A stretch of DNA of 64,000 nucleotides from Longimicrobiales bacterium (GTDB lineage: Bacteria > Gemmatimonadota > Gemmatimonadetes > Longimicrobiales > Gaopeijiaceae): positions 2,512,576-2,576,575 of the forward strand of contig OX639991.1 in assembly GCA_951828585.1 (NCBI GenBank), written 5' to 3'. Positions 1 through 64,000 of the stretch are shown one piece after another. Each line of letters opens with the position of its first letter. Positions within the stretch are counted from its first letter, which is position 1. The position numbers were made by a program, and so were the translations under genes. The notes under the pieces were generated by a model. It made no database searches. It was given only the letters and a program-made list of their open reading frames with translations, and was not told where the DNA came from.

Positions 1-205
1 TCTCGGACTCCTTGTCCGGTCCGCTCCTACAGTCGGACCACTACCCGAATAGCACCTGCACGGTCGTTATCGTAAGCGCCCCGCGAGCCGAGGGCAAATC
101 GCCCTGTTCGGGGAGCACGCGCCTACCGCCCGGGGTTGCCGGCGGTCGCGTTGGTCTGGGTCACACCCTGCCTTGCCCGGACGGTGTGGGTCCACGAGGC
201 GGTGA

Positions 206-1603
206 TCATACCGATCCCGCATCCGATTTCCGGCGAGGTCCCCGGCCATCAGCGCCGCTCGCGAGTCCGGCATCCGGCAGATCGGCAGGCCGTCCGTTGC
301 GCGCAGCCTCTTGTTCCGCGAGGCGCTTGTCCCGCCGTGCCATGGCCATCCGGGCACCCCCGTGGATTTGCTTTCGCCATGGATGGTCCGGTGGGGGCTT
401 CGGCGGCTTCGACCCCGGCTTGCGGGGCTTCGCGGGCTGAGTCTTCGTCGGTGTTGCCGGGGGACGGGCCCGACCCAGGGACTCGACGGCCAGGTAGCGT
501 TGGCCGATCCGGAAGTGGATGTCCCCGCAAAGTCGGCGCTCAACGACGACCTCGTCACCGGGCCGAACACCTCGGGCCTCCCGCTCCGGGATCTGCCAGT
601 ACCGGTTCTTGAAGCGGATGATGAAGTCACGGGCCACCTTCCGGGTCTCCGTCTCGGCAAACAGGGCCTCCAGATCTATGCCGGGCGGCAAGGGCCGGTG
701 CGCGTCGAGGGCACTCTGGGGCGCGACCACGAAGCGCTCGTTCCAGAACGGAACCCAGGAATCGGCCAGGAAGCGGTTCGCTGCGTCAAGGGTGGAGATC
801 CCTGCCACCCGCATTTCCTTGATCAGGCGGTCCTGCGCCGTACCGAAGGTCCGCTCGACTCGTCCCTTCGCCTGGGGAGAGCCTGCCAGGATCACCTCGA
901 CCCCCAACTCTCCCAGCGCCCGCGAGATGATCGTATCGGTCCGCTCCTCCTTCTTCGCCAGCCACTGCCCGAAGTGTCCGGCGTGGTCCGTGTAGACAGC
1001 CAGGGGGCGGCCGTGGCGCTGCAGGTATCCGATGATCGCCCGGCGGTTCTCCGCACCGTCGTCGCGCTCGACGAAGCGGGCCATCATCAGCCGGCTCGTC
1101 GCATCGTCATGGATCGAGATCAGCACCTGGTCGCCCGCAGCCCGGTCCTCCAGCCACGCATGCACCGAGCTGTCCCACTGTTCCAGCTCGCCCAACGCCG
1201 CCCGCCGCGGACGCCGGCTGCGGTGCTTGGCCCGCCTGCGCTGCCGCTTCCACAGGCCGGCCTCCATCATCCAGCCCCGCAGCGTGTCCGGGCTCACCCG
1301 CAGCGCGAAGCTTCTCTCCAGGTGCTCCGCAAGCAGCGTAGGCCCGAAGTCCCGGTACAGCGGTTCCCTCGCGACTTCCAGCGCCCGCTCTCGAAACCCC
1401 CGCGGCCACGCCCTGTTCGACCGCCGCCCGCGCAGTCCGTGCACTACGGCCGCATCGCCCTCAGCCTCGAACTTCCGGCGCAACCTGCGAAATTGCCGTC
1501 GCGTCACCCCGATCCGCACCGCTCCCGCAGCCGCGCTAAGCACTCCCTCCTTCACCTGTCTCAACACCGAGATGCGATCCCTCTCCTTCAGACTCAAGTC
1601 CAT
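206..1603 (-). CDS. ISNCY-family transposase
   Basis: This 465-residue protein begins with a helix-turn-helix region (about residues 1-60) that ends in a basic FRRLRRKF stretch. An rve/DDE integrase core follows. The catalytic acids are probably the Asp of QWDSSVHAWL, the Asp of VYTDHAGHF, and the Glu of GRVERTFGTAQDRL. The C-terminal third has a Mu-transposase-like beta-barrel region and then a Pro/Lys-rich tail. Length and domain order fit the ISNCY (IS1202-like) group. The frame is complete with no internal stop, so the enzyme could be active. No passenger gene is visible. Confidence 0.88.
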   Translation of the reverse strand: MDLSLKERDRISVLRQVKEGVLSAAAGAVRIGVTRRQFRRLRRKFEAEGDAAVVHGLRGRRSNRAWPRGFRERALEVAREPLYRDFGPTLLAEHLERSFALRVSPDTLRGWMMEAGLWKRQRRRAKHRSRRPRRAALGELEQWDSSVHAWLEDRAAGDQVLISIHDDATSRLMMARFVERDDGAENRRAIIGYLQRHGRPLAVYTDHAGHFGQWLAKKEERTDTIISRALGELGVEVILAGSPQAKGRVERTFGTAQDRLIKEMRVAGISTLDAANRFLADSWVPFWNERFVVAPQSALDAHRPLPPGIDLEALFAETETRKVARDFIIRFKNRYWQIPEREARGVRPGDEVVVERRLCGDIHFRIGQRYLAVESLGRARPPATPTKTQPAKPRKPGSKPPKPPPDHPWRKQIHGGARMAMARRDKRLAEQEAARNGRPADLPDAGLASGADGRGPRRKSDAGSV

Positions 1604-1653
1604 TTGCTCCTCTCCCGGATCCGGTTCCGTCGTTGACCGAACATGATCCGAAA

Positions 1654-1690
1654 GAGGACATTTCTACTTCGCTAAGGGAGGACATTGCTA
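1654..1690. repeat. Direct repeats at the IS terminus
   Basis: GAGGACATTTCTA (1654-1666) and GAGGACATTGCTA (1678-1690) differ at one base and are spaced 24 bp apart, start to start. They lie just upstream of the transposase start. Tandem end repeats of this kind are typical of transposase-binding termini. Confidence 0.55.
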
Positions 1691-1837
1691 AATCGGCGCG
1701 ACAGATCCGCTTCCCGGTGGCGTTGCGGGTGGGCGACTGGTGTCTGTATTCTGCCCGGATTCCACCAACTTGATGTCGACTCACCGCAACGTTGGTCAGG
1801 AGGGCACCGTCCCACGGAAGGAGGGGATCCAGAGCAC

Positions 1838-2632
1838 ATGAACGACCATCGGCCGCGAGCCGGGACCTGGAGTTCGGTCGCCAAAGTGATGCTGCTCTGG
1901 ATTCTGGTGTTCGTCATCGCGAAGCCGTTGCTGAACTTCCAATGGCCTCCACACCAATGGTCGGGGTCGTTTCTCAGATGGGTGAGTTACGCCGCCGCCG
2001 ATACCGCCTTCGTTCTTCCGTTTGCGCTGTTCGCGGCCGGTGTGGTGCTGACGCGGAAGCTGGGGTACGCACCTCGGATGTTCAGAGCGGCTGCCGCGGC
2101 GGGCATCACGCTGAGCGTCGTTGCCTACGTGCTGGCAGCGTGGGTGGCGCCAGTGATCGATGATCGATACCTGGCCAGCGTTGGGGCGGAAGTTTCCGAA
2201 GCGCGACGGTTCGGGCCGGCCACCCCTGCTGGTGTGACGCGCAATCTCCGTTTTGTGGAAGCCAATCCTCCCGACGAGTATCACCTGGCGATGAGCACGC
2301 CCCACCGGCACCCGCCGAACGTGCTCAGGTGGCTGCTCCACCTTCCGATAGCGATGTCGGTGTTCGGCCTTATCAACGTGCTTCTCGGCGTTCTGTCCGC
2401 CGAACTCACCGCAGATCTCAGACGCGGAAGGCGACGAACCACCCGTCTGGCCATCGGGGTCATCGGGGGACTGGCGTTCTTCGCGTGTCTGACGGTGGCA
2501 AACCCCGCTACACCCTTCCTTGATGACGGGACGATGCGATCGGGTGTTGCGGGAGCCTGGGTACCGCTGGCGCTGCCTGCGGTGCAGGCACTGTTACTTT
2601 TCTATCTCTTGCAAAGAAGGAGGTATGGATGA
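1838..2632 (+). CDS. Multi-pass membrane protein, function unknown
   Basis: I do not recognise a family for this 264-residue protein. It has about six hydrophobic segments: near residues 18-36, 48-68, 80-102, 172-192, 206-224 and 240-258. A soluble loop rich in charged residues lies between the third and fourth. The ATG at 1838 is chosen because AAGGAGGGG sits just upstream; in-frame starts further upstream run into the IS terminus. The stop overlaps the start of the ECF sigma gene by 4 bp (ATGA), so the two are translationally coupled. By context it may act with the sigma/anti-sigma pair as a membrane sensor or as its output. This is inference only. Confidence 0.75.
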   Translation: MNDHRPRAGTWSSVAKVMLLWILVFVIAKPLLNFQWPPHQWSGSFLRWVSYAAADTAFVLPFALFAAGVVLTRKLGYAPRMFRAAAAAGITLSVVAYVLAAWVAPVIDDRYLASVGAEVSEARRFGPATPAGVTRNLRFVEANPPDEYHLAMSTPHRHPPNVLRWLLHLPIAMSVFGLINVLLGVLSAELTADLRRGRRRTTRLAIGVIGGLAFFACLTVANPATPFLDDGTMRSGVAGAWVPLALPAVQALLLFYLLQRRRYG

Positions 2633-3276
2633 GTGATTCAGTGCTTCCCGGTGTGCTCGGACTGGCCGATCCGCGTGCGGCGCCGTCCCCGGAAGCTCGA
2701 GAGCGCCTGGGCCGCGCCGACATCGACATCGAGTCGTTCAGGCGCGGGGATCCCGAGTGTTTTCGAGTGGTATTGCAACGCTTCGGCCCGATGATCAGAA
2801 GCGTCGTCCGGTCCTACACGAGCAGCCTCGACGACCAGGAGGACCTGTACCAGGAAGTCTCCGTGCGCATATTGACCCGGAGGGCGCACTATCGGGACTG
2901 GGGGGCGCTGCGGGGCTGGGTTACCAGGGTGACGCACAATTGCTGTCGTGATTGGTGCGCTGCACGGAAGACGCGCGAGTCAGCGATGGACCGATACGCC
3001 GCCCAGTTGGTTGCCCACGAGGAGTCCGATGCTCTGCTGGACGATCCGTCGAGGCTTCTCAACTACCGGCGGTTCCTGGAGAGCCTGGTACGAGCTTTGG
3101 CCGAGATGCCTTCGCGACAGGCCGAGGCCTTCACCCTGGTCCACCTCGAGGGACAGAGTCCAGCGTCGGCGGCACGGATCATGAACGTGTCCCCATCGAC
3201 GGTCCGGTCCAATCTGCGACATGCCCGCAAGAAACTCCGTGAGCTGCTGGAGGAGGCCAGGGATGACCTGTCCTGA
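2629..3276 (+). CDS. ECF-type RNA polymerase sigma factor
   Basis: This 215-residue sigma-70 family protein has region 2 at about residues 40-105, with the DQEDLYQEVSVRIL core-binding signature. Region 4 lies near residues 145-205, with a helix-turn-helix around SPASAARIMNVSPSTVRSNL. Regions 1 and 3 are absent, as in extracytoplasmic-function sigma factors. The N-terminal 30 residues before region 2 are longer than usual. It overlaps the upstream membrane-protein gene by 4 bp. It also overlaps the downstream zinc-finger anti-sigma gene by 14 bp, which is the classic arrangement of an ECF factor with its own inhibitor. Confidence 0.92.
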   Translation: MSDSVLPGVLGLADPRAAPSPEARERLGRADIDIESFRRGDPECFRVVLQRFGPMIRSVVRSYTSSLDDQEDLYQEVSVRILTRRAHYRDWGALRGWVTRVTHNCCRDWCAARKTRESAMDRYAAQLVAHEESDALLDDPSRLLNYRRFLESLVRALAEMPSRQAEAFTLVHLEGQSPASAARIMNVSPSTVRSNLRHARKKLRELLEEARDDLS

Positions 3277-3673
3277 TCTGTCCGCGCTTGCACGGTCGGG
3301 AACGCCACAGGCGGATCCGGCGGTTGAAGAGCACCTGCGAAGCTGCCGGTCGTGCTGGCTCGACTGGCAGATCCAGCAGGGGGCGCGCTATCTGCACGAA
3401 GCGCAGGTCAACCCCGCCGACGATACGGACGACCTCGTTGTCGCGCGGGCAACCCTGATTCAGCGGCTGGCCGACCGTCCCGCCGGATGGCCGCATCTGG
3501 CTGCATCAGGCCTCCTCGTGGCGATGGCGGTACTCGTCTTCCTGGCGGCCCCGCTGTACCGCGCGGCTGCGGTAACGCTGGGAGACGCCGCGCTCTACGC
3601 ACTGGCGGCGGGAATCCTGTCGACGCTCTACTTCCGGACGAAGGACGAAAAGGAGTGCGGCGGTCCTCGCTGA
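3263..3673 (+). CDS. Probable anti-sigma factor with zinc-finger-like N-terminus
   Basis: This 136-residue protein starts inside the sigma gene at an ATG preceded by GGAGGCCAGGG. An HLRSCRSC motif near residues 25-32 matches the His-x3-Cys-x2-Cys of zinc-finger anti-sigma domains (ZAS/zf-HC2). A further Cys at residue 3 could complete the site. Two hydrophobic segments (about 80-100 and 105-122) follow, and the C-terminal tail is short. Translational overlap with the ECF gene supports the role. The family assignment rests on the motif and the neighbourhood, because the domain is short. Confidence 0.75.
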   Translation: MTCPDLSALARSGTPQADPAVEEHLRSCRSCWLDWQIQQGARYLHEAQVNPADDTDDLVVARATLIQRLADRPAGWPHLAASGLLVAMAVLVFLAAPLYRAAAVTLGDAALYALAAGILSTLYFRTKDEKECGGPR

Positions 3674-4376
3674 GTCGGGGCAGTCGGTGCGTCGGCGCCG
3701 GCAGCAGCCACTGCGACATCCCGCGCTATTCGTCGGCGGCCCCTCGTCCTTCTTTCCTGTCATTTGGCAGTAGGCCGCCCTCGGCTCACCGCCCCTCGTG
3801 GGGAGGGGGTCAATACAAGACACAACGCGGTCCAACTCGTCTGGGGCCCGGGCCCGCCCCAGGAACGGCTTGGGGATCGCCATCGCCTCTTCATTGGTCA
3901 TCCACCGTTCAACCAATCGGGGGCAACCGGTGTCCTACGCGTGAAATGTCGAGATCCACCCCCCGTCCGCTGGACACGGCCTGTCAAGCCTTCCGGATCC
4001 GTTTCAAGGGCTACTGCTTAGGCGAGACGGCGAGATCGTCCACGAGCTCAACGTCGCAGAGCGCAACTGACGCACGTTGCAGGGACCTCCCCGAACACCC
4101 CGAGGAGAGCCTTTCGGGGTCACCGCCCCAGCGCTTAGCGCCGTGACCTCCTCAGGTGCGCGCGCAAGGCCATGAGGAACACCGGCGAGGGGGTTTCCTA
4201 CGACCGCTGGACATCCCCCGCTTACCGCCGTCGGCGGGAACGGGAAGCTGGGGTCGAACGGGGGCGCAGGTCAACTAAGTGATGCAACTATGATCTAACT
4301 TCTAACGTCACCGACCCCGGGGTCACGCCCGCCGACGCTTGCACAGCTTTCCCCCCAACCTCCGAAGGAGGAATCA
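3674..4376. other. 703-bp gap with no recognisable gene
   Basis: No frame on either strand gives a recognisable protein. One 7-bp inverted repeat (ACCCCGA at 4097-4103 and TCGGGGT at 4114-4120, 10-base loop) is present but has no T-run, so I do not call it a terminator. The last 90 bp become more AT-rich and probably hold the promoter of the next gene. Confidence 0.5.
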
Positions 4377-4963
4377 GTGAGTACGAAGAAGAACAACTCG
4401 ACACGCGCGATCCGTTGGCTCCAGGCGTACGCCGCCCTCATGACCGTTACACTGGTCGTCCTGTTCTTCAGGAGCGGGCCGGCTACCGACGGTGTGATCA
4501 GAGCCCGTGGGCTGATCATCGAGGACGCGGCCGGGCATGAGAGAATCCTTATCGGCGCCCCGGTCCCCGAGGCCGCCAACCGTGTTCGTACCGACGAAGC
4601 CCGCGTGCGGGAGGTGTGGGCACCCGGGTTTCCAGACTCCTATATGGACTTTCTACCAGGACTACAGCCACGATCAACAACGCCGAAGGATTCGAGCGGA
4701 CGGGGTACGGTCTGTTGCCGGTGGACGGCGGCTACAACGTCGGCTTGGGCCTCGACACGGATCGCATCCAAGAGGGTCTCGTCCTGATTCTGGAAGATGA
4801 CGGCCCACGCGGCGTTCTCATAGGCACCGGGCCGGACAGGATCTTTCTTGGCAGCGCGCCCGCCGGACACGATTGGACCGGCCTTGGGGAGGAGTTTCAG
4901 GGACTGCTGGTCCGGCGAGATGGCGAGACCGTGTACCAGATGAATCTGGCGGACGGCAACTGA
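4377..4963 (+). pseudogene. Frameshifted membrane-anchored repeat protein
   Basis: The first part (4377 to about 4660) encodes a basic N-terminus, one membrane span (about residues 17-35) and a GLIIEDAAGHERILIGAP unit. The continuation lies in another frame, reaching the stop at 4963, with INNAEGFERTGYGLL, LGLDTDRIQEGLVLI and GVLIGTGPDRIFLG. Reading changes frame between about 4655 and 4680. The smoothest path is YMDF, then YQDYSH, then TINNAEGF, which implies two one-base shifts. The ...G..RI.IG... units repeat across the protein, so both parts clearly belong to one gene. Family unknown. It starts just after CGAAGGAGG. Confidence 0.7.
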
Positions 4964-5426
4964 GCGGCCGGCAGGTATCTGCCCGCAGGAACGACATGGC
5001 GCTCGCGTCGCGGCAGAGGGTCCAGTTTGCGTCTAAGGACGGCTGCGGCTTCACCAGAACACATTTCGGAGCACACGACGATGATCGACCCGGGACCGCG
5101 TCATTGGGATGTCGGCGCCGACCCTCCTCGTACCAGTCCGGGCAGCAGCCACACTCGCGCTTCCGGTGGTCTGTGTCTCTGGCCACACTCCTACGAGCGG
5201 AATGCTCAAGAGAGTTTCTGGACACGGCCGGTACGCCGGATTCGTCACCAGACCGTATCCGGCCTTGGAGCCGACAGTGACGGGTCCAGAATCCGCAAGC
5301 CGGACACGGATGCGCCTCGATTGCACGTTTTTCGCCCGGGAGGCGTTGGTTAAGTAGGTGGTGACTCCCGGCCTCCAAGCGTGTGGACTCCTCCACTGCG
5401 GAGCAATGGAACGAAAGGAGTAAGAA
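4964..5426. other. 463-bp gap with no recognisable gene
   Basis: Short open frames exist but show no recognisable protein, signal peptide or conserved motif. A clear ribosome-binding site (AAAGGAG) for the TlpA-like gene lies at its right edge. The rest may be decayed coding sequence, since the gene on the left is frameshifted. Confidence 0.45.
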
Positions 5427-6698
5427 ATGTCTCAAGTAGGGGATAAACGTCTTGTCCAGAAGAGTCTGGTATCCGCCGCGTTGGTGCTCGGCGGCTGCGT
5501 TCTGGGGATTGTGGCGATGCGGGCCGTGGACGGAAGGAATCCGGACGGTGCCTCCGCGGAGGTGCCCGACGTGGTGTTCCCCGCCGCGGCTCTCAAACCG
5601 TGGTTTCGGCCAGTCTCCGAATACGATACGGGCGGACAACCGCTGGACGACGTGAGCTTTGGAACGCTCATGACGGCGCTTGACGACGCGTTGACCGCCG
5701 AGGAGACGTTGGCCGATTTCGAACAGGAGGGCGATATCCATCTTTGGAATTTCGTCCGCCGACTGGCGCGTCCCGAGGTGACGGAAGCGCAGAGAGAGAG
5801 AATCGCCACGTATATGGAGGGGCTCCAGGAACGGCACCCGGATCACCACAATATGATCGCGCACCACGCGGCTTCGGTGGCGCTGCTGTATGCCGACGCC
5901 ATGCCCACCACTCCGGCCTTCACAGGGACCCCGGGCATGAGTCACGTCACGCATCCGAGCACCTTCGGTTCGACCTTCACCGGCGGGGAGTTTACCGACG
6001 CCCATGTCGACGCACTGGTCAAATGGATCGGTACCGCTTTGACCATGCCCGAAACCGCGAACGACTTCAGCCAGGAGGCCGGTCGCTACTTCGGCGAACT
6101 GGGCCGAATCCTACAGCGCGCGCAGCTCACCGACCGGCAAGACGAGCGGGTCTTCGCAGCGCTGGAAGAGATCAAGGCGTCCAATGCGGAGTTCGTCGAG
6201 ACGATGGACAGGAAAGTGGACAAACTGCGCAGGTTCATTCCGGGAGGGATTCCTCCGAACATCGTGGCGCAGGACACCGAGGGAATCGAGTTCGTCCTGG
6301 AAGACTATCGGGGGAACATCGTGGTCCTCATCTTCTCGGGACAATGGTGCGGGCCTTGCCGGGTGGAATACCCGTATCATCGCTTCATGCTCGAGCTGTA
6401 CGAGGACAAGCCAGTCGTGCTGCTCGGAGTCAACAGCGATGCGGAACTCGAGACGATTCGGCAAGCGAAGATCGACGAAGGACTCGACTACCGAACCTGG
6501 TGGGATGGACACGCCGCCCTTCCGACCGCGGGTCCGATCGCCACTGCCTGGAATGTGGTCACATGGCCGACGATCTATATCCTCGACGAAGACGGCGTGA
6601 TTCGTCATGTGGACAAGCGCGGCGGCGATCTCATCGCCACCGTGGATCGAATGCTCGCCGAGATGGCCGGGCGCGATTCCGTGGCTGGGCAGCCATGA
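5427..6698 (+). CDS. TlpA-like thioredoxin-fold protein
   Basis: This 423-residue exported protein begins with a basic stretch and one hydrophobic signal or anchor segment (about residues 13-32). A helical domain of about 230 residues with no recognised family follows. The C-terminal 140 residues form a TlpA/AhpC-type thioredoxin domain with the active site WCGPCR (Cys308 and Cys311) and the cis-Pro context WPTIYILD. It probably reduces or isomerises disulfides of envelope proteins. A strong AAAGGAG precedes the ATG. A propeller gene lies about 100 bp downstream on the same strand, so the two may be co-expressed. The substrate is not evident. Confidence 0.85.
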   Translation: MSQVGDKRLVQKSLVSAALVLGGCVLGIVAMRAVDGRNPDGASAEVPDVVFPAAALKPWFRPVSEYDTGGQPLDDVSFGTLMTALDDALTAEETLADFEQEGDIHLWNFVRRLARPEVTEAQRERIATYMEGLQERHPDHHNMIAHHAASVALLYADAMPTTPAFTGTPGMSHVTHPSTFGSTFTGGEFTDAHVDALVKWIGTALTMPETANDFSQEAGRYFGELGRILQRAQLTDRQDERVFAALEEIKASNAEFVETMDRKVDKLRRFIPGGIPPNIVAQDTEGIEFVLEDYRGNIVVLIFSGQWCGPCRVEYPYHRFMLELYEDKPVVLLGVNSDAELETIRQAKIDEGLDYRTWWDGHAALPTAGPIATAWNVVTWPTIYILDEDGVIRHVDKRGGDLIATVDRMLAEMAGRDSVAGQP

Positions 6699-6800
6699 AC
6701 AAAGCGCCAGGTAAAGATGGCTCTCGTAGCCCCTTTTGGCACGCGGGTTGATGTTACTTGTGAGGTGGAAATAGCCGTGGTTGAAAGGAGCTTTGGAGTC

Positions 6801-7748
6801 ATGGCAGGAAAAGTCACCACCGCAGTCGCCCTGGCCTTGTCGGCCACCCTCACCCCCACCCCCGCAACCGCGTTCCAACAGCCGACCTGGACAGCTACCC
6901 TGGAGGCCGAGTCCGATCCCGGCCTGCACCTCACATGGGTGACCGCGCTCACCGTCGATTCGAACCGGAGGGTGTTCGTTGTTGACGCCGGCCGGAACAG
7001 TATCCTGGTTCTGGGAGCGGACCTGACCCTCGAGCAGGAAGTCGGCCGCGAGGGCGAGGGGCCGGGCGAGTTCAAGTGGCCGGCCACCATTCAGATCATC
7101 GAGGGCGACAGCCTCTACGTCTTTGATGGCAGCCTGTTGCGCGTCACCGTGTTCGAGCCACGGGCGCTGGCGGTGGCCTACACGATCCCGCTGTCCCTCG
7201 ACTATCCTCGCGCCCTGTGGAGGATTCCGGGACAAGACGGCTACATGGGGCTCCGAAGCCTGTCCTTCTCCGTTGGGCAGGAAGAGGAAGATCATGGTCG
7301 GTTCGGTGTCGTGTTTCTGCTGGGGAAGGACGGCGATATGGAATCGGATTCGATCCATGCGGTCCCGGACGCCGAGTCCCTCGTCGTGCGTACCGAAACA
7401 AGCGTCATGGTCGGATCCCACCCCTTTGGTGCCCAGTCATTCCTGGGGTTCCTGGGCGCCGACCGTCTGGTCTGGGCGAACTCACGCGTTCCAACCCTGG
7501 TGGTTCTCGATCTTGCCGGTCGCGTGCAGCATTCGTTCGACGTACCGGCGACGCCAGTTCCCGTCAGCGACGCGGAGTTGAGAGCCGCGATAGAGAACGA
7601 ACAGGCGGAACCCTTTGTACGCGCCCTGGAGGAGGGCGCGCCGTACATGTGGCCGACCCTGACGGGCCTAGTCGTGGATAACGAGGAGCGCATATGGGTC
7701 GGTGAACGATCCCGGTCCACCCGGCCGCCGCCCAGGATCGCCCGCTGA
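6801..7748 (+). pseudogene. Six-bladed beta-propeller, 3'-truncated (propeller locus 1)
   Basis: The ATG at 6801 follows AAAGGAG and opens a signal peptide ending near TPATAFQQ. Propeller blades follow, with the GREGEGPGEF loop near residue 90. The typical C-terminal blade begins (VVDNEERIWVGE) but then changes to RSRSTRPPPRIAR and stops. Members of this family continue for roughly another 60-80 residues with a closing strand. The junction near 7725 joins this gene to the 5'-truncated remains of a second propeller in another frame. The likely cause is a deletion spanning the 3' end of one gene and the 5' end of the next. Confidence 0.72.
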
Positions 7749-8538
7749 CCGCAGACTTTCCCGAGGTCTACCGCGCGGGCGGGCTCACCGCACCCGACTG
7801 GGCCCAGTTCTCTTGGGGAGGCCCGGTGGGCTTCGACGATGCGGGGAATCTCTACATCCTGGACCCTGGCGCCTTCCAGGTGGTCGTGATCGACGTACAG
7901 GGCCAGTTGGTCAGAACCATCGGTCGAGTGGGCGAGGGACCGGGAGAGTTCGGTTTCCCCTTCGAGCTCGTCGTATGGCGCGACGGACGCTTCGCCGTAC
8001 AAGACCTCCGGCACGACGCGATTCAGGTGTTCGGCCGTGATGGCGAGTTCGACCATGCCGTGAGCAATGGCACCCACCCCCCACACTCACGACCATCAGG
8101 CCGGATCCGAACGGCAATGCCCTTTTCGCGCAGGGGCCATCGGGGGATTCGCCGATCCGCGACGCCTTGTCCGAGTTGACCGGAGGAGAAGCGGAAGTGC
8201 AAGAACACGAACTCGACGACTTCAGTATCGGACGAATCGATCTTACCGCTGAGCTTGTCGCCTCCACTCCCGTCCTGCGGGCGTGGCGGGCACCCCGCCA
8301 CAATTCGCGGCAAGAGGTGTCCGCGGACGCCCTGGATCCCTCCGACGTGCTTTCGACAATGCTGGCGGGCGCCGTCGACGGAGTCTTCTTCGAGCCCACG
8401 CTGCGCTGGGACGTTCTGCCGGATGGCGCGATCGCCTATGCCGACTCCTCGGCCTACGCCGTCAAGGTTGTCACGGCCAGCGGTGAAGTTCGAGTGTTGC
8501 AGGGACCGATTCAACCCGAGGCCGGCTGGCTCAGTTGA
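7725..8538 (+). pseudogene. Six-bladed beta-propeller remnant (propeller locus 2)
   Basis: The remnant has no start codon or signal peptide. It begins in mid-protein with QDRPLTADFPEVYRAGG, matching EDRWLVADFEELYRVGS in propeller locus 5. It continues through GRVGEGPGEFGFPFELVV, shifts frame near 8070-8170, and resumes with LRWDVLPDGAIAYADSSAYA and then RVLQGPIQPEAGWLS before a stop. By comparison with locus 3 the last ~130 residues are missing. The 3' end overlaps the end of the convergent locus 3 gene by 8 bp, so the tail was probably lost in the rearrangement that brought them together. Confidence 0.72.
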
Positions 8539-9829
8539 CAGACCTTGGCAACCCTCTCACTACCACCGCCGCAACCCCATACTCGTCAATCTCCAGAAAC
8601 GCGGCCAGACCATTCGGCCCGAACGCTGAGGGGATGACAATGGCACCTGCGGGGTAACTCCCCACATAACGCCCCTCCGAGTCCAGCACATCGACCGGAC
8701 CGTCGTCACTGGCCGGCTGCTTGCCGCGCCGTTGCACCCAGATCATTCCGTTCCAACTCGCCTGAAGGCCGCGAATCACGGGAACCTCATCGAAGAACTG
8801 CATCTCTTCGATCCACTCTCGGCGTACTTCTCGATTGACCTCCGGGGAAACGAGCTGTCCGTTTGCGAATATGCGGCGCAACTGTTCGTCCGGAGTCGCC
8901 TCCAGCTCTCTCAGGCGACGGTTCCGCTCGGCGCTGATCAAACGATCCGTCACTGGTTCCGGTTGGAGGGGACGTGCGAGAATGCGCGATACACCTTTCC
9001 CGCGCGCAGCAATCTTGATGGCGTAGGCCGACGAATCCGAAAATGCCACCGACCCGTCCGGCAGGGCGCCCCAATGCAGCCCGGGGGTGAATTCCCGGCC
9101 CTCAGCCGAGCGTCCGCCGGTTCCCCCACCGGATCCCCGCAATCGAGGCAGCCACGCCGACGCCATAACACTCTTCACGGCCTCCTCACCGGAAAGTTCG
9201 ATGTGCTCGATCGGTCGCGCTGGAACGCGCCGCCGCCGCGACTCATCCCCATGGATGACGGTGTACGTGGAGCCCCCCGCGCCCATCGGCACCGTGATCG
9301 CCGCGGTGCCACGCCGCTGAGGAAGGTGCGGGGAAATCACCGTGGACGACCGGTCTCCGCCCATGCGCACCATCCGCTCGAAGTCGCCGTTCGCATCGAA
9401 GATCTGGTAGGCGAGGTGCCCCACATCGAGCACCACGACCCGCCCGTCCTCCATGACCATCATATCTTCGGCCGAGCGAAACTCGCCGGGACCTTCACCC
9501 CGTCTCCCGATCTCACGGATCAGCGCGCCACCGGGACCCACCACGAAGATCCGGGCGATCTGATTGTCGAAGACATAGAGATGCCCCTCGCCGTCAAACG
9601 CGACTCGCTGAATGCCGCCGAACTGCTCCCAGTCTTCGCCCGTCAGCGAGCCGACCCGAAAGACCTCTTCGAACTCAGGTTCCAGCCAGTGATCGTCACC
9701 GGGAAGGTCGATCACCTCCTGGGCGGTTGATGCGTCTGCCGACCCGGCCGTCAGCGCGGCGCACAGGCAAGAGCGCCACGCCGCCCGGCGCAGTCCGGAT
9801 GCCTCTGGATCAACGGAATATCGTGTCAT
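8531..9829 (-). CDS. Secreted six-bladed beta-propeller protein (propeller locus 3)
   Basis: This 432-residue protein has a twin-basic N-terminus, a hydrophobic segment ending near ADASTAQ and the mature start EVIDLPGDDHWLEPEF. Blades carry GHLYVFDNQIARIFV, GRRGEGPGEF and LPDGSVAFSDSSAYAIKI. A helical insert follows (LRELEATPDEQLRRIFANGQ), then the closing blade WNGMIWVQRRG. I chose the ATG at 9829 because the signal peptide follows. The frame stays open upstream to 10285, but those residues come from the adjacent broken propeller. Ligand and function are unknown. Confidence 0.8.
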   Translation of the reverse strand: MTRYSVDPEASGLRRAAWRSCLCAALTAGSADASTAQEVIDLPGDDHWLEPEFEEVFRVGSLTGEDWEQFGGIQRVAFDGEGHLYVFDNQIARIFVVGPGGALIREIGRRGEGPGEFRSAEDMMVMEDGRVVVLDVGHLAYQIFDANGDFERMVRMGGDRSSTVISPHLPQRRGTAAITVPMGAGGSTYTVIHGDESRRRRVPARPIEHIELSGEEAVKSVMASAWLPRLRGSGGGTGGRSAEGREFTPGLHWGALPDGSVAFSDSSAYAIKIAARGKGVSRILARPLQPEPVTDRLISAERNRRLRELEATPDEQLRRIFANGQLVSPEVNREVRREWIEEMQFFDEVPVIRGLQASWNGMIWVQRRGKQPASDDGPVDVLDSEGRYVGSYPAGAIVIPSAFGPNGLAAFLEIDEYGVAAVVVRGLPRSVN

Positions 9830-9924
9830 TGACCATTGGAATAGTCGCGCGAGCCGGAGGGTCGCAAGTCCACCGGTAGCCCACTTCCACCTCCTCCGCG
9901 TCAGCTTCCCGAGCGTTCCAGCGG

Positions 9925-10554
9925 TCACACCTGCACATACTCGACGTCCAGTTCGTCCCGTGTGTGGCCCAGGATGTGGTCTTCGCCGATCTCGTAGATC
10001 TCCAACTCCCTTGGGGGTCTCCACATGGCCCAACATCCGTCCCTCGGGGTCGAAGACGGTCCAGAGCCGGGCGGGCCGGTCGTCCGTCGGCGACTCGTAT
10101 TCCTCCACCCAGAGATGGTCCACCCGGTCGGCCATGATCGACTCGAAGGCCGGGAAATACGCCGCCACCGGGGAGGTTCGGAACACCCTGCGTCGTTCTT
10201 CGACGGCCTCCAGCATGTAACTCGGCATATCGGCGACACGCCCTTCGACGTGGACCACGATTGACGACGACGATCCGGCCGTCACTGAGCTGCGTCGGTG
10301 GCGTGGAAGAGCAGGTAGGGGTCTTCGCCCTCGAGAATGCCGATCGACACGGTGGGCTCGGGTCCAATCTGCCAGGCCAGCCGCGAGCCGTCCGGCGGCC
10401 GGGAGTTTTCCACGACCTGGATGCCGGCGCTGTCGCGAAGTTGGCTACCCGGTCCAGCGGGACTTTGGCGGTCCGGCTGGCACGCGGTGGCGCTCACGGC
10501 GATCGCCATCGCGATGCAACGATTCCTCACTTTGTCAGCCGCCGCCTTTCTCAC
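9925..10554 (-). pseudogene. Six-bladed beta-propeller with internal deletion (propeller locus 4)
   Basis: The 5' part encodes a lipoprotein-type signal (ending SATAC) and the typical propeller opening QLRDSAGIQVVENSRPP, then DPYLLFHATDAAQLSDGRIVVVN. The sequence jumps directly, in another frame, to a C-terminal part: RVFRTSPVAAYFPAFESIMA, ADRVDHLWVEEYESP and LWTVFDPEGRMLGHV. After one more frame change comes the usual tail, GEDHILGHTRDELDVEYVQV. About 200 central residues, including the GEGPGEF blade, are missing. An internal deletion plus a frameshift explains this. Confidence 0.75.
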
Positions 10555-10569
10555 CAGGTCTCCAGACTC

Positions 10570-11760
10570 CTACCGCACGCCACGCGGCAACCGCTTGACC
10601 ACGACCGTCGGGACGTTCAGATCGTTCTTCTCTACGAAAGCGACCAAGCCATTCGGACCGATCGCGGCCGGCAGATCAGTGGCATCGCGGGGGAACGTGC
10701 CCAGGTAGCGGCCATCCGCGGTGATCAGGTCGATGGGCCCAATGCTCTCAGGTTCGTCGCCCCTGCGGCGGACCCATATCGTGCCTTGCCAACTCGTCCT
10801 GAGGCTGCGCACCACCGGCACCTCGTGGTAGTACTCCATCGCTTCGAGCTGGCCACGTCGGAATTCGGCCATGGCCCGTTCCGTCGGGTCGCTGGCACGT
10901 TCCACCGAAGTCTGAAGGGCCTCCAGTTCACGCTCGATGTGGGCGGCCTTCATCCCATCGGTCACGGGGTCCGGTCGGAGCGGTCTGGTCAGGATCCGTT
11001 CCACTCCGCGGCCAGGGGCCGTGATCTTGATCGCGTAGCCGGACGAGTCCGTGAAGGCCACGCCGCCGTCGGGAAGCACGCCCGCCCGCAGACGGGGGGC
11101 GAAGGCTTCCGGATCTCCCAATGGCTTCCACCCCATCGCCACCGTGTCGTGCAGAACTTCGTCGCCACTCAGGACGTAGCGCATGATAGGGCGGTGTGGG
11201 GATTCGGGTGCGCCAAAGTGACGGACTTCACCGGTGGAAATGACGGATTCGGTTGCGGGATCGGCCTGCAGACCTGGAATCATGACCCAGAAGGTGCCGC
11301 CAAACGGGACGTTGCGCTCGAAGTCGCCATCGGGCCCAAACAACGCGAAGGCGCGCATTCCAGCATCAAACACTGCTATGCGACGATCGTTCAGGATTGT
11401 GAGCTTTAACATGGGCGCGGCATCTCCGTCAAACTCTCCCGGGCCCTCGCCCACCCGGCCAAACTCGCGCACCAGGTTGCCTTCGAGGCCCACGACGCTG
11501 ATACCGGCGGCCTGGGTATCGAGGACATACAGGTTGCCGGTCGCGTCGAATGCGACAGTGGCGATCCGGCCAAAGGTGTCCCAGTCGCCCCCCTACATCG
11601 ATCCCACCCGGTACAGCTCCTCGAAGTCGGCGACGAGCCATCGATCTTCGGCTGGAAGCTCGATCACTTCCTGCGCCCCCATGGGCGGAACGCCCGTGAG
11701 CGAGATCGCACAAGCGACCACCGCCGCGCCGGCGATCCCGAGATTCGTTTTGCCGATCAT
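10570..11760 (-). pseudogene. Six-bladed beta-propeller interrupted by one amber codon (propeller locus 5)
   Basis: Reading from the ATG at 11760 (preceded by GAGGGGG) gives a signal peptide and then AQEVIELPAEDRWL and EELYRVGSM. A TAG codon follows at 11595-11593. The same frame then continues without a break (GGDWDTFGRIATVAF, GRVGEGPGEF, VLPDGGVAFTDSSGYAIKI) to the stop at 10570. Total length would be 396 residues. In its close relative at locus 3 the same place reads RVGSLTGEDW, so the stop replaces a Thr-like position. Translation can restart only at internal codons such as the Met at 11493, giving no signal peptide. Confidence 0.8.
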
Positions 11761-12058
11761 GAGGCACCCCCTCTCAAATGATGTGATGTGATCCTTCGCC
11801 GGTCCCGCCGAGGTTGCGGACGAGCCTCCCGCCGCACCTCCTTTGGCCGCAGCCGCTGTCGCGGCCCCGGCGTCACGCCGTTTCTTCTTGCATGAGATGA
11901 GCATTAGATCCACCAGTTGGACGGGCTCGTCGCCGTGCACGTTTACATTACATAGCGGATCACGTCTTCTTCGTCGAGGATGTGGCGTGCTGAGGACTCC
12001 GGAACGAATCGTGCGGCCTGGTCGGAGTGGTTGACCGCATTCCTGACTGCCGGACCAC

Positions 12059-12088
12059 CCTCCCCTACGTAGCCCTCCCCTACGTAGC
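12059..12088. repeat. 15-bp perfect tandem duplication
   Basis: CCTCCCCTACGTAGC occurs twice back to back. It includes the short palindrome CTACGTAG in each copy. It sits about 80 bp upstream of the interrupted PadR-operon gene. Confidence 0.8.
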
Positions 12089-12110
12089 CCCTTGTGCTCC
12101 GCGTGCGCGC

Positions 12111-12151
12111 TACATACCTTGTAATGCCAGATACATTGTACCTCATGGCAT
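12111..12151. promoter_or_regulatory. Nested palindromes, possible PadR operator
   Basis: TACA-5 bp-TGTA (12111-12123) and TACATTGTA (12132-12140) lie within an outer inverted repeat, ATGCCA (12124-12129) and TGGCAT (12146-12151). They are immediately upstream of the start codon at 12165 and its AAGGAG. PadR-family regulators bind AT-rich dyads of this general form, and a PadR gene closes this operon, so autoregulation is plausible. The assignment is inference. Confidence 0.45.
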
Positions 12152-12544
12152 AAGGAGCGCAATCATGGAGGACCCGGGAAGCAGGAGTTCCGACATCGAT
12201 ACCCAGATTGATCGCTGGCGGAAGCGGAAGGAACGCACATCCTCGCTCTCGCCTCCCGAGCTGGACGAGCTGGAGGACCATCTGCGGGGACGCGTCGGCG
12301 TGTTGCTGGAGGCGAACGCGGAGCTGCCTCCAAAGCGGGCGTTCGCGATTGCACGACGCGAACTCGGGAAGTCTGGACCTACCCCGCTTTCACGGACGGT
12401 TATGTTTTGGTGTTGATGGTGTCTGATAATGGTTTCTTTTTCTCGCTCTTTCAACGGTGGAGAGGGGTAACGAGCGACCCCGACGAAGCGAGCAGGCCGG
12501 AGAAGCCCGGAGAGCTTCGGCCGCCCCGGAGCTGCAGGTTCGCT

Positions 12545-13396
12545 TCAGGCCGCATGGTTGAGTTTCTCGAAGTCCGCCGGCGATTCGTAGCCGAGCGCGG
12601 AGTGGAGCCGGCGGGTGTTGTAGAAGCCCTCGATGAATTGGAAGACTTCACGCCGCGCCTTGGCCACCGTCGGAAAACGCCGCCGGTCGATGAGTTCGCA
12701 CTCGAGCGTGGCGAAAAAGCTCTCACACATAGCGTTGTCGTATGCGTCGCCCACCGAGCCCATCGACTGCGCGATGCCCGCCTCGCGACAATGCTCCCCG
12801 AACGCCAGCGACGTGTACTGCGAGCCTTGGTCGGAGTGATGGACGACTCCACCCCTCGGCTGGCGGCGGCGGACCGCCATCTCCAGCGCGGCCCCGACCA
12901 GCTCGGCCTTCATGTGGGGTGCCATCGCCCAGCCGACGATCCGCCGGCTCCAGGCATCGAGCACCACGGCGAGGTACAGCCAGCCGGTCCAGGTGGGCAC
13001 GTACGTGATGTCCGCCACCCACAGTTGGTCGGGACCCTTGGCCGAAAAGTCCCGGTTCACCAGGTCCGGCGCGGGCTCGGCCTTGGCGTCCCTCTTCGTC
13101 GTGCCCGTCTTGAATCGCCTCCGCGTCACGCCCTCGATGTCCAGCTCCCTCATCAGGCGTGCCACTCGCTTCCGGCTCACACGCTCGCCGTCGGCCAAGA
13201 GCGCCGCGTGGATCCGCGGGCAGCCGTAGGTCTCGTCGCTGTCGCGCCAGATCGCCTTGATCCTGACCTTGAGCTCGGAGTCTCGCCCCGCTCGCGCCGA
13301 GGGCGGACGGTTCAGCCAGCCGTAGTACCCGCTGGGGGAGAGACCCAGCACCCGGCACATGGCTGCAAGCGGAAAGGTTGCCCGGTTCGCCTTCAT
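12545..13396 (-). CDS. IS3-family transposase OrfB (DDE integrase)
   Basis: This 283-residue protein has an HTH_21-like N-terminus (SPSGYYGWLNRPPS, then DETYGCPRIHAALL) and an rve integrase core. The catalytic acids are the Asp of VADITYVPT, the Asp of VHHSDQGSQY and the Glu of NAMCESFFATLECEL. The C-terminus has the FYNTRRLHSALGY signature typical of IS3 transposases. Its ATG overlaps the orfA stop by 4 bp. The frame is intact. It is most likely made as an OrfAB fusion by -1 frameshifting in orfA. Confidence 0.93.
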   Translation of the reverse strand: MKANRATFPLAAMCRVLGLSPSGYYGWLNRPPSARAGRDSELKVRIKAIWRDSDETYGCPRIHAALLADGERVSRKRVARLMRELDIEGVTRRRFKTGTTKRDAKAEPAPDLVNRDFSAKGPDQLWVADITYVPTWTGWLYLAVVLDAWSRRIVGWAMAPHMKAELVGAALEMAVRRRQPRGGVVHHSDQGSQYTSLAFGEHCREAGIAQSMGSVGDAYDNAMCESFFATLECELIDRRRFPTVAKARREVFQFIEGFYNTRRLHSALGYESPADFEKLNHAA

Positions 13397-13710
13397 GAAC
13401 GCATACCCCCGCCAGGGATCGATTCGCTCTCCCTCGCGAACCAGGCCGCGGCTTTTTTTAGGATGTCCCGCTCCATCCTGAGCCGCTTGACTTCCCGCTT
13501 CAGCTCCCTCATCTCCTTGCGTGCCTCCGTCGTCAGACCGTCACTGCGCCGGCCCTCGTCCAGGTCCGCCTGCTTGACCCAGTTCCGGATCGTCTGCTGC
13601 GAAGGCTCGAACTCGCGTGCGAGAGACCCCGGACTACGCCCGGCTCTCACCAGCTCGACGATACGTTCCTTGTACTCGGGCGGATACCGCCCTCGTCTTC
13701 TTCCCGCCAT
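13393..13710 (-). CDS. IS3-family transposase OrfA
   Basis: This 105-residue protein has a helix-turn-helix domain (YPPEYKERIVELVRAGRSPG, then SQQTIRNWVKQ) and a C-terminal leucine-zipper-like helix (EMRELKREVKRLRMERDILK). These are the DNA-binding and dimerising halves of an IS3 OrfA. Near its end an A-run in CTA AAA AAA GCC provides a slippery site. AAGGAGGTG just upstream of the ATG is a strong ribosome-binding site. Confidence 0.92.
   Translation of the reverse strand: MAGRRRGRYPPEYKERIVELVRAGRSPGSLAREFEPSQQTIRNWVKQADLDEGRRSDGLTTEARKEMRELKREVKRLRMERDILKKAAAWFARESESIPGGGMRS
13453..13459 (-). other. Probable -1 programmed frameshift site (A7)
   Basis: On the coding strand seven A residues occur in the context CTA AAA AAA GCC within orfA. 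A shift of -1 here leads into the orfB frame, as calculated from the two stop positions. IS3 elements are known to make their active OrfAB transposase this way. The site is 57 bases before the orfB start codon. Confidence 0.7.
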
Positions 13711-14257
13711 GACTCACCTCCTTGGTTGAACCCAATGGAAAGGTGTCCGTCATAGCGGGGCAACTCCAGTCGGCGGCCCTGTCGAGAGAGTTCACCAAAT
13801 CGGGGAAGCGGCGGTGGAGGAAGCTGCTGTTGGCAGGCTGGGCGCTGTACGCGGCTTCGTTCCTTCTGCCGACGACGACGGCTCAATGGAATACGGGTGC
13901 AGGTATGGAGAGCGGACCGGTTTGGGGGTGGCAAGCCTTCGTTGGAGCGCTCTTCCTGGTGGGGGAAAGCCCGGACTGGCTACTGAAGCTGAGTGGGGTG
14001 TCCAACATCCTGGTGCTGGCGACCTTCCTGAAGCTGCGGGGCAAGCGGCCTCCCAGCTCGGCCTGGCTTACATGTGGCCTCACGGGAGCGGCACTATTCA
14101 ACCTCTATTGGGGGGCGTCGGGTTTCGATGTGCGTGTCGGCTACTGGATCTGGGTCGCTTCGTTCGCTTGTATCGCCTCTGCTCTGGGGATGCGTGCCGG
14201 GGAGTGGGCTTCCGCGAGACCAACAGCGTCCCGCCCATCGGGCCAGGGAGTATTCGA

Positions 14258-14599
14258 ATGAAGAAAGCGGTTTCCAAGGAACTCGTGGCCGCCTCATCCC
14301 GTCCGATGGTGCTTTCCATTCTGGCCGGTGGTGAGAGCTACGGCTACGAGATTCTCAAGTATGTCAAGCTGCTATCCGGTGGCAAACTGGAGTGGTCCGA
14401 CGGGATGCTCTACCCCGTCCTGCACCGGCTGGAACGCGACGGCCTGATCGCGGGCCGCTGGGAAGTGACGGAGGAAGGGCGGCGGCGCAAGTACTACAGT
14501 CTGACCAAGCGTGGAAGGGGTCAGCTCACCATCGACCGCAAGAACTGGCGGACGGTGCATGGAACGCTCGAACTGTCATGGGGAGACGGTCGTGTTTGA
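14258..14599 (+). CDS. PadR-family transcriptional regulator
   Basis: This 113-residue winged-helix protein contains the PadR signature: MVLSILAGGESYGYEIL (helices 1-2), SDGMLYPVLHRLERDGLI (recognition helix) and RRRKYYSLTKRGRGQL (wing). A short C-terminal helix follows for dimerisation. The ATG overlaps the TGA of the upstream membrane protein gene by 4 bp, so the two were made together. In this operon the membrane partner is broken by an IS3 element. That may reduce translation of the regulator through loss of coupling. Confidence 0.92.
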   Translation: MKKAVSKELVAASSRPMVLSILAGGESYGYEILKYVKLLSGGKLEWSDGMLYPVLHRLERDGLIAGRWEVTEEGRRRKYYSLTKRGRGQLTIDRKNWRTVHGTLELSWGDGRV

Positions 14600-14842
14600 T
14601 GGGAAGAGCGCTTTCGTCGCGCTTTGCCGGGCGGGTGCTTCCGGGCCACGCCCATAAGGGCAGGGTGCCCTCCGCTTGTCAACAGTTCCCGGCCGGATAC
14701 CGTGCAATCCGCGTCACCCGGGGCCCATGAAGCGACGCTCCGCGCTTGCCCCCCCTCCCCGCGAGCCCCAATGTCGAAGCCCTGCATCGCCGCCCCAGCC
14801 AGGCCCTTCAGGGCACCCCCACCCCACCCCACGAGCCCGAAC

Positions 14843-17800
14843 ATGTCGCAACGAATCACGCTGCCAAGCCTCACCGCCCTCTTCCTCCTCACTCTGTCCC
14901 CCCCCGCCCTCGACGCCCAACAACGCGGCGCCCGGGGCGGCCCCGGCGCAGCCACCGCCCAACCCCAATCCGACCACGCCCTCGTCAACCAGACCTCCGC
15001 CCGCTCGATCGGCCCAGCGGTCATGAGCGGACGCATCGTGGACATCGCCGTCGCCGAGTCGCCCCTCACCCGCGGTGGCCGCCTCGGCACAGTCATCTAC
15101 ATCGCGGCCGCCACCGGCGGCGTCTGGAAGTCCACCAGCGGCGGCGTCGACTGGGAGCCGATCCTCGACGACGCCGGCGTAGGCTCCATGGGCGATGTCA
15201 CCGTCGCGCCTTCCGCCTCCGATATCGTGTGGGTGGGAACGGGCGAGCCCAACAACATGCGTAGCTCCTCATACGGCGACGGCGTCTACAAGTCCGTTGA
15301 CGGCGGCGCCACCTTCGAGCACATGGGTCTGCGCACCTCGCAGCACGTAGGCCGCATCATCATCCACCCCGAGAACCCCGACGTGGTATACGTGGCGGCA
15401 GTCGGCGCGCTCTGGGGCCCGGGCGGAGACCGCGGAGTCTTCAAGACCACCGACGGCGGCGTCACCTGGGAAGGCGTGCTCACCATCGACCAGCACACCG
15501 GCGTGACCGATCTGGCCATGGACCCGACCAACCCTGACGTGCTATACGCCTCGGCCCTCCAACGCGAACGCCGCGCCTACAGCTACGTGGGCGGCGGCCC
15601 TGGCAGCGGCATCTACAAGACCGTCGACGGCGGGGCCACGTGGACGAAGCTGAGCAACGGTCTCCCCACCTCCGACATGGGCCGCATCGGCCTCGACATC
15701 AGCCTCAGTCACCCCGGAACCGTCTACGCCGTTATCGAAGGCTCCGAGCAGGGCGTCTACCGCACCGACAACGGCGGCCGGGGCTGGCGCAAGATGAGCG
15801 ACATCGCGTCCATTCCGTGGTACTTCGGCCAGATCCGCGTCGACCCGCAGGACCCCGAAGTCGTCTACCACCTTGGCGTGCCCCTGCAGCGCTCCACCGA
15901 CGGTGGGGCCAACTGGGAGCGGATCGCGCGCACCACCCACGTCGACCACCACTCCATGTGGATCAACCCCGAGGACCCGTCGCACATCCTGCTGGGCAAC
16001 GACGGCGGCTTCTACGTCTCCCATGACCGGGGCGAGACGTGGGACTTCTCTCCGAACCTGCCCGTCAGCCAGTTCTACGCGGTGGGCCTGGACATGCAGG
16101 AGCCCTTCTTCGGGATCTACGGGGGACTGCAGGACAACTCCACCTGGGGCGGCCCGAGCCGGACCCGCAACAGCATGGGGATCGGCAACGCCGACTGGAT
16201 CCGAATGGCCGGAGGGGACGGGTTCTTCGCTGCCATCGACCCGAACGACCACAATATCGCCTTCGTGGAGTCGCAGAACGGCAACATCCAGCGCTACAAC
16301 CGGCGCACCGGTGAACGCAAGTCGATCCGGCCCCGCCCCGCGCCCGGCGAGGACTCCTACCGCTTCAACTGGAGTTCCCCGATCCAGATCTCGCCCTTCG
16401 ACCCGGCCACCGTCTACTTCGCCGGCAACCACGTCTTCAAGAGCACCAACCGGGGCGATTCCTGGGAGGTGCTGGGCGAGGACCTCACCCGTGAGATCGA
16501 CCGCGACAGCCTCCCGATGATGGGCTCGGTCCCCGCCCGCAACGCGGTCTCCCGCCACCAGGGCACCGCCGTCTTCTCCAACATCTCGACCATGCACGTC
16601 TCCTCGCTCCGGCCCGGCCACATCGCCACCGGCACCGACGACGGCACCATCTCGATCACCATTGACGACGGCCAGACCTGGCGTAAGACATCCGACTTAC
16701 CCGGCGTGCCCGACACCACCTATGTGAGCCGCGTCCGCTGGTCAGCCCACGACGAGGCGACGCTGTACGCCACCCTCGACGGCCATCGCAGCAACGACTT
16801 CCACCCCTACGTGCTGAAGAGCACCGACATGGGCGAGAGCTGGACCTCGATCGCGGGCGACCTGCCGGAATTCGGCAACGTGCGCGCCTTCGCCGAGCAC
16901 CACGAGGACCCGAACCTGCTCTTCGTGGGCACCGAGATCCGGCCGTTCGTGTCGCTCAACGGGGGCGAGTCGTGGGTGCCGCTCGAAAACGGCATCCCCC
17001 CCTCGCCCGTCCACGACCTCAAGATCCACCCGCGCGACGACGCCCTGGTCGTGGCCACCCACGGTCGCGGCTTCTTCGTGATCGACGACCTCTACGCCAT
17101 CCGCGGGCTCGCCGAGGCGAAGGCGGCCGGGGGACCGTACCTGTTCCCGGTCCGCGACCCGCTGGCGCATGTCGTCAACACTTCGCACACGACGGGCACG
17201 CACGCGGACCGCAACTACTCGGCGAGCAATCCGGCGTACGGCACCACCATCTCGTTCATGGCGCCCCAGGGGACATCGGGCGAACGGCTGCTGGAGATCG
17301 TGGCGACCGATGGGCAGACGCTGCGCACGCTGGAGGCGCCGGGCGGCGCGGGGCTTCACCAGGTGCAGTGGAATCTGAGGCTCGATCCGCCGTGGTCCGG
17401 TCCTCCAGCTGCGCCCTCCGGTGGGGGGCCGGGTGGTGGATTCGGGGGATTTGGGGGATTCGGCGGCGGAGGCGGAGCCGGTGTCCCCGCGCTCCCCGGA
17501 CAGTACACCGCGCGCCTCACGATCACGCCGAACGAGGGCGACCCGACCGTGCTCGAACGCGAGTTTTCGGTGCGCATGGACGACCTGATCGGGATGACGG
17601 ACGCGCAGTTGGCCGACCTGCAGGCACTGCGGCTCAGGCATCGCCGTCTCTCGGCGACGCTCGGAATCGCCGTCCGCGAGACGCAGTCCATCCAGGAGGA
17701 GCTGACCGGGATCGAGGCCGCGATGAAGAAGGTCGACACCAGCGAGGAGTTGCAGGCCCAGGCCGACTCCCTGAACGAGGCGGCCGGCGAGGTACTCCGG

Positions 17801-18091
17801 GGGCTGCGGGGCGGTGGCGGTGGCTTTGGCGGTTTCGGCGGTGGCGGCAGGCAGACCGGCGACGGGCCGCAGCCGGTCCAGCGCATCCTGGCCGAGGCCA
17901 ACGGGATCCACCAGATCTATGCACCCGCCACAGAGGCCGAGCGCTCGGCGCTGGAACGCGCGGGCCCTGCCCTGGAGGAACAGCTGCCGCTCCTCAACGA
18001 GCTCGTGGCCGCAATGGTGGACTTCCGCCGGGCGCTGGACGAGGCGGGTGTGCCGTGGACGCCCGGGAGGGCGGTGAAACCACCGATGTAG
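14843..18091 (+). CDS. Sortilin/VPS10-type BNR-repeat exoprotein
   Basis: This is a 1,082-residue secreted protein. The ATG at 14843 is chosen because a clear signal peptide follows (LPSLTALFLLTLSPPALDAQ); earlier in-frame starts give no signal. Residues 40-780 hold at least nine Asp-box/BNR units such as GVYKSVDGGATFE, GVFKTTDGGVTWE, GIYKTVDGGATWT, FYVSHDRGETWD and ISITIDDGQTWRK, which form beta-propellers. The C-terminal 300 residues contain a beta-sandwich-like region, Gly-rich linkers (GGFGGFGGFGGGGG) and a coiled-coil segment. Family members are often labelled glycosyl hydrolases, but no catalytic motif is visible here. Its ligand is unknown. Confidence 0.85.
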   Translation: MSQRITLPSLTALFLLTLSPPALDAQQRGARGGPGAATAQPQSDHALVNQTSARSIGPAVMSGRIVDIAVAESPLTRGGRLGTVIYIAAATGGVWKSTSGGVDWEPILDDAGVGSMGDVTVAPSASDIVWVGTGEPNNMRSSSYGDGVYKSVDGGATFEHMGLRTSQHVGRIIIHPENPDVVYVAAVGALWGPGGDRGVFKTTDGGVTWEGVLTIDQHTGVTDLAMDPTNPDVLYASALQRERRAYSYVGGGPGSGIYKTVDGGATWTKLSNGLPTSDMGRIGLDISLSHPGTVYAVIEGSEQGVYRTDNGGRGWRKMSDIASIPWYFGQIRVDPQDPEVVYHLGVPLQRSTDGGANWERIARTTHVDHHSMWINPEDPSHILLGNDGGFYVSHDRGETWDFSPNLPVSQFYAVGLDMQEPFFGIYGGLQDNSTWGGPSRTRNSMGIGNADWIRMAGGDGFFAAIDPNDHNIAFVESQNGNIQRYNRRTGERKSIRPRPAPGEDSYRFNWSSPIQISPFDPATVYFAGNHVFKSTNRGDSWEVLGEDLTREIDRDSLPMMGSVPARNAVSRHQGTAVFSNISTMHVSSLRPGHIATGTDDGTISITIDDGQTWRKTSDLPGVPDTTYVSRVRWSAHDEATLYATLDGHRSNDFHPYVLKSTDMGESWTSIAGDLPEFGNVRAFAEHHEDPNLLFVGTEIRPFVSLNGGESWVPLENGIPPSPVHDLKIHPRDDALVVATHGRGFFVIDDLYAIRGLAEAKAAGGPYLFPVRDPLAHVVNTSHTTGTHADRNYSASNPAYGTTISFMAPQGTSGERLLEIVATDGQTLRTLEAPGGAGLHQVQWNLRLDPPWSGPPAAPSGGGPGGGFGGFGGFGGGGGAGVPALPGQYTARLTITPNEGDPTVLEREFSVRMDDLIGMTDAQLADLQALRLRHRRLSATLGIAVRETQSIQEELTGIEAAMKKVDTSEELQAQADSLNEAAGEVLRGLRGGGGGFGGFGGGGRQTGDGPQPVQRILAEANGIHQIYAPATEAERSALERAGPALEEQLPLLNELVAAMVDFRRALDEAGVPWTPGRAVKPPM

Positions 18092-18147
18092 GGCGAGTCG
18101 TATCGGTAACGCACACGGTCATTTCCACGCCAACCCGGGAGCCTGCC

Positions 18148-18866
18148 ATGACCATGTCGAATCGCGTCAGATGTTACCCGATATTGACCCTCCCGCCCCC
18201 GCGCTCGCGTTCACCACCTCCTGCCGGCAGGGCCTCGTCCCCGCAAGCGCCGTCATGCACCCGACGGAAGAGAACCTTCCCCCGCCCGGCAGCCCTCTCA
18301 TCCGGGCGGACACCGTGATCGAGGGACTGTCCACCCCGCAGCGCGCCGCCCAATGGTCAGCCGCCCGCCGGGCCCTCCTCGATGCGACACCGGGCACCAG
18401 CGTCGGGACGCTGGAGGATACCGGACCGGATCTGCTGGGCTCGATCGCGGCGGCCGCCAGCGACGCCGATGGCAACGTCTACATCCTGGACGGCATGGCG
18501 GAAGAAGTGCTCGTCTTCGATGCCGCGGGCGACTTCCTCTACCGCGTTGGGGGCAAGGGAGAGGGGCCCGAGGAGTTCCTGAACGTCCGGGATCTCGTGC
18601 GCCTCCCCGACGGGCGCCTTGTAGTGGGGCAGTCGGGCGCCCCGGCCAAGGTGCTGAAGCCCGGCCCGGAGGGGTACGCCTTCGCGGGTCCGCTCGTGCG
18701 GGACCGGGCCACGGAGACCCTGGCCATCATCGACATGTGCGTGCTTCGGGACCGCCGGATTGGGGACTCGACGTATGTGGCGGCGTGGTCGTTTCCCTAT
18801 CCGCGGGTGGAGGTGCGGATGATGCCGCGCGTGGATTCACGGCACGCGGTCACGGAACGGCAGTAG
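18148..18866 (+). pseudogene. Six-bladed beta-propeller, frameshifted and shortened (propeller locus 6)
   Basis: An ATG at 18148 starts a signal-like stretch (MTMSNRVRCYPILTL). The matching hydrophobic/lipobox part (ALAFTTSC) is in another frame, reached through a C-rich run near 18190-18200. The body has GNVYILDGMAEEVLVFDAAG and the loop GGKGEGPEEF. After MCVLRDRRI it passes abruptly to GDSTYVAAWSFPYPRVEVRM, a C-terminal-looking strand. The total is about 235 residues, against about 400 in intact members. The final residues are antisense to the end of the convergent AbiEii remnant. I infer an internal deletion plus a signal-peptide frameshift. Confidence 0.65.
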
Positions 18867-19363
18867 CGATCCGTCCCACATACTCCGCTACCGCATTCCA
18901 TACGTCGTCGAACTCCTCCTCAGCACCGGGAGGGAGCAGGGTGTCCAGATTCCGCGCCCAGTCGGCCTGGAACTCGTCCTTCCGACCGGTCACGCGATGC
19001 AGGTGGATGGCTTCCAGATCGACTCCCCTGGCAGCCAGCTTCCGGGGCAGGCTGGCCTGAACCTTCTGCTCCTCCACATGCTTCAGGAGCGAATAGATAT
19101 CGTAGAGATCTCTCGACACGGCGTAGATCCGTTGGCCGAGGACGGCCCGGACCTTTTCGGACATGACCTCCGCCAAGGCATAGCACCTCAACTGGATCGT
19201 TCCCAGATCATCGGCGTCGGAGAAGGGGTGAAACAGTGGACGCGACACCGGGGCGAATGCCAGCACTTCGTTCCGAGTGATATCGAGGCGAAGTCCGGGC
19301 GCGGTTCCACCCGTGGACACCCGCCATTCGCGCGAGCCGGCGGATCTCCGCGTCCCGAATCAT
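18850..19363 (-). pseudogene. AbiEii/AbiGii-type nucleotidyltransferase toxin remnant
   Basis: The gene starts with MIRDAEIRRLARMAGV, the normal AbiEii opening, at an ATG that overlaps the antitoxin stop (ATGA). Within 20 codons the frame is lost. The toxin C-terminal half then follows: LRLDITRNEVLAFAPVSRPL, HPFSDADD, LRCYALAEVMSEKVRAVLGQ, RDLYDIYSLL. The missing ~130 residues include the nucleotidyltransferase site (GGT...S.D.D), so the remnant cannot be catalytic. It matches the deletion-plus-frameshift pattern seen in the neighbouring genes. Confidence 0.82.
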
Positions 19364-20187
19364 ACCCGCCCCGCGAGCCCTTTTTCCGGGAGATTGACCT
19401 CGATTCGCCAGCGTGTGGCAATCCGATGCGGCTCTCTTGGCATGGACGGGTCGAGCTTGCTGATTCCGGCAGTGCGGAGACCCAGCCATTCATCGAGCAC
19501 CCTCGGCTCCGGAGGATGGGTCAGCCCGAGGGTCTCAACCAGAAAGCCGAAGCGTTTCACGACGGCGCCGGAGCCGAAACGGCGCAGATACATCGTCGTG
19601 CGGTCCCAGTCGAAGTCGCCGTCCCCTGAAAGCAACGCCTTGACGATCTGGTCAAGTCCTCCGCTCAGATCGGGCCTGTCAAGGCAATCCACGATCGTCT
19701 TTTCCCGATCCGTGACCTCGACTCGCGATTCTCCGGCGCGGTATCCGTGGCTACCGAAGAACTTGCGACGCTTCACGCGAACGATCCGGAACTGCATCCC
19801 GAGGACCCGGGGCCTGCGGTTCTCCTTTCGGGCCGTCGTCTGCACGTAGGTGACGCGGGGAACCTGTTCGGTGAGGTTCCAGTAGTTGAGGGCGGACCAG
19901 TAGCTGACCATGCCGGGACTCACCAGATGTCCCGCAATGACGTGGGCGTCCTCGGTCCAGGTGCGATCGGGGCCGGCTTCGAGTGGAACGATGAGGTACT
20001 TTCCCTTCTCAATTCGGTCCAGCCAGCCCTTGGCGACGAGTCGTGCCAGGGTGTCCCTGGTCGACCTGCCCTTCCCGAGCACGTCGTACCCATCCTTCGT
20101 TACGAAGATCTGCTTCCCACTGGCTGCAAGGGTGGTAAGGAACGACGCTTCGGCATCGCTGAGACTGATTATATTATGATACGTCAT
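19360..20187 (-). CDS. AbiEi-family antitoxin (type IV toxin-antitoxin)
   Basis: This 275-residue protein begins with a winged-helix domain: LSDAEASFLTTLAASGKQIF, the AbiEi_4-like LARLVAKGWLDRIEKGKYLI. A C-terminal domain follows, with SYWSALNYWNLTEQVP, VTDREKTIVDCLDRPDLSGG and MYLRRFGSGAVVKRFGFLVE. This is the standard AbiEi layout. In AbiE systems this protein represses its own operon and counteracts the AbiEii nucleotidyltransferase. GGAG precedes the ATG at 20187. Its partner toxin gene directly downstream is gutted, so it is now a solitary antitoxin/repressor. Confidence 0.88.
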   Translation of the reverse strand: MTYHNIISLSDAEASFLTTLAASGKQIFVTKDGYDVLGKGRSTRDTLARLVAKGWLDRIEKGKYLIVPLEAGPDRTWTEDAHVIAGHLVSPGMVSYWSALNYWNLTEQVPRVTYVQTTARKENRRPRVLGMQFRIVRVKRRKFFGSHGYRAGESRVEVTDREKTIVDCLDRPDLSGGLDQIVKALLSGDGDFDWDRTTMYLRRFGSGAVVKRFGFLVETLGLTHPPEPRVLDEWLGLRTAGISKLDPSMPREPHRIATRWRIEVNLPEKGLAGRV

Positions 20188-20205
20188 TACCGTTTCTCCA
20201 TATGT

Positions 20206-20227
20206 ATATACCGTATCGCAATATACC
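20206..20227 (-). promoter_or_regulatory. AT-rich repeats upstream of the AbiEi antitoxin
   Basis: Two direct copies of ATATACC (20206-20212 and 20221-20227) lie 20-40 bp upstream of the antitoxin start, in the most AT-rich stretch of the area. AbiEi proteins are known to autorepress by binding repeats in their promoter. These could be the operator and the -10 region. The assignment is inference. Confidence 0.35.
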
Positions 20228-20335
20228 AATAGGTGGCAGATTCTCCAACCCACTCGCAACTTTTGGTCCGCATCCATCGTCAGGGAAGGACGAACCACAT
20301 GCGTCCCCCGGACAACCAACAGAGAGGAAGAAGAG

Positions 20336-21124
20336 ATGACGAGACAAACGATCTGGACTGTGGTGGCACTACTCGGCGCGGCGATCATTCTGCCCACCGG
20401 ACTCACCGCCCAGGACAACTGCGAGTTGCGTGGAGAGATGGTACTTACCGAGAGGGCGGGTGAGAGCCTGACGTTGGAGGCCGGCGCCGGAAAGCTGATC
20501 ATCACGGGAAGGAGCGGGATCGACTACATCCGCGTAGACGCCACCCTGTGCGCATCCGACCAGGAGCGGCTGGATGCCCTCAACGTGTCGTTGGAAGGCG
20601 GAACGCTCGACACCGACTACCCGCGCAATGGCTCCAGCGGCTGGTTCGGCCGGAACCGGTACGCGCGCATCGATCTGGTCGTGCAGGTGCCCGCCGGCAC
20701 GAACCTCCGTGTGGACGACAGCTCGGGCAGCGTCGAGATCACGGGTGTCGGCGACGTGGAACTGCGCGACGGGTCCGGCAGCATGCAGCTTCGCGGTGTG
20801 GCTTCGGTGGTCGTCGAGGACGGGTCGGGGAGTCTCCGGATCGATGACGTGACGGGCGACGTGACCGTCGAGGACGGGTCTGGATCGCTCAGGATTCGTG
20901 GCGTGGGGGGAGACGTGGTCATCTCGGACGGTTCAGGCAGCATCGAGGTGGGGGCGGTGGGCGGCACCGTTCGGGTCCACGGCGGGGGTGCGGGGAGTGT
21001 CACGGTGCGCGATGTGGGCGGGGATCTCGTGGTGACCGACACGCGCCGGTCGCGGATCCGGTTTTCGGACATCCGCGGGGTGCTGGACCTGCCTCCGGAG
21101 AAGAGGAAGGGGAGGGGGCGGTAG
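20336..21124 (+). CDS. Secreted DUF4097-like beta-helix protein
   Basis: This 262-residue protein has a signal peptide (about residues 1-26, ending GLTAQ). A short domain containing two Cys is followed by a right-handed beta-solenoid of short repeats around D-G-S-G-S: VELRDGSGSMQLRGV, VVEDGSGSLRIDDVTGDV, TVEDGSGSLRIRGVGGDV, VISDGSGSIEVGAVGG. This matches DUF4097-type putative adhesins. AGAGGAAGAAG precedes the ATG. The last ~500 bp are overlapped on the other strand by the run-on of a truncated propeller, which I take as non-functional reading. Confidence 0.85.
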   Translation: MTRQTIWTVVALLGAAIILPTGLTAQDNCELRGEMVLTERAGESLTLEAGAGKLIITGRSGIDYIRVDATLCASDQERLDALNVSLEGGTLDTDYPRNGSSGWFGRNRYARIDLVVQVPAGTNLRVDDSSGSVEITGVGDVELRDGSGSMQLRGVASVVVEDGSGSLRIDDVTGDVTVEDGSGSLRIRGVGGDVVISDGSGSIEVGAVGGTVRVHGGGAGSVTVRDVGGDLVVTDTRRSRIRFSDIRGVLDLPPEKRKGRGR

Positions 21125-22359
21125 CGGTTCCAGGAAGGGCACCCCACCGGGCAGTCCGGTCTCGGCCCGATCTGCCAGATTTCCAGATTCGGCGGCATTT
21201 CCACGCTTCCGTGACCCTCGCCATTGGGCGCAAAGACCAGCCATCTCACCGGCGCACGGACATCAAACCGGTAGAGCTTCGCCCAGAGCCAACCTGTCTC
21301 GTCGACCATGAGCCGTGAAAATACGGGCATGATCCTCGCCTGCAGATTCTGACGGTAAAGCCGTAGGCGATATTCACTGACCCTCTCCCGGGTGGAGTCC
21401 GCCATGTCATAGGGATCGAACTCGAACTCGACCAACTTTTCGAGATCCTTCGGCGAGGGCGCCGACGTCTGCTCTGCCAGACGGATGATCCGGCGGAGGC
21501 GACCGGAGGTGTCATACTGTAGAATCTCCGGCCCCTGATCCTCTCCCAGCGTCAGGTACAAGCCGTCCCTGCCCAACGACGCGTCCGGCCGGATGTCGAA
21601 AGGAACTTCCATCTGCGCCGACCCAATCGGACTATCAGGAACCACGACAGTGAAGGACTGTGACCATTGGAGGCCCTCCTCCTCCCACGTCACTCGCCCG
21701 CTGCCCAGTTCCAACAGCCCGTAGTCGACGAGGGTTGGCGGATGCGTCTGGCCATGCCCGGTAGGTGATGCCCAGATTCCACTTGCGCTTTCGACCCCCA
21801 CGATACCCCCGGCCACCCCCAAGACCCTCGTGATAAGGTTCGGCCACGATACGCGCACACGATGGCCAAACCGACCGCGGTCGTCGAAGGAATTCAGTCT
21901 GCGTGCATCAAAGACGACCAGGGAATCGGTTCCGGGAGAAGGAACCAGGACGCAGCGTCCATTCGGATGAAATTCCCCGGGCCCCTCGCCCTTCCCTCCG
22001 GTGTGTCCCACGAATACTCCATCCGTGCCGAAGAATCGCAACTCGCAACTGGTTTCGTCCAGTACCAGGACCCGCCCATCCGAGAGTTGCCGCGCGCCGT
22101 CGATTCTCGAAAAGAGATACGCATCCTCCCCCGCTACCGCACCTACCTGGTACTCCGGTAGCGTATCCACCACCCACCCAATCGGGGATCTTGCCTGGGC
22201 GCCCAATGTCGTGGCCACCAGCGCCCCGGCGCTATCCTCTTCCAGGAACGGGACCCCACCGGGCAACCCGATCTCGGCCGGCTGCTCACACGCCGCCGTG
22301 GCCACGAGCCAAGTCAGAAGGAAAGGAGGCCGGACCCGGGGGAGCCAACTGCGCCACAT
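20617..22359 (-). pseudogene. Six-bladed beta-propeller lipoprotein, C-terminus lost (propeller locus 7)
   Basis: From the ATG at 22359 comes a lipoprotein signal (LVATAAC) and full propeller features: ARQLSDGRVLVLDETSCELR, HTGGKGEGPGEFHPNG, LKDL-type helices, and the last blade ETGWLWAKLYRFD through SVEMPPNLEIWQIG. At about 21165 the family sequence ends. The frame then runs for some 180 codons antisense through the DUF4097-like gene to 20617. At the breakpoint an ETGLPGGVPFLEP stretch closely matches EIGLPGGVPFLEED in this protein's own N-terminus. This suggests recombination with a lost tandem paralogue. The cysteine-rich peptide gene lies 41 bp upstream on the same strand. Confidence 0.7.
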
Positions 22360-22400
22360 CACGGGCAGGAGACTCCGTCCGGGTCCTCCCCCACCTTGTG

Positions 22401-22736
22401 CTAAAACGGTGTGTCCGGATTCAGTACGCATCTCACTACGTTGCCATCATCGGGCCCCCCTGGGTTCATTGGGCAGTTATACTCGGTGCACTTCGTCACA
22501 TAGCATTCGAGGCATGCCGTGGGAACTGCTCTGGGCATGTGGCAGCGAAGGCCCGCGATACAGTGAGCGCGACACTCTGACGGGGCATCCAAGGGGCAAT
22601 GCGCGATCGTGCAACCCGGGGGGCTGGCACCACTCGCCGGCGCAGTCGTCATAGCCATCAGCGTGATCGCCAGCACCCCCAGAGAGCGGATCACCAATGG
22701 CGAAAGCCCTCTGCTTCTCTTCTGATTCGGTCTCAT
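22401..22736 (-). CDS. Small secreted cysteine-rich peptide
   Basis: This 111-residue protein has a strong ribosome-binding site (AAAAGGAGATGAC) and a signal peptide (about residues 13-36, ending APASGA). The mature part of about 75 residues has ten Cys: C-x4-C-x7-C-x3-C, further Cys in GLRCHM, AVPTACLECYVTKC and TEYNC, and a last one in NVVRC. Even numbers and tight spacing suggest disulfides or metal binding. I recognise no family. It is followed at 41 bp by a propeller lipoprotein gene on the same strand. A small exported peptide paired with a six-bladed propeller lipoprotein recalls the NVEALA/BF3164-type pairs of Bacteroidota, but there is no sequence similarity that I can see. Confidence 0.72.
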   Translation of the reverse strand: MRPNQKRSRGLSPLVIRSLGVLAITLMAMTTAPASGASPPGCTIAHCPLDAPSECRAHCIAGLRCHMPRAVPTACLECYVTKCTEYNCPMNPGGPDDGNVVRCVLNPDTPF

Positions 22737-22945
22737 CGTGTCATCTCCTTTTCTTGAGGTTCGTGGGACCGATTTGCCCGCGGTTCACCGACCGCGTGGT
22801 ACATGATCGCCATTCGCGTACCGACCGATGAAGGGCGAAATCACCTCAATTTGGATGTGAAATGCCACTACTTCGCGTTGCACGTGTGGAAACTCCCTCA
22901 ACCCGTACATTACCCGCTCGGAGGTGACGGGTGCAACGGAGTCCA

Positions 22946-23602
22946 TCATGCCTCTCCCTCCAGCAGCCCGGCCTTGTCGGCAAAGGCAACGAGCTCAGCC
23001 CGTGTCTTGAGTTCCAGTTTCGCCCGGACGCGACCCCTGGCGTTGTCCACGGACTTGGGGGTCATGAAGACCTGGCGCCCGATCTCCTTCGAGGTGAAGC
23101 CTCGGGCGGTCAGCGCCACAATCCTGCGTTCCTTCTCGTTCAACCTGGCCAACCGCGCTTCCGCCCCGGATCCGTTGGTCACGATTCTCCGCTGGACCAG
23201 CCGCGAGGCCCGTTGCGGGAAACACATGCGACCGGCGGCGACGAGGTCCACCACCATCACCAGATCAGCAGCCCTCCGGTTCTTGCCGATGCATTCCGTG
23301 GCGCCCGCCTCGATGATTCCGTCCAGTGACTCCTGCTGTTCAGGTTCGGTGAGCACGAGCACGTTGGTCCCCGGTCCCAGGGCTCTCAGCTTCCGGATCG
23401 CCCGCAGGGCTCTCCCCCGGTGCCCCCGGAAGCCGATCGCCAGAACATCGGGCTTCGCACGGCTGGAGATCCGCACCGCTTCCTCCGTGCAACCCGTCTC
23501 GCCAACGACCGTCATTCGCCCGGTGGCCTCCAGCGCGAGCCTGAGCCCGTCGCGCACCATGGCGTGCGGGTCGGCGAGTACGACTGTCGTTCCCGTGTCC
23601 AT
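22946..23602 (-). CDS. LuxR-type response regulator with a degenerate receiver
   Basis: This 218-residue protein has an N-terminal receiver domain and a C-terminal GerE/LuxR helix-turn-helix (LNEKERRIVALTARGFTSKE, then TPKSVDNARGRVRAKL). In the receiver, Asp11 of LADPHAMVRDG and a Lys in CIGKN are kept. The phospho-acceptor position in PDVLAIGFRG is Gly57 instead of Asp. Phosphorylation there is therefore not possible, and it probably works without a kinase or through ligand or protein binding. GGAAGGATC precedes the ATG at 23602. No histidine kinase gene is nearby. It is transcribed divergently from the following small secreted-protein gene. Confidence 0.85.
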   Translation of the reverse strand: MDTGTTVVLADPHAMVRDGLRLALEATGRMTVVGETGCTEEAVRISSRAKPDVLAIGFRGHRGRALRAIRKLRALGPGTNVLVLTEPEQQESLDGIIEAGATECIGKNRRAADLVMVVDLVAAGRMCFPQRASRLVQRRIVTNGSGAEARLARLNEKERRIVALTARGFTSKEIGRQVFMTPKSVDNARGRVRAKLELKTRAELVAFADKAGLLEGEA

Positions 23603-23779
23603 TGATCCTTCCCTTTCGAATCGGGTCCCGTGCCCCACTCGGTTGGCGTGAAGGTGAAGTGGATTCCTCCCCATCTACCCTTTCTGACAGTTCTCGCGTC
23701 CAAAACGTGCAAGACGGGTGAAGGGGCGGCACAGGACAACCCCCACGGTCCTACCGCAGATCCAACCCCCGGCACTACC

Positions 23780-24343
23780 TTGATTCAAGCGCCACCCTTC
23801 CATCCCCAGCCGCCGGAGGCAACGGCCCTGCAACACCTCAACGACCCCAAGCCGCGACTACGCCCCCGGTTCACCCTGAGCCTGGCCGCGTTCCTCGCCG
23901 CAGCCTCCCTCTTCCCTGCCACACCCGCCGAAGGCCAGCTCATGCAGCTCCTGAAGGCCATCGGCGACGGCGGCAGCTGGATCAGCCTGCCGGTCGAGAA
24001 GGGACGCGCGTCCCTCAGCAGTCCGGTGGTGCCGCTGGCGGGAATGTCCATCGACGGATGCCTGCACGTCTGGACCGGCCACTCGGGAAAGTGGACCGTG
24101 CGGGCGAAGGACACGCTCGGCGACGAGACGCTCGATGTCGTCGCGGAGCCGGGCAAGCCGGTAAGGTTCGACTACAAGGCCGGACTCCGGGCGCAACTCG
24201 ACCTCAATATCGAGTGGAGCGAGCCGCGCGACACGACCCTGTTCATGTGGATCGGACTGGCCCGCGGGAAGAAGGAGGAAGAGAAGAAGGATGGGGAGGA
24301 GAAGAAGGAAGGCAGGGACATCTGCACCCCGGCGCCATCGTGA
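23780..24343 (+). CDS. Small secreted protein, function unknown
   Basis: I do not recognise this family. A signal peptide is clear (FTLSLAAFLAAASLFPATPA, then EGQ). The mature part of about 130 residues has GGSWISLPVEKGRASLSSP, VDGCLHVW-type strands and a charged Lys/Glu tail (KKEEEKKDGEEKKEG). No ATG lies close before the signal, so I use a TTG at 23780; a GTG near 23650 is possible. The start is uncertain. The amidohydrolase gene follows 37 bp later on the same strand, so they are probably co-transcribed. Confidence 0.6.
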   Translation: MIQAPPFHPQPPEATALQHLNDPKPRLRPRFTLSLAAFLAAASLFPATPAEGQLMQLLKAIGDGGSWISLPVEKGRASLSSPVVPLAGMSIDGCLHVWTGHSGKWTVRAKDTLGDETLDVVAEPGKPVRFDYKAGLRAQLDLNIEWSEPRDTTLFMWIGLARGKKEEEKKDGEEKKEGRDICTPAPS

Positions 24344-24380
24344 CGGAGTCGGCGCGGCCGCGAGCGCTCATGCCGGGGGC

Positions 24381-25715
24381 ATGACGCGCAACTGCTTCGT
24401 TCTCGTCGCTACCCTGGCCGTCGTCGCGCCGGGACTTTCGACGCGTTCCGTCACTGCCCAGGACCTCGCGCTGTCCGGCGCCGCCATCCTCAATCCCGCC
24501 GACGAATCCATGCGGCACGGCGTCCTCCTCATCGAGAACGGCACCGTGTCGCGCGTCGCCGAAGCCGTCCCACCGGACTTCCCCGGCGAGACCCTCGACC
24601 TGGCCGGCAAGTTCATCATCCCGGCGCTCGCCGACATGCATTCGCACACCTTCGGCAACATGTCGCCCGCCGGAATGCCCCAGCTGCTGGGACCCCCGGG
24701 GACGGCGAACGCAGCGCTCTACACCGGGGTCGCCTTCGTGCTCGACCTCTTCAGCCCCGAAGAGATGATTCTCTCGTTCCGGGACCGGCAGCGGGCCGAA
24801 GGTGGGCAGGGGGCCCAGATCTTTGCGGCCGGGCCGTGCTTCACCGCCACGAACGGACACTGTTCCGAGTACGGGATCCCCACCCGGATCGTGAACACGC
24901 CCGAGGAGGCACGCCGCGAGGTGGCCGATCTGGCTGCTGCCGGGCCCGATGTAGTGAAGGTCGTGTACGACCATCAGAGCTACGGCGGCCGCACCTTTCC
25001 GACGATCGACCTGCCCACCCTGACGGCCGTTCTGGAGACGGCCCGGGAACACGGTCTTCGGGCGATCGTCCACGTGGGGACCTGGCAGGACATCCGTGAC
25101 GCCGCGCTGGCGGGGGCGAGTGCGGTGACCCACACGCCCGGCCCCGACCCGCCTCCGCCCGACCTTGTCGAAATCCTGTTGCATGCGGGGACCATCCACA
25201 TCCCCACCCTGGCCGTGCAGAGCGAATTCGCGCGCATGCTGGACGATCCCGCTCTCCTCGACGATCCCCTCCTCGTGGAGACCGTCCCGGCCGCGCTCCT
25301 GGATGCCTACCGCACCGACGCCTCCGCGAACCCGCAGCTCGAGGGTTGGCTGGCGTTTCAGCGCACCCTGATGGAACCGAATCTGGCGGCGGTGGGTGCT
25401 CTCGCCGCCGCGGGCGTGCCGATGCTCACCGGGACCGACGGGGGTAATTTCGGGGTCTTCCAGGGGTACTCGGTGCACCGGGAGCTGGAGTTGCTCGTCG
25501 ACGCGGGCCTTTCCAGCTGGGCAGCGCTGCGTGCCGCCACGACCGAGGCGGCGCGGTTTCTGGACCGGCGATGGGGTGTCGAGCCCGGAGACGAGGCGAC
25601 GCTGCTGGTGCTTGATGCGTCGCCGGTCGACGCCGTCGCGAACACGAAGCGGGTGCACGCGGTGATTCAGGCGGGGGTGGTGGTGGACCGGGAGGCGTTG
25701 CGGAGCTGGCGGTAG
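24381..25715 (+). CDS. Secreted amidohydrolase-family enzyme
   Basis: This 444-residue protein has a signal peptide (about residues 1-27, ending SVTAQ) and the small beta-sandwich plus TIM-barrel layout of imidazolonepropionase-like amidohydrolases. Metal-site motifs are visible: DMHSHT (HxH), GPDVVKVVYD (possible bridging Lys), RAIVHVGT (His) and LTGTDGGN (Asp). The C-terminal strand IQAGVVVDREALRSW closes the beta-sandwich. It likely hydrolyses an amide or cyclic bond in the periplasm or outside the cell; the substrate cannot be told from the sequence. The ATG at 24381 follows a G-rich stretch. Confidence 0.85.
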   Translation: MTRNCFVLVATLAVVAPGLSTRSVTAQDLALSGAAILNPADESMRHGVLLIENGTVSRVAEAVPPDFPGETLDLAGKFIIPALADMHSHTFGNMSPAGMPQLLGPPGTANAALYTGVAFVLDLFSPEEMILSFRDRQRAEGGQGAQIFAAGPCFTATNGHCSEYGIPTRIVNTPEEARREVADLAAAGPDVVKVVYDHQSYGGRTFPTIDLPTLTAVLETAREHGLRAIVHVGTWQDIRDAALAGASAVTHTPGPDPPPPDLVEILLHAGTIHIPTLAVQSEFARMLDDPALLDDPLLVETVPAALLDAYRTDASANPQLEGWLAFQRTLMEPNLAAVGALAAAGVPMLTGTDGGNFGVFQGYSVHRELELLVDAGLSSWAALRAATTEAARFLDRRWGVEPGDEATLLVLDASPVDAVANTKRVHAVIQAGVVVDREALRSWR

Positions 25716-25728
25716 GTCCGGACAGCTA

Positions 25729-26337
25729 CTACTTCAAAGCCCCGGGATTCGCAAGCAACCTCGCCATTTCGGGCAACCCGATGACTTCTGTTGATTCCCC
25801 CACCAGGTAGCGCTCACTTCCGGCGTAGACTACGAAGGCGCGTTCCGGTGCCAGATCGGCGTACGCACTGTGGAATCCCTTGCCCAGACTCGGCGCAAGA
25901 CCGCGCTTGATCGCGATGGCAAACGGTCGGCGGAATCCGGGGATCTCGAGAACGAGGTCGATTTCGGCTCCTGCCGCTGTCCGGTAGAAGCTGGCCCGGG
26001 TTCGCGGATGCGCCGTGGCCAGCAGATTCTCGATCACGAACCCTTCCCAGCTCGGCCCACCGACCGGATGTCCGGCAAGGGCGTGGAAATCTTCGATGTC
26101 GAGAAGCGCGTGCAGGAGTCCGCTGTCGCGGATGTAGACTTTGGGCGACTTCACCAGCCGCTTGCGAACATTGGCGACGAAGGGCGGAAGCCGTCGCACG
26201 AGAAGGAGACTCGACAGCACGTCCACGTACCGCGTCACCGCGGGAGCGCTGATGGAAAGGCTCCGGGCCAGCCTGGCGATCGTCAGCAGTCCCCCTTGCT
26301 CATGCGCCAGCATCGTCCAGAGGCGTGCGAGGGTCAT
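25729..26337 (-). pseudogene. DUF4143 ATP-binding protein lacking its AAA domain
   Basis: The 202-residue frame matches only the C-terminal half of AAA/DUF4143 proteins. It contains a winged-helix part (LARSLSISAPAVTRYVDVLS), the hallmark VRKRLVKSPKVYIRDSGLLH and a nuclease-like segment (GPSWEGFVIENLLA, SFYRTAAGAEIDLVLE). The ~180-residue N-terminal ATPase with Walker A and B motifs is absent, and the upstream 80 bp contain none of it. The ATG at 26337 is the first in frame. It is most likely a deletion remnant, although a truncated protein could still be made. Confidence 0.72.
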
Positions 26338-26416
26338 AAGTATACCTGTGACTTGCAACGACAAACGGTGAGAATGTCAGCGGAATGATCTCTGGCGGGA
26401 CAGAAGCTTGCCGGAC

Positions 26417-26920
26417 CTATTCGCCGCCGGATGAGCGCCTCGGACCCCGCCGCCGCGGTTCCGCCCGATAGCGCCGACTCGATTCAGGCCGGTCGGTCAA
26501 CAGTCCCGGCAGCTGCCCTTCGGCCTCACGCTGGACGTAGCTCAGCGCAGCACGGGCGAGCCAACCCGAGCGCGATTCCCCTTCGCGCACCGCGGCCTGG
26601 TCCACGATCGCCAGCACCCGTTCCGGCAGGGTGATGTTGACCCGCTTGGCCTTGCCGGAAAGCTTCGCGACATCCGCGCTGACGAAGGCCCACACGCCGT
26701 TCCGGTAGTCCTCGTTGGCCCGGTGCATTTCCAGCGAGGCGCGTTCGGGGATCGGATCGCCGTCCAGGAGCAGTCCTTCGATATGGCCGGCGATGGCCTC
26801 CCGGGCCGACTCAATAGCCTCTTCCAGGGTGTCGCCGGCCGAGAAGCAGCCCGGCAGGTCAGGCACGGTGACCCCGTACCCACTTCCCGTCTCCTTGTGA
26901 ATCACGATTGGAAAGTGCAT
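26417..26920 (-). CDS. HicB-family antitoxin, without HicA
   Basis: This 167-residue protein has the HicB pseudo-RNase-H domain (GYGVTVPDLPGCFSAGDTLE, then EAIESAREAIAGHIEGLL). A ribbon-helix-helix DNA-binding part follows (RVNITLPERVLAIVDQAAVR), then an Arg-rich tail. GGGGAG precedes the ATG at 26920. HicB normally follows hicA, which encodes a ~60-residue RNase. Here the upstream neighbour on the same strand is a propeller gene, 16 bp away, and downstream is the headless DUF4143 gene. No HicA-like frame is visible on either side. Confidence 0.85.
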   Translation of the reverse strand: MHFPIVIHKETGSGYGVTVPDLPGCFSAGDTLEEAIESAREAIAGHIEGLLLDGDPIPERASLEMHRANEDYRNGVWAFVSADVAKLSGKAKRVNITLPERVLAIVDQAAVREGESRSGWLARAALSYVQREAEGQLPGLLTDRPESSRRYRAEPRRRGPRRSSGGE

Positions 26921-26936
26921 CGGCAATTCTCCCCTT

Positions 26937-28163
26937 TCACCATCCCACAAGCTCGTACACCGCCACGCTTTGCACGCCCAGGTCGTCCCTTACCGTGCCC
27001 AGCACCCGTCCTCCGGCCATGTGCAATGGCATGAATCCCTCGGGCGGCTCGAATACGCCGAGCCAGACTCCATCCGGCGCGATCGCCGTGAGCCGCCGCG
27101 GATAGCACGAGGATTGCCAACGGTTCTCCAACCACAACCGGCCTTCGCTGTCGCCCCGGATCCAGCCGAACAGGGGGTAGGTCCGGCTGGGGTCGTAGTC
27201 CCACCTGGCCCAGGTGTCCTCGATCCTTTCCTCGGTTGCGGACGGACCCATGAGGGTGCGGACATGGGTCCGCATGCAGGTGATGAAAGGGTCCCAGTTC
27301 TCCTCGCTCGTCAGGAGCCACTCCGGCTCCCAGCGCATGATCTGCCGCACCGTTCCATCGGTACGTCGCCACACGAGTTGGGGCACGTCGCTGCGCCCGT
27401 ACACGAATTCGCCACCCGCGGCGCCGACCCTGCCCACGTGTTCCATATGCCCGGAGGACTCCTTGCTCGAAGACGCGATCCAGTCGTAGCGGGCGACGGT
27501 TTCCGCGACCTGGGTCGAGAGGTCGTACAGGACCATGTGGCCGGACCGCCACGGCTCGGCGAAAGCGCGATAGTCCGTTGGTGCGTTGGAACTGACGACC
27601 GAAGCCATCAGAATCCGACCGTCGTCGCCGATGGCCTTCGGCACCGCACGAGCAACGGCATCTCCCGGCGGAGGCCGTGCATTTTGCGCCACGGCCCCGC
27701 CCGCGAAGAGGGTCAGGAGCATCGTCCAATCGTCTGCGACCAGCAGCGTGTCCGCGCCGCCGGCGGTGAGGGCAATGCCGCCGAACTGGCTGATCTCGCC
27801 CGGCCCATCGCCCTGGCGCGCCAGCACATTCCGGAAGGCGCCGTCCGGACCGAGGAGGATGATCTCGCGGTTGCCCCAGTCGAATACGGCGGCGCTGCCG
27901 TCGGGGTAAAGGACCGCGCCGCCGATGCTTGCGAACTGGTAGTCGTCGGGGCCGGTGCCGTGGGTGTACAGGGGTTCGTCGGCGAGGGTGAGGGTGGGGA
28001 CGGACGGGGTTCCCGCGTACTCCACGATGCGTATGCCTGCGCTGTCGCGGATCTGTACTTCGGCGCCGACGTGTGATTCAGCCGCCTCGTCGCACCCGGG
28101 GAGCAACAGCGCGCAAAGCGAGGCGAGTCGGATTCCTGTTGGGAGGGCCTGGGCAGCGTTCAA
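26937..28163 (-). CDS. Six-bladed beta-propeller lipoprotein (propeller locus 8)
   Basis: This 408-residue protein starts at a TTG, one base after the upstream propeller's stop codon. It has a lipobox (ALLLPGC) and the family opening VQIRDSAGIRIVEYAGTPSV. Blade motifs are YPDGSAAVFDWGNREIILLG, ARQGDGPGEISQFGG and RRTDGTVRQIMRWEPEW, with the closing DDLGVQSVAVYELVGW. The reading frame is complete. The signal-peptide residues follow directly on the TTG and no ATG is available, which decides the start. It forms a translational tandem with locus 9 and is close to locus 10 in sequence (AEVQIRDSAGIRIVEYAGTP is shared). Confidence 0.85.
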   Translation of the reverse strand: MNAAQALPTGIRLASLCALLLPGCDEAAESHVGAEVQIRDSAGIRIVEYAGTPSVPTLTLADEPLYTHGTGPDDYQFASIGGAVLYPDGSAAVFDWGNREIILLGPDGAFRNVLARQGDGPGEISQFGGIALTAGGADTLLVADDWTMLLTLFAGGAVAQNARPPPGDAVARAVPKAIGDDGRILMASVVSSNAPTDYRAFAEPWRSGHMVLYDLSTQVAETVARYDWIASSSKESSGHMEHVGRVGAAGGEFVYGRSDVPQLVWRRTDGTVRQIMRWEPEWLLTSEENWDPFITCMRTHVRTLMGPSATEERIEDTWARWDYDPSRTYPLFGWIRGDSEGRLWLENRWQSSCYPRRLTAIAPDGVWLGVFEPPEGFMPLHMAGGRVLGTVRDDLGVQSVAVYELVGW

Positions 28164-28164
28164 G

Positions 28165-29382
28165 TCAGTTCGCTTCCACCAGCTCGTACACCGCCACGCT
28201 CTCCACGCCCATCTCGTCCGTCATGATGCCCAACACCCGTCCCCAACCGACATCCAGAATGCGAAGTCCCGGCGGCGCGTCCACCATCCCCAGCCACTCT
28301 CCATCCCGGGAAATCACGGTATAGGGAGAGATGCCCTCGCCCGGGACGCCCGGCATGGAAGTGGGGAGCCAGACCCGGCCTTCCGCATCGGCGAATGGGG
28401 ACTTGAAATGCTCAACGGGATTGCTCAGATCCGCCTCGTACCTGGCCATGCTCCGCCTGGTGTTGCTTTCAACCTCCTCCTCCGAGGCTCCGGGATTCGC
28501 GAAACGGATCCTGTCCCGGAGGATCGGCTCGATCGCCTCCAGGTCTTCCTCGGTCAGGTACCGGGGCTCGAGCTGCCAGCGCGCGATCTGTCTCACCGTG
28601 CCGTCGGCCAGGTGCCAGACGACCTCGGGGATGTCCGTCCGCACGTAGACGAACTGTCCGCCCGAGACGAAGACGCGTCCCGTGCCGGGAACGGGGTTCG
28701 ACTCTCCCGGCACGTACTGGTAGGACGCGACCGTGTCGACCGCCCCGGTCTCCGGATCGTACCGGGCCATGTGCCCGAAGAGCCATTCCTCTTCGAACCC
28801 GGGCAGGAACGAACTGGTGGCGACAAGGAACCTGCCGGCGTCGCCGACTCCCTCCGGCCAGAGCGATGTGGCGCGCCGGAGGTCCAGGATGGATGTCGTG
28901 TGGGCAAGGGAACCGTTCACGAAAAGCGAGGACCGGGTCTGACCGAGATCCAAGACGGCAATGCTGTCCTGGCCCACCCTAAACATCGAAGTCACCAATC
29001 GGCTCACTTCGCCGGGCCCTTCGCCGGCGGGCGCGAGCACCGAGTGGAAGGTGCCGTCGGGGTTGAGGCGCACGACCTCCGAAGTGCCGCCATCGAAGAT
29101 CACCGCGCTCCCGTCGCCGAGCAGGATGCCCCTCCAGATGCGCGCGAACGTGTAGTCATCCGGGTCGTTCCCGTGGCGGTACAGCGGTTCCGGCGCGAAG
29201 GAGAAGGGGGGCTCGGCATCGGGTGCGCCCGTGTGTTGCACGATCCGCACCCCGGCGCTGTCTGTGACGACCGCGTCCGCAATTTGGGTGGTGTCGCCGC
29301 CGCAGGCGAAGAGGGCCAGTGTCGGCACGGCCAGGATGGAGCGGTGGGGACTGTGGTTGGGGGATGCAATGGGGTTGGTCAT
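28165..29382 (-). CDS. Six-bladed beta-propeller lipoprotein (propeller locus 9)
   Basis: This 405-residue protein uses the ATG at 29382 behind AAGGAG; a start 11 codons upstream is less likely. It has a lipobox (TLALFAC), the opening VVTDSAGVRIVQHTGAPDAE, blades GDGSAVIFDGGTSEVVRLNP and APAGEGPGEVSRL, and HLADGTVRQIARWQ. A long helical insert follows (EEDLEAIEPILRDRIRF, then ASEEEVESNTRRSMARYEAD). The closing strand is MGVESVAVYELVEAN. It is complete and is followed by locus 8 with one base between stop and start. IS1380 copy 1 lies 42 bp upstream, so its own promoter may have been displaced. Confidence 0.87.
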   Translation of the reverse strand: MTNPIASPNHSPHRSILAVPTLALFACGGDTTQIADAVVTDSAGVRIVQHTGAPDAEPPFSFAPEPLYRHGNDPDDYTFARIWRGILLGDGSAVIFDGGTSEVVRLNPDGTFHSVLAPAGEGPGEVSRLVTSMFRVGQDSIAVLDLGQTRSSLFVNGSLAHTTSILDLRRATSLWPEGVGDAGRFLVATSSFLPGFEEEWLFGHMARYDPETGAVDTVASYQYVPGESNPVPGTGRVFVSGGQFVYVRTDIPEVVWHLADGTVRQIARWQLEPRYLTEEDLEAIEPILRDRIRFANPGASEEEVESNTRRSMARYEADLSNPVEHFKSPFADAEGRVWLPTSMPGVPGEGISPYTVISRDGEWLGMVDAPPGLRILDVGWGRVLGIMTDEMGVESVAVYELVEAN

Positions 29383-29424
29383 CGGGTGCTCCTTGGCGTG
29401 GTGTGCATAGTACACACTCTTGAT

Positions 29425-31194
29425 CCCCCCTTATTCACGAATGGCCGGGAGGCGAGGCGACGTGAGGCGGCAAGTGCTTTAGATTCAGAGTGTTAGAAGG
29501 ATCGCGAGCACCTGCCAGCCATCACGTCGGGGGTGAAGATAATGGATGCGCCGTTCAGCTTCAACAGGTCGATCAGGATTGGGTCCGGCCGGGACCGGAT
29601 CACGGGGGATTCGGGGGCTCTGACGGGGCGCGAGCTGCTGCGGCGCAGCAGGGTGGCGCGGTTTCTGGCGGAGGGGCTGCCGGACAAGCGGGACGGGCGC
29701 CGGATCCGGCATTCTCAGAGGCGGCTGGCGCGGACGCTTCTGCTGCTGGCGGGGCAGGGCCGCCGGGACCATGGCGACGCGACGGAGCTGCGCGACGATC
29801 CGGCGCTGCGGCTGGCCACCGGCGACCGGGCGGGCACGGCTCCGCTGGGCGAGGGCGGGTGCCTGCCCTCGCAGCCGACGCTGTCGCGGCGGGTGGCGGC
29901 GTGGTCGGCGAAGGAGGGCGTCGAGGTGCTGCGCGAGGGGTTGCAGCGGCTGGCGGGGTGGCGGCTGAAGGCGATGGGCGGCCGGCGGCGTCCGAAGACG
30001 CTGGTGATCGACATCGACAGCCTGCCGGTCGAGGTCCATGGGGAACAGCCGGGCAGCGCGTGGAACGGCTACTATCACCGGCGCGTGTATCATCCGATCG
30101 TGGCGGCGGCGGGGGAGACGGGCGACATCCTGGATCTGCGGCTGCGCGAGGGGCAGGTGCACACGGCGGACGGCGGGCTGGAGTTCGTCCTCGAGGTGCT
30201 GGAGCGGGCGGAGCGGCATCTGTGCGGGAAGGCAGCGGTGCGCTTCGACGCGGGATATCCCGGCGAGCCGCTGATGGCGGCGCTGGAGGAGCGGGGCACG
30301 CACTACGTGGCCCGGGTGCGCAACAACGCCGTGCTGAAGCGCCTGGCGCTGCCGGCCATGGACGCCGTGGTCTGGGATGCGCTGAACAACGGGGCGCCCG
30401 GCGGCGAGCCCCGCACCTGGGTTTGCGAGTCGTCCTACCGGGCCGGGTCGTGGTCCCGTTCCCGCCGGGTCGTGCAGGTCGTCGTCGAGCGGCCGGGCGA
30501 ACTCATCCCGCGCTGCTTCTGGCTGCTGACCTCGATGCCGTCGGAGGAGATGTCCGGCGAGGACCTCCTGGCGCTGTACCGCAAGCGCGCCCGTGGCGGA
30601 GGGCCACCTGGGCGAGCTGATGAGCGTCGTCTCCCCGGCCCTGTCGTCCACGTCGCGCCGCAAGAGCCACTACCGGGGCAAGAAGATCGCGAAGCGCGAG
30701 AAGGGTGTGGACCCCTTCGCGTGCAACCAGGTGCGCCTGCTGCTCGCCGGCTTCGGCTACCAGATCATGCACGTCCAGCGCGCCGTGCTGGAGCGCATGA
30801 CCGGAACCGGCTGGAGCCTGCGGCGTCTCGCGGACCGCGTGCTCCGCACCCCGGCGCGCTTCACCGTATCGGGCCGCCGGATTACGATGACCATCGGAGG
30901 CGCGTCGGCGCACTGGCGCATGCTCGCCCGCGGGCTCGCGACCCTGCACGGGCCCTCCGGATAGCGCGGGCGCCGCCAGGCGCCGAACCCTTTCCCGGCC
31001 CCGGCGGCCGCAAGGACGCCGAGGTGTCTCCAAGCGCCGGAAACCGGCTCGGTTCGGTCGAACAAACTAACCTTTTCGGACTCGAAACGCCTGTTTTTTG
31101 CCCCCGGAACCGCCCCCGACCCGCCATCGGGGTTGTGAGAGGCCTCTCAGCCCCCTACCTTGCCCTCGACTCGCGAATTCATGAATAAGGCAGG
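29425..31194 (+). mobile_element. IS1380-family insertion sequence, copy 1 (1,770 bp, transposase frameshifted)
   Basis: The ends are CCCCCCTTATTCACGAAT and, at the right, ATTCATGAATAAGGCAGG, giving imperfect inverted repeats. The element is flanked by a 5-bp target duplication TTGAT (29420-29424 and 31195-31199). It is nearly identical to copy 2 at 58776-60544 but one base longer, owing to an insertion in the transposase gene. The ends were fixed by aligning the two copies. Confidence 0.93.
29533..30964 (+). pseudogene. IS1380 transposase, frameshifted
   Basis: The frame matches the intact copy up to TGAGGAC...YRKR near 30588. Here the sequence reads CGCGCCCGTGGCGG instead of CGCGGCAAGGCGG, one base longer. 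The frame then leaves the family sequence; the proper continuation (AEGHLGELMSVVSPALSST to LATLHGPSG) is in another frame ending at 30964. The lost part includes the C-terminal end of the DDE core (Glu region), so this copy should be inactive, although it could be mobilised by copy 2. Confidence 0.9.
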
Positions 31195-31321
31195 TTGATC
31201 CAGACCGATACAGCCCGGAACCCGGATTCTGCAAGTTGGTCGGTGCAGGGAGGGGGGAGCCTGCCGCGCATCCGTGACGACCCTCTTCTTCACCCCTGCG
31301 ACAAAGGATTATCGTAGGGGT

Positions 31322-31450
31322 ATGACCAACCTTCCCGTTCTGGCTACCGACCCCGCCCTTCCCGCCATCCTGGACCGGGCCGGACCTTTCGCCCGCTTGG
31401 GCGATCCCCACACCCGGCTCGCCTATACTCGTTGGGTCCACCGTTTCTGA
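31322..31450 (+). CDS. Small ORF (42 aa) before a nucleotidyltransferase gene
   Basis: An ATG at 31322, behind TAGGGGT, opens a 42-residue frame ending RLAYTRWVHRF. It stops one base before the ATG of the nucleotidyltransferase, so it is positioned for translational coupling. It contains LPVLATDPALPAILDRAGPF and several Arg/His residues. I recognise no family. It could be a leader, a small antitoxin-like partner, or the tail of a lost antitoxin gene cut by IS1380, whose end is only 127 bp upstream. Confidence 0.4.
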   Translation: MTNLPVLATDPALPAILDRAGPFARLGDPHTRLAYTRWVHRF

Positions 31451-31451
31451 C

Positions 31452-32177
31452 ATGGCCGAGCTCGAACTTCCCCGCGGCCCGCGCGAACTCTTTTGCGCCA
31501 TCCATAAGCCTCTCGGTCGGGCGTTCGGCGGCGAGGAGAACATCCGCTTCGGCGGAGGCACCGCTTTGGCCGCGCGCTGGTCGCACCGCCACAGCGTTGA
31601 CGTGGACCTCTTTGTCGGGGACGACCCCTACCGCCACTTTCACTGGAACACCGGCGGCCGCTTCATCCTCGACCTCACCACGGACCACCCCGTCGAGCGC
31701 ATGGAAATCCTCCGCCAAGGTGCTACGGTCACCTTCCCTGAACGGCCCGGACACGTCAGCATCGTCCCCGCCCGTGGCCTTCCCCACGATCCCCGCTCCA
31801 CCGATACCCCCCGGGGCTCCCGGATGCCTTTCGAGACCACCGCTGAGATCCTCAGCAAGAAGCTCCTCTACCGCATGGCCGAACAGCAGAGCATCGTTTC
31901 GCAAGACCTTTACGATCTCGCCTTCGCACTGAACGGCGACCCCAGCTCACTCCGCACCGCACTCGCCGAGGTCCGGCCCGAGGAGCTACGCCGAATCCTT
32001 ATTGCTTTCGACGACCACACCGCTGCCGGGCGCCCACTCACCACCCTCATCGATCCCTCCGATCCGCAACTGGAGAAGGATGCTCCCGGCATCATCCGCG
32101 AGCTGATCCAACGCGAATCCCGCCAGCGACCGCCCCCGGGCCCCGAACGCGGACCCACTTCTTACCCCTCTCGCTGA
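31452..32177 (+). CDS. AbiEii-like nucleotidyltransferase
   Basis: This 241-residue protein carries the nucleotidyltransferase motif GGGTALAARW (residues 34-43) followed by HRHSVDVDLFV, with Asp50 and Asp52 as the expected metal ligands. Further AbiEii features are the TTAEILSKKLLYRMAEQQSI helix and SQDLYDLAFAL. In this class the enzyme transfers nucleotides, for example to tRNA or protein, and acts as a toxin opposed by a partner. No AbiEi-like winged-helix gene is adjacent; its neighbours are a 42-residue ORF (1 bp before) and an unknown 222-residue protein (13 bp after). The active site looks intact. Confidence 0.8.
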   Translation: MAELELPRGPRELFCAIHKPLGRAFGGEENIRFGGGTALAARWSHRHSVDVDLFVGDDPYRHFHWNTGGRFILDLTTDHPVERMEILRQGATVTFPERPGHVSIVPARGLPHDPRSTDTPRGSRMPFETTAEILSKKLLYRMAEQQSIVSQDLYDLAFALNGDPSSLRTALAEVRPEELRRILIAFDDHTAAGRPLTTLIDPSDPQLEKDAPGIIRELIQRESRQRPPPGPERGPTSYPSR

Positions 32178-32190
32178 GGCCGCTCCCATC

Positions 32191-32859
32191 ATGCTCGACT
32201 ACGACCTGGTCCGGACCTACTACTACGACCCTCCCGCCACCCGTCCTGACCGTGTTCCCACCGACGAGGAGTTGATCGCCCGCTACGAGCGACGCCGCTA
32301 CGACGACTGCATCCTTCGCGGCGGCGATCCCAAAGCCGAAGGCCTTGGCCCGCACGGTTCCATGATCGGCGGCACGGGGAAGCCGACCACCATCCACCAC
32401 ACCGACCCGGTAAACACCACCCTTCTTGACCCTCTACCGCTTTCCTGGTGGGACTATCCGCGCGCACAACTCCGCATCCTCCCACCAGGCGGCATCCCGG
32501 CGGCCCACGGCTACCTTGCCGATCTCTCCGGCGCTCACCTCGCGGGCGTTCTCAACCGCCCCAGCGGCCCACGCCTTGCCCAGCTCTTCCGCTCGCCCGA
32601 CCTCCTGGATGGCGATCGCGCCATCCTTGCGCACCTCTTCGGCGCCATCACGGCTCCGCGCTTCTACCGCCTTCGCACAGACGGCGCCGTCTCGCTATAC
32701 GAGATAGCCCGCGCACTCTACACCACCCGTACCCGGCGCGCCGACCTCGTCCGGTGGATCAACCGCTTCGCCCGGCGGCCTTTCACGGTGGCCGGCACCC
32801 CGACTACCACCCCACCAGCTCATACACCGCCACGCTCTCCACATCCATCTCATCCTTGA
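32191..32859 (+). CDS. Unknown protein downstream of the nucleotidyltransferase
   Basis: I do not recognise this 222-residue protein. It is soluble, rich in Arg and Pro, and contains LDYDLVRTYYYDPPATRP, PTTIHHTDPVNTTLLDPLPL and ADLSGAHLAGVLNRPSGPRL, then a helical C-terminus with SLYEIARALYTTRTRRADLV. It starts 13 bp after the nucleotidyltransferase stop, suggesting one operon. The last ~18 residues (TPTTTPPAHTPPRSPHPSHP) are antisense to the 3' end of the propeller on the other strand. The original C-terminus has probably been replaced. It may be the partner of the nucleotidyltransferase; this is inference. Confidence 0.55.
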   Translation: MLDYDLVRTYYYDPPATRPDRVPTDEELIARYERRRYDDCILRGGDPKAEGLGPHGSMIGGTGKPTTIHHTDPVNTTLLDPLPLSWWDYPRAQLRILPPGGIPAAHGYLADLSGAHLAGVLNRPSGPRLAQLFRSPDLLDGDRAILAHLFGAITAPRFYRLRTDGAVSLYEIARALYTTRTRRADLVRWINRFARRPFTVAGTPTTTPPAHTPPRSPHPSHP

Positions 32860-33830
32860 CCGCCACCAGGGCGTGCTCCCCGGCGACACTCAGGAGATCG
32901 AACCCGTCCGGGGGCTCGAAGACGCCCAACCAGGTACCATCGGGGCCGATTACGGTGAAGCGATTCCGGTTGTAGCAGTGGGCCTGCCAGTGCCATAGCC
33001 ATGCACGGCCTTCGTAGTCCCCGACGATCGTGGCAAAGAGCGGCTCGGGTTCGTCAAAGTTGAATCGCCAGCGCGCCAGATCCGCTTCGATCATGGCCTG
33101 GGGCCTGTCCGTGAGCGAAGCGCGCCGGCACGCCAGGAACCGAGCGCGGCCCTCTTCGGTGGGAGTCGAACGACGCGACCGTATCCGCCAGTCGCGTCTC
33201 CAGGTCGAATCGGACCATGTAGCCGGGTTTCCACGGCTCGTCGAAGCCGCGGGTTGAGGACGCACCCGACGACATGAGAACCTGGCTGGCCGCGTCGAGG
33301 CCGTGGGCATCCAGCTCGACCCGGTCCGCGGCATTGGGCATGCTGGCGCTGCGGACGACGGTGCTGCCAGCGAACAGGGTCAGCCTTCGGTGGCCCGGGT
33401 CCTCGACCAGAAGGGTGTCGAACCTGCCGGCGTACAGGTTGACGGTCCACCCGATTTCCCCCGGGCCCTCGCCCGCTCGGGCAAGCAGTTTGTGACGGGT
33501 GCCGTGGTGACTTGCCAGGACGATCTCGTTGTTTCCCGAATCGTATGTCACAGCGTTGCCGTTGGGGTACAGCACTCCCCCCATCCAGCGATCGATTCTT
33601 GAAAAGCGGTAGTCGCCGGGCCGGGTTCCGTGGGTGTAGACCGGCTTGTCGGCCAGGGTGAGGGTAGGGACCGACGGGGTTCCCGCGTATTCGACGATGC
33701 GTATGCCTGCGCTATCCCGGATCTGGACTTCGGCACCGCTTGTGGGCGCGGGCGTGTCACCGCACCCGCTCAGGGTCAGTGCGAGCAGTGGAGCGAGGCT
33801 GGGACCACGACGAGTTGAGCGGGCAGTCAT
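32804..33830 (-). pseudogene. Six-bladed beta-propeller lipoprotein, frameshifted with deletion (propeller locus 10)
   Basis: The ATG at 33830 lies 4 bp after the locus 11 stop. It gives a lipobox (LTLSGC), VQIRDSAGIRIVEYAGTPSV and LLARAGEGPGEIGWTVN up to LADTVASFDS. Near 33165 the frame changes, and the family sequence resumes as RARFLACRRASLTDRPQAMI and EPLFATIVGDYEGRAWLWHW, ending VESVAVYELVGW at 32804. Compared with loci 8 and 11, about 65 residues are missing at this point, covering the GEFLYGR and DGTVRQI blade. A deletion that is not a multiple of three explains both defects. Confidence 0.8.
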
Positions 33831-33834
33831 CCGG

Positions 33835-35094
33835 TCAGCCGGAGTCCACCAGTTCATACACCACCACGCTCTCCACGCCCATCTCGTCCGTCGCGACCCC
33901 CAGCGCGCGCCCACCGGCGACATCGATGACACGAACCCCTTCCGGCACCGGAACACGCCCCAGCGACACCCCGTCGGAGGAAAAAAGCGTATACGATGGC
34001 GAGTGACTCATCACGATGTATTCTCCCAGCCAGATCCGGCCCTCGTCATCCCCGATGGGAGATTCGAAGAGCGGCAGCGCCTGATCGCGTTTCATTTCAT
34101 ACCTTCCCAACATACTCTCGACGAGCTCAGCCCTGGCCTCGTCGGACTGCGCGTGGGGATTGTAAGTGTGGGCCGTCTCGCGGATGTCGTTCGCGAACAG
34201 CTCCCAGTGATGATCGGTGGGGTAGACCCATTCGGGCTCCCAGCGAACGATCTGCCTCACCGATCCATCCGGCCGGCGCCACGTGAGTTGGGCAATATCG
34301 GTGCGCCCGTAAAGGAACTCTCCGCGGGCCCCGGCAACCAGACCCCAGTGCGGAAACGGATGCTCGGGAACGCCGTCCGGTTGACGGAAGGGCACCCGGT
34401 CGTAGGTAGCCACGGTGTCGACGGCTTCGGTTTCCGGGTCGAAGCGGACCATGTAGCCGGGCAGCCACTCGTCCGGAAAGCCGCGCGTGTACCCGGAGGA
34501 CGACATCAGGAATCTTCCGTCCGCGTCGATTCCGTCGGCGCCGAAAGCGGAGTTCACGGCTCCGGGAATCCTCGTTGTGCGAGCCAGCGAGCCGTCTACG
34601 AAGAGCGTGAAACGACTGTTGGCGTAGTCTTCGAGGAGGAGGCTGTCCCCTCCCAGCGCGAACATGGACGACACGAAACCCACGTCCCCGGGGCCCTCGC
34701 CGCGGGAAGCGAGGACGGACTGGAAGCTGCCGCCGGGACCCAGGAGTACGACTTCGTTATTCCCGGAATCGAAAACCGCGGCGCTGCCGTCGCCCAGTAG
34801 GACTCCGTTCAGGATGGTGGAGAAGAAGTGGTCGTTGGGGCCGGCCCCGTAGCGGTACACCGGTTCGGGTGCGAAGGCGATGGACGCGTCGTCAGTCGAC
34901 GTCCCGGCATACTCGACGACCCGCACGCCCGCGCTGTCCTCGACCACCATTCCACCGGCGCCCCCGTCATCACCTGTGTCGCCGCCACAGGCAGTCAACG
35001 CCAGCGCCAGCACGGGGGTCATGAGGGAGCGGGCGGTGTTCCGGCCCTCGCGGTCGTCGGCTCTCGGGGGGCACAAAAAGGCGGGAGAACACAT
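33835..35094 (-). CDS. Six-bladed beta-propeller lipoprotein (propeller locus 11)
   Basis: This 419-residue protein starts at the ATG at 35094, behind GGAGG. It has a lipobox (LALTAC), an Asp/Gly-rich linker (GGDTGDDGGAGG), the opening VVEDSAGVRVVEYAGTSTDD and blades GDGSAAVFDSGNNEVVLLGP and ASRGEGPGDVGF. ARGEFLYGRTDIAQLTWRRP and GSVRQIVRWEPEW follow, then a long helical insert and the closing MGVESVVVYELVDSG. It is complete and heads a tandem with the broken locus 10. It is divergent from the Bat operon with about 150 bp between starts. Confidence 0.87.
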   Translation of the reverse strand: MCSPAFLCPPRADDREGRNTARSLMTPVLALALTACGGDTGDDGGAGGMVVEDSAGVRVVEYAGTSTDDASIAFAPEPVYRYGAGPNDHFFSTILNGVLLGDGSAAVFDSGNNEVVLLGPGGSFQSVLASRGEGPGDVGFVSSMFALGGDSLLLEDYANSRFTLFVDGSLARTTRIPGAVNSAFGADGIDADGRFLMSSSGYTRGFPDEWLPGYMVRFDPETEAVDTVATYDRVPFRQPDGVPEHPFPHWGLVAGARGEFLYGRTDIAQLTWRRPDGSVRQIVRWEPEWVYPTDHHWELFANDIRETAHTYNPHAQSDEARAELVESMLGRYEMKRDQALPLFESPIGDDEGRIWLGEYIVMSHSPSYTLFSSDGVSLGRVPVPEGVRVIDVAGGRALGVATDEMGVESVVVYELVDSG

Positions 35095-35245
35095 CGTCGA
35101 ACCTCCGGCTCGGGGGGATTGGATCGCGCTAACATAGACACGCCCCGGCCCCCGGCAACCGTTCCGAAGCGAGGCCCGTCCATTAATATTGTCTGTCGGA
35201 CGACTTGAACCCCTTCAACCACAACACCGATAACCCCAAAGTGGC

Positions 35246-36235
35246 ATGAACCGAGACATCGAAGTCATACAGGCGAGGATCCGGGAGACGAGCGGCTTCG
35301 TGGACCGGCTCCTCGACGAGGTGGGACGCGTGATCGTGGGGCAGAAGACCATGGTCGAACGTCTCCTGATCGGACTCCTCTCCGACGGACACGTCCTCAT
35401 GGAAGGAGTCCCGGGACTCGCAAAGACGCTCACTGTGCGAACCCTGGCGGACGCGATCCGGACGTCCTTCCAGCGCATCCAGTTCACCCCGGACCTGTTG
35501 CCGGCGGACCTGATTGGCACCCTCATCTACGATCCCCGGAAGACCGAGTTCGAGACCCGCACGGGTCCCATCTTCGCGAACGTCATCCTGGCCGACGAGA
35601 TCAACCGGTCTCCCGCCAAGGTCCAGTCGGCGCTCCTCGAGGCCATGCAGGAACGCACGGTCACGATCGGCGACAACACCTTCCCGCTGCCGTCGCCCTT
35701 CCTGGTGCTTGCCACGCAGAACCCGATCGAGCAGGAGGGGACGTATCCGCTTCCCGAGGCGCAGGTCGACCGCTTCATGCTCAAGCTGTCGGTGGGCTAC
35801 CCGGACCGCGACGAGGAGCTGGAGATCATGCGGCGGATGAGTACCGGCGCGGAGCCGAAGGCCGAGCCGGTCGTGACTCCCGAGGAGATTCTGACCGCGC
35901 GCGAGGCCGTCGAGACGATCTACATGGACGGCAAGGTCGAGCGGTACATCGTCGACCTGGTCTTCGCCACGCGCGAGCCGGCGGAGTGCGGGCTGGAGGA
36001 GCTGGAGCCGCTGATCGCCTTCGGGGGGTCGCCGCGGGCCACGATCTGCCTGGCCAGGACCGCGCGGGCGCATGCTTTCCTGCGGCACCGGGGCTACGTG
36101 ACGCCGGAGGACGTGCGTTCGGTGGCCATGGACGTGCTGCGGCACCGGGTCATCCTCACCTACGAGGCCGAGGCGGAGGAGATGACGACGGAGGACGTGG
36201 TGACCCGGGTGCTGGACACGATCGAGGTCCCGTAG
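35246..36235 (+). CDS. MoxR-family AAA+ ATPase
   Basis: This 329-residue ATPase has Walker A GVPGLAKT (residues 54-61), Walker B with ADEINRSPAKVQSALLEAMQ, and ATQNPIEQEGTYPLPEAQVD as sensor 1 and adjacent segment. The C-terminal lid contains GGSPRATICLARTARAHAFL. MoxR proteins work as chaperone-like ATPases with VWA-domain partners. Here it opens an operon that contains a DUF58 protein and the VWA proteins BatA and BatB. There is no strong ribosome-binding site directly before the ATG. The divergent propeller gene starts 151 bp away. Confidence 0.95.
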   Translation: MNRDIEVIQARIRETSGFVDRLLDEVGRVIVGQKTMVERLLIGLLSDGHVLMEGVPGLAKTLTVRTLADAIRTSFQRIQFTPDLLPADLIGTLIYDPRKTEFETRTGPIFANVILADEINRSPAKVQSALLEAMQERTVTIGDNTFPLPSPFLVLATQNPIEQEGTYPLPEAQVDRFMLKLSVGYPDRDEELEIMRRMSTGAEPKAEPVVTPEEILTAREAVETIYMDGKVERYIVDLVFATREPAECGLEELEPLIAFGGSPRATICLARTARAHAFLRHRGYVTPEDVRSVAMDVLRHRVILTYEAEAEEMTTEDVVTRVLDTIEVP

Positions 36236-36257
36236 GGGACGGGGAGCGGGCGCGGCG

Positions 36258-37136
36258 ATGATTCCCCACGAGATCCTCAAACAGGTGCGGCGGATCGAGA
36301 TCACCACGCGTGGTCTCGTGAACGAGGTGTTCTCGGGCGAGTACAGCTCCGTCTTCAAGGGGCGCGGGATGAGCTTCGCCGAGGTGCGCGAGTACCAGTA
36401 CGGGGACGACATCCGCGGCATCGACTGGAACGTCACCGCGCGCACCGGCTCGCCGCACGTGAAGATCTTCGAGGAGGAGCGCGAGCTGACGCTGATGCTG
36501 GTGGCGGACGTGAGCGCGTCGGCGGACTTCGGGACACGGGGGCGCATGAAGTCGGAGCTGGCGGCGGAGCTGTGCGGGGTGCTGGCCTTCAGCGCGATCA
36601 AGAACAACGACAAGGTGGGGCTGATTCTGTTTTCGGACCGGATCGAGAAGTTCGTGCCGCCGCGGAAGGGACGGCGGCATGCGCTGCGGGTGCTGCGGGA
36701 GCTGCTGTATCACCCGGCGGAGGGAACGGGAACGGACATCGCGGGGGCGTTGGAGTACCTGGCCAAGGTGACGCGGCGGCGGGCGGTGGTGTTTTTGGTG
36801 TCGGACTTCATGGCGGGGGGGTACGGGCAGGCGCTGTCGGTGGCGGCTCGGAGGCATGACCTGGTGGCGGTGAGGGTGGGGGACGTGCGCGAGGAGGACG
36901 TGCCGCCGATGGGGTTCGTGGAGTTCGAGGATCCAGAGAGTGGGGAGAGGGTGGTGGTGAATACGTCGGGGAGGGCGTTTCGAGAGCGGTTTCGGGAGAT
37001 CCGGGAGGGGGAGCGGGGACGGGTGGACGAGCTGTTTCGGCGGAGCCGGGTCGACTCGATCGATGTGAGGACGGGAGTGCCGTACGATCGGGCGTTGAGG
37101 CGGTTCTTCGAGAAGCGGGCGCGGAGGGTGCGGTGA
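36258..37136 (+). CDS. DUF58 domain-containing protein
   Basis: This 292-residue soluble protein has the DUF58 signature GRGMSFAEVREYQYGDDIRG, then IDWNVTARTGSPHVKIFEEE near residues 35-75. A VWA-like fold follows: LMLVADVSASADF (MIDAS-like DxSxS), LILFSDRIEKFVPP and RAVVFLVSDFMAGGYG. The C-terminus is basic. These proteins accompany MoxR ATPases and are probably their VWA-like partners. It starts 22 bp after moxR, and the next gene follows by 22 bp. Confidence 0.93.
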   Translation: MIPHEILKQVRRIEITTRGLVNEVFSGEYSSVFKGRGMSFAEVREYQYGDDIRGIDWNVTARTGSPHVKIFEEERELTLMLVADVSASADFGTRGRMKSELAAELCGVLAFSAIKNNDKVGLILFSDRIEKFVPPRKGRRHALRVLRELLYHPAEGTGTDIAGALEYLAKVTRRRAVVFLVSDFMAGGYGQALSVAARRHDLVAVRVGDVREEDVPPMGFVEFEDPESGERVVVNTSGRAFRERFREIREGERGRVDELFRRSRVDSIDVRTGVPYDRALRRFFEKRARRVR

Positions 37137-37158
37137 GGGATAGCGAAATGATATTGAA

Positions 37159-38265
37159 ATGATATCACGATACAGACGTTCCAGCAGAGCAACGGGTTAC
37201 GGCGTGACGATCGGTCGTGTCGGCTTGCTCGCGGGGCTTGTCGGCGCGCTCGCGGCGGGCCAGTCGGCGTTGGCCCAGGAAGCCCGGATCGCGATGACGG
37301 TGGACACCACGCTGATCCACGTGGGCGATCCGGTCACGGTGCGGTTGTCGGTGGATCATCCGGAGGGGTGGGTGGTTGAGTGGCCGGATTCGTTTGAGAT
37401 CGCCCCGTTCGAGGTGTTGCACGCCGGGTTGGCGACTCCGGTAGCGGCTGCTGATGGCGACGGGTTGTATTCCTCGGCTACCCTGGTCGTCACCAGCTTC
37501 GAGCTCGGGGAGCTGGAGTTGCCGCCGATCGAGGTATCCGTCACGGCCCCCGACGGGACGACGCGCACGTTGGTCACCGACCCGTTCCGCGTTGGCGTCG
37601 AGAGCGTGGGGCTGGACGAGACGGGGGACCTTCGCGACATAAGGGGTCCGCTGTCGCTCGCACGGAGCTGGTGGATGGTGTTGCTGTGGGTGGCGCTTGC
37701 GGTCGTGTTGGTGGGCGGCGTCGCCTACTACCTGCACCGTCGGCGCCGTGTCGTGCCGTTGTCCCGGCCCGCCGTCCCCCGCGCCCCGCCCCGCCCCTTC
37801 CATGAACTCGCCTTGGAGGCGCTGCGAGCACTCGAGAAGTCGTCACTGCTGGAGCGCGGCCAGGTCAAGGAATACCATGTGCGCATCTCGGAGATCATCC
37901 GCCGGTACATCGAGGGCCAGTTCGAGGTGCCAGCGCTGGAACTCACGACGGGCGAGGTGGCGGATGGGATGCGGCGGGCGTCGCTCGGGGGTCCGATCAC
38001 GGTGGCGTTTCAGAGCTTCCTGGAGCGCTGCGACCTGGTGAAGTTCGCGAAGCTGCGGCCGGGGGCGGATGATTCGCGGGAGCTGATGGGGAGGGCGCGG
38101 GAGCTGGTGCGAATGACGAGCGGGGGCGGGCGGGCGGTCGGTGCCGCGAGTGCGGATGACGGTGAGGCCGGAACTGCGGCTGGCGAGCCCGACGCGATTC
38201 TGCCCGGTGGGACTCCGGTGGGGGCCGATGGGCCGACCGCCACGGCCAGTGAGACTGCCCCATGA
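37159..38265 (+). CDS. BatD-like/DUF4381-type membrane protein
   Basis: This 368-residue protein has a signal peptide (hydrophobic around LLAGLVGALAAGQSALAQ) and a periplasmic beta-sandwich (VDTTLIHVGDPVTVRLSVDH, FELGELELPPIEVSVTAPDG). One membrane span follows at about 172-194. The cytoplasmic tail (FHELALEALRALEKSSLLER, IRRYIEGQFEVPALELTTGE, RCDLVKFAKLRPG) resembles the C-terminal tail of the third BatD in this operon. A GTG at 37204 is an alternative start. The stop overlaps the batA start by 4 bp, so translation is coupled. Confidence 0.78.
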   Translation: MISRYRRSSRATGYGVTIGRVGLLAGLVGALAAGQSALAQEARIAMTVDTTLIHVGDPVTVRLSVDHPEGWVVEWPDSFEIAPFEVLHAGLATPVAAADGDGLYSSATLVVTSFELGELELPPIEVSVTAPDGTTRTLVTDPFRVGVESVGLDETGDLRDIRGPLSLARSWWMVLLWVALAVVLVGGVAYYLHRRRRVVPLSRPAVPRAPPRPFHELALEALRALEKSSLLERGQVKEYHVRISEIIRRYIEGQFEVPALELTTGEVADGMRRASLGGPITVAFQSFLERCDLVKFAKLRPGADDSRELMGRARELVRMTSGGGRAVGAASADDGEAGTAAGEPDAILPGGTPVGADGPTATASETAP

Positions 38266-39254
38266 TCTTCCGCTTCGAGGATCCGTTCTTCCTGCTCCTG
38301 CTCGGGGCGATCCCGCTGCTCGCGTGGTGGTACGTGATTCGCGGACGGCGGAACCGGGGATCGCTGACGCATCCGGATGTGGCGGGACTGGGGCGGGCCG
38401 ACAGGCGGCAGGGACGGTGGCTGCAGCACCTGCCGGCGGGGCTCCGGGGGCTGGCCCTCGTGGCCTTCATCGTGGCTTTCGCGCGGCCACAGACGGGGGT
38501 GACGGGGGAGAACGTGGTCACCGAGGGGATCGACATCGTGCTGGCGCTGGACATCTCCAGTTCGATGCTCGCCGAGGATCTGGCGCCCAACCGGATCGAG
38601 GCGGCGAAGGCGGTGGCGGCGGACTTCGCCGGCGGGCGTGGCAATGACCGGATCGGACTGGTGATCTTCGCCGGGAAGGCGTTCACGCAGGCGCCGCTGA
38701 CCCTGGACCATTCGGTCGTGGTGTCGCTGATCGGCGAACTCGAGGTGGGCATGATCGAGGACGGGACGGCGGTCGGGATGGGGCTGGCCACCGCTGTCAA
38801 GCGGCTGCAGGCGAGCGAGGCGGCGTCCAAGGTGGTGGTGCTGCTGACCGACGGCCGCAACAACCGGGGGGAGATCGATCCGATCACCGCGGCACAGGCG
38901 GCCCAGGCCCTCGGCGTGCGCGTGTACACCATCGGGGCGGGGTCGCGCGGCACGGCGCGGGTGCCGATCACCGACCGCTTCGGCAACCGCCGCTACGTCA
39001 CCACCCGCGTCGATGTCGACGAACCCACCCTGCGCACCACCGCCGAGACCACCGGCGGCCGCTACTACCGCGCCACCGACCGCGAGAGCCTGGAGGCCAT
39101 TTACCGCGAGATCGACGAGCTGGAGACCACCGAGATCGAGGTCGAGAACTTCACCAGCTACGGCGAACGCTTCCATATCCCGCTGCTGTTGGGGCTGTTC
39201 CTGCTCGTGGCCGAGATCGTGCTGGGCCGCACCTGGCTGAGGACGTTGCCCTAA
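38262..39254 (+). CDS. batA: VWA-domain membrane protein BatA
   Basis: This 330-residue protein has two N-terminal membrane spans (about 8-26 and 60-76), a von Willebrand A domain and a C-terminal span. The MIDAS residues are DISSS (97-101) with a Thr in FTQAPLTLDH and Asp in LLTDGRNNRGE. The later GTARVPITDRFGNRRYVTTR and GGRYYRATDRESLEAIYREI segments are typical of BatA. The VWA domain faces the periplasm. Bat proteins support oxygen or stress tolerance in some bacteria, but the molecular role is unsettled. Confidence 0.9.
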   Translation: MIFRFEDPFFLLLLGAIPLLAWWYVIRGRRNRGSLTHPDVAGLGRADRRQGRWLQHLPAGLRGLALVAFIVAFARPQTGVTGENVVTEGIDIVLALDISSSMLAEDLAPNRIEAAKAVAADFAGGRGNDRIGLVIFAGKAFTQAPLTLDHSVVVSLIGELEVGMIEDGTAVGMGLATAVKRLQASEAASKVVVLLTDGRNNRGEIDPITAAQAAQALGVRVYTIGAGSRGTARVPITDRFGNRRYVTTRVDVDEPTLRTTAETTGGRYYRATDRESLEAIYREIDELETTEIEVENFTSYGERFHIPLLLGLFLLVAEIVLGRTWLRTLP

Positions 39255-39320
39255 CAGCCCATGGACAGAATCCCCCCGGCATTCGAGCGGCGATGCATCC
39301 GGCCTGGACCGCTCGCTCAC

Positions 39321-39373
39321 CTGGTTCGCACTGTAATGTCAACATTACAAAATGTCATGTGTAGCATACATTT
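39321..39373. repeat. Dispersed palindromic element, copy A
   Basis: TGTAATGT-CA-ACATTACA (39332-39349) is a perfect 8-bp inverted repeat. It is followed by AAA, then a near-match half-site TGTCATGT and a degenerate TGTGTAGCATACA. The flanking CTGGTTCGC is also shared with copy B at 56152-56205, so the similarity exceeds 50 bp. It lies between batA and batB and may act as an operator or promoter. Confidence 0.7.
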
Positions 39374-39410
39374 GTCGTCCTTGAAGCGAGGCTCTGCGTT
39401 GCTCCTCAGC

Positions 39411-39429
39411 CGAATAGCGCTGCTATTCG
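39411..39429. repeat. Perfect 8-bp hairpin before batB
   Basis: CGAATAGC-GCT-GCTATTCG forms a stem of 8 bp with a 3-base loop. There is no T-run after it. It lies in the 249-bp gap between batA and batB and could attenuate or process the operon mRNA. No protein is encoded in this gap. Confidence 0.6.
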
Positions 39430-39503
39430 CCCTTCGTCGCGCCTTGCCAGCCCGGCGCCTCGCCGCTCTCGGTGCTCGGGCGGCTCTGCCCACGGACTGT
39501 TGA

Positions 39504-40523
39504 ATGTTCCGCTTCGGTGACGGCATCGCGCTCTGGGGCCTCGTGCTCGTCCCGCTGCTCGCGGCGCTCTACTGGTACGCGAGCCGTCGCAGCCAGGCCC
39601 TCCTCGACCGCTTCGGCGAGCACGACCTGGTGCGCAAACTCCGTCCCGCCGTGAGCGTCACCGCCCAGCGCTGGAAGGCCTCGCTCGTGGTCGCGTCGGT
39701 CGCCCTGCTGGCCTTCGCGCTGGCGCGGCCGCAGTTCGGCACCCGTGTGGAGACCCTGCGCCGCCAGGGACAGGACGTGATCGTCGCGCTCGACGTATCC
39801 CGCTCCATGTACGCCGAGGACATCGCGCCCAACCGCCTCGAACGCGCGAAGATCGAGGTCGGCCGCATCATTCAGCGCCTCGACGGCGACCGGATCGGCC
39901 TGGTGGCCTTCGCGGGGGACGCCTTCGTGCAGAGTCCTCTCACGGCGGACTACGGCGCCGCCATGATGTTCCTGAACGCGATGGACCCCGAGTCGATGTC
40001 CACGCAGGGCACCGACCTGGCCCGCGCGATCGAGGTGAGCATCGAGGCGCTGGAGGAGACGCCGCCCGAGAACCGCATCGTCGTCGTGGTGACGGACGGG
40101 GAGGACCACGAGGGTGGCCTGGCCGAGGCGCTGGTGGCGGCGGGCGCGGCCGAGGTCACGATCCACACGGTGGGCGTGGGTTCGTCGGAGGGGGTGCCGC
40201 TGCCGGATGTGGGGGGTGGGGGCCGGTTCCGGCGCGACGATGCCGGCAACGTGATCACCACGCGCCTTAACGAGACGGCGTTGCAGGACGTCGCCTTGCA
40301 GACGGGGGGGGAGTATCACCGCATCGGTCGGGGGGCGGGGGGGCTGGGGAGGCTGGTGGAGCGGATCGAAGGGGGTGGTCGTGAGGTAGAATCAAGAGAG
40401 GTCACGCAATTCGAGGAACAGTACCAGATCTTCCTGGGGGCGGCGTTGCTCCTGTTGGCTCTGGAGTTCATTGTACCAGGCAGACGCAGACGCATTGCCA
40501 AAGGTCGGGAGATAGTATCATGA
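39504..40523 (+). CDS. batB: VWA-domain membrane protein BatB
   Basis: This 339-residue paralogue of BatA has the same plan: membrane spans near 8-26 and 58-75, MIDAS DVSRS (97-101), FVQSPLTADYGAAMMFL and VVVVTDGEDHEGG, and a C-terminal span (IFLGAALLLLALEFIVP). A 249-bp gap with a palindromic element separates it from batA. It may therefore have its own promoter, unlike the tightly packed genes after it. No ribosome-binding site stands out before the ATG. Confidence 0.9.
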   Translation: MFRFGDGIALWGLVLVPLLAALYWYASRRSQALLDRFGEHDLVRKLRPAVSVTAQRWKASLVVASVALLAFALARPQFGTRVETLRRQGQDVIVALDVSRSMYAEDIAPNRLERAKIEVGRIIQRLDGDRIGLVAFAGDAFVQSPLTADYGAAMMFLNAMDPESMSTQGTDLARAIEVSIEALEETPPENRIVVVVTDGEDHEGGLAEALVAAGAAEVTIHTVGVGSSEGVPLPDVGGGGRFRRDDAGNVITTRLNETALQDVALQTGGEYHRIGRGAGGLGRLVERIEGGGREVESREVTQFEEQYQIFLGAALLLLALEFIVPGRRRRIAKGREIVS

Positions 40524-40542
40524 GGGATTCGGAGGTAGTACC

Positions 40543-41325
40543 ATGAGATTTCCCGCTTGGCGCTGGACCATCGCGCCCGCCATCCTGGCATTCGCCGTCC
40601 CGCTCTCCGCCCAGGACGGCCGCCGCGAGATCGAAGAAGGCAACCGGCTTTACGAGGAAGGCCGCTTCCAGGAGGCCCACGCCCGCTACCTCGAAGCGCT
40701 CGAGAAGGTGCCGGGACTGTCGCTTGCGCGCTTCAACGAAGGCAACGCGCTCTACCAGAGCCAGGAGTTCCAGCGTGCCATGGAGGCGTACATGGAAGCG
40801 CTGGAGAACGGCGATCCCGAGTGGCAGTCACAGGCCTGGTACAACCTGGGCAACGCCATGCTGCGCCAGCAGCAGCCGGGGCCCGCGCTCGAGTCCTACA
40901 AACAGGCGCTACGATTGGATCCCACCGACCAGGACGCGAAGCACAACCTGGAGATGGCGCTCAGGATGCTCGAGCAGCAGGAGCAGCAACAGCAGCAGGA
41001 CGGCGAGGATGGGGAAGACGGCGACCAGAACCAGGACCAGCAGAACCAGGACCAGCAGTCGCAGGGCGACCAGCAGCAGAGCGATCCCTCGGAGGGCGAG
41101 GACGAGGGCGAGGAGGGGCAGCAGCCGCAGTCACAGGAACAACCCGGAGGCGAGTCTCCGGAGTCCAATGAAGAGCAGGAAGGCGAAGGACAGCCGGGAG
41201 AGTCGCCCGCCGAGATGACTCCCGAGCAAGCCGAGCGTCTGCTGCAGGCGATTACCGAGGACCCAGGCGAGGTCAACCGGAAGACTGCCCAGGCACGGGG
41301 GCGGAGGCCCAGGAAGGATTGGTAG
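40543..41325 (+). CDS. batC: TPR protein BatC
   Basis: This 260-residue exported protein has a signal peptide (ending FAVPLSAQ) and three TPR-like helix pairs (EEGNRLYEEGRFQEAHARYL, FNEGNALYQSQEFQRAMEAY, YNLGNAMLRQQQPGPALESY). A very acidic Gln/Glu/Asp-rich low-complexity stretch of about 100 residues follows. The C-terminus has EMTPEQAERLLQAITEDPG, a short motif typical of BatC. CGGAGG precedes the ATG. The next gene starts 1 bp after its stop. Confidence 0.88.
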   Translation: MRFPAWRWTIAPAILAFAVPLSAQDGRREIEEGNRLYEEGRFQEAHARYLEALEKVPGLSLARFNEGNALYQSQEFQRAMEAYMEALENGDPEWQSQAWYNLGNAMLRQQQPGPALESYKQALRLDPTDQDAKHNLEMALRMLEQQEQQQQQDGEDGEDGDQNQDQQNQDQQSQGDQQQSDPSEGEDEGEEGQQPQSQEQPGGESPESNEEQEGEGQPGESPAEMTPEQAERLLQAITEDPGEVNRKTAQARGRRPRKDW

Positions 41326-41326
41326 G

Positions 41327-43261
41327 ATGTGTGAACCGAAGTGTAAACCGCGATTGACACGGGTGCTGGCCGCCCGGGTAGTCGGCACGGTGATCGTGGC
41401 AGCGGCCACCGGGTCGGTTGTGGGCTCGCTGACAGCTCAGGTTGCCACCGCGCGTGCATTCGTGGAGCCCGCCAAACTTGAATTGGGCGAGCCCTTCCGC
41501 TTCGTGATCGAGGTGAGCGGGGTCAGCGAGGCGCAGGCCCCGGAGAACGTGTACTTCGTCCGCCCGTTCACCGATGGTTCGGCGGACGAAACGTTCCCGT
41601 TTGTCACGGAGATCACGGCCCCGACGACCGGACAAATCGGCGGATCGGTCACCTTCACCTACTCGTTGGTGGCGAAGGTGGCGGGGTCATTCGAGGTGCA
41701 TCCCCTTCGAATCATGGCGGACGGACGCAGACTCGAGACGGCACCGGTCACCTTCCGGGTAGCGGTCCCGGATCCGGGCGCGGTCTCCGTTCGGGCCCGG
41801 CTGGACCGCACCGAGGTCGAGGTGACGGAGGAGTTCCAGCTGATTGTCGACGTGACACCTGCCGATGTCGTCCTGCAATGGCCGGAAACCCCCGACCTTT
41901 CGGGTCTTGCCAACTACACGGGCAGGCTCCGCAGGGAGAGGGACGGATCGATGGTTTTCCCCTACGTCGCCTCGGTGCCCGGGACCCACGAGATCGGTCC
42001 GGTCGTGTTCGAGGTGGGTGAGGAAACCTACAGGACCGAGCCGGTCACACTGGTGGTGGTGGGCGAACCACCGGCGCTCGAAGCACGCGCGTCCATCAAC
42101 ACCGAACAGACCTGGGTGGGAAGCGATGTCGTCCTGGTGATCGAAGTTCCGGGGGTGAGAGACCTGGACTCCGATCCCGTGCTACCTGACATGTCCGGTT
42201 TTGCGGAACAGATCCGTGGTGATGGAAGCGGGTTTTCGGGCGGCGGCGGCCGGTACACAGCTCGCCGTGAGTATCGAATCCGGGTGACAGCTGCGGGCGA
42301 GTTTGAAATCGGACCCGTGCGGGTCATGGCGGCTGGTCAGACGGCGCTCACCGAGCCATTGCAGCTGGTGATCAGCGAGGACTTGCCGCCAGCGCCTGTC
42401 GAGTCACCGCAGGACCTGCTGGCCACCGCTACAGCCGACAAGCAGCGCGCTTACGTTGGCGAACCCGTGGCGGTGACATACCGGGTGCTCGCCAGGGACA
42501 ATCGGTGGAGCCTTGATTGGCGAGTCGAGCAGCGGGCCGACACTTTTGCCCTGCCCGAGCTGGAGAACTTCCGAGTCGAGACATTTCGGTCAGGGGATTG
42601 GGAAGAACGCATTTCCGTGGACGGTCGCTTGTATCGCGTCGCCTCGCAACGAGATGTCGTGTATTTCCCGCTCGAGACAGGCACGTCGACGATCGGACCG
42701 GCCGACTTCACCATCCAGATCCACCAACGCGACGGGCCGTCGCTATCTCCCCGCGTGGACGGCCGGGGCCGGTTTGTCGAATTGACACGAGCCCAGCAAC
42801 AAGGAACCTGGACGCCCATGATCCTCGCAACCGACCCCATTCCCCTGGAGGTCGTTCCACTTCCCCTCGAGGGCCGGCCCGAGTCGTTCCGGGGGCACGT
42901 GGGCAGGCTCGAAGTGCGTTCCCGGGTGGACAGGACGCATTTGGAGGTCGGTGACACGTTGACGTTGCGGATCGAAGTTGCGCGCGATGGTCCCAGCATG
43001 GCCGCGCCGGATCCGGAGGTTGCATTCCCGGTCGGATTCGAGGTCACGGAGCCCGAGATTGACGACACCGCCATGCGTGGCTACAGACTGTCCGGAACCC
43101 GCGTGTACAGCTACCGGCTGGTTGCCACGCAGGAGGGGAGCTTCCGCATTCCCGCTGTGGAAATGTCCTGGTTCGATCCCGAGTCGGAGTCGTATGTGAT
43201 TGCCCTCACCCAGCCCTTCGATCTCACGGTTGTCGGGGTCCGCAGGGATGGAGGAGGTTGA
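41327..43261 (+). CDS. BatD-family protein, first of three
   Basis: This 644-residue protein starts 1 bp after batC. It has a signal peptide (hydrophobic VVGTVIVAAATGSVVGSL), then repeated immunoglobulin-like beta-sandwich domains. BatD signatures are ARAFVEPAKLELGEPFRFVI, SVTFTYSLVAKVAGSFEVHP, VGEPVAVTYRVLARDN and GHVGRLEVRSRVDRTHLEVG near the C-terminus. It ends FDLTVVGVRRDGGG without any C-terminal membrane segment. It is probably a free or complex-bound periplasmic subunit. Confidence 0.87.
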   Translation: MCEPKCKPRLTRVLAARVVGTVIVAAATGSVVGSLTAQVATARAFVEPAKLELGEPFRFVIEVSGVSEAQAPENVYFVRPFTDGSADETFPFVTEITAPTTGQIGGSVTFTYSLVAKVAGSFEVHPLRIMADGRRLETAPVTFRVAVPDPGAVSVRARLDRTEVEVTEEFQLIVDVTPADVVLQWPETPDLSGLANYTGRLRRERDGSMVFPYVASVPGTHEIGPVVFEVGEETYRTEPVTLVVVGEPPALEARASINTEQTWVGSDVVLVIEVPGVRDLDSDPVLPDMSGFAEQIRGDGSGFSGGGGRYTARREYRIRVTAAGEFEIGPVRVMAAGQTALTEPLQLVISEDLPPAPVESPQDLLATATADKQRAYVGEPVAVTYRVLARDNRWSLDWRVEQRADTFALPELENFRVETFRSGDWEERISVDGRLYRVASQRDVVYFPLETGTSTIGPADFTIQIHQRDGPSLSPRVDGRGRFVELTRAQQQGTWTPMILATDPIPLEVVPLPLEGRPESFRGHVGRLEVRSRVDRTHLEVGDTLTLRIEVARDGPSMAAPDPEVAFPVGFEVTEPEIDDTAMRGYRLSGTRVYSYRLVATQEGSFRIPAVEMSWFDPESESYVIALTQPFDLTVVGVRRDGGG

Positions 43262-43265
43262 GGAA

Positions 43266-45080
43266 ATGAGAGAGTGCAACATGCTGTCGAGGAATCCGTC
43301 GTTGGTTGCTGCGTTCACCCTTGTCCTCGCAGCGACCGTCGAAGTGCAGGCCCAGGAACCCTCCGTAAGGGTGTACGCGGATCCACCCGAGGTGGCTGTA
43401 GGTGAGCGGTTCCGGGTGGTGGTTGAGGTCAGTGGAGTCAATAGACTTGAAAGCTTCGCCATTCCCGAGCGCTTCAACTTCGCCCAATTCCGCTCCCGGC
43501 CGGTCCTGAGTGTCAAGGTCCCGGGTGGAGACGCGGCAGGGTCGGCGAACTCGGTCCTCCTGACTTACGCGCTCGAAGCCCACGAGGCGGGGCTGTTCGA
43601 AGTGGACCCATTCCGGGTCATCGCCGACGGCCGGACTCTGGAGACCGATCCGTTAGCCATCCTGGTAGCCCGCGAGGGTAGTTCGGAGATCGAGGTCCGG
43701 ACCCGCATCACGCCTTCCCGCATCCATGTCGGGGATGAATTCAGGCTGACCGCCGAAATCGTGGGCGCGCCGTCGGGGACCCATGAGTTCATTTCCCCGG
43801 ACCTGTTCGATATTGTCGAGCGGATCAGTCCCGCCGGAACCTTGGCGGCCACCGAGTGGAGCTGGAGCGCACAGGCCGCGGAAGAGGGTGAGTTCATCAT
43901 CCCGCCGGTCAAGGTCGTGGACGGGGACCGCACCTGGGAGAGCCAGCCTTTGACCCTGGTGGTCGGGCCTCGCCGGGTGAGAATCGAGACACGGCTTGGT
44001 TCCCAATCGATCTGGGTGGGTGGCGAGTTCGACTTCAGCTTGGAAGTCCGGGGTGTCAGTACCCTGGACGAAGAGCCTGTGACCCCTCTGACGGACGATG
44101 TCGCGGAGCTTCTTGATGTTCAGGAGTCGTCATTTGACATGGACGGGGGCCAGGTGGCACGTCGATACAGCTTCCGAGCCCTCCAGGCGGGTCGGTTCGA
44201 GATCGGCCCGATCCGAATTGCCGCGAACGGGCAGACGTTCGAAACGCAGCCGAGCTCGCTGGTGGTGGACGAGGTGCCGACCGGCGACGCGGACCCTCCC
44301 GGCGATCTGCTCCTCGCAGGTGTACCCGGCAAGACCTTCGCCTATGTCAACGAGCCCGTGGTGATCGAGTATGCCGTTCTCCAAGGTGATCGCGTGGGGG
44401 TGGGTCTCTGGCCGGTGGTCGGCACGAAGTCCTGGCCTTCATTCGAGGGCTTTGAGGTACTGGGGGTCCCGGGGTGGGGGGAGCGGGAGGTCGTGGTGGA
44501 CGGCCGCCGCTACGAGAGGTATCTGCAGCGCAGGGTCACCCTGCGGCCACTGCGGGCGGGCCAGGTGAATCTGGGTGCCGCCACCGTAGAGGCCAAGATC
44601 CGCAATCGGTCGGACTTCGGACGAGACATGACGTCGGTGATCCTCACCTCCGAACCACACACGCTGGAGGTTCTGCCCTTGCCCGAGGAAGGCCGGCCCA
44701 CGTCCTTTCGCGACCATGTCGGCAAGCTGCAGGCGGTGTCCTGGGTGGACCGGACCCGTGCCGAGGTGGGCGATACGGTGATTTTGCAAGTAGAGGTGTC
44801 GGTAGAGGGGCTCGTGGAGGCCCACCTGGCGCCGGAGGTCGATTTCCCTGATGGCTTCGAGGTGTCCGACCCGGAGATCGACACGAACTACCCGCCGCGC
44901 GGAAGTGGTCTTCGAGGCACCCGCACCTACACCTACCACCTCACCGCCACCACCCCCGGCACCTACGTCATCCCCGCCATCGAGATGTCCTACTTCGACC
45001 CTGAAACCGAATCCTACGGCACCACCCGAACCCATCCCTTCACCATCACGGTGGTGCCCGCGGGGGCGGAGGCGCGGTAA
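43266..45080 (+). CDS. BatD-family protein, second of three
   Basis: This 604-residue protein starts at the ATG at 43266, behind GGAGGAGG, 4 bp after the first BatD gene. It has a signal peptide (LVAAFTLVLAATVEVQAQ) and the same domain series as its neighbour: VYADPPEVAVGERFRVVVEV, ALEAHEAGLFEVDPFRVIAD, VNEPVVIEYAVLQGD and DHVGKLQAVSWVDRTRAEVG. It ends ITVVPAGAEAR, again with no membrane anchor. The two are diverged paralogues, not a recent duplication: conservation is limited to short motifs. Confidence 0.86.
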   Translation: MRECNMLSRNPSLVAAFTLVLAATVEVQAQEPSVRVYADPPEVAVGERFRVVVEVSGVNRLESFAIPERFNFAQFRSRPVLSVKVPGGDAAGSANSVLLTYALEAHEAGLFEVDPFRVIADGRTLETDPLAILVAREGSSEIEVRTRITPSRIHVGDEFRLTAEIVGAPSGTHEFISPDLFDIVERISPAGTLAATEWSWSAQAAEEGEFIIPPVKVVDGDRTWESQPLTLVVGPRRVRIETRLGSQSIWVGGEFDFSLEVRGVSTLDEEPVTPLTDDVAELLDVQESSFDMDGGQVARRYSFRALQAGRFEIGPIRIAANGQTFETQPSSLVVDEVPTGDADPPGDLLLAGVPGKTFAYVNEPVVIEYAVLQGDRVGVGLWPVVGTKSWPSFEGFEVLGVPGWGEREVVVDGRRYERYLQRRVTLRPLRAGQVNLGAATVEAKIRNRSDFGRDMTSVILTSEPHTLEVLPLPEEGRPTSFRDHVGKLQAVSWVDRTRAEVGDTVILQVEVSVEGLVEAHLAPEVDFPDGFEVSDPEIDTNYPPRGSGLRGTRTYTYHLTATTPGTYVIPAIEMSYFDPETESYGTTRTHPFTITVVPAGAEAR

Positions 45081-45082
45081 GC

Positions 45083-46999
45083 GTGTCACCCGGATTGCCG
45101 TTCGGGATTCCGCGACCGCGGACCTTCCCCGTCACCGCCAACGACGCATTGGCCCGCACCCTGCGTTTGCCGCTTCGGCCTATCCGGCGTGCCCTGCCGC
45201 TCCTCGTCCCCCTCCTCGCCCTCCCCCTCCTCCCCACCGCCACCCACGCCCAGGACATCCAGGTCCGCGCCTTCCTCTCGTCCCCCCGCGTCGGATTCGG
45301 CGGCCAGTTCGTGCTCAACGTCGAGATTTCGGGCACGCAGCAGGCCGACGCGGACCCCGTCCTCCCCGACATGGAAGAGTTCGGCCAATACCTCGGCGCG
45401 GGGACCTCCACCTCGATGCAGATCGTCAACGGCCGCACCAGCGTCACGCTCACCTACCAATACCGCTTCCAGGCCCTCAAGGACGGGGTCTTCGAGATCG
45501 GGGCCGTGAAGGTCACGGCAGGAGGCCGCACATACGAGACCGAGCCGGTCTCGCTGATCGTGTCCGACACTCCCGCGCCCCGGGGCGGTATCGCCGACAC
45601 CGGTGACCCCGCCGACGGGATCCCGCCCGAGGACCTCTTCGTCGACGCGGAGGTCAGCCGCACGACCGTCTTCGAGAACGAACCGGTCGTGGTCGAGTAC
45701 CGGATCTTCACCCGCGTCACGGTCGACTCCTACGGCATCACCGCACTCCCCCAGACGACCGGATTCTGGACCGAGGAGCTGGAACAGTCGCAGTCGCCGC
45801 AGGTGGAGCGGGTCATCCGGGACGGCATCGAGTACCAGACGGCCACCATCCGGCGCGTGGCCCTCTTCCCGACCGGCTCCGGCGAGCGGACGCTCGATCC
45901 CCTGGGCATCCAGGCGCAGGTGCGGGTGCCCGAACGTCGGCAGCGCGACATCTTCGGAGATGTCTTCGGCGGGTCCGGCCTTTTCGACCGGCGCGTCCCG
46001 GTGGCGGTGGCCTCACGTCCCGTCACCATCGAGGTGCAGCCCCTGCCCGCCGACGGCCGTCCCGCTTCGTTCACCGGTCACGTCGGCGAGCTGGACATCG
46101 CCGCCACGGTGGACCGTGCTTCCGTCGCGGCCAACGAGGCGGTCACCTTCCGCCTGGCCGTCACCGGCACCGGCAACCTGCGCGCCCTCACGCCGCCCGA
46201 CATCACCTTCCCGGACGAATTCGAGGTCTTTCCCCCCGAAACCACCGACCGCATCGCGCCCGGGGGCGGCAGCATCCAGGGGACGCGCACCTACGAATAC
46301 GTGCTCATCCCGCGCGCGCCCGGCGGCGTGACCCTTCCGCCGGTCGAGGTGTCGTATTTCGACGCGCGGTCAGCCAGCTATGGGACCGCCCGGTCGCAAC
46401 CCGTCGAGATCACCGTCACGGGAGACGCGGCGGCCCTCAGCACGGAGACCGGGGCCGTCCCGTCGGCGGTCGAATCGATCCGGGAGGAGATCCGCTTCAT
46501 CCACATCGGCACGCCCGACTTCCGGCGCACCGGGGTGCCGCTCCACACGACCGCCGGCTTCTGGATCGTGCTGCTGCTGCCGGTGGCGGCGGTGGTTGGG
46601 GCGGCGGCGGTCCGTCGCCACCGGGACCGGATCGAGGGCGACGTGGCATACGCGCGCGTGCGCCGGGCGCGGCGGATGGCGAGGAAGCGGCTGGCGCGGG
46701 CGAAGGGATTGGCAGGGGGCGACCCGCGCGACTTCTACGCCGAAGTCTCAGGCGCCCTGCAAGGGTTCCTGGCCGACAAGCTGAACGTGGCGGAGGCGGG
46801 GCTGGTGCGCGAAGAGGCTGGACGGCTCGCGCGCCGCCGCGGAGTGTCCGATGAAACGCTGGAACGTCTCTTCGCCTGCCTGGACGACTGCGACCTGCAG
46901 CGATTCGCCCCGGCCGGCGCCGAGCGGGAACCGCTGGAACGGGTGCTCGAACGGGCGGCGGCCATCATGGGAGATCTCGCGAAGGAGCTGTCGTCGTGA
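45083..46999 (+). CDS. batD: BatD-family protein, third of three, membrane-anchored
   Basis: This 638-residue protein begins at a GTG 2 bp after the previous stop. It has a signal peptide (LLVPLLALPLLPTATHAQ) and BatD domains: VRAFLSSPRVGFGGQFVLNV, LTYQYRFQALKDGVFEIGAV, GHVGELDIAATVDRASVAAN. A membrane span lies near 490-512 (TAGFWIVLLLPVAAVVGAAA). The cytoplasmic helical tail (DFYAEVSGALQGFLADKLNV, CLDDCDLQRFAPAGAEREPL) resembles the tail of the 37159 gene. It is the most canonical BatD of the three. Its stop overlaps batE by 4 bp. Confidence 0.88.
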   Translation: MSPGLPFGIPRPRTFPVTANDALARTLRLPLRPIRRALPLLVPLLALPLLPTATHAQDIQVRAFLSSPRVGFGGQFVLNVEISGTQQADADPVLPDMEEFGQYLGAGTSTSMQIVNGRTSVTLTYQYRFQALKDGVFEIGAVKVTAGGRTYETEPVSLIVSDTPAPRGGIADTGDPADGIPPEDLFVDAEVSRTTVFENEPVVVEYRIFTRVTVDSYGITALPQTTGFWTEELEQSQSPQVERVIRDGIEYQTATIRRVALFPTGSGERTLDPLGIQAQVRVPERRQRDIFGDVFGGSGLFDRRVPVAVASRPVTIEVQPLPADGRPASFTGHVGELDIAATVDRASVAANEAVTFRLAVTGTGNLRALTPPDITFPDEFEVFPPETTDRIAPGGGSIQGTRTYEYVLIPRAPGGVTLPPVEVSYFDARSASYGTARSQPVEITVTGDAAALSTETGAVPSAVESIREEIRFIHIGTPDFRRTGVPLHTTAGFWIVLLLPVAAVVGAAAVRRHRDRIEGDVAYARVRRARRMARKRLARAKGLAGGDPRDFYAEVSGALQGFLADKLNVAEAGLVREEAGRLARRRGVSDETLERLFACLDDCDLQRFAPAGAEREPLERVLERAAAIMGDLAKELSS

Positions 47000-47769
47000 G
47001 GCGCCTCTGGTTCGGCCTGGGAACGGTGGGTGTCCTGCTTCTTCCGGGGGGTGCGGCTGCGCGCGACGCGGACCAGGAATCCCTCTTCGCCGAAGGCAAC
47101 CGCCTCTACCAGGAGGGCGACTTCGCCGCGGCCGCGGCCAGCTACGACGCGGTGATCGCAGGCGGGTTCGAGTCGGCGGAGGTGTACTACAACCTCGGCA
47201 ACGCGCACTTCCGCCTCGGCGAGACCGCGCCTGCCGTCCTCAACTACAGGCGCGCCGCCCGCCTGGACCCCGCCAACGACGACATCCGGGCCAACCTGGC
47301 GCTGGTCAACCAGCGGCTCCAGGACCGGATCGAACCGCTGCCGCGCTTCTGGCTGCTGTCCGCCTTCGAATGGTGGATGGGCCTGATTCCCGGTGGCGTC
47401 CTCCAGGCGCTGGTGGCCGCCTGCTACCTGCTCCTGGGCGGCACGGTCGTGCTGATCGTGCTCCGGCGCCCGGCCGGGTGGCACGCGCCGATTCGCCGGT
47501 TTGCCTACTGCGCGGCCGTTGCCACGTTTCTCCTGGGCGCCACGCTGATGATCCGCGAGTCGGGGTTGGGCAGGGCCGAGGAGGCGGTCCTGATGGCGGG
47601 CGAAGCCAGGGTCCTGAGTGCTCCCTCCGAGGAAGGGGGGCTGACCGTGTTCACGCTGCACGAGGGGACTACGGTGCGCATCGACCGGCGGGCGGGGGAA
47701 TGGGCGGAGATCGTGCTGGCGGACGGGAAGGTGGGGTGGCTGCCGCTGGAGGTGCTGGAAGTCATCTGA
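46996..47769 (+). CDS. batE: TPR and SH3-domain membrane protein BatE
   Basis: This 257-residue protein starts at a GTG overlapping the BatD stop. It has a signal peptide, TPR units (FAEGNRLYQEGDFAAAAASY, YYNLGNAHFRLGETAPAVLN, YRRAARLDPANDDIRANLAL) and two membrane spans (about 131-152 and 170-190). The C-terminus is an SH3-type domain (VLSAPSEEGGLTVFTLHEGT, WAEIVLADGKVGWLPLEVLE). It closes the Bat operon and is convergent with the TonB-receptor gene. Confidence 0.88.
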   Translation: MRRLWFGLGTVGVLLLPGGAAARDADQESLFAEGNRLYQEGDFAAAAASYDAVIAGGFESAEVYYNLGNAHFRLGETAPAVLNYRRAARLDPANDDIRANLALVNQRLQDRIEPLPRFWLLSAFEWWMGLIPGGVLQALVAACYLLLGGTVVLIVLRRPAGWHAPIRRFAYCAAVATFLLGATLMIRESGLGRAEEAVLMAGEARVLSAPSEEGGLTVFTLHEGTTVRIDRRAGEWAEIVLADGKVGWLPLEVLEVI

Positions 47770-47851
47770 CGCGCCAAGGTCGCGCCGTGTGCGACCGGTG
47801 GGGCGGGGGGCTGGAGGGGTAGGAACGCAGCCGTGTTTTTGTCAACCACAG

Positions 47852-47866
47852 TTTACATTTTGTAAA
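47852..47866. repeat. Palindrome related to the dispersed element (copy C)
   Basis: TTTACA-TTT-TGTAAA is a perfect 6-bp inverted repeat with the same ACATTTTGT core as copies A and B. It lies in the 178-bp gap between the convergent ends of batE and the TonB-receptor gene, where a promoter is unexpected. It might belong to a bidirectional terminator or be a decayed copy. Confidence 0.5.
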
Positions 47867-47947
47867 TCGTGATTGCCAAACGATGCGCGGGGACGGCCCG
47901 ATCGCGATCAGTCCGGAGGTCGCGGAAGCGACTGCGGATCCGCCGGA

Positions 47948-50038
47948 CTACCGGATGTTGAACTGTATCCGGAACGTCCGCCCGGGCTGGGGCAGTCCGC
48001 ACTGGTCCAGCACCATCGAATCGGTGAGGTTGGCCACGCCCACGGTACCCTCCAGCGTCCACCGCGTCGCGCCGCTCCCACCGTAAAGGGCCCGCCGCGC
48101 CTCCAGGTCGACCGTGGCGCTGGCATCCATTCTGTCCAGGCCGACGACCTCGAAGTTCTGGCAGTACTGAACGCCCCTGTAGCGAAAGAACCCCGTCACG
48201 CCCACGTCCCCGGGCATCAGCGCACCCAGATTCACGGTGCCGGAAAGCGCCGGCGCGTACTCGGCCATCTCATCCTGGCCCGACGCGGCGGGGTCGCGAA
48301 TGCGGACGCGCTGCAGGGTGAAGCTGCCTCCGAAGGTGAGGGCGCCCAGGTTGCCCGCGGTGAGGAGTTCGACCCCGGTGACGCGGACCTGGTCGCGGTT
48401 GACTCGTTGGAACTTGGAACCGCCCGCCGTCACGGTGCTGACACGCACGATGCCGTCGGTCAGGCGGTGATGGAACCCGACGATCTGCAGCTGGTTGTCG
48501 CCGTCCGTGATCGTAATGCCCGCCTCGCCGGCCTTGAGGCTCTCGGGCCGCAGGTCGGGGTTGGGGCGAAAGCGTCCCAGCGCTCCGGAATAGAGTTCCC
48601 GCAGCGAGGGAAAGCGGGTACGGCGACTGAATCCCGCGTGCATGAGCACGTTGCCGCCCGCCGCGGTGCGGCTCACTCCAGCACGCACGCCCCAGTCCCA
48701 GATCCTGCCCAGGGGTTCCTTGTCACCGCTTCGGGGCGTATCGGATCCGTCCAGCGAAGCACCGACCGTCCAGCGCGTGGCCCCGTTGTCGGACCGGAGA
48801 ATGTCCTCGCTGCCGACTTCGACCTCGCCTCCCAGACTCCACAGGCGCTGCTGATACTCGAAGGAGTCGCCGGATATGAAATCTTCGGTGTGGCTCACGT
48901 TGGAGAGGGTGAATGCGGTCCACATCTCGGGGCCGGACTCGAAATCGTGGTCCCCCAGGATGCGTCCGGTCAGCGTCGTCGTTGAGCCGGTTTCTCCATC
49001 AACCACGGTGTTGTACGCGGGAGTCGCGTATTCGTCGATCTGCGTCGTGGAACGGTCCAGGCCGAAGCTGACCTCCAGGTCTCCCTGGCCGGAGGGCGTG
49101 TCGCGGGTGCCGGTGCCGCCCGAAAGGGTCAGGAACTGCCGCGACTGGTTGGGATAGCGCCACAGGCGCGGGTCGTCGACGTGGGCTTCGGGAGGAACCC
49201 CGCGTTCGGCATCGGAGGCGGTTACCAGGGTCGAGAGCCACTCGCCCCCGGTTCCATGGTACCTGGCCGCGACGAAACCGTCGGCCAGGCGGCGGTCGGA
49301 GTTGAGGCGTCGGTCGTTCGCGTCGCGGAGCAGATTGTCACGCAGGCGCCTGTCCTCCATCGTCCCCGCGGGGAGTGTGACACCCGGGCTGTCGCGGTAT
49401 CCGGCCCCGCCGCGGAACACCCAGATGCCGGCATCGCGCTCGACGGTGGCGCCCGCCGCGGCGGACGTGCTGGCTCCTCCCTCCTGATCGATGGAAACCG
49501 CCGCAAGGAACGGCGGCACCGGCGTGTCGAGCGAGGCCCCGCGTCCCACATCGAACTCGATGGCGCCCCCGAGGACGTTCGGTCCGTGCACCATCGACGA
49601 GAGACCCCGGTAGAGGGTCATCTTGTGGACGGCCGTGAGGGGAATCACCGACATGTCGGTCCGGTGGTCCCAACCGATGGTCAGGGGGATGCCGTCGAGG
49701 AAGATCGCGATCTGGCGGTCTTCGGCGCCGCGCAGGTCGGGCTGGGCTTCACCGCGCGAGTTGGCCCGGATCTGGACAGTGGGCATACGGCGCAGAAACT
49801 CTTCCATGGTTGCCGCCGCCAGGATCCCGGCCGAGTCCAGGGAGACCTCGACGGCGCTCGTCCCGCCGGTGGTCGCGATGGGCCGCGGCACCTCGACGCT
49901 CAGGGCACGGAGCCGGACGACCTTCGTCGTGTCCTGGGCGGTCACGGTTGACGGAGGCAGGAAGGAACCGAGTGCGAGTGCTACGACGCAGGCGCGCCCC
50001 ACGGTGTGCAAAACCCCAGGCAGGTCCTGGTCGGTCAT
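47948..50038 (-). CDS. TonB-dependent outer-membrane receptor
   Basis: This 696-residue protein has a signal peptide (VVALALGSFLPPSTVTAQ), then a TonB-box-like region (RLRALSVEVPRP) and a plug domain (AATMEEFLRRMPTVQIRANS, DRQIAIFLDGIPLTIGWDHR, MTLYRGLSSMVHGPNVLGGA). A ~550-residue barrel follows, with strand motifs such as GFSRRTRFPSLRELYSGALG and RPESLKAGEAGITITDGDNQ. It ends RIQFNIR, without the usual terminal aromatic residue. The ATG at 50038 is chosen because the signal peptide follows. The substrate is unknown; no riboswitch is recognisable upstream. Confidence 0.9.
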   Translation of the reverse strand: MTDQDLPGVLHTVGRACVVALALGSFLPPSTVTAQDTTKVVRLRALSVEVPRPIATTGGTSAVEVSLDSAGILAAATMEEFLRRMPTVQIRANSRGEAQPDLRGAEDRQIAIFLDGIPLTIGWDHRTDMSVIPLTAVHKMTLYRGLSSMVHGPNVLGGAIEFDVGRGASLDTPVPPFLAAVSIDQEGGASTSAAAGATVERDAGIWVFRGGAGYRDSPGVTLPAGTMEDRRLRDNLLRDANDRRLNSDRRLADGFVAARYHGTGGEWLSTLVTASDAERGVPPEAHVDDPRLWRYPNQSRQFLTLSGGTGTRDTPSGQGDLEVSFGLDRSTTQIDEYATPAYNTVVDGETGSTTTLTGRILGDHDFESGPEMWTAFTLSNVSHTEDFISGDSFEYQQRLWSLGGEVEVGSEDILRSDNGATRWTVGASLDGSDTPRSGDKEPLGRIWDWGVRAGVSRTAAGGNVLMHAGFSRRTRFPSLRELYSGALGRFRPNPDLRPESLKAGEAGITITDGDNQLQIVGFHHRLTDGIVRVSTVTAGGSKFQRVNRDQVRVTGVELLTAGNLGALTFGGSFTLQRVRIRDPAASGQDEMAEYAPALSGTVNLGALMPGDVGVTGFFRYRGVQYCQNFEVVGLDRMDASATVDLEARRALYGGSGATRWTLEGTVGVANLTDSMVLDQCGLPQPGRTFRIQFNIR

Positions 50039-50352
50039 TTCCGTGTTGCCATCCCTGCCTCTTGTTGGGGCGAAGTTACGGAATCGGTACTTCCGGACTG
50101 TGTAGAATCTAACGCCGGCCAATGCGATTTGTTCCGCTGGGCCACCGGGAATTCCGCCTGTGGACGCTGCCCTGGTGGGCATCGGCCAAGCCGCGCCTCC
50201 GGTCCAAGGACACGCCTGGCATCAAAACTGTTACGCAAACTGCGGGTTGCCTGGGCCGGCCCGCGGCGTGGAAGCCGAGAGCCCCGGGGTGAAGCGAAGA
50301 GGGAGCGCGACCGATGATTTCGTCGTTGTGGAGACCTGGAGACCGAAATGGA
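50039..50352. other. 314-bp gap upstream of the TonB receptor
   Basis: I see no gene here. I looked for a cobalamin or other riboswitch ahead of the receptor but found no conserved core. The promoter of the receptor gene presumably lies within 100 bp of its start, where TTAGATTCTACA is the only AT-rich patch. Confidence 0.45.
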
Positions 50353-52389
50353 TCAGGTTCGAGTCTGCGCGTTCGCCAGCGCCGCGCGAACAGCGTCGCG
50401 GACCGCCGCGGCCGTGATCCCGTATTGACCATACATCTCCTGCCATGGCGCCGACGCGCCGAAGCGGTCGATTCCGATTGAGATGCCGTCGTTGCCGACC
50501 CAGCGCCCCCATCCCATCGTGCTGCCGGCCTCGACCGAGACCTTGAGTACGGCGCGGGAAAGCACATCTTCCCGGTATTCCGCAGGCTGGGCGCTGAAGA
50601 GGCGCCAGCTGGGCATGCTGACCACCCGCGCGCCGATTCCGTCCTCAGACAGCGTCTCGCGGGCGGCCATCGCCACGCCGACCTCGGAGCCTGAGGCTAT
50701 GATGACCGCGTCGGTGCGGTCGGTGGGTGACTCCCTCAGCACGTAGCCGCCGCGGTGCAGGCTGTGCGCGGACGGGTTTTCCGGCCCCCGGTCGATCCAC
50801 GGCACCGTCTGGCGGGTCAGCGCCAGGAACGAAGGCCCGGTCCGGTGACGAAGGGCCGCCCGCCACGCCTCCGCCGTCTCGGGACCGTCGCCGGGGCGCA
50901 GGTCCAGGAGTCCGGGAATGGCCCGCAGCGCGGCCAGTTGTTCGACCGGCTGGTGGGTCGGGCCGTCCTCGCCCAGGCCGATGCTGTCGTGGGTGAAGAC
51001 GTAGATGACCGGCAGTCCCATGAGCGCTGCCAGGCGGATGGCGGGGCGCATGTAGTCAGAGAAGATGAGGAAGGTGCCGCCGAAGGGATGCACGCCGCCG
51101 TGGAGCGCCATGCCGTTCATCAGCGCGCCCATGGCGTGCTCGCGTACGCCGAAGTGGATGATCCGCCCGCCCGGATTGTCCGCGAGAAGGTCGCCCCCGC
51201 CGGCGATGTCCGTCTTGTTGGAGCCGCCCAGGTCGGCTGATCCCCCGAGCATGGTGGGAATGGCGCGCGCGGCCCCCTGGAGCACCTTGCCCGAGTGGTT
51301 TCTGGTGGCGGTGGCGGGGGCTTCGGCGAGATCGGGGAGCGAGTCCTCCCAGCCTGCCGGGAGTTCGCCCTCGGCGGCGGCTTCGAAGTCGGCTGCAAGC
51401 TCGGGGTGGTCTGCGCGGTAGGCCTCGAAGCGGCGCTCCCACGCCTGCTGTGTTTCCGCCCACGCTCCGGCACCGCGCCGCCAATGCTCCACGGCCGCCG
51501 GTTCGACGTGGAACGGTTCCAGCGACGGATACCCGATGTTGAGCTTGGTGGCCTCGATCTCGGCGGTTCCCAGCGGGGCGCCGTGCGTGTCGGCCGTACC
51601 GGCCATGTTGGGACTTCCCTCGGCGATGGTGGTGCGCAGCACGATCAGGGTGGGCCTCTCCGTCTCGGCCTGCGCAGCCGCGAGCGCGGCGTCGATGGCA
51701 TCGAGATCGGTGCCGTCGTGGACCGTCAGGGTGTGCCACCCGTACCCTTCGAAGCGGCGACGCTGGTCGGTGGCGGTAGCCAGATCGGTCGCGCCTTCGA
51801 TCGTGATCCGGTTGTCGTCGAAGATCCAGGTCAGCTTGCCGAGCTTCTGGTGTCCCGCGATTTCGGCCGCCTCGTGCGAGATCCCCTCCATGAGGTCGCC
51901 GTCGGAGCAGATCGCCCAGGTGCGGTGATCCACGACCTGGTGCCCGTGCCGGTTGTAGCGCTTCGCCAGCCAGCGCTCCGCCAGCGCCATCCCGACGGTG
52001 TTGGCGACACCCTGGCCGAGGGGGCCGGTGGTGGTCTCCACACCGGGCGTGTGCCCGTATTCGGGGTGGCCAGGTGTCCTGCTGCCCCACTGCCGGAACT
52101 GCCTGATGTCCTCCAGCGACAGGTCATAGCCGGTGAGGTACAGCAGGCTGTAGATGAGCATGGAGGCGTGGCCGGCCGAAAGGACGAAACGGTCGCGGTC
52201 GACCCAGCCGGGGTCGCGGGGATTGTGCCGCAGGTGTTGGGTCCAGAGCAGGTAGCCGACCGGCGCGAGGGCCATGGGCGTGCCCGGGTGGCCCGAGTTG
52301 GCCTCCTGGACCGCGTCCATCGCCAGGACCTTGATGGTGTCGATGGCAAGCTGTTCGATGGCGGTGGATGTGCCCGCGACCAGGGGCAT
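50353..52389 (-). CDS. tkt: Transketolase
   Basis: This 678-residue thiamine-diphosphate enzyme moves two-carbon units between sugar phosphates in the pentose phosphate pathway. It has the N-terminal PP domain ([38 protein letters not shown]) with the cofactor motif [20 protein letters not shown] to DDNRI. The Pyr domain ([59 protein letters not shown]) and a C-terminal domain follow. Length and motifs are normal, and the frame is clean. Its start is 24 bp after the leuS stop, so it may be co-transcribed with leuS. Confidence 0.97.
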
Positions 52390-52413
52390 GGCTTCAGCCT
52401 CTCTTTTCGGTTG

Positions 52414-54903
52414 TCACTGAACCCGGACCACCTCCCGCGCGACCACGAAGTTGAGGAGACGATCGGGTACGTGGATGATCCTGCGGATGTCCATCCCTTC
52501 CAGGTGGCGGGCCACGTTGGCCTCTGCCCGCGCGAGCGCCGTCACGGCTTCCCGGTCCGCCCCCTTCGGCGCCGACACCGTGCCCCGCACCTTGCCGTTC
52601 ACCTGCACGGCCACCTTCACCTGGTTCTCGGCCGCCTTGGCGGGGTCGAAGGCGGGCCAGTTGGCGCCGTCGAAGATGCTGCCCTGATTCCCCAGCCGGC
52701 GCCAAAGCTCCTCGGCCATGTGGGGCGCGAACGGCGCGACCAGGCGCACCAGCGGCTCGATTTCGGCCCGGACCGGCGTCCTTCCACCGGTGCGGGCCGC
52801 GTTCAGATACTCCATCATGGCAGCGATGGCCGTGTTGTAGCGCAGCGCCGCGATCTGCTCAGTCACGCGTTTGATGGTCCGGTGCAGCTTTGGTTCCAGC
52901 CCGGGATCGAGAGGTCCGTCGCCGAGCTCGCCCTCGCGCGGCACGACCGACTCCCACAGGCGGTGCAGGAAGCCGTGCGGACCCGAAATCCCCTGATCCT
53001 GGTAGTCGCCGCCCGCCATGAACGGCCCCAGAAACATGAGGTATACACGGAAGGTGTCGGCGCCGTACCGCTCGATGATCGGATCCGGGACGATCACGTT
53101 GCCCTTGCTCTTGGACATCTTGGCGCCCTCGCGGATGATGAGTCCGTGGGCGCGGAACTGCGTGAAGGGCTCCTCGAAGTCGAGCCATCCCATGTCGTGG
53201 AGCGCCATGGCGACGAAGCGCGCGTAGAGCAGGTGGAGGACGGCGTGCTCGTTGCCGCCGATGTAGGTGTCGACGGGGAGCCAGCGGCGCGTGATGCCTG
53301 GGTCGAAGGGGCGGTCGTCGAAGTCGGTCGACGGATAGCGCAGGAAGTACCACGCGCTGTCCAGGAAGGTGTCGGAAACGTCGGTTTCGCGGGTGGCGTC
53401 GCGACCGCACGAGGGGCAGGGGACTTCGTACCACTCGCGCACCCGTGCCAGGGGACTGATCCCGGACTCGTCGGGGCGGAAATCCTCCACCCGGGGCAGC
53501 ACGACGGGCAGGTCTTCTTCGGGGACGGCGACCGGGCCGCAGTCGTCGCAGTGGATGATGGGGATGGGGGGTCCCCAGTAGCGCTGCCGCGAGATGCACC
53601 AGTCGTGCAGGCGGAAGTTCTCCTGGCCTTCGGCGAGGCCCTCCGCCGCCAGGTCGTCCACGATGGCCTGCTTGGCGTCCTCCGGTGACAGGCCGTCGTA
53701 GCGGCCGGAGTTCACCAGGCTGCCCTGCGGGTATTCGTAGGCGATCGTGAGCGGGGTGTGGGCGTCCTCGCCCTCGTCGGCCACCACCCGCACGATCGGA
53801 AGGTCGTATGTGTTGGCGAAGTCGAAGTCGCGCTCGTCGTGGCCCGGCACCGCCATGATGGCGCCGGTCCCGTACCCCATGAGGACGTAGTCGGCGATCC
53901 AGACCGGAATCGGCTCGCGCGTGGCCGGATTGATGCAGAATCCCCCAGTGAACACGCCCGTCTTGTGCTTCTCGATCTTCTGCCGGGCGACCAGGTCCAT
54001 GGCCTGGGTGCGGGCGCGGTAGGCGTCCACCTCTTCCCGGCAGGCATCGCTGGTGACGGTGTCGACCAGCGGGTGTTCGGGCGCGAGCACCATGTAGGTC
54101 GCCCCGAAGACCGTGTCCGGCCGCGTGGTGAAGACGGGCACGACGACCTCGTCCCCCTCCGCCCCGTCCGTCACCACCGGGAACCGCATCTCCGCCCCCC
54201 GGGACCGCCGAATCCACGCCCGCTGCGCCTTCCGCGTGGTCTCCGACCAGTCGATGCCCGGCAGATTGTCCAGCAGACGCCCCGCGTACTCGGTGATCTT
54301 CAGGAACCACTGGCGGATGAAGCGCTGCTCGACCGGGGTTCCGCACCGCTCGCACGCCCCCACGACGACCTGCTCGTTGGCGAGCACGGTCATGTCCGAC
54401 GGACACCAGTTGACCGGCGCCTCCTTCTGCTCGGCCAGGCCGTGCCTGAAGAACTGCAGGAATAGCCACTGCGTCCACTTGTAGTACTCGGGCGCGGTGG
54501 TGTCGACCGTGTGATCCCAGTCGAACATTCCCCCCATGCGGCGGAGCTGGCGGGTGAAGTTGGCCACGTTGGCCGGAATCAGGTCCATCGGGTGGATGCC
54601 CGCCTTGAGCGCGAAGTTCTCGGAGTGGATCCCGAAGGCGTCGAAGCCGATCGGCTCGAACACATCGTGGCCCTGCAAGCGCTTGAAGCGACCGTGGACA
54701 TCGGCCCCGGTGAAGGCGTAGATGTTGCCCACGTGCAGCCCCTCGGCGGAGGGGTAGGGGAACATCATCAGGTTGTAGAACGGGCGTTCGGCGGCGCGAA
54801 GTTCGTCCAGCGTGAAGGAGTTGGTGCCCTCGCGATCCCAGGTGGCCTGCCACTCGCGCTCGATTGCGGTGGGGCTGTACGTCCGGTCGGCTGGGGTGGA
54901 CAT
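52414..54903 (-). CDS. leuS: Leucyl-tRNA synthetase
   Basis: This 829-residue class I synthetase charges tRNA-Leu. The HIGH-type motif is HVGN (residues 57-60) in MMFPYPSAEGLHVGNIYAFT. The CP1 editing domain carries FTTRPDTVFGATYMVLAPEH and MGYGTGAIMAVPGHDERDFD. A zinc-type Cys pair (CPSCGRD) and the KMSKS motif (REGAKMSKSKGNVIVPDPII) are present. The anticodon-binding domain and the C-terminal KVAVQVNGKVRGTVSAP extension follow. I chose the ATG at 54903 because MSTPADRTYSPTAIEREWQA is the usual opening. There is no strong ribosome-binding site. Confidence 0.97.
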   Translation of the reverse strand: MSTPADRTYSPTAIEREWQATWDREGTNSFTLDELRAAERPFYNLMMFPYPSAEGLHVGNIYAFTGADVHGRFKRLQGHDVFEPIGFDAFGIHSENFALKAGIHPMDLIPANVANFTRQLRRMGGMFDWDHTVDTTAPEYYKWTQWLFLQFFRHGLAEQKEAPVNWCPSDMTVLANEQVVVGACERCGTPVEQRFIRQWFLKITEYAGRLLDNLPGIDWSETTRKAQRAWIRRSRGAEMRFPVVTDGAEGDEVVVPVFTTRPDTVFGATYMVLAPEHPLVDTVTSDACREEVDAYRARTQAMDLVARQKIEKHKTGVFTGGFCINPATREPIPVWIADYVLMGYGTGAIMAVPGHDERDFDFANTYDLPIVRVVADEGEDAHTPLTIAYEYPQGSLVNSGRYDGLSPEDAKQAIVDDLAAEGLAEGQENFRLHDWCISRQRYWGPPIPIIHCDDCGPVAVPEEDLPVVLPRVEDFRPDESGISPLARVREWYEVPCPSCGRDATRETDVSDTFLDSAWYFLRYPSTDFDDRPFDPGITRRWLPVDTYIGGNEHAVLHLLYARFVAMALHDMGWLDFEEPFTQFRAHGLIIREGAKMSKSKGNVIVPDPIIERYGADTFRVYLMFLGPFMAGGDYQDQGISGPHGFLHRLWESVVPREGELGDGPLDPGLEPKLHRTIKRVTEQIAALRYNTAIAAMMEYLNAARTGGRTPVRAEIEPLVRLVAPFAPHMAEELWRRLGNQGSIFDGANWPAFDPAKAAENQVKVAVQVNGKVRGTVSAPKGADREAVTALARAEANVARHLEGMDIRRIIHVPDRLLNFVVAREVVRVQ

Positions 54904-55017
54904 GCGACGGTGAGGTTGCTGGGGGCTCGCGGTGCGGTGCGACGGGGTCGGTCGCCAACCGAATAAGCTAACAGTCCGTGGACAAACCCGCGCGTGCACG
55001 TAGAGCGCGGTGTGCTC

Positions 55018-56178
55018 TTACAGTCCGGGCGGCTCCGGTTCCCCGATGGCGGGAAGCACTTCGAAGGGGTCGTCCACGCCTTCGATCCCAGTCTTGAGCG
55101 ACTGGATGGCCGCCTGAAGCGCGCCACCGCTCCCCGCGAGATGCGCGTCGAAGTCCGGGAGCCGGTGGTAGTACAGCATGCGACTGAGCAGAATGGCGTT
55201 GTTGAGAGGGACGGCATCGAACCCGGAAAAGGTTAGCGACAGGAAGCGGGGCCGGACTTCCTCGCGGAGACGTTGCAGATGTCGCTCGAAGACCGCCTGG
55301 CGGCGCGCGAGCTTGTCTCCCCGGGTGGTGGCCGAGTCCCCATACACGTCCTCCAGCTCCTCCACGAGACTGTCGATGAAGCGGGAGAAGAGCTGCATGT
55401 CGTGCCAGCGGTCGCGCGCCCGGTTGCACCACACGGTGTCCGGGCCCCCGCCGGGCCGCGTGCAGAAGAACTCGATGGCGCCGGTTCTGCCCACCCACGT
55501 AGCGAAGCTCTCGTTGAAGCGCACCTGCCCCGGGACGAAGAGGTCGTTGTGGGACAGTTCGTGGAGGATCGTGGTCACCAGCTCCACCTCGTCGTACCTC
55601 ACGATGGTGGAGAGGAGGGGATCGGAGAACCAGCCCAGGGTGCTGAAAGCGGAGGTCGGCCGCAGCAGGGTGTCGAACCCCTCGTCTTCGAGCTTGCCCT
55701 GCTCCTCCTGCGCGTCCTCCAGGTCGAAGAATCCCCGGTACGGCACGCGGCCCACGATGGGAAACCACCAGGTGCGCGACGCGAGGCGGTCCGCGTAGGC
55801 GGCCGAGAGTACCATCGCCAGGGTGTCGCGCTCGAGTTCGGTGTAGGTCGTGTAGCTGTCGCCCACGTCGAGCTTCAGCGCGTTGATGGCGAACTCGCGC
55901 GCTTCGCGGGCCAGGGTGAGCTTGCCGCGGGTTCGCTCGTCGGTCTCCGGTGCGAGGATCACTTCGGCGAGCGGCCGACGGGCCTTGAGGATCTTGGCCT
56001 CGGCCCAACCGGCCTTGATGACGTACACCGGTGAGCACCCGGTCCCCACCGAAATGGCGGCCGTTGCCACGAAGAGTACCGCCGCCGCCACGGCCACCCT
56101 TCTCGCCCATGGCCGCCGCTTGCGGCCCGTGGGTGCCTCCGTTCCGGTGCTCACTGGTTCGCCATGTAATGAGAACAT
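55018..56178 (-). CDS. Zinc aminopeptidase-like lipoprotein
   Basis: This 386-residue protein matches bacterial putative aminopeptidases. It has a basic N-terminus, a hydrophobic segment ending in a lipobox (ISVGTGC, Cys48), then a helical domain with ILHELSHNDLFVPGQVRFNE. His206, His210 and Glu223 would bind zinc and Glu207 would be catalytic. The ATG at 56178 lies inside the palindromic element; a GTG at 56154 is an alternative start. The gene sits between leuS and an SPFH protein gene, all on the minus strand. It is likely anchored in the envelope; its substrates are unknown. Confidence 0.8.
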   Translation of the reverse strand: MFSLHGEPVSTGTEAPTGRKRRPWARRVAVAAAVLFVATAAISVGTGCSPVYVIKAGWAEAKILKARRPLAEVILAPETDERTRGKLTLAREAREFAINALKLDVGDSYTTYTELERDTLAMVLSAAYADRLASRTWWFPIVGRVPYRGFFDLEDAQEEQGKLEDEGFDTLLRPTSAFSTLGWFSDPLLSTIVRYDEVELVTTILHELSHNDLFVPGQVRFNESFATWVGRTGAIEFFCTRPGGGPDTVWCNRARDRWHDMQLFSRFIDSLVEELEDVYGDSATTRGDKLARRQAVFERHLQRLREEVRPRFLSLTFSGFDAVPLNNAILLSRMLYYHRLPDFDAHLAGSGGALQAAIQSLKTGIEGVDDPFEVLPAIGEPEPPGL

Positions 56179-56205
56179 TACAAAATGTAATGTATAGTAT
56201 ACAGA
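56152..56205 (-). repeat. Dispersed palindromic element, copy B (promoter-like)
   Basis: Three alternating half-sites occur in a row: TGTAATG-AGAA-CATTACA-AAA-TGTAATG (56165-56192). They are followed by an overlapping perfect palindrome TGTATA-G-TATACA (56191-56203). Over more than 50 bp it matches copy A at 39321-39373, including the CTGGTTCGC flank. It directly precedes the aminopeptidase-like gene. On that strand TATACT could serve as a -10 box, so it may be an operator overlapping a promoter. Confidence 0.72.
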
Positions 56206-56218
56206 CTACCGAAGACTG

Positions 56219-57106
56219 CTACCGCCCCCCGCCCAGATTCCGGATCAGCGGAATACCCCCCTCGGTGGGCACGTACACCAGCGACCCCTCGGGCATGTTC
56301 GAGAGCTGCTGGATATAGAAGAACGTCAGGTACTCCTGCGACAGGCCCTGGCTGATGATGCGCTGAGCCTCGGCGATCCCCTTCGCCTCTTCCGCCTGCT
56401 GGCGCGCCTGTTCCTGGATGATCTGGGTCTGGAACTCCTCGGCGGCCACCTGCTGCTCTCGCTCCAGCTTGTTCTCGATCGCCTCCCGGACGCGTTCCGG
56501 AGCCTGAATGTCGCGGACGAAGACCTCGACGACATCGATCCGGTCTCCGGCCTTGGCCTGGATCTCCTCCTTCATGGCGGTCGCCAGTTCGCGGCGGTTC
56601 GGCGAGAAGATGTCGTTGATCGACTTGGTTGCGACCGCGTCCCGCACTCCGTTGCGGACGGCGCTGAGCACAATGATCCGCTTGATCTGCTCTTCGGAGC
56701 CGAGGTCGCCATAAAGGCGCGGAGCATTGTCGACGTTGATCTCGAAGATGAGCGAGACCTCCAGCGTCACGTTCAGCTGCTCCGAGGTCTGCGCCTCGAT
56801 CTGCTCGACGGCGCCCTGAGGCGGGAAGGACTGCTCCCGCACCGACATCCGCTCCACGGACGCCAGCGGGTTGATGATGTGCATGCCCTGTTCGAGCGGT
56901 CTGGGATCGACCGTGCCCAGGAAGTGCTTGACCCCGACTTCTCCGACGCCGATCAGGACGACGGCGTTCAGTAGGATGACAGCCGCGCCCATGAACCAGA
57001 GGACGTAGCCGACCAGCTTGGTGGGGATCTTGGCGGTCCCCTTGGGGAGACTGTAGACGATCGCCCCCAGAGCGATGAGAACGATGGCGATGGGTAGGAA
57101 GGTCAT
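56219..57106 (-). CDS. SPFH/prohibitin-family membrane protein
   Basis: This 295-residue protein has two N-terminal membrane spans (about 3-20 and 31-53) and then an SPFH/prohibitin domain (EVGVKHFLGTVDPRPLEQGM, HIINPLASVERMSVREQSFP, LNVTLEVSLIFEINVDNAPR). A coiled-coil segment rich in Glu/Gln/Ala follows (ENKLEREQQVAAEEFQTQII, QEQARQQAEEAKGIAEAQRI). It likely forms large rings on the cytoplasmic membrane and modulates membrane proteases or microdomains. GGAAAACC lies near the ATG. Confidence 0.92.
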   Translation of the reverse strand: MTFLPIAIVLIALGAIVYSLPKGTAKIPTKLVGYVLWFMGAAVILLNAVVLIGVGEVGVKHFLGTVDPRPLEQGMHIINPLASVERMSVREQSFPPQGAVEQIEAQTSEQLNVTLEVSLIFEINVDNAPRLYGDLGSEEQIKRIIVLSAVRNGVRDAVATKSINDIFSPNRRELATAMKEEIQAKAGDRIDVVEVFVRDIQAPERVREAIENKLEREQQVAAEEFQTQIIQEQARQQAEEAKGIAEAQRIISQGLSQEYLTFFYIQQLSNMPEGSLVYVPTEGGIPLIRNLGGGR

Positions 57107-57342
57107 TGCGGGTTTTCCTTTTCTGAGTGTTCAACGGCGTGCGCGGTCCGGTCCACGGCGCGCACCGATGGTGATTCCCGTGGTCCGTTCCCGGCGTCCA
57201 ATCTCATGAGTGCCCCGGATGGTCTTGGATTCGAGGATGAAATCCACAGGTGTCAATATGGGCCTTCTGGTCCTCCGGCGCGCGGTCTCGGCTACGTAAC
57301 GTAGTGGACGGATGTTCTATCGGGCGACCGAATCCCGCCAGA

Positions 57343-58728
57343 TCACTTGCGGAGTCCCGCCAGCGGCAGGTAGCCCTTTCCCCGTCCGCGCCCCTCCACC
57401 TGGAGGAAGCCAAGCTCCACCAGCCGGCGCAGTTCGCGTGAGGCCTGGGCGGGAGCTGCCTTGAAGAGAGTCCGGTAGTTGGCCGGGCGCAGCTTCGGGT
57501 CGCGCTGGAAGAACTCGCGGAGTCTGGGCACCCGGTCTTCGAGAAAATAGCGGGTGTCGTCCAGCTCGGGCGTGAGGTAGTAGATGGGAATCTCGTCTCC
57601 ATCCCTGAACGCGCATGTCGTGATGCCCTTTCTCACCAGATCGTGCACGCCCTGCTTCGCTTCCCCCTCCACGACCGCGTTCAGCCTGCGGTAGTCGTCG
57701 TGAGTGAATCCGTCGGGTCGCGCCAGGAGGATTCTCTTCTGATCGGGTGATACAGGCAGCGAGCGCACAACGTTTTTCCATCCCGGCCCCGCCATGGCAT
57801 ACTGAGGCTCATTGCGAAGCGTCACCTGAAGCAGACCGTGTTGGTGCACAACCTCTGGCGGTTGCAGGGAGCTGTCCGACATCTCCTTGAACACTCGTGC
57901 GAAGCCTGTGCCACGACCCTGCATAATCCCGACGTCTGCGAAAACGTGTGCCAATATCGGATTGCGCGTGGCGCGCCCCGGTGATCCCGCGCTGAGTGCC
58001 TCTACCGTCACGCGTGCGAGTGATCCCCCGGGGCTGGACACCACGAGTCTGTCGTCGAAGAAGGTGACCTCGGTGCCGTGGCTCCGAACTCCGTAATCCC
58101 CATGTGTCATAGCGTTTACGACAACTTCACGCCACGCGAAGCCGGGGTATTCGGGCATGTCCCGGAAGAAGATCTCGCGTAGCGCCTCGGAACGACGGAT
58201 CTGCCCCTTGACCATTCTCAGCCCATCCTTGACCGCGATGGCCAGAGGGGGGGGCGCTTGTCCGATCAGGGTCACGTTTTGGCTCCGACCGATCACGGTC
58301 TGCGTGCCAGCGACGCGCCGAACGCGCAGTCCTGCACCAGGATACCAATTCCGTCGGTCGGGGTGACAGAAAAGCAGGAGGGCCGCGTTGGTGACTTTCC
58401 AGGCGTCATCCTGGCGCCGAATCAGTCCGTAGTGCTGCAGGGAATCGAGAACGGACCTGTTTCCGACGGGAGAAGGTCGAAGGAAGAAAGCGGCCAACTC
58501 GAGATCCAGGTCGTCGAGTGTGGCGTCTTCCCGGATGCGTCGTTCGAACTCCGGGCCGGGAGCGGCGGTTCCCGCCGTGGCGGCGGGGCGGCGGCGACTC
58601 CTGCGCACGATCTGGTTAACTCCCAATTGGGGTGGACTACAGGCATTTTGACGCCGGGCGTGCGGCGGGAGTGGAATGTCCACAATGGTCCCGAGCGACT
58701 GTGATTCCCCTCCATATGAACGCCTCAT
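57343..58728 (-). CDS. Schlafen/RecG-like ATP-binding protein, N-terminus damaged
   Basis: The 461-residue frame shows the C-terminal part of the AlbA_2/HATPase_c_4 class. It has FERRIREDATLDDLDLELAA, AALLLFCHPDRRNWYPGAGL, the GHKL-type MPEYPGFAWREVVVNAMTHG with HGTEVTFFDDRLVVSSPGG and MQGRGTGFARVFKEM, and winged-helix segments at the C-terminus. The ~130-residue AlbA_2 (schlafen) domain is essentially absent; the first 60 residues look random. IS1380 copy 2 lies 47 bp upstream. An ATG at 58728 is used, but the frame extends to a TTG at 58770. It may be a pseudogene. Such proteins are regulators or possibly defence components. Confidence 0.65.
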   Translation of the reverse strand: MRRSYGGESQSLGTIVDIPLPPHARRQNACSPPQLGVNQIVRRSRRRPAATAGTAAPGPEFERRIREDATLDDLDLELAAFFLRPSPVGNRSVLDSLQHYGLIRRQDDAWKVTNAALLLFCHPDRRNWYPGAGLRVRRVAGTQTVIGRSQNVTLIGQAPPPLAIAVKDGLRMVKGQIRRSEALREIFFRDMPEYPGFAWREVVVNAMTHGDYGVRSHGTEVTFFDDRLVVSSPGGSLARVTVEALSAGSPGRATRNPILAHVFADVGIMQGRGTGFARVFKEMSDSSLQPPEVVHQHGLLQVTLRNEPQYAMAGPGWKNVVRSLPVSPDQKRILLARPDGFTHDDYRRLNAVVEGEAKQGVHDLVRKGITTCAFRDGDEIPIYYLTPELDDTRYFLEDRVPRLREFFQRDPKLRPANYRTLFKAAPAQASRELRRLVELGFLQVEGRGRGKGYLPLAGLRK

Positions 58729-58775
58729 CGTCGAGAACGCAATAGGCAATGCGTGGTGTGGTGGTTTCAATTCAA

Positions 58776-60544
58776 CCTGCCTTATTCATGAATTCGCGAG
58801 TCGAGGGCAAGGTAGGGGGCTGAGAGGCCTCTCACAACCCCGATGGCGGGTCGGGGGCGGTTCCGGGGGCAAAAAACGGGCGTTTCGAGTCCGAAAAGGT
58901 TAGTTTGTTCGACCGAACCGAGCCGGTTTCCGGCGCTTGGAGACACCTCGGCGTCCTTGCGGCCGCCGGGGCCGGGAAAGGGTTCGGCGCCTGGCGGCGC
59001 CCGCGCTATCCGGAGGGCCCGTGCAGGGTCGCGAGCCCGCGGGCGAGCATGCGCCAGTGCGCCGACGCGCCTCCGATGGTCATCGTAATCCGGCGGCCCG
59101 ATACGGTGAAGCGCGCCGGGGTGCGGAGCACGCGGTCCGCGAGACGCCGCAGGCTCCAGCCGGTTCCGGTCATGCGCTCCAGCACGGCGCGCTGGACGTG
59201 CATGATCTGGTAGCCGAAGCCGGCGAGCAGCAGGCGCACCTGGTTGCACGCGAAGGGGTCCACACCCTTCTCGCGCTTCGCGATCTTCTTGCCCCGGTAG
59301 TGGCTCTTGCGGCGCGACGTGGACGACAGGGCCGGGGAGACGACGCTCATCAGCTCGCCCAGGTGGCCCTCCGCCTTGCCGCGCTTGCGGTACAGCGCCA
59401 GGAGGTCCTCGCCGGACATCTCCTCCGACGGCATCGAGGTCAGCAGCCAGAAGCAGCGCGGGATGAGTTCGCCCGGCCGCTCGACGACGACCTGCACGAC
59501 CCGGCGGGAACGGGACCACGACCCGGCCCGGTAGGACGACTCGCAAACCCAGGTGCGGGGCTCGCCGCCGGGCGCCCCGTTGTTCAGCGCATCCCAGACC
59601 ACGGCGTCCATGGCCGGCAGCGCCAGGCGCTTCAGCACGGCGTTGTTGCGCACCCGGGCCACGTAGTGCGTGCCCCGCTCCTCCAGCGCCGCCATCAGCG
59701 GCTCGCCGGGATATCCCGCGTCGAAGCGCACCGCTGCCTTCCCGCACAGATGCCGCTCCGCCCGCTCCAGCACCTCGAGGACGAACTCCAGCCCGCCGTC
59801 CGCCGTGTGCACCTGCCCCTCGCGCAGCCGCAGATCCAGGATGTCGCCCGTCTCCCCCGCCGCCGCCACGATCGGATGATACACGCGCCGGTGATAGTAG
59901 CCGTTCCACGCGCTGCCCGGCTGTTCCCCATGGACCTCGACCGGCAGGCTGTCGATGTCGATCACCAGCGTCTTCGGACGCCGCCGGCCGCCCATCGCCT
60001 TCAGCCGCCACCCCGCCAGCCGCTGCAACCCCTCGCGCAGCACCTCGACGCCCTCCTTCGCCGACCACGCCGCCACCCGCCGCGACAGCGTCGGCTGCGA
60101 GGGCAGGCACCCGCCCTCGCCCAGCGGAGCCGTGCCCGCCCGGTCGCCGGTGGCCAGCCGCAGCGCCGGATCGTCGCGCAGCTCCGTCGCGTCGCCATGG
60201 TCCCGGCGGCCCTGCCCCGCCAGCAGCAGAAGCGTCCGCGCCAGCCGCCTCTGAGAATGCCGGATCCGGCGCCCGTCCCGCTTGTCCGGCAGCCCCTCCG
60301 CCAGAAACCGCACCACCCTGCTGCGCCGCAGCAGCTCGCGCCCCGTCAGAGCCCCCGAATCCCCCGTGATCCGGTCCCGGCCGGACCCAATCCTGATCGA
60401 CCTGTTGAAGCTGAACGGCGCATCCATTATCTTCACCCCCGACGTGATGGCTGGCAGGTGCTCGCGATCCTTCTAACACTCTGAATCTAAAGCACTTGCC
60501 GCCTCACGTCGCCTCGCCTCCCGGCCATTCGTGAATAAGGGGGG
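58776..60544 (-). mobile_element. IS1380-family insertion sequence, copy 2 (1,769 bp, intact)
   Basis: The ends are the same as in copy 1 but in opposite orientation. The target duplication is TTCAA (58771-58775 and 60545-60549). The transposase frame is intact. Copies 1 and 2 differ by one inserted base and a handful of substitutions, for example Ala versus Val in LRRSRVxRFLAEG. Both insertions are therefore recent. Confidence 0.95.
59006..60436 (-). CDS. IS1380-family transposase, intact
   Basis: This 476-residue DDE transposase has an N-terminal DNA-binding region and the IS1380 catalytic core: VIDIDSLPVEVHGEQPGSAW (first Asp), NGYYHRRVYHPIVAAAGETG, AAVRFDAGYPGEPLMAALEE (second Asp), and a C-terminal YRKRGKAEGHLGELMSVVSP with the Glu. 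It may start at a GTG at 60436 or the ATG three codons later. It is complete and should be able to mobilise both copies in this window. Confidence 0.93.
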   Translation of the reverse strand: MKIMDAPFSFNRSIRIGSGRDRITGDSGALTGRELLRRSRVVRFLAEGLPDKRDGRRIRHSQRRLARTLLLLAGQGRRDHGDATELRDDPALRLATGDRAGTAPLGEGGCLPSQPTLSRRVAAWSAKEGVEVLREGLQRLAGWRLKAMGGRRRPKTLVIDIDSLPVEVHGEQPGSAWNGYYHRRVYHPIVAAAGETGDILDLRLREGQVHTADGGLEFVLEVLERAERHLCGKAAVRFDAGYPGEPLMAALEERGTHYVARVRNNAVLKRLALPAMDAVVWDALNNGAPGGEPRTWVCESSYRAGSWSRSRRVVQVVVERPGELIPRCFWLLTSMPSEEMSGEDLLALYRKRGKAEGHLGELMSVVSPALSSTSRRKSHYRGKKIAKREKGVDPFACNQVRLLLAGFGYQIMHVQRAVLERMTGTGWSLRRLADRVLRTPARFTVSGRRITMTIGGASAHWRMLARGLATLHGPSG

Positions 60545-60611
60545 TTCAACGTCCGCCGGGGTCACCGCAGGACGCCCGCGACCTCATGTCAGTCAACTGT
60601 ATTCGTCACCA

Positions 60612-62432
60612 TCACGGTCCGCTCACGATTTCGTCATGGCCCCCAACTGCAAACTGCAATTCGTGCAGTCGCCGGTAGAGTCCTCCGGCCCCCAGGAGCT
60701 CTTGATGCGTTCCCTCCTCGGCCAGCACCCCGTGATGCATGACCAGGATCCGTACCGCGCCCTGCACGGTCGAGAGACGGTGCGCGACTACCAGACACGT
60801 CCGACCTCGCATGAGGTGGTCGGTGGCCTCCTTGATGCGGGCCTCGATCGCGGAGTCGACCGAACTGGTGGCCTCGTCGAGCACCAGGATGCCCGGGTCG
60901 AACGCCAGCGCGCGGGCGAAGGACAGCAGCTGTCTCTCCCCCACGGACAGACTGGCTCCGCGCTCGCCGAGTTCCCGCGCTGCACCGTCGGGCAGTCTCT
61001 CCACGAAGGGGGCGGCGCCGACGGCCTCCAGCGCGGTCCCGACCTGTGCATCGTCGATGGACCTGGAGCCGAGCCGCACATTGTAGTCGACCGACTTGCT
61101 GAAGAGGAAGATGTCCTGCAGTACGAGTCCGATGCGCCCCCGCAGGTCCTTCATGCGGAGCTCCCCGATGGGGACGCCGTCCACCAGGATGCGGCCGCGC
61201 TGGGGCTCGTAGAACCGCATGAGCAGGTTGATGAGGGTGGTCTTGCCGGCCCCGGTGTGTCCCACGATGGCCAGCTTCTCTCCCGGGGAGACAGTGAACG
61301 AGACGTCACGCAGCACCCAGTCCGGCTCCCCCGTTTCGGCGTCGGCGCCTCCGTAGGCGAACCAGACGTTCTCGAAGCGGATCTCGCCGGAAGCGCCGAT
61401 CGGATACAACGACGGCCGGACCGGGTCCTCAATGGCCGGCTCGCGGTCGAGCAGGCGGAAGATCCGCTCGGACGACGCCATCGCTCCCTGCAGCAGGTTG
61501 TACTTGTCGGACAGGTCCTGGATCGGGCGGAAGAAGCGGCGCGCGTAGTCCAGGAAGGCTGCGAGCACTCCGATGGTGACCGCCCCCCTGACCATTGCCC
61601 CGCCCCCGTACCAGATGATCAGTGCGATGGCCACCGCGGTTAGTTGCTGAACGATTGGAAAAAACAGCGCGTAGTACCTGATCGAGCGCAGGTGCGCGCC
61701 CAGGTAGGCGTCGTTGAGGCCCCTGAAGCGCTCCAGATCGGCGTCCTCGCGGTTGAAGAGCTGCACGACCCGGATGCCTGTGAAACGCTCCTGCAGGAAG
61801 GCGTTCATCCGTGCCAGGCGCACCCGGATGTCGCGGTACGCGCCACGGATCCGCGACCGGAAGACGAAGGCGGCCCAGGCCACGAACGGAAGCACACTGA
61901 AGGTGACCAGCGCCAGCTCCGTGTCCATCTGGAGCATGGCCCCCACGATGAACAGCAGGGTGAAGAGGTCGCCGAAGACCGTCACCACGCCCGAACTGAA
62001 AAGCTCGTTCAGCGTCTCCACGTCGGAGGTGATGCGCGTCATCAGACGACCGACAGGGTTGCGGTCGTAGAAGGCCAAGTCCAGGCGCTGGAGCTGCGCG
62101 AAGACCTGGGTGCGCAGGTCGTACATGACCCTCTGGCCCAACCACGTGGTAAGCAGCGCCTGTGCGTACTCGAAGACGAAGCCGAGCACGACCGCAGCGA
62201 GGAAGAGGATCGCCAGGAAGGCGAGCTGGCCGCCGTCTCCCTGCGGGATGGCTTCGTCGAGCGCGATCTTGGTCAGATAGGGACCGACGACCGCGAGCCC
62301 CGACGCGAGCATGAGAAGGAGGACCGCCCCCACCACCTGCAGCGTGTAGGGGCGAAGGTAGCGAAGCAGCCGGGCCATCAGCCGCGAGTCGTAGGCCTTG
62401 CCGAGGACCTCCTCTTCATAGCCGTTGTTCAC
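60612..62432 (-). CDS. ABC exporter (fused permease and ATPase)
   Basis: This 606-residue half-transporter has six membrane spans in residues 20-310, with the exporter signature [20 protein letters not shown], and a nucleotide-binding domain. Walker A is GHTGAGKTT and the Q-loop is [18 protein letters not shown]. The signature is [14 protein letters not shown] (LSVGE instead of LSGGQ), Walker B is [13 protein letters not shown] and the H-loop is VVAHRLST. It probably works as a homodimer or heterodimer with a distant partner. The GTG at 62432 is the most likely start. It lies 22 bp after the aminotransferase stop. Substrate unknown, multidrug- or lipid-type. Confidence 0.93.
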
Positions 62433-62454
62433 GATGGACGCGCTTTGGGGGCTG

Positions 62455-63522
62455 CTACACCGCTCCCGACGCCACCAGATCCAGTCCGTCCAGCAGACGC
62501 TGCATCTGGTCCCACGGCGCCACCGTGGCCCGCAGTCCATCCCCTCTGGGCGACGCGCTCTGGAACGGACGCACCCGGACCCCGCACCGCTCCAGCCGCG
62601 CCGTGGTATCGTTCAGCTCCTCTTCAGGGAGGCGGATGAAGACGAAGTTGGCCGCCGAGAGGGGCACCTGGTAGCCGCGGTGGAGCAGGCTGTCGCGCAC
62701 CCGTTCACGGTTCGCACGCGTCTCGGCGATGGTGTCGGCCAGCCAGGACGACTTGCTGGAGATCGCGGCCGCTGCGGCGGCGCTCGTCACGCTCGTCACC
62801 ACGAAGGGACCTCGCCCCTTGTCCACCTCGAGCACCATCGCCGCGCTCCCCACGCCGTAGCCGGCCCGCAACCCCGCAAGGCCGTACGCCTTGGAGAGCG
62901 TCTTGACGCAGATCGTGCGCTCCCCCGCGAGCGCCAACTCGTAGGGCGTCAAGTCGGAGGCGTCGCGATTGTACTCCCCGTACGCCTCGTCGATGATCAG
63001 CACGCTGCCCACCGCCTCGGTATGCGCGTAGACGGCCCGGATCCACTCGTCGGGGACGGCCTCGCTGGTCGGGTTGCCAGGGTTGGCGAGGAAGACGATG
63101 CACGGCTCGGACCCCCCGAACCGCACCGGGTCGTCCAGCGCCTCCTGCCACTCGACCGCCACCGGCCTGTGCCCGTTCATGACCGCGAGCATCCCCGCGG
63201 CGGGCCAACCCGGGTCGAGGTACCGCATTGTGGTGGGCGCGACGGCCCGCATGAGCGCGTCGAGGACCCCCGTCCCCCCCGCCCCGGTCGTCACGTTCTC
63301 CGGCCCGATGTTCAGCTGGGCCGCCACGGCGCCGACGAGACGGTCCGAGTAGCTTCCCGGGTACTCGGAGGCCGCGGCTGTGTCGGAGCCCGCAAGCACT
63401 TCGAGCGCGGCCGGGTGAGCCCCCCAGAGGTTGCGATTGTCGCTCAGGTCGGCCGGGATCGGCGACCGGTCGGGGAGGTAGCGGGCGAGGCGCTGGTAAT
63501 CCTGGCGGGGGTAGATGTCCAT
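62455..63522 (-). CDS. Histidinol-phosphate aminotransferase-like PLP enzyme
   Basis: This 355-residue fold-type I aminotransferase has [20 protein letters not shown], the cofactor loop [49 protein letters not shown] (Asp binding the pyridine nitrogen) and the Schiff-base Lys in [20 protein letters not shown]. Length and motifs fit the HisC family. Members also act on other substrates such as aromatic or threonine-phosphate derivatives, and no his genes are nearby. The ATG at 63522 begins a normal HisC-like sequence. It is divergent from uvrA with 114 bp between starts. Confidence 0.87.
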
Positions 63523-63636
63523 GGTCCGTCGCGTCTTGTTGGTAGATTTGCGGGACGGCGGCCGCTCCCGTGCGGGCGCGGCGGCCGTTCCACGGTCGGT
63601 AGAATCGCGCCTCATGGCAACGGGGACCTGCGCAGC

Positions 63637-64000
63637 ATGCACCAATCGATCCGCATCAGGGGTGCGCGCCAGCACAACCTGAAGGACATCGATCTGGATC
63701 TGCCCCGTGGTGTGCTCACCGTTATCACCGGCCCCTCGGGGTCCGGCAAGTCCTCCCTGGCGCTCGACACCCTCTTCGCGGCGGGCCAGCGGCGCTACGT
63801 CGAGGCCCTTTCCACCTACGCGAAGCAGTTCCTCGACCGGCTGGAGAAACCCGACGTCGACCGGATCGAGGGACTCTCTCCCGCAGTGGCCATCGAGCAG
63901 CGCAACCCCACCACCACCAGCCGCTCCACCGTGGGCACGGCGACCGAAGTCCACGACTTCCTCCGCCTCCTCTTCGCGCGCGCCGGCCGCACCCACTGTC
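63637..64000 (+). CDS. uvrA: UvrA excinuclease subunit, 5' part (runs off the window)
   Basis: The frame begins [20 protein letters not shown], followed by Walker A of the first ATPase ([20 protein letters not shown]) and [40 protein letters not shown] and [20 protein letters not shown] come next, all hallmark UvrA segments. UvrA recognises DNA damage in nucleotide-excision repair with UvrB. Only about 121 codons are present; the rest lies beyond base 64,000. Confidence 0.97.

What the first reader, a model, noticed from the sequence alone, without database searches (positions are those of the whole stretch)
22401..22736. Cysteine-rich secreted peptide paired with a propeller lipoprotein
Seen: a 111-residue pre-peptide with ten Cys in the mature part and a strong ribosome-binding site. 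It ends 41 bp before a propeller lipoprotein gene on the same strand. Known, from memory: in Bacteroidota, NVEALA peptides sit next to BF3164-type six-bladed propeller lipoproteins. Inference: this could be an unrelated Gemmatimonadota counterpart, a small exported ligand or modified peptide handled by a propeller partner. The propeller here is truncated, so intact pairs should be sought elsewhere.
Basis: partly seen in the sequence, partly recalled or inferred. Interest (0 to 1): 0.62.

Follow-up and report, generated by a model that had tools for sequence, protein, structure and literature searches.

The report
Hypervariable cysteine-rich peptide with folding operon
A small exported bacterial peptide held together by cysteine bonds is one of a large, varied and undescribed set of such peptides in the Gemmatimonadota, encoded beside a propeller-shaped protein and, in its relatives, beside a dedicated bond-forming enzyme that this genome has lost.

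Summary
In detail: a 111-aa ORF (22401-22736, minus strand) with an exported N-terminus, ten Cys in the mature part, a Shine-Dalgarno, and a propeller lipoprotein starting 41 bp downstream. Eight homologues in seven other species of the genus keep all ten Cys, and each precedes a 52-62% identical propeller. Against its closest relative, DNA is ~88% identical up to the end of the signal peptide, then drops to ~42%, so mature peptide and propeller behave as an exchanged cassette. The same DsbA subfamily across the phylum sits beside unrelated exported Cys-rich peptides (33/41 loci, replicated in 24/30, against 7/41 and 6/30 on the opposite strand and 0/11 beside another DsbA subfamily), usually with a propeller, sometimes fused to it. 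Cys counts are nearly always even. No Pfam or NCBIfam family covers the ten-Cys peptides, NVEALA does not match, and I found no paper. Best explanation: an operon that exports and oxidatively folds hypervariable disulfide mini-proteins. What the peptides do outside the cell is inferred only.

The parts
22401..22736 (-). Cysteine-rich exported pre-peptide gene (111 aa, ten Cys)
   Evidence: homologues with ten invariant Cys
22629..22736 (-). Leader/signal peptide part (residues 1-36), strongly conserved (LSPLVIRSLGVLAITLMAMT); the near-identity with the closest relative ends here
   Evidence: export signal inferred from charge and hydrophobicity, no SignalP run
22404..22628 (-). Mature part, hypervariable apart from ten Cys and one Gly
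22745..22750 (-). Shine-Dalgarno AAGGAG of the peptide gene
   Evidence: conserved as AAGGAG or GAGGAG in several homologues
21167..22359 (-). Propeller lipoprotein gene, homologous part (lipobox Cys codon at 22290); the last about 25 aa are missing and the frame then reads through antisense to the gene at 20336-21124
   Evidence: PF17170 weak; NHL propellers in the PDB
21127..21163 (-). Remnant of a second propeller N-terminus (AETGLPGGVPFLE, other frame), marking the deletion that removed the propeller 3' end and the DsbA gene present in G007
22946..23602 (-). LuxR/NarL-type response regulator upstream; the usual phospho-acceptor Asp is absent (VLAIGF). Possible regulator of the module, found at this place in three of the eight genomes (window, G007, G019)

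Best explanation
The peptide is the substrate of a small operon that exports and oxidatively folds a disulfide-rich mini-protein. Shown by sequence: a conserved export-type leader, ten invariant Cys, a following propeller lipoprotein and, in the complete versions, a membrane-anchored DsbA with a CPFC active site and a cis-Pro loop. Inferred steps: (1) Sec exports the peptide and the leader is cleaved near residue 36; (2) the dedicated DsbA forms about five disulfides; (3) the propeller binds the peptide, as docking or holding partner for DsbA or as a cognate recognition partner; (4) the folded peptide acts outside the cytoplasm in a role that favours variety, such as antagonism, recognition or host interaction. 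The fusion of DsbA-type and propeller domains in one protein downstream of another Cys-rich peptide supports steps 2 and 3. In this genome the module is partly decayed: the DsbA gene and the propeller C-terminus are gone, so the peptide must use another thiol oxidase or is losing function.
For: Nine of nine peptides in eight genomes precede a clade-specific propeller. DsbA follows in seven of eight genomes, and the three co-occur across 395 Gemmatimonadota genomes. G022 has peptide-propeller-peptide-propeller-DsbA. Phylum-wide, the DsbA subfamily has an adjacent exported Cys-rich peptide on the same strand at 33/41 loci (opposite strand 7/41), replicated at 24/30 new loci (6/30), with 0/11 for another DsbA subfamily. 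Even Cys count in 36/38 and 23/24. CxxC intact in all 42 domains examined. DsbA-propeller fusions after knottin-like peptides in G007 and in this genome. Abrupt divergence at the leader/mature boundary, read as cassette exchange.
Against: No experiment; disulfides, secretion and binding are inferred. The peptide model is poor (pLDDT 60.6, no PDB fold match) and the propeller model failed. Many DsbA-peptide loci lack a detectable propeller. No outer-membrane export route was identified. This genome keeps an intact peptide gene without its DsbA, so the DsbA may be dispensable. The Cys-peptide filter is home-made and includes a few chance ORFs (L187, L192, L273).
Confidence: 0.62

Rival explanations
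1. Antagonism module: the folded peptide is a bacteriocin-like or host-directed weapon and the propeller lipoprotein is its cognate immunity or neutralising partner.
For: Hypervariable mature part on a fixed Cys scaffold; mature peptide and propeller diverge together as a cassette between conserved flanks; patchy presence in 8 of 23 species; tandem divergent pairs with one DsbA; knottin-like frameworks elsewhere.
Against: No activity data; no dedicated export system seen; several loci have peptides but no propeller, or two or three peptides with one or none; the fusion to DsbA fits a folding partner better than an immunity protein.
Confidence: 0.3
2. Peptide signalling: the peptide is a pheromone, the propeller its receptor, and the LuxR-type regulator the output.
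For: Response regulator just upstream in three genomes, and its remnant fused to a peptide-less propeller in G022; co-diversified pair.
Against: The regulator is at this place in only three of eight genomes and lacks its phospho-acceptor Asp; no kinase or transducer; phylum-wide loci showed no recurrent regulator among the leading clusters.
Confidence: 0.1
3. Housekeeping redox or metal peptide: a periplasmic Cys-rich thiol buffer or metal chelator reduced or oxidised by the adjacent thioredoxin-fold protein.
For: Many Cys; thioredoxin-fold partner.
Against: Nearly always even Cys numbers and extreme divergence between Cys, with many unrelated frameworks, do not fit a common redox or metal task; patchy distribution.
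Confidence: 0.12
4. Distant member of the Bacteroidota NVEALA peptide / BF3164 propeller pairing.
Against: PF14055 does not match the peptide, this genome or any of 279 Gemmatimonadota genomes, while the Bacteroides control rings.
Confidence: 0.04

Closest known systems
NVEALA peptides (PF14055) with BF3164-type propellers of Bacteroidota
   Same: Short exported Cys-containing peptide beside a six-bladed propeller lipoprotein (Bacteroidota side from memory)
   Different: No profile match in the phylum; ten-Cys scaffold; DsbA partner here; the DsbA or redox context of NVEALA loci could not be tested
Dedicated DsbA-substrate pairs, such as DsbL/DsbI with AssT, and thiol oxidoreductases in the sublancin operon (from memory)
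   Same: A DsbA-type enzyme encoded beside the secreted disulfide protein it probably folds
   Different: Here the substrates are many unrelated short peptides, a propeller is the second partner, and it is sometimes fused to the enzyme
DUF5128 (PF17170) six-bladed propellers and NHL propellers
   Same: Profile matches; NHL propellers of TRIM2/TRIM3 match at E about 3e-16
   Different: A separate clade tied to the peptide; generic propellers of the same genus have no peptide
Thioredoxin_4/DsbA (PF13462, PF01323)
   Same: Gathering score passed, CPFC active site, cis-Pro loop
   Different: A subfamily with an N-terminal membrane anchor found beside Cys-rich peptides
Inhibitor-cystine-knot peptides (knottins)
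   Same: A second peptide type in G007 and in this genome has a C-C-CC-C-C knottin-like pattern (AtDEF-like E 9e-5 for G007, below the cut-off)
   Different: Framework of the window peptide differs; no structure

Membership tests
NVEALA (PF14055) | Match to the family profile | tested here: not met
   (control Bacteroides ihuae over the cut-off)
NVEALA (PF14055) | Genomic pairing with a BF3164-type propeller in Bacteroidota | not testable with these tools
   No Bacteroidota genome could be opened; no paper in the library holds the word
DUF5128 six-bladed propeller (PF17170) | Score above the gathering cut-off | tested here: inconclusive
   Window protein 20.9 against 22.9 bits, G012 relative 26.8 bits; NHL propeller matches in the PDB
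DUF5128 six-bladed propeller (PF17170) | Six-bladed fold | tested here: inconclusive
   AlphaFold model failed, pLDDT 37
DsbA/Thioredoxin_4 | Profile above cut-off, CxxC active site, cis-Pro loop (third gene, in relatives only) | tested here: met
   gene absent in the window
Knottin / inhibitor cystine knot | C-C-CC-C-C framework in the window peptide | tested here: not met
   Ten-Cys framework without CC; the framework is present in other peptides
Disulfide-bonded exported peptide | Disulfides in the mature peptide | not testable with these tools
   Only indirect: even Cys counts and DsbA adjacency

The most novel reading that the evidence does not exclude
A phylum-wide, previously undescribed class of hypervariable disulfide mini-proteins, with many unrelated Cys frameworks including knottin-like ones, is made in Gemmatimonadota by a dedicated DsbA-propeller folding machine and diversified by swapping mature-peptide/propeller cassettes behind a conserved leader, as a bacterial counterpart of venom-peptide diversification.
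Probability: 0.4. Interest if true: 0.88.

Novelty: new variant of a known kind. Interest (0 to 1): 0.74.

Why it matters
If true, a little-studied and mostly uncultured phylum carries a large unread catalogue of natural disulfide mini-proteins (4 to 11 Cys), each beside the enzyme that probably folds it. That would offer a source of stable peptide scaffolds and of ready-made folding partners, and a testable case of peptide diversification by cassette exchange in bacteria. It also gives a concrete hypothesis for one clade of the hugely expanded six-bladed propeller lipoproteins, which have no known function.

Tried and rejected
Chance ORF: rejected by homologues, Cys conservation and purifying selection. 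NVEALA homology: rejected by profile. The propeller as sole partner: rejected because 18 ordinary propellers of the genus have no Cys-rich exported peptide directly upstream (one 6-Cys ORF lay beside L082 but reads as the start of another propeller-like protein) and the DsbA is the more constant feature. Weak extra peptide hits G166 and G338 (L088, L089): other genes read in a wrong frame, rejected. Viral contigs: no relative. Peptide against Pfam, NCBIfam and the PDB: nothing convincing. The other Cys-rich peptides tested against Pfam and NCBIfam: no family apart from chance-level matches and AtDEF-like for the G007 knottin. AlphaFold: peptide poor, propeller useless. Sigma-70 promoter and terminator scan: nothing. 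Positive selection: the close pair G012/G021 gives dN/dS below 1; distant pairs are saturated, so exchange or old alleles rather than proven positive selection. DsbA relatives on plasmids: the best listed are only generic ones at 29-38% identity.

Full report
WHAT IS THERE. It encodes 111 aa: a basic N-terminus and hydrophobic core (RGLSPLVIRSLGVLAITLMAMT) followed by a mature part with ten Cys. AAGGAG stands about 8 nt before the ATG. The next gene on the same strand begins at 22359, 41 bp on, and encodes a lipoprotein (lipobox-like ATAAC) of the six-bladed propeller type. The Pfam DUF5128 match is weak for the window protein and above the cut-off for a relative; a profile of the clade matches NHL propellers of the PDB at E about 3e-16.

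HOMOLOGUES. The genome is a single 4.47-Mb contig, and the peptide has no paralogue in it. Seven other species of the genus carry eight homologues, including a tandem pair in G022. No genuine homologue was found elsewhere among 395 genomes of the phylum; two weak hits were other genes in a wrong frame. All ten Cys are invariant in all nine sequences, along with a block of the leader and one Gly, while the mature part as a whole falls to 26-49% identity with the window peptide. In the closest species pair, G012/G021, the mature part has dN 0.13 and dS 0.47, so it is a protein under selection. Named public records of seven of these genomes are Gemmatimonadota MAGs; from the isolate names I take them to be sponge-associated, which is memory and not a test.

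PAIRING. Each of the nine peptides is directly followed by a propeller of one clade, 52-62% identical to that of the window. In G022 the order is peptide-propeller-peptide-propeller-DsbA: each peptide kept its own propeller after duplication. A clade propeller without a peptide occurs in G008 and at a second G022 locus. Eighteen ordinary propellers of the same genus showed no Cys-rich exported peptide gene just upstream, so the pairing is specific.

THE MISSING THIRD GENE. In G003, G007, G012, G013, G021 and G022 the propeller is followed by a gene for a membrane-anchored DsbA-type oxidoreductase, 67-94% identical between species, with DFTCPFC and GTPTLFVNG motifs; in G019 it follows on the next contig. 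Its clade is present in seven of the eight peptide genomes and absent from this one. The reason is visible: in the window the propeller stops matching near 21167, about 25 aa short of intact relatives, and joins a remnant of a second propeller N-terminus (21163-21127) that in G007 lies behind the DsbA gene. The simplest reading is one deletion that removed the propeller's end and the whole DsbA gene.

CASSETTE EXCHANGE. Window and G007 are 88% identical over 3.1 kb including the response regulator, the intergenic region and the leader; the match ends at 22629, the last base of leader codon 36. Identity per 100 bp is 0.82-0.97 before that point and 0.41-0.44 in the mature part, then 0.47-0.82 across the propeller. 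Synonymous divergence is 0.26 in the regulator and 0.11 in the leader, but about 1.3 in the mature part and 1.0 in the propeller. G007's mature part and propeller are closer to those of G013 (68% and 72%) than to the window's (33% and 61%), whereas its leader is closer to the window's (97% against 64%). Downstream flanks recover to 76-90%. Mature peptide and propeller thus move or diverge together behind a conserved leader. Recombination is the simplest reading; a formal recombination test was not run.

PHYLUM-WIDE SYSTEM. Following the DsbA instead of the peptide changed the picture. Of 41 loci with that DsbA subfamily across the phylum, 33 have a short exported Cys-rich ORF next to it on the same strand, against 7 on the opposite strand; 36 of 38 such ORFs have an even Cys number in the mature part, p about 3e-9 if parity were random (a few of the ORFs are doubtful, such as L187 and L192). 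A second model built from these gave 30 further DsbA genes tested with the same filter: 24 have a peptide on the same strand (one doubtful, L273), 6 on the opposite strand, 21 have a propeller nearby, and 23 of 24 Cys counts are even. Eleven DsbA genes of another subfamily in the same phylum gave 0 peptides and 0 propellers. The peptides are mostly unrelated to each other in sequence: three tandem CC...CC...C...C peptides in L177, 8-Cys and 10-Cys forms elsewhere. The eight tested against NCBIfam and the seven tested against Pfam fit no described family.

FUSIONS. In G007 a 76-aa peptide with a knottin-like C-C-CC-C-C pattern (AtDEF-like, E 9e-5, below the Pfam cut-off) stands directly upstream of one protein that carries a DsbA-type domain followed by a propeller. 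The window's own genome has a similar arrangement near 645 kb: a 6-Cys peptide before a thioredoxin-fold/propeller fusion. Fusion of two neighbours of a Cys-rich peptide is independent evidence that enzyme and propeller work on one process in the periplasm.

HOW IT MOST LIKELY WORKS. Export by Sec (inferred from the leader), leader cleavage near residue 36 (inferred), disulfide formation by the dedicated DsbA (inferred from adjacency, active site and even Cys counts; I put this step at about 0.75), and peptide-specific binding by the propeller (inferred from one-to-one pairing, co-divergence and fusion; about 0.5). What the folded peptide does is open: hypervariability between fixed Cys suits antagonism, recognition or host interaction, at about 0.3-0.35 for antagonism. 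Loci without a propeller, or with several peptides and one propeller, argue that the propeller is an accessory and speak somewhat against a simple immunity role. In this genome the operon is damaged, so the peptide may depend on another oxidase.

REGULATION. A LuxR/NarL-type regulator lies 209 bp upstream of the peptide in the window, and at the same place in G007 and G019 and, as a remnant fused to a peptide-less propeller, in G022. The receiver lacks the usual Asp in the window copy. Its role is a guess.

KNOWN SYSTEMS. It is not NVEALA by profile. It works like known pairs of a dedicated DsbA and its secreted substrate, which is why I file it as a new variant of a known kind rather than categorically new; the combination with hypervariable peptides and a propeller has no described counterpart that I could find. 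Searches of the open-access library found no paper with NVEALA or DUF5128 and none on such a system in Gemmatimonadota. That library lacks most subscription journals.

LIMITS. Everything rests on sequence. The Cys-peptide filter is home-made (hydrophobic N-terminus, start codon, Cys density), and the looser version of it was settled after seeing the first set, so the 30-locus replication is the cleaner number. The peptide structure model is poor and finds no fold; the propeller model failed. MAG contigs are fragmented; the G003 propeller is split by a frameshift or assembly error.

Noticed in passing
L206 (own genome, C1 about 643.3-646.6 kb, outside the window): 6-Cys knottin-like peptide (MRRIWIMFMAVTISLAAMSAGPTRAVSRPMCLTDGSDCYGIDPQLCCGKRCWMYDPGDHRCTTN...) directly upstream of a 620-aa thioredoxin-fold/propeller fusion: a second, apparently intact module of this kind in the same genome.
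   Followed up: partly
window 22946-23602: LuxR/NarL-type response regulator whose receiver lacks the phospho-acceptor Asp; a 67% identical paralogue sits at C1:3329355, and close relatives occur in six of the eight peptide genomes.
   Followed up: partly
L163 5335-7740 (G022:C59): A response-regulator N-terminus fused in frame to a clade propeller, followed by a clade DsbA, with no peptide: the peptide gene seems to have been deleted between them.
   Followed up: partly
window 18850-20505: Two minus-strand ORFs that look by eye like an AbiEi/AbiEii-type toxin-antitoxin pair; part of it is 90% identical DNA in G007.
   Followed up: no
window 26937-29415: Two tandem propeller lipoproteins of the ordinary kind, without Cys-rich peptides; this genome has at least 14 propellers of the superfamily.
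   Followed up: partly
window 20336-21124: Plus-strand gene with repeated VEDGSGS-type units and an export-type N-terminus; the read-through of the truncated propeller ORF runs antisense to it.
   Followed up: no
L177 5168-5874 (G182:C16): Three tandem, similar but distinct 6-Cys peptides upstream of one DsbA, suggesting local duplication and divergence.
   Followed up: no
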